From the NCBI GenBank assembly GCA_011523115.1, contig WTHO01000090.1:1-12026 (forward strand): a stretch of DNA of 12,026 bases, read 5' to 3'. The stretch comes from Halieaceae bacterium. Lineage in GTDB: Bacteria > Pseudomonadota > Gammaproteobacteria > Pseudomonadales > Halieaceae. A program made the position numbers and the translations under genes. Shown here one piece after another: positions 1 to 12,026 of this stretch; within the stretch, counting starts at the first letter, position 1; each line of letters starts with the position of its first letter. The notes under the pieces were generated by a model. The model ran no database searches. It saw nothing but the letters and a program-made list of their open reading frames with translations, and had not been told where the DNA came from.

Positions 1-1
1 T

Positions 2-499
2 GATGAAACCAAGGTCATCGATTCCCGATTGGTGGCCGAGGGTGCTCAGGTTCGACGGCGACGCGAGTGCCTGAGTTGCACTGAGCGTTTCACCACCTAC
101 GAGGCCGCTGAGCTGGTGCTGCCACGCATCATCAAACAAGATGGCAGCCGCGAGCCGTTCGATGAGGAGAAGCTTCGCTCGGGTCTGCTTCGTGCGCTGG
201 AGAAACGCCCGGTGTCGGTTGAAAGTATCGAAGCTGAAATCGATCAGATCAAACATCGCCTTCGCGCGACGGGTGAGCGAGAGGTGCAGTCTCTTCAGGT
301 GGGCGAAAAGGTCATGGAGTCGCTGAAGGCGCTCGACCATGTTGCCTACGTGCGCTTTGCTTCGGTCTACAGAAGTTTTCAGGATCTGGCGGAGTTTCGC
401 GACGCGATTGAATCCCTTGAGGCTGAGCCGAGCCAGGAGCCGGAGGCTGAGCCGAGCCAGGACCTGGAGGCCGAGCCGAGTCAGGAAAAAGCGCCGTGA
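2..499 (+). CDS. nrdR: Transcriptional repressor NrdR, 5'-truncated by window edge
   Basis: NrdR is a zinc-ribbon plus ATP-cone repressor that senses adenine nucleotides and controls ribonucleotide reductase operons. The frame is open from base 2 (visible start [10 protein letters not shown]), so the true start and the first zinc CxxC, about 8 residues by comparison with E. coli NrdR, lie outside the window. The GTG at 29 is internal, not the start. The second zinc pair (C-L-S-C) and the basic RRRR stretch are visible. The ATP-cone follows, with [38 protein letters not shown] and [15 protein letters not shown]. The C-terminus carries an unusual Glu/Pro/Ser/Gln repeat tail that E. coli NrdR lacks (see the repeat entry). 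It is the first visible gene of the riboflavin run, and its TGA overlaps the GTG of ribD. Identification is very secure. Confidence 0.96.
419..490 (+). repeat. Three tandem 24-bp in-frame repeats in nrdR 3' end
   Basis: Three consecutive 24-bp units lie at 419-442, 443-466 and 467-490. Each encodes EAEPSQ plus two variable residues (EP, DL, EK). The first two units are nearly identical at DNA level, and the third differs mainly at synonymous sites and in its last codons. The units are exactly in frame and give an acidic, Pro/Ser/Gln-rich and probably disordered C-terminal tail on NrdR. The pattern suggests recent slippage or unit duplication. Confidence 0.9.
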
Positions 500-1623
500 C
501 CCATGACGACGATCGTGCGTGGATGGAACGCGCGATCACGCTGGGACGCACGGCCCGATATTGGTCGGCGCCGAACCCGGCAGTGGGCTGTGTCCTGTTG
601 CGAGACGGCGTCGTCCTCGGCGAGGGGTTCACCCAGCCTGCGGGCAGCGCCCATGCCGAAATCATGGCGCTTCAGTCAGCGCGGGACGCGCACGGCCCTG
701 AGGGCGTAGCCGGCGCGACCGCCTTCGTGACGCTTGAGCCATGCAGCCACGAAGGACGGACAGGCCCCTGCGTGGAGGCGCTGATTGAGGCGCGTATCGA
801 GCGGGCGGTGGTCGCCATCGAGGACCCCAACCCAGTCGTTTCTGGCCAGGGCCTCAGCGCCCTGCGCGATGCCGGTATTGCGGTGGAGCTGGGTAGCTGT
901 GCAGAGCAGGTTGAGCAGGATCTGGCGGGGTTCCTGCTGCGCATGCGTCGCGGTTACGGCCGCGTCACTCTCAAGCTGGCGACTTCTCTCGATGGTCGCA
1001 CTGCCATGGCCTCGGGAGAGAGTCAGTGGATTACCGGTTCATCCGCGCGCCAGGACGTGCAGCGACTGCGTGCCGAAGCGGACGTTATTGTGACGGGCAT
1101 CGGTACTGTTCTCGCGGATGACTGTCGGCTGACGCTGCGCGCCGACGCGTTGCCGCTGTCCGAGGCCGATAAGGCTCGGGCGCTGGCCCATGCACCCGCA
1201 CGGATGGTGTTGGACAGTCGTGCACGAACGCCACTGACCGCCCGGATTCTCGAGGGTGGATCGACGACCATTGTCACGACGGTCACGACGCAGCCGGGCG
1301 ATTTGGGAGCAGAGACAGAGGTCTGCCAGCTACCTGCGGATGCTGAAGGCCGGGTTGCACTGACAGAATGGGTGGATTTGCTCCGCGAGCGCGCACACAA
1401 CGAGATTTTGGTTGAGGCGGGCCCGACGCTGGCCGGCGCGATGCTGAAAGAGGGATGGGTGGATCGACTGGTGGTATATCAGGCGCCCAAGCTGTTGGGT
1501 GATGCGGCCAGGCCGATGGCAATCATGACAGCCGATGCCCTCGCTGAAGCGATCGAGCTCAACATTGTAGAAGTGACCCGTCTGGACACGGATCTGCGTA
1601 TCATTGCGACCCCGCGTGTGTGA
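496..1623 (+). CDS. ribD: Bifunctional riboflavin deaminase/reductase RibD
   Basis: RibD carries out the second and third steps of riboflavin synthesis in the cytosol: deamination of the GTP-derived pyrimidine and NADPH-dependent reduction of its ribosyl side chain. The protein is 375 aa, normal for the fusion. The N-terminal deaminase domain (about 1-145) has the zinc motif HAE at 53-55 and [11 protein letters not shown] with Cys83 and Cys92; the usual Pro before PC is Gly here. The C-terminal reductase domain has [20 protein letters not shown] (160-179) and [10 protein letters not shown]. The GTG start at 496 overlaps the nrdR TGA (GTGA), with an AGGAAA Shine-Dalgarno at about 483-488, which supports coupled translation. 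All visible catalytic features are present. Confidence 0.96.
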
Positions 1624-1672
1624 TTGCCCATAGAGGCTGCGCGGATCGCATCATTTAGAGTCAGGAGTCACG

Positions 1673-2284
1673 GTGTTTACAGGACTTATTCAGGCGGTCG
1701 GCCGCATTGCCGAGATTGAATCGGGCAAGCAGGATATTCGGCTTCGCATTGACACGGGAAAGCTACCGCTTGAAGGGGTCTCTCTTGGAGACAGTATTGC
1801 GACGAGCGGCGTCTGTCTCACGGTCACTGATTTACCCGGGGATGGCTTCTGGGCGGATGTCTCCCCCGAGACGCTGTCCTTAACGACCCTGGGCGGCAAA
1901 GGAGTCGGGGATCCCGTCAATCTCGAGACGTCCCTTACGCTGAGTACACCACTCGGGGGGCATCTTGTTAGTGGGCACGTAGATGGTGTGGGCCATGTTG
2001 AGCAGATCATCGAGGATGATCGGTTCTGGCGAGTCCGGATTACGTCGCCGGCAAATCTGGCTCGTTACATTGCGATGAAAGGCAGTATCTGTGTCGATGG
2101 CACCAGTCTCACAGTGAATCAGGTGGCGGGTAATGCCTTTGATCTCACCATTATTCCGCAGACCTGGGAGGAGACTGTCTTCAGCGAGTACCGGGTGGGT
2201 AGCCCCGTGAATCTCGAGGTGGATGTCATTGCGCGTTATCTGGAGCGGATGATGCAGGTCGATGCCGACAATGCCGAGTCGTAG
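1673..2284 (+). CDS. ribE: Riboflavin synthase alpha chain
   Basis: This enzyme dismutates two 6,7-dimethyl-8-ribityllumazine molecules to riboflavin and the pyrimidine precursor, the last step of the pathway. The protein is 203 aa with two lumazine-binding domains. The N-terminal repeat begins MFTGLIQAVG, with GVCLTV at about 47-52; the second contains GTSLTV at about 143-148. The linking motif GGHLVSGHVDGVG (95-107) is typical of the family. The start is GTG at 1673, chosen because MFTGL is the invariant family N-terminus and AGGAG lies at 1663-1667. The 49-base gap after ribD shows no recognisable FMN riboswitch. The symbol ribE follows Pseudomonas-type usage; E. coli calls it ribC. Confidence 0.96.
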   Translation: MFTGLIQAVGRIAEIESGKQDIRLRIDTGKLPLEGVSLGDSIATSGVCLTVTDLPGDGFWADVSPETLSLTTLGGKGVGDPVNLETSLTLSTPLGGHLVSGHVDGVGHVEQIIEDDRFWRVRITSPANLARYIAMKGSICVDGTSLTVNQVAGNAFDLTIIPQTWEETVFSEYRVGSPVNLEVDVIARYLERMMQVDADNAES

Positions 2285-2288
2285 CGAG

Positions 2289-3410
2289 ATGGCAGATTTC
2301 GCCGACATAGACAAATTGCTCAGCGAGCTGCGGCACGGGCAAAGCTGCCTCCTGTTGAACGACAACAGCGCGGGGGGCGTGACGGGTTTTGTGATGACGG
2401 CGGCAGAGCATTGTCAGGCAGACCATATTGCTTTTATGGCGCGTCAAGCACGTGGCTTGGTGTGTCTGGCTCTGACACCCCAGCGTTGCGAGGAGCTTGA
2501 GCTGCCTCTGATGGTGGAGGGCGATGACTCGCTGTCGCCCTTCACGCTGTCTATTGAGGCAGCTACGGGCATTGATACCGGTATATCGGCAGCGGATCGG
2601 GCGAGAACGGTTCAGGTGGCGGTCGATGCACTCAGTCAGCCATCCGATCTGGTTCAGCCTGGACACATCTTCCCGATTGCGGCAGCGGCTGGGGGTGTAT
2701 TGACTCGCACGGCGCCTGCCGAGGCGGCCGTTGACCTGACAACGCTTGCCGGCCTGACGCCGGCTGCCGTGTTTACAGAAGTATTGGATGGAGAGGGTGC
2801 TGTTGCCAGCGGCGACTATCTGGCCGAGTTCGCCGAGCGGCATGATGTGGTGGTTGGCCGGGTGTCAGATCTGGTGACTTATCGATTGGCGAATCAGAAA
2901 ACAGTGAGCACCGTTCGAAGTGGGGTGCTTCAAAGTCGCTACGGTCAATTTAAGGTGGCGGCTTATCAGGACACCATCCATCAGCGGGTCCACCTGGCCC
3001 TGACCGTTGGCGATATTCGCGCGGATCACCCTACGCTGGTGCGGGTCCACGTGACGGCGGTGTTTCGCGACCTAATAGGGACGACAATTGAGGGCCATGC
3101 GTCCTGGTCGTTTGATGCCAGCCTTCGCGCCATCGCTGAGGCTGATGCCGGAGTGCTGGTGTTACTCAGCAAACCCGAGACGGCCGAGGATTTGATTTCA
3201 GGTATCGATAGGCTGTTGGGGGCGCCGGAGGCTGAGCTCTCCGGCAGTGCGGATGCCTACAATCAGATCGGGATGGGCGCGCAGATATTGCGTGATCTGG
3301 GCGTGGGTCAAATCAAGTTGATGGGCGCGCCCCTCAAGTACAATGCGCTCGCGGGCTTCGGACTCGAGGTTGTCGAGTTCGTCGCGCCACCCGAATCGGA
3401 AGGCCTTTGA
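2289..3410 (+). CDS. Degenerate RibB-RibA fusion (DHBP synthase-like plus GTP cyclohydrolase II-like)
   Basis: This 373-aa protein occupies the ribBA slot between ribE and ribH. The N-terminal half (1-200) aligns clearly with 3,4-dihydroxy-2-butanone-4-phosphate synthase through QARGLVC, ISAADRARTV, QPGHIFPI and AAGGVLTR. However, the catalytic acidic loop (consensus DDEDRENEGD) reads NDNSAGGVTG at residues 24-33, and the metal-binding GHTEA reads APAEA at 142-146. The loop around residues 76-84 is about two residues short. The C-terminal half is a GTP-cyclohydrolase-II-like fold (VHLALTVGDI, LVRVH, GAQILRDLGV) in which the three zinc cysteines are Ala257, Glu268 and His270. The frame is intact and base composition matches its neighbours, so it is not an obvious pseudogene. 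The ATG at 2289 is preferred over the upstream in-frame ATG at 2262, because homologues begin at this point and 2262 would overlap ribE. The fold is secure, but neither canonical activity seems likely. Confidence 0.9.
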   Translation: MADFADIDKLLSELRHGQSCLLLNDNSAGGVTGFVMTAAEHCQADHIAFMARQARGLVCLALTPQRCEELELPLMVEGDDSLSPFTLSIEAATGIDTGISAADRARTVQVAVDALSQPSDLVQPGHIFPIAAAAGGVLTRTAPAEAAVDLTTLAGLTPAAVFTEVLDGEGAVASGDYLAEFAERHDVVVGRVSDLVTYRLANQKTVSTVRSGVLQSRYGQFKVAAYQDTIHQRVHLALTVGDIRADHPTLVRVHVTAVFRDLIGTTIEGHASWSFDASLRAIAEADAGVLVLLSKPETAEDLISGIDRLLGAPEAELSGSADAYNQIGMGAQILRDLGVGQIKLMGAPLKYNALAGFGLEVVEFVAPPESEGL

Positions 3411-3423
3411 GGAATGATGCGGT

Positions 3424-3906
3424 ATGTCAGGTAAAGGGATCGATAACTCCGCTGAGCAGCTGTCAGGTAACGATGGCGGCTATGTCATTGTGGTGACGCG
3501 CTGGAACACGGCAATCGTAGACGGCTTGCTCGGTGGCGCGATGCAAGCACTGCGCAGTGTGGGGATTACCGATAACCAGATCCGGGTCGTCACTGTGCCC
3601 GGTGCCTTTGAGATTCCTCTGGCCTGCAAAGCTGCTGCAGCGCGCGGTGATTGTGATGCGGTCATTGCATTGGGCGCTGTCATCCGGGGCGGGACACCTC
3701 ATTTCGAATATGTGGCGGGGGAGTGCACGCGCGGCATTGGCGAGGTGGCCCTCAATTCGGGCAAGCCGGTGGCCTTTGGTGTGCTGACAGTTGACACCTT
3801 GGCCCAAGCTGAGGAACGGTCAGCAGAGAATGACGAAAACAAGGGCGCTGAGGCTGCCTTGAGTGCGGTAGAAATGGTCAATCTGATCAGGGCGCTGCGT
3901 AGCTGA
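3424..3906 (+). CDS. ribH: 6,7-dimethyl-8-ribityllumazine synthase
   Basis: Lumazine synthase condenses the pyrimidine from the RibA/RibD branch with 3,4-dihydroxybutanone phosphate from RibB. It usually forms pentamers or 60-mer capsids. The protein is 160 aa. Visible motifs are TRWN (the substrate-stacking aromatic is Trp27 where E. coli and Pseudomonas have Phe), [10 protein letters not shown], and [17 protein letters not shown] with catalytic His93. The C-terminal loop, usually AGTKAGNKG, reads SAENDENKG at 133-141 but keeps Arg132 and Lys140. The start is ATG at 3424, with GAGGA just upstream at the end of the preceding gene, 13 bases away. Its TGA overlaps the nusB ATG (ATGGC within TGATGGC). 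Confidence 0.95.
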
Positions 3907-4352
3907 TGGCGGAACACAATGCTCTCGCCGCTCAGCGACGCAAGGCCCGGCATTATGGGCTGCAGGCGCTTTATCAATGGACTCTATCTGGTGCCAGTCC
4001 CTCTGACATAGAGGCTGAATTTCGCGTGGATAATGACTTCAGGCACACCGATGGGGAGTACTTTAGCGCCGTACTGAGAGGGGTGGTCCATGATGTAGAG
4101 GGTCTCGAATTACTGTTCGAGCCCGCTCTCGATCGGAAGCTCGACGAGCTCGACCCGATTGAGCGCAATCTGCTCCGTCTCGGCACCTTCGAACTCCGGG
4201 ATCGAATTGACGTGCCCTACAAGGTTGTGATCAGCGAAGCCGTCGCCCTCGCTAAAAAATTTGGTGCAACGGATTCGCATCGTTATATCAACGGCGTGCT
4301 CGACAAGGTTGCGCGGGAGTTACGCCAAGTCGAGCTCGCGCAACGCGGCTGA
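3906..4352 (+). CDS. nusB: Transcription antitermination factor NusB
   Basis: NusB pairs with S10 (NusE) on boxA RNA to support processive antitermination of rRNA transcription. The protein is 148 aa, close to the family norm. Characteristic stretches are RRKARHYGLQALYQWTLSG at the N-terminus, LDPIERNLLRLGTFELRDR in the middle, and VPYKVVISEAVALAKKFG followed by HRYINGVLDKVAREL near the C-terminus. The start overlaps the ribH stop and its own stop overlaps the thiL start, both as TGATG, so translation along ribH-nusB-thiL is probably coupled. Placement after ribH is standard for Proteobacteria. Confidence 0.96.
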   Translation: MAEHNALAAQRRKARHYGLQALYQWTLSGASPSDIEAEFRVDNDFRHTDGEYFSAVLRGVVHDVEGLELLFEPALDRKLDELDPIERNLLRLGTFELRDRIDVPYKVVISEAVALAKKFGATDSHRYINGVLDKVARELRQVELAQRG

Positions 4353-5278
4353 TGGCAGTCGGAGAATTTGGGTTAATAGACCGATTTTTCTCGGGTATGG
4401 ACGCCGGGGCCGCCGTCAGGCTGGGTGTGGGTGATGATGCCGCCGTGCTCAGCGTGCCAGAGGGCCACGTTCTTCACACTTCTGTCGACACAGCTGTCGA
4501 AGGTGTCCATTTTCTGCCCGGCATGCCCCCCGCAGATATCGCCTTCCGAAGTGTGATGGCCGCGGCAAGCGACTTGGCGGCGATGGGTGCAGCACCCGCA
4601 GGGATGCTATTGGCGCTGACAATCCCTTCTGTCGATCAAGGCTGGTTGACCGCCTTTGTTGATGGGCTGAGAGACGCCAGCGAGCAGACCGGTTTACCTC
4701 TCGTGGGCGGGGATACTACGCGGGGACCCTTGTCGGTGACGGTGACCGTCATGGGTTCGACCCCAACAGCCGCATACCTGAAACGTAGCGGGGCTCGAGA
4801 GGGAGACCGCGTCTGTGTAAGCGGCACCCTCGGCGATGCGGCCGCTGGTCTGGCGGCGCTGCGCGGGGATCTATCGATCAGCGACGCTATGGTTTCCAAT
4901 GGCCTAGTGGGGCGATTCGCGCGACCCATTGCGAGGCTGGCGCTGGGAGAGTCGTTGCGCGCGGTGGCATCGGCGGCGATTGATGTCTCTGACGGGTTAT
5001 TGGCAGATGCAGCGCACATCGCCGATGCCAGTGAGGTCGCGATCGATATCGATTGTCACCGACTGCCGCTGTCGGATGCGTTGCGTGCCCTGCCCGATCA
5101 GGACCAGATTCTTCGATGGGCCCTTTCCGGGGGAGACGATTATGAGTTGCTGTTCACGCTGCCGCCCGATGCAATCCTGCCCGCTGGCTGCACGGAAATT
5201 GGTCGTGTGGTCGTTGGCAGCGGGGTAAGCTGTGCCGTGACGCCGCAGCAATCGGGATACGACCATTTCAAAGACTGA
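4352..5278 (+). CDS. thiL: Thiamine-monophosphate kinase
   Basis: ThiL phosphorylates thiamine monophosphate to thiamine diphosphate with ATP. This is the cofactor used by Dxs, encoded on the other strand nearby. The protein is 308 aa, of the AIR-synthase-related (PurM-like) fold. The N-terminus GEFGLIDRFF is followed by GVGDDAAVL and SVDTAVEGVHF (metal and nucleotide binding). SDLAAMGA, VGGDTTRGPLSVTVTVMG, AIDVSDGLLADAAHI and GGDDYELLFTLP come next, and the C-terminus has the usual GYDHF. The helix before SDLAAMG reads RSVMAAA, where the E. coli and Pseudomonas enzymes have KA.AVNL; the aspartate is kept. ATG at 4352 overlaps the nusB stop. Confidence 0.95.
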   Translation: MAVGEFGLIDRFFSGMDAGAAVRLGVGDDAAVLSVPEGHVLHTSVDTAVEGVHFLPGMPPADIAFRSVMAAASDLAAMGAAPAGMLLALTIPSVDQGWLTAFVDGLRDASEQTGLPLVGGDTTRGPLSVTVTVMGSTPTAAYLKRSGAREGDRVCVSGTLGDAAAGLAALRGDLSISDAMVSNGLVGRFARPIARLALGESLRAVASAAIDVSDGLLADAAHIADASEVAIDIDCHRLPLSDALRALPDQDQILRWALSGGDDYELLFTLPPDAILPAGCTEIGRVVVGSGVSCAVTPQQSGYDHFKD

Positions 5279-5321
5279 CGCGCCAGACGCCGCTCGTGCG
5301 CAAATTGACGGGCTGGCAACA

Positions 5322-5786
5322 TTGATCGCCAGTGGGCTGGGCTCCGGGCTGTCGCCTTTTGCTCCCGGTACTGTTGGTAGTCTCTTTACCGCACTCTGCC
5401 TGTTGCCAAGCTTGGGCGTTGCCGCAACGATTCATTGGTGGGCATGGAGTGGCGCCGTTTGTGTGGCGATCTGGTCTGCTGAAGAGGCGGGGCGGCGCTG
5501 GGGCGTGGCGGATCATCCCGCGATCGTGATCGACGAAGTCGTTGGCCTGTGGTTAGCCGTGTTAATTCCTCTGACACTGATCCCGTTACCCATCGAACAT
5601 GGGGGGTGGCTGTTGTTAGGGGCGTTCGCCCTGTTCCGTGTTTTTGATATTGCCAAGCCCTGGCCTGTTAGCCTTCTAGAGCGCTCACTACCCGGCGGAT
5701 GGGGCGTGGTGGCTGACGATCTGATGGCGGGGGTCATGGCCGGGCTCTGCCTGACCCTGTCAGTTATTGTGCTCGCTGCGATCTGA
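5322..5786 (+). CDS. pgpA: Phosphatidylglycerophosphatase A (start uncertain)
   Basis: PgpA is an inner-membrane phosphatase that converts phosphatidylglycerol phosphate to phosphatidylglycerol. Motifs seen are GLGSGLSPFAPGTVGSL, IDEVVGLW, FRVFDIAKPWP and GWGVVADDLMAG, with several hydrophobic membrane segments. From TTG at 5322, the first canonical start codon in frame, the protein is 154 aa, short at the N-terminus compared with the E. coli protein. The frame is open back to a stop at 5238-5240, with no ATG or GTG between, and the upstream codons (IDGLATLIAS) continue the family similarity. A non-canonical start upstream is therefore plausible: ATT at 5265 with GGGA 7 bases before it would begin MSKTDAPDAARAQ. 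It is the last gene of the + strand run, ending 15 bases from the converging ispA stop. Confidence 0.9.
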   Translation: MIASGLGSGLSPFAPGTVGSLFTALCLLPSLGVAATIHWWAWSGAVCVAIWSAEEAGRRWGVADHPAIVIDEVVGLWLAVLIPLTLIPLPIEHGGWLLLGAFALFRVFDIAKPWPVSLLERSLPGGWGVVADDLMAGVMAGLCLTLSVIVLAAI

Positions 5787-5801
5787 GCTGATGCCACCCG
5801 G

Positions 5802-6632
5802 TCAAGTGTTCCGGTGCACCATTTGCCGAGCCAGACCGCGCAGGGGATCGGCTTCGCTACCGAATATCGACAGGGCTTCAAGCGCTTCATTGAGGAGCCG
5901 GTCCGCTTCTTCTTTTGCGCCCGTCAGACCCAGCGTGCTGACATAGGTCGATTTCTCTGCCCGGGCGTCTTTACCTGCAGTCTTACCGAGCGAGGCGCTG
6001 TCTCCCGTGACGTCCAGAACATCGTCGGTCACCTGAAACGCCAGTCCAATGGCTTTGGCGAAGACGACAAGAGCGGCTCGTTGCACAGTCGATGCATTGG
6101 CGCAAATCGCGCCGGCTTCTGCGGCCGCTGCGATCAGCGCACCCGTCTTCAGATGATGAATTTCTCGCAAAGCATCGACTGAGACAGATTGGTGTTCCGC
6201 GGCGAGGTCCAGCGCCTGCCCTCCGACCATGCCGTGAAATCCCACCGCAGCGCTGAGGACTTGAATGATGTCGAGTCGCTGCTCGGCACTCAATTCTTCA
6301 ATCTCAGCAAGTCGCTGAAAAGCGGCTGCCTGTAATCCGTCCCCGGCAAGTATGGCGGTCGCTTCGTCGAATGCACGGTGCAGTGTGGGTTGGCCGCGCC
6401 TGAGATCATCGTCATCCATGGCGGGCAGATCATCATGCACCAGCGAGTAGGTATGCAGCAGTTCAATGGCTTCCCCGGCAGCATCAGCGGAGGCGAGCGG
6501 CTTGCCGGCAATTAACTCTGCGCAGAGGGCGGTGAGGCGGCTTCGAAGTTGCTTCCCGGGGCGTTCAGCAAGGTAAGCGAGCGCTTCGCCAAGCCGCGGG
6601 TCGGGACAGTCTAGCCAGGCAAACGGTTCCAT
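5802..6632 (-). CDS. ispA: Short-chain polyprenyl (farnesyl) diphosphate synthase
   Basis: IspA condenses dimethylallyl/geranyl diphosphate with isopentenyl diphosphate to farnesyl diphosphate, the precursor of quinones and undecaprenyl carrier. The protein is 276 aa. The first aspartate-rich motif is HDDLPAMDDDDLRRG (about 66-80), followed by AILAGD and GGQALDL. HHLKTGALI comes next, and the second aspartate motif is QVTDDVLD (200-207), followed by LGKTAGKDARAEKSTY. The N-terminus is about 19 residues shorter than E. coli IspA, and the isopentenyl-binding GGKRLRP motif reads PGKQLRS at about 25-31, keeping Lys27 and Arg30. The ATG lies 5 bases after the xseB stop. Reading further upstream in frame gives Gly/Arg-rich sequence unlike IspA, so the short N-terminus looks real. 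Product chain length is inferred from family membership. Confidence 0.93.
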   Translation of the reverse strand: MEPFAWLDCPDPRLGEALAYLAERPGKQLRSRLTALCAELIAGKPLASADAAGEAIELLHTYSLVHDDLPAMDDDDLRRGQPTLHRAFDEATAILAGDGLQAAAFQRLAEIEELSAEQRLDIIQVLSAAVGFHGMVGGQALDLAAEHQSVSVDALREIHHLKTGALIAAAAEAGAICANASTVQRAALVVFAKAIGLAFQVTDDVLDVTGDSASLGKTAGKDARAEKSTYVSTLGLTGAKEEADRLLNEALEALSIFGSEADPLRGLARQMVHRNT

Positions 6633-6637
6633 CGGGT

Positions 6638-6883
6638 TCAGGGCTCTGCCGCCGGACCGTCCTCCTCCAATAAGGACCCATCCGCCGCGACCTGCGCGAC
6701 ACGTTGTTCAGCCGATTCAAGGGTCTTCTGAATGCTGCCGCTAAGCTTCACCCCTTTTTCGTAGAGCACTAAAGCTGCTTCGAGCTCAATCTCGGGGTCT
6801 TCGAGTTGCTCCACCAGCTCACTCAGCGCAGTCATTTGCTCGGTGATGCTGGGCGAGTCCTTTTTCTGGGACGTTTTACTCAC
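6638..6883 (-). CDS. xseB: Exodeoxyribonuclease VII small subunit
   Basis: XseB is the small subunit of exonuclease VII, which degrades single-stranded DNA; several copies pack on each XseA. The protein is 81 aa, typical size. The family helix pair is clear: MTALSELVEQLEDPEIELEA, then LVLYEKGVKLSG and LESAEQRVAQV, ending in an acidic tail. The start is GTG at 6883 (MSKTSQKKD), with GAGAAG about 6 bases upstream. It sits 25 bases after the dxs stop and 5 bases before the ispA start, so it lies inside the isoprenoid unit. It is normally next to ispA, but here dxs comes before it rather than after ispA. Confidence 0.94.
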   Translation of the reverse strand: MSKTSQKKDSPSITEQMTALSELVEQLEDPEIELEAALVLYEKGVKLSGSIQKTLESAEQRVAQVAADGSLLEEDGPAAEP

Positions 6884-6908
6884 GCAGACTTCTCACAGGG
6901 CCCCGGGG

Positions 6909-8825
6909 TTATACAGCCTGCTGGCTTGGTGGCGCCAAAACCGTCACGCCAGCGTCGCCGGCGGCCGCAATAATGGCGTCGGCGGTCAGCCCGGCCAACT
7001 GTCGGCACTCGCCCTGACCTGCGTGAGCAATGAAAGCGTCGGGGATGCCGATATGCCGGATGGCGCAATTGACGCCCTCTCTCGTCAGGAACTCGGCCAC
7101 GCCGCTTCCCGCGCCGCCTGCAATGGCGTTTTCCTCAAAGGTAATCAGGCATTGATGTTGCGCCGCCAAATTCAAAATCACAGCCTCGTCGAGGGGCTTC
7201 ACCCAACGCATGTCGACAACCGTCGCGTCCAGCGCTTCCCCTGCGGCCAGTGCCTGATCAAGTAGCACCCCAAAGTTCAGGATAGCGACGCCGCTACCTT
7301 CTCTGACGACATTTGCTTTGCCGATCTCGATGGTCGACAACTCACTGTCGATCGCGACGCCAACACCTTCGCCGCGGGGATAACGCACGGCCGCCGGGCC
7401 ATCGTGCAGCCAGGCGCTCTGCAGCATCTGCCGGCACTGGTTTTCGTCGCTGGGCGCTCCGATCACCATGTTCGGGATACACCTGAGATACGAGAGGTCA
7501 AATGTGCCATGGTGAGTCGGGCCGTCCTGGCCCACCAAGCCCGCGCGATCGATGGCCAACGTGACGTCCAGGCCCTGCAGCGCGACGTCGTGTATCAGCT
7601 GGTCGTAACCCCGCTGGAGAAAGGTCGAGTAGATGGCGAGCACGGGTTTGAGCCCGTCACATGCCATTCCCGCCGCCAAGGTGACCGAGTGCTGTTCTGC
7701 AATGGCGACATCGAAGAAGCGATCGGGAAATTTTTGGGCGTATTGCACCATCCCGGATCCTTCGCACATCGCGGGCGTGATGCCGACCACGCGGTCGTCT
7801 TGTCCCGCCAGATCACAGAGCCATTGTCCAAACACGTCCTGATATTTGGGTGGCTTGGGTTTGGCAGGGGCGGTGGTCTCGGCGGGTTTGGCCGGTTCCA
7901 ATTTGTTGATCGCGTGATAGCCGATCGGATCTCGTTCTGCCGGTGCGAAGCCCTTGCCCTTCACAGTACGGATATGCAGGAATTGAGGTCCCGTGAGTTC
8001 TGCCATTACATTGAGTGTGCTGACCAGTTGCGGCAGATCGTGTCCGTCGAGGGGGCCGATATAGTGCCAGCCAAGTTCCTCGAACATGGTGCCAGGTGCG
8101 ACCATCCCCTTCATGTGCTCTTCGGTTTTCTTCGCCAGATCCCATGCGCCCCGAACATGCCCAAGGATTTTTTTCGAGCCCTCGCGTAGCGCGGTGTACG
8201 TTTTGCTGGCCCATATCTTGGCAAAGTAGGTCGCCAGACCACCGGTGTTGTGGCCGATGGACATCTGATTATCATTCAGAATCACCAGCATGTTTGGGCG
8301 CTCGTGCCCGGCGTGGGCGAGCGCTTCAAAGGCCATGCCACCAGTGATTGCGCCGTCTCCGATCACGGCGATCACCTTGCGATCAATGCCCTGACGTTGA
8401 GCGGCGAGCGCCATGCCCATCGCTGCAGAAATACTGGTTGAGGAGTGTCCGACACCAAACGTATCGAAGGGGCTCTCTGATCTTTTTGGGAATCCCGACA
8501 GACCCTCCAATTGACGCATGCTTGTCATGCGCTCGCGGCGACCGGTCAGGATTTTGTGCGGATACGTCTGGTGACCAACATCCCAGACGATGCGATCATG
8601 TGGCGTGTTGAAGACGTGATGCAGGGCGACGGTTAACTCGACCACTCCCAGCCCGGCGCCGAAGTGCCCCCCCGTTCCCGCGACCGAATACAGTAAATCG
8701 TGACGGAGCTCCTCGGCCAGTTTGACCAGCTCTTGGGTGCTGAGGTCACTCAGTGTGGCCAAGTCGCTCGAGACCGTGTCCAGCAGCGGAGTGTCGGGTC
8801 GGGTTGTCGGTAGTTCCTCAATCAT
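6909..8825 (-). CDS. dxs: 1-deoxy-D-xylulose-5-phosphate synthase
   Basis: Dxs is a thiamine-diphosphate transketolase-like enzyme. It joins pyruvate and glyceraldehyde-3-phosphate, feeding the MEP isoprenoid pathway and thiamine and pyridoxal synthesis. From ATG 8825 it is 638 aa, normal for the family. Motifs are [17 protein letters not shown] with His54, [32 protein letters not shown] and the TPP motif GDGAITGGM with LNDNQMSI. Later come [31 protein letters not shown] and [13 protein letters not shown] Pro/Lys-rich linker (around PAKPKPPK) precedes the second catalytic domain. The frame also offers ATG at 8837 and 8852; 8825 is preferred because the resulting N-terminus ending RPDTPLLD matches Pseudomonas-type Dxs in length. 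No start has a clear Shine-Dalgarno. It follows hslR by under 60 bases, so cotranscription with yrfG-hslR is likely. Confidence 0.94.
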
Positions 8826-8879
8826 GGACAGGATCATACCCCAACTACTCATGCCAGCGGCGTCTAAATCGACGGCCTC

Positions 8880-9275
8880 TCAGGTCGCATCAAATTGCTT
8901 TCTCAATCGCTCAAGCGCTCTGCGTTCATGCTTGCCGGGCTTTTGGGTGGGGCGCGCCATGGCGCCCGCTGCCTTGCGCGCCTCGGCGGCCCGCTCCCTT
9001 CGATCTAGGCTGTCCTGAGTCTCTTCATAGAGCGTTTGGGCGATGGGCGCGCCACGTCGCTGCTCACTCGTAGCGAGCACTGTCACCTCACGCTCATCCC
9101 AACCTTGGCGGATACGCAAGACATCGCCCGGCGAGACCTCCCGCGATACCTTGACGCGCTGACCGGCCAGCTGCACTTTGCCGCCCTCGATGGCCGTCTT
9201 GGCCAGCGTGCGGGTTTTGTAAAAACGGGCTGCCCACAGCCATTTGTCGATGCGCACTTTTTTGCCGCTTTGCAT
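8880..9275 (-). CDS. hslR: Hsp15-type S4-domain RNA-binding protein
   Basis: Hsp15 binds free 50S subunits carrying stalled nascent chains and helps recycle them. The protein is 131 aa from ATG 9275. The S4 domain occupies about residues 7-55 (VRIDKWLWAARFYKTRTLA, IEGGKVQLAGQRVK), followed by LRIRQGWDEREVTVLA and the family motif YEETQDS. A basic C-terminal tail ends ERRALERLRKQFDAT. An alternative TTG at 9287 adds four residues, overlaps the yrfG stop, and has AAGGA 10 bases upstream, whereas ATG 9275 has no clear Shine-Dalgarno; either could be used. The yrfG-hslR pairing matches E. coli, where the genes are adjacent. Confidence 0.93.
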   Translation of the reverse strand: MQSGKKVRIDKWLWAARFYKTRTLAKTAIEGGKVQLAGQRVKVSREVSPGDVLRIRQGWDEREVTVLATSEQRRGAPIAQTLYEETQDSLDRRERAAEARKAAGAMARPTQKPGKHERRALERLRKQFDAT

Positions 9276-9279
9276 GCCG

Positions 9280-9984
9280 TCAGTCAATGCGGGGCAATCC
9301 TTCTGATATCTCGTCGAAATGATGGATCGCAGGAAAACGCGTCACTGCGCGCAGCGGGACTGTCGAGTCAGGCTGCCGCAGCGTGATGAGGTCAGCGATA
9401 CCAAATGCCTTCGCCGAATCCAGAACATATTCCGAATCGTCCATGAACAGCGTTCGCTCAGGGTTGAAGGGGCGTTCGCCCATCAATGCGTTCCAAAATG
9501 CGGGGGTCTCTTTCGGTGCGCCATAGTTGTGAGAGCTGATCATTTTGTCGAACCACCGGGCAATCGGCAATCGCTCGGCTTTCATCTCCAGCGTCAGGGG
9601 GTGGGCGTTGGTGATCAACACCACGTCCAGATGACTGGCCTGCAGTTGCCGTAAAAAAGTTTCTGCCTGGGGTCGCCAGCGGATGCCATCGGCGTATTCA
9701 GCCTTGATGGCCGGGATATCAAGGTCCAGTGTGTCGCCCCAAAAATCCAGACAGTACCAGTTTAACTTGCCCTGTTCGTTGGCGAACACAGGCGCGAGCC
9801 TCTGCTGGCTGGTGTTGGCATCCAAACCTCGTTTTAGTCCCCATTCACGGGGAATGACGGTGCCCCAAAAATGATTATCGAAAGCCAGATCGAGGATGGT
9901 CCCGTCCATATCCAACAGAATGGTGTCCAGCCCAGACCAATCGACACTCGTTACCGACAGGGAGGAGGCTACAGTCAGTGGCAT
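9280..9984 (-). CDS. yrfG: HAD-family GMP/IMP nucleotidase YrfG
   Basis: This is a HAD phosphatase related to E. coli YrfG, which hydrolyses purine nucleotide monophosphates such as GMP and IMP. The protein is 234 aa. HAD motif I is ILLDMDGTILDLAFDNHFW with the nucleophile Asp at about residue 25. NWYCLDFW follows, a family signature. Motif II is VVLITNAHPL, then the lysine in YGAPKE, and motif IV is LFMDDSEYVLDSAKAFGI. The ATG at 9984 has AGGG about 9 bases upstream. It is the first gene of the minus-strand run and overlaps or abuts hslR. It faces cysQ head to head with about 19 bases between likely start codons. Confidence 0.92.
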   Translation of the reverse strand: MPLTVASSLSVTSVDWSGLDTILLDMDGTILDLAFDNHFWGTVIPREWGLKRGLDANTSQQRLAPVFANEQGKLNWYCLDFWGDTLDLDIPAIKAEYADGIRWRPQAETFLRQLQASHLDVVLITNAHPLTLEMKAERLPIARWFDKMISSHNYGAPKETPAFWNALMGERPFNPERTLFMDDSEYVLDSAKAFGIADLITLRQPDSTVPLRAVTRFPAIHHFDEISEGLPRID

Positions 9985-10003
9985 CGGGTGCTACCCTATG
10001 TGG

Positions 10004-10900
10004 ATGAATAATACGCACTATAGCGGCAACCCTGCGCTCGACGGAATGTTGCGCGACACCGCTCTGTCTTTTCAGCGTTTGCTTGAGGCGCTCCGGGTGT
10101 TAGCGGGGGACGCGTCACAGAACATTCTCGATCTCTATGCAAAATCGGGTGAGGTCGCGGTCAGTCAAAAGTCAGATGCGAGCCCGGTCACGGACGCCGA
10201 CCACGCATCGCACCGGTTGATCTGTGAGTCACTCACCAGCCTCACTCCGGCAATACCGGTGTTATCTGAGGAGTCGACACTGGAGCAATTGATCGGCCGC
10301 CGTGACTGGCCTTGCTGCTGGATGATAGACCCCCTCGATGGCACCCGTGAATTTCTGGAGGGAACGGGTGAATTCACTGTCAACATCGCCCTGATTATTG
10401 ATGCCGAGGCAGTGTTGGGCCTGATCGCCGCGCCCAACCGGGGCTATCTGGATCTTGGCGTCCCGGGCTGGGGCGCTCGTCGCTTCCCGCTTTTTTCAGA
10501 CGGGCCCAGCGAAACGCTCGCTACTCGCCCGCTGGATCCCCATCAACCGCTGGTTATGTGCGCCAGCGCCAGGCATCGCGAAGAGCGGGTGCAAATGATG
10601 TTGAACAAACTGTCGGGTCTGGCTGAGGGCGCTGAACGCTCAGATTCGGGCAGTGCGCTCAAATTTTGTGATCTGGCCTCGGGGGTTGCCGATGTCTATC
10701 CGCGGACTTCGCCCTGTTACGAGTGGGATTTGGCGGCCGGCGACGCGCTGGTCAGAGCGGCCGGGGGTTCAGTGACGACGCTGGAGGGCGCCCCAGTCCG
10801 TTACAACCAGTGGGACAGCCTGAAGGCACCCAAATTTGTTGCGGCGGGCGATGCTCACATTGACTACGTCGGTCTCATACCGGATCCGGATTTCAACTGA
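10004..10900 (+). CDS. cysQ: 3'(2'),5'-bisphosphate nucleotidase CysQ
   Basis: CysQ dephosphorylates adenosine 3',5'-bisphosphate, a by-product of sulfate assimilation. It belongs to the lithium-sensitive inositol-monophosphatase superfamily. From ATG 10004 the protein is 298 aa, about 50 residues longer than E. coli CysQ, partly through an N-terminal leader (about 24 residues) of no evident function. Metal and substrate motifs are SDASPVTDAD, PVLSEE, WMIDPLDGTREFL (Asp109, Asp112), GEFTVNIALI, SGSALKFCDLASG and YEWDLAAGDALVRAAGG. In-frame starts also exist at 9998 and 10046, and the latter (MLRDTALSF) would remove most of the extension. The frame is open to 9896, but that stretch overlaps yrfG on the other strand. 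Confidence 0.93.
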   Translation: MNNTHYSGNPALDGMLRDTALSFQRLLEALRVLAGDASQNILDLYAKSGEVAVSQKSDASPVTDADHASHRLICESLTSLTPAIPVLSEESTLEQLIGRRDWPCCWMIDPLDGTREFLEGTGEFTVNIALIIDAEAVLGLIAAPNRGYLDLGVPGWGARRFPLFSDGPSETLATRPLDPHQPLVMCASARHREERVQMMLNKLSGLAEGAERSDSGSALKFCDLASGVADVYPRTSPCYEWDLAAGDALVRAAGGSVTTLEGAPVRYNQWDSLKAPKFVAAGDAHIDYVGLIPDPDFN

Positions 10901-11052
10901 ACGAGCCCGGGTCGGGGCGCGATATCAGCGATCAAAGTGTGCTCACCGTCGGGCCGAATTAAGTGATGTTGTGGCGACGGTGATGCATGAGATGCTTGTC
11001 AGTGTCACAGTGCCCCAGTTAGATTTCCCATAGAGCAAGTGCAGAGCAGGTC
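10901..11052. other. 152-base intergenic region between cysQ and the DUF465 gene
   Basis: There is no convincing ORF here and no hairpin followed by a T-run, so no intrinsic terminator for cysQ is evident. A short GTCGGG string occurs twice (about 10911 and 10950) as direct copies, not as an inverted repeat. The right half contains the candidate promoter listed separately and a weak AGG-type ribosome binding site just before 11053. Confidence 0.5.
10996..11024 (+). promoter_or_regulatory. Candidate sigma-70 promoter for the DUF465 gene
   Basis: TTGTCA at 10996-11001 matches five of six bases of the -35 consensus. It is followed by exactly 17 bases and TTAGAT at 11019-11024, a weak -10 (three of six). 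A transcript would start near 11031, leaving about 20 bases of leader containing AGCAGG before ATG 11053. This is a single match by eye, and the poor -10 keeps it tentative. Confidence 0.3.
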
Positions 11053-11286
11053 ATGACGGAACGCTTGGGACCAGATCAATCAGCCGCCAACGAGGAGCTC
11101 ACTCCCGCTGAGCGGCTGGCGCTGATGCAAACACAGCACCGTACGCTGGATCAAAAGATTATTGAGCTCCAGTCGCGACCCTGGCAAAACCAGCTCCTGG
11201 TGCAGCGATTGAAAAAAGAGAAACTGCGCTTGAAGGAGTCTATTGAGCGTCTCAAAGACGCCATCATTCCAGACTTGAACGCGTAA
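11053..11286 (+). CDS. DUF465/YdcH-family small coiled protein
   Basis: A 77-aa, highly charged, almost wholly helical protein. The stretch from about residue 18 (PAERLALMQTQHRTLDQKII, then ELQSRPWQNQLLVQRLKKEK, LRLKESIERL) follows the DUF465 pattern. That pattern is a short helix with an H-x-x-LD-x-x-I core, a turn, then LKKxKLxLKDxI. Function of the family is unknown, although members often occur as small free-standing genes in Proteobacteria. The start at 11053 has AGCAGG just upstream. It ends only 3 bases from the converging ogt stop, so the two transcripts must overlap or end inside each other. Confidence 0.85.
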   Translation: MTERLGPDQSAANEELTPAERLALMQTQHRTLDQKIIELQSRPWQNQLLVQRLKKEKLRLKESIERLKDAIIPDLNA

Positions 11287-11289
11287 GCG

Positions 11290-11760
11290 TTAATTGATGC
11301 TGTGGCCTTCAAGTTCCAGCAACCGGATCTTGATATCGAGTCCGCCCGTAAACCCCGTAAGGCTGCCGTCACTGCCTATGACGCGGTGACAGGGCACGAT
11401 GATGGGAAGGGGGTTTTTCCCCACTGCACCGCCGACGGGCCGAGACGAGCGCGGTCTGCCGATAGCTCTGGCAACATCGCCGTAGGTCACCGTCTTGCCG
11501 TAGGGTACTGCCAGAAGGGCCTGCCATACTGATTCCTGAAATCGGGTGCCTTGCCAATCGAGGGGCACTGAAAATGTTGTCAGGTCGCCTGCGAAATACG
11601 CGTTGAGCTCCTGCTTGGCCAGGGAAATGACCCTGTTCTTCCCGGGGGTCGGCCCTTGATTAATCGAGCGGGAGGGAAACCAGATGCCGCATAGCCCGCG
11701 CTCAGTGGCCTCGATCTGAAGTGTCCCCAGCGGGGTGTCCAGCGTATCCAGACAGCGCAT
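11290..11760 (-). CDS. ogt: Methylated-DNA--protein-cysteine methyltransferase
   Basis: This suicide repair protein moves the alkyl group from O6-alkylguanine or O4-alkylthymine in DNA to its own cysteine. The protein is 156 aa. The N-terminal domain starts DTPLGTLQIEATERGLCGIW. The C-terminal DNA-binding and catalytic domain has FQESVWQALLAVPYGKTVTY, GDVARAIGRP, the arginine finger in SSRPVGGAVGKNP, and the active site IVPCHRVIG with Cys124, then LTGFTGG and RLLELEG. No AraC or Ada-type zinc domain is present, so it is the stand-alone ogt type. Its ATG overlaps the stop of the upstream membrane gene (TAATG), suggesting coupling. Confidence 0.93.
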   Translation of the reverse strand: MRCLDTLDTPLGTLQIEATERGLCGIWFPSRSINQGPTPGKNRVISLAKQELNAYFAGDLTTFSVPLDWQGTRFQESVWQALLAVPYGKTVTYGDVARAIGRPRSSRPVGGAVGKNPLPIIVPCHRVIGSDGSLTGFTGGLDIKIRLLELEGHSIN

Positions 11761-12026
11761 TACGTCTCCGCTTGTTCTGGTCCGCGTGGTTCTGTCGGTA
11801 ACAGCAATACACTGACACAGATCACCAGCATCAACATTTCGAGCCAGTCAGTGAGCCCGGTGGTGGTGCCAACGCTCACCAGTCTGGTCGCCGCCGCACT
11901 GCATAGCAGTGCCGTCAGCACCACGCTCAGGCGGCGTGTACCCATCAAGCCCAGCGCCAGCAAAAAGAAGATCGCACCGCGGCCCGCTGACAATAAGCTG
12001 TCCTCACCGAGGCTGTGTTGCCATAG
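11760..12026 (-). CDS. Small membrane protein, 5'-truncated by window edge
   Basis: The frame is open through the right edge of the window; the visible part encodes about 88 residues. The only start-like codon inside is TTG at 11993, but the reading continues upstream without a stop (LWQHSLGEDSLLSAGRGAIF), so the gene probably begins outside. There are three hydrophobic segments: AIFFLLALGLMG, VVLTALLCSAAATRLV and WLEMLMLVICVSVLLLP. The tail is polar and acidic (RGPEQAET). The layout resembles the C-terminal half of DUF4345-like four-helix membrane proteins, but I make that link only loosely. It overlaps the ogt start as TAATG, so the two are likely cotranscribed. Confidence 0.65.
   Translation of the reverse strand, partial: LWQHSLGEDSLLSAGRGAIFFLLALGLMGTRRLSVVLTALLCSAAATRLVSVGTTTGLTDWLEMLMLVICVSVLLLPTEPRGPEQAET

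Follow-up and report, generated by a model that had tools for sequence, protein, structure and literature searches.

Complementary active-site lesions in two co-resident RibBX proteins of Halieaceae and a possible mixed-dimer DHBP synthase

Why would a riboflavin operon keep, in good order, a RibB-like gene whose metal site has gone? The question arises from a stretch of 12,026 nucleotides of a Halieaceae bacterium (contig WTHO01000090.1; hereafter the window), which reads nrdR-ribD-ribE-[operon RibBX copy]-ribH-nusB-thiL, the names being given from sequence and gene order. A preliminary description of the third rib gene, here called the operon copy, had reported NDNSAGGVTG (2358-2387) in place of the acidic metal loop of DHBP synthase and APAEA (2712-2726) in place of GHTEA, together with a shortened substrate loop, an unbroken frame of 373 codons and base use like that of its neighbours. 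All of these observations were borne out: the substrate loop has two residues fewer than that of E. coli RibB, and GC3 is 0.647 for the operon copy against 0.611-0.705 for the neighbours. The features are collected in Table 1, and residues are numbered as in E. coli RibB (V. cholerae number minus 1) unless otherwise indicated.

Table 1. Features of the operon RibBX copy and of the adjoining rib genes (positions in the window).
Feature	Position	Strand	Remark
Operon RibBX copy (P0001)	2289..3410	+	373 aa; lid-donating subunit only under the preferred explanation
Loop 1, own-side metal loop (E. coli D33-D42)	2358..2390	+	Lost
Part of loop 2 (substrate loop), residues 76-86 of P0001	2514..2546	+	Shorter by two residues than its E. 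coli counterpart
Loop 4, partner-side lid, with T97, G98, S100, D103 (E. coli T107, G108, S110, D113)	2562..2597	+	Kept
Loop 5, LVQPGHI, partner-side	2649..2669	+	Kept
APAEA replacing GHTEA, His153 gone	2712..2726	+	Lost
Loop 3, own-side, residues 164-174 of P0001	2778..2810	+	N177/D179/M182/R184 positions altered
RibA-like X domain; Cys residues of GTP cyclohydrolase II absent	2910..3386	+	Domain match and alignment
ribD	496..1623	+	Context; named by sequence and gene order
ribE, riboflavin synthase	1673..2284	+	Context; named by sequence and gene order
ribH, lumazine synthase	3424..3906	+	Context; named by sequence and gene order

By architecture the operon copy is a RibBX protein. It matches PF00926 with 189.5 bits and PF00925 with 119.2 bits, and it hits 10 NCBIfam models, in every case below the curated cut-off (e.g. 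387.7 versus 513 bits). In the alignment its X domain is without the Cys residues that are present in M. tuberculosis RibA2, and a RibA-like domain of this Cys-less kind is normal for RibBX. The AlphaFold2 model of the single chain (pLDDT 88.5) finds its top fold match in the RibBX structure 6mnz of A. baumannii (TM 0.82/0.90), which is the best match by sequence as well as by fold and is alike in size and in its two domains, whereas superposition on the RibB structures of V. cholerae (4p8e) and E. coli (1g57) mostly gives 1.6-1.7 Å over ∼199 columns. The modelled RibB fold is intact and shares lid loops 4 and 5 with 1g57 and 4p8e, but differs from them in the absence of the loop 1 metal site and of His153, and in its shorter loop 2. 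Judged by its residues, the operon copy would not qualify as a functional RibB domain, since both the loop 1 metal/substrate residues and His153 are gone, while Thr107 and Asp113 of the lid are in place. As it lacks catalytic residues that define DHBP synthase, it should not by itself be given that name.

The expectation of another ribB elsewhere in the genome was correct. In the genome that holds the window (G000, a draft of 2.08 Mb that is 79% complete), a second RibBX gene with DDEDRENEGD and GHTEA lies behind a thiolase gene on contig C231 (5672-6769), and a stand-alone RibA that retains its Cys residues lies on contig C109; the second RibBX copy has, however, lost residues of the lid. An FMN riboswitch, suggested as a possible mark of such a gene, is not seen at gathering score either within the window or at loci L062, L003, L121 and L134. 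Operon and second copy belong to different operons and are only 37-38% identical, which counts against the pairing proposed below.

The named relatives of G000 are Luminiphilus and other Halieaceae, and its genus is Luminiphilus-like; full-length operon copies of the same genus are 55-98% identical to the window protein and stand in the same operon, and the copy of HTCC2080 is identical to that of the same-genus genome G016. At the operon loci examined, ribE and/or ribH flank the gene as far as the contigs extend, and RibBX of other families occupies the same position in the rib operon. Among 120 family genomes (matches tallied by eye), 103 have at least two PF00926 matches, 15 have one and two have none. 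Each of the seven one-contig genomes carries exactly two PF00926 genes, one per type, and the seven single-match genomes examined, out of the 15, are each accounted for by missing contigs. No RibH match is found in G080, G102 and G108, the one match in G088 is under the cut-off, and the RibH of G141 is divergent and lies outside the operon; the operons thus seem to be absent from these drafts. G092 is without the thiolase gene that neighbours the second copy elsewhere, and in G119 a contig end falls within that gene. A second family of the same order (f9) has both genes in 4/6 genomes.

A few loci depart from this arrangement. The same-genus draft G149 has three PF00926 matches on contigs C61 and C53, two of them strong enough for the second type, which may represent a real extra copy or mixed bins. 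In G032 (contig C2, 1173-2275), three adjacent pieces that are 70-75% identical to the window protein occur in addition to a full-length operon copy and resemble a frameshifted second operon copy. Locus L239 (2-373; G092 contig C181) is a thiL fragment next to the operon copy of G092 that shares 92% identity with the window ThiL over 124 aa, whereas the RibH and NusB of G092 are 62-72% identical; the contig end is possibly chimeric or foreign.

The significance of the lid residues follows from the known architecture of the enzyme. DHBP synthase is mostly a homodimer whose active site is built from two subunits, with loops 1-3 and His153 from one and lid loops 4-5 from the other, as described for V. 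cholerae RibB (PMC5228156). In the molecular dynamics of that work, loops 1 (34-41), 2 (82-98) and 3 (175-185) come from the monomer itself and loops 4 (103-111) and 5 (132-138) from the other, loop 4 being the proposed lid (PMC5228156). In V. cholerae numbering, mutants of E39, E41 and H154 lose activity, Asp114 bonds to Thr108, and Thr108 is strictly conserved, the T108S form of the M. jannaschii enzyme being inactive (PMC5228156).

We compared losses on the two sides of this shared site. The standard was given by 93 RibBX rows of other lineages, in which a column counted as conserved when a single residue filled 90% of rows or more; these columns were sorted by the published loop map, extended by G41, D42, H153 and T154 for the own side and by D113 for the partner side. 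Identical rows were counted once (74 operon, 54 second and 93 other; 71, 53 and 92 when collapsed at >99% identity), and the C-terminal fragment L044 was excluded, as were L239 and L240, which duplicate operon copies among the 74. The operon copies have lost 15/25 conserved columns on the own side and 2/14 on the partner side, whereas the second copies have lost 0/25 and 6/14, respectively (Fisher p = 0.00028, a value that, like those that follow, is post hoc, treats columns as independent and gauges the pattern without proving it). When only the published ranges are used, the losses are 12/21 and 2/13 for the operon copies and 0/21 and 5/13 for the second copies (p = 0.0018), and the split is present separately in the genus, the other genera and f9 (p = 0.0002, 0.001 and 0.001). 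None of 192 circular shifts of the loop map matches the observed fit (best shift 17, observed 19), and without T107 and D113 the second copies have still lost 4/12 partner-side columns. Columns with a single residue in at least 98% of rows amount to 5/40 on the own side and 11/17 on the partner side in operon copies, and to 34/40 and 6/17 in second copies. The idea of a mixed pair was formed after part of these data had been seen; 4/5 second copies of f9 were added afterwards, as were the f11, f40 and second f4 genes.

The key residues divide in the same manner. The full set R37, E38, E40, D42 and H153 occurs in 0/74 operon copies and 54/54 second copies, whereas Thr107 together with Asp113 occurs in 74/74 operon copies, 93/93 other RibBX and 0/54 second copies. 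At these two lid positions the second copies of Halieaceae have Pro (48/49) and Gln (49/49), and those of f9 have Pro and Gly. Single RibBX proteins of other families keep the RibB metal ligands that the operon copy has lost, and all seven key residues are found in 91/93 rows. The two exceptions are L171, which has one unread base, and L181 (Pseudomonas vancouverensis, NZ_RRZK01000038.1, 3501-4580), a RibBX gene with no rib genes seen adjacent, a degenerate loop 1 (DDEHNGEGS), GHVEA, VGILN in loop 3 and a loop 4 that is still intact; this copy may have degenerated independently.

The extent of the own-side loss varies among operon copies. R37, D42 and H153 are absent from 38/38 distinct sequences of the genus, where the E at column 38 of eight rows results from a different loop alignment. 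In the other genera (31 rows), His153 is present in 31 and E40 in 28, while D42 and E38 are gone in 31/31 and R37 in 29/31. The 5/5 operon rows of f9 keep T107, D113 and H153 without R37, E38, E40 and D42, and the 5/5 second copies of f9 show the opposite. Within the operon copies, loss of His153 is, as far as these sequences indicate, peculiar to the genus, and operon copies outside it, with His153 and mostly E40 kept, may retain some activity.

The residues that the operon copy has lost are those of its own site, the residues that it has kept are those it would lend, and the lesion of the second RibBX is the opposite, as would suit one subunit of a hybrid enzyme. From the sequences, the two co-resident paralogues carry complementary lesions, and we infer that they pair, that neither is active alone and that the pair makes DHBP. 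We consider it probable that they form an obligate mixed dimer in which a single hybrid active site is complete and the operon copy is the lid-donating subunit. The operon copy, its own site dead, would lend loop 4 (Thr107, Asp113) and loop 5 to the second RibBX, which would give loops 1-3, the metal ligands and His153, its own Thr107 and Asp113 having been lost. Of the two sites of the mixed dimer, one would then be whole and the other would consist of two dead halves, and either homodimer would have two incomplete sites. The leftover site of two vestigial halves may have turned regulatory. The preliminary description had seen in this gene a pseudoenzyme that may regulate or scaffold RibE/RibH. 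A dead active site in a kept fold stands, but a free-standing role on RibE/RibH is doubtful, as the operon copy keeps the lid residues lent to a partner and the second RibBX has lost exactly those; a free-standing regulator of RibE/RibH would leave the lid lesion of the second copy unexplained.

The ancestry of the two genes was examined in a tree from which the loop columns were omitted. The operon copies of Halieaceae and f9 fall together (100/99) and adjoin RibBX of f47, f31, f32, f28, f24 and f30, although this join (98/75) is not strong, and the second copies are placed near f11, f4 and f40. A recent duplication within the family was rejected, since a single clade of operon and second copies fails the AU test (p = 0.00038, loop columns again omitted); the tree and this rejection together indicate that two old RibBX lineages coexist in Halieaceae and f9. 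The intact single-copy f11 sits between the second copies of f9 and those of Halieaceae (94/86), an order in which the split may have occurred twice, although keeping the two groups of second copies together was not rejected (AU p = 0.24).

Relatives with a single gene provide natural controls for both lineages. A single PF00926 gene is found in 6/6 genomes examined from f4, f11 and f40 on the side of the second copies, and in 10/10 genomes from f47, f31, f32, f30, f24, f28 and f18 on the side of the operon copies. In the 15/16 of these genes that were read (all but that of G356), the metal loop, His153, Thr107 and Asp113 are all kept. For f40, the two best-matching of nine sampled genomes (G345 and G364) were read; the others (G171, G207, G235, G262, G285, G306 and G326) give, unlike these two, only weak RibBX matches (1e-55 to 1e-78) and may have a RibB that lacks the X domain, or some other diverged form. 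No split is seen in five further proteobacterial genomes that have two PF00926 genes, R37, E38, His153 and Thr107 being present in 10/10 copies. Thr107 is likewise present in 30/30 sequences of a phylum sample, which comprises the best-scoring 30 of the matches listed and leans to conserved proteins (L289 and L295 are common to both sets). The Asp113 position is less constant: Glu occurs in L290 and Gln in L293 among the 10 copies, and Glu in L275 of the phylum sample. Asp113 is thus not strictly required, and the case rests on the change of Thr107 to Pro. L293 (G396 contig C11, another proteobacterium) keeps Thr107 and its genome has a second, ordinary copy, and this natural D113Q protein has led us to lower slightly our confidence in the wider reading that covers both families. 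We still regard it as somewhat favoured that Halieaceae and the second family of the same order carry out an essential vitamin step by an obligate mixed dimer of two separately inherited RibBX lineages, each without the opposite half of one interfacial site.

The most serious rival is that the second copy is active by itself, as a homodimer whose unusual lid works, the operon copy being a pseudoenzyme regulator that acts chiefly through its X domain. The near-fixation of Pro and Gln in the second copies of Halieaceae could speak against the mixed dimer in this way, as a new lid and not a lost one, and Gln at position 113 occurs naturally in L293. The X domain is also slightly better kept in the operon copies (32/33 conserved columns in the genus and in the other genera, versus 30 and 31 in the second copies), although this difference is small, and in the S. 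oneidensis RibBX the X domain is reported to modulate RibB activity (PMC10012899). Both points are compatible with the mixed dimer too, in which the operon copy may additionally bear regulation. Against a working Pro lid stand the constancy of Thr107 in the other RibBX, in the best-scoring phylum matches and in the other two-copy genomes, and the inactivation of the M. jannaschii enzyme by the change of T to S (PMC5228156). An active homodimer would moreover leave unexplained why the lid is the best-kept part of the operon copy (11/17 versus 5/40 columns), and why lid loss is seen solely where an operon copy exists. We regard this alternative as rather unlikely.

It is still less likely that the operon copy has adopted a different reaction or ligand in a remodelled pocket, independent of the second copy. 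Within the genus, loop 1 is conserved in its new form, with S27, G29 and T32 (P0001 numbering) invariant in 14 aligned operon copies, and selection on the gene is strongly purifying, both of which speak for this reading. However, loop 1 is very different among the genus, the other genera and f9, as expected of a loop freed from its former role; no new catalytic motif was recognised in the operon copy, and the lesion of the second copy would be left unexplained. Both genes are under purifying selection (Nei-Gojobori, pairs with dS <1.5), with dN/dS of 0.012-0.084 (median 0.049, 15 close pairs) for the operon copy and 0.033-0.096 (median 0.038, seven pairs) for the second copy. A decaying gene or an assembly error, which the loss of the metal site in the presence of a second copy might suggest, is considered refuted by these ratios, the unbroken frame, the kept operon flanks, 43 columns that are invariant in an alignment of 94 rows (operon copies account for 71) and the same losses in all distinct sequences of the genus, in agreement with the earlier view that the active site was lost inside a preserved, constrained fold.

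We know of no mixed RibB dimer. In the deoxyhypusine synthase of trypanosomes, an inactive paralogue completes the active site of its partner at the subunit interface; enzyme and fold are different there, and the RibBX pair differs also in stemming from separate lineages and not from a recent duplication. Among RibB/RibA fusion proteins, the Arabidopsis paralogues RIBA2 and RIBA3 are reported to have lost one of two activities (PMC3509567). Each of these lacks a whole enzyme activity, whereas in the Halieaceae pair the losses fall on opposite halves of a single active site.

If the mixed dimer is correct, DHBP synthase has come to depend on two genes in one family of marine bacteria. The operon gene, whose annotation is that of a bifunctional enzyme, would then encode a subunit that is needed although catalytically dead, and the second copy, which passes for a normal RibB on its metal site, would have no activity by itself. 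Where a pseudoenzyme is found together with a true enzyme elsewhere in the genome, both copies should be checked for lesions. The two genes would also offer a testable case of the passage from homodimer to obligate heterodimer, in which relatives of both lineages represent the state before the change.
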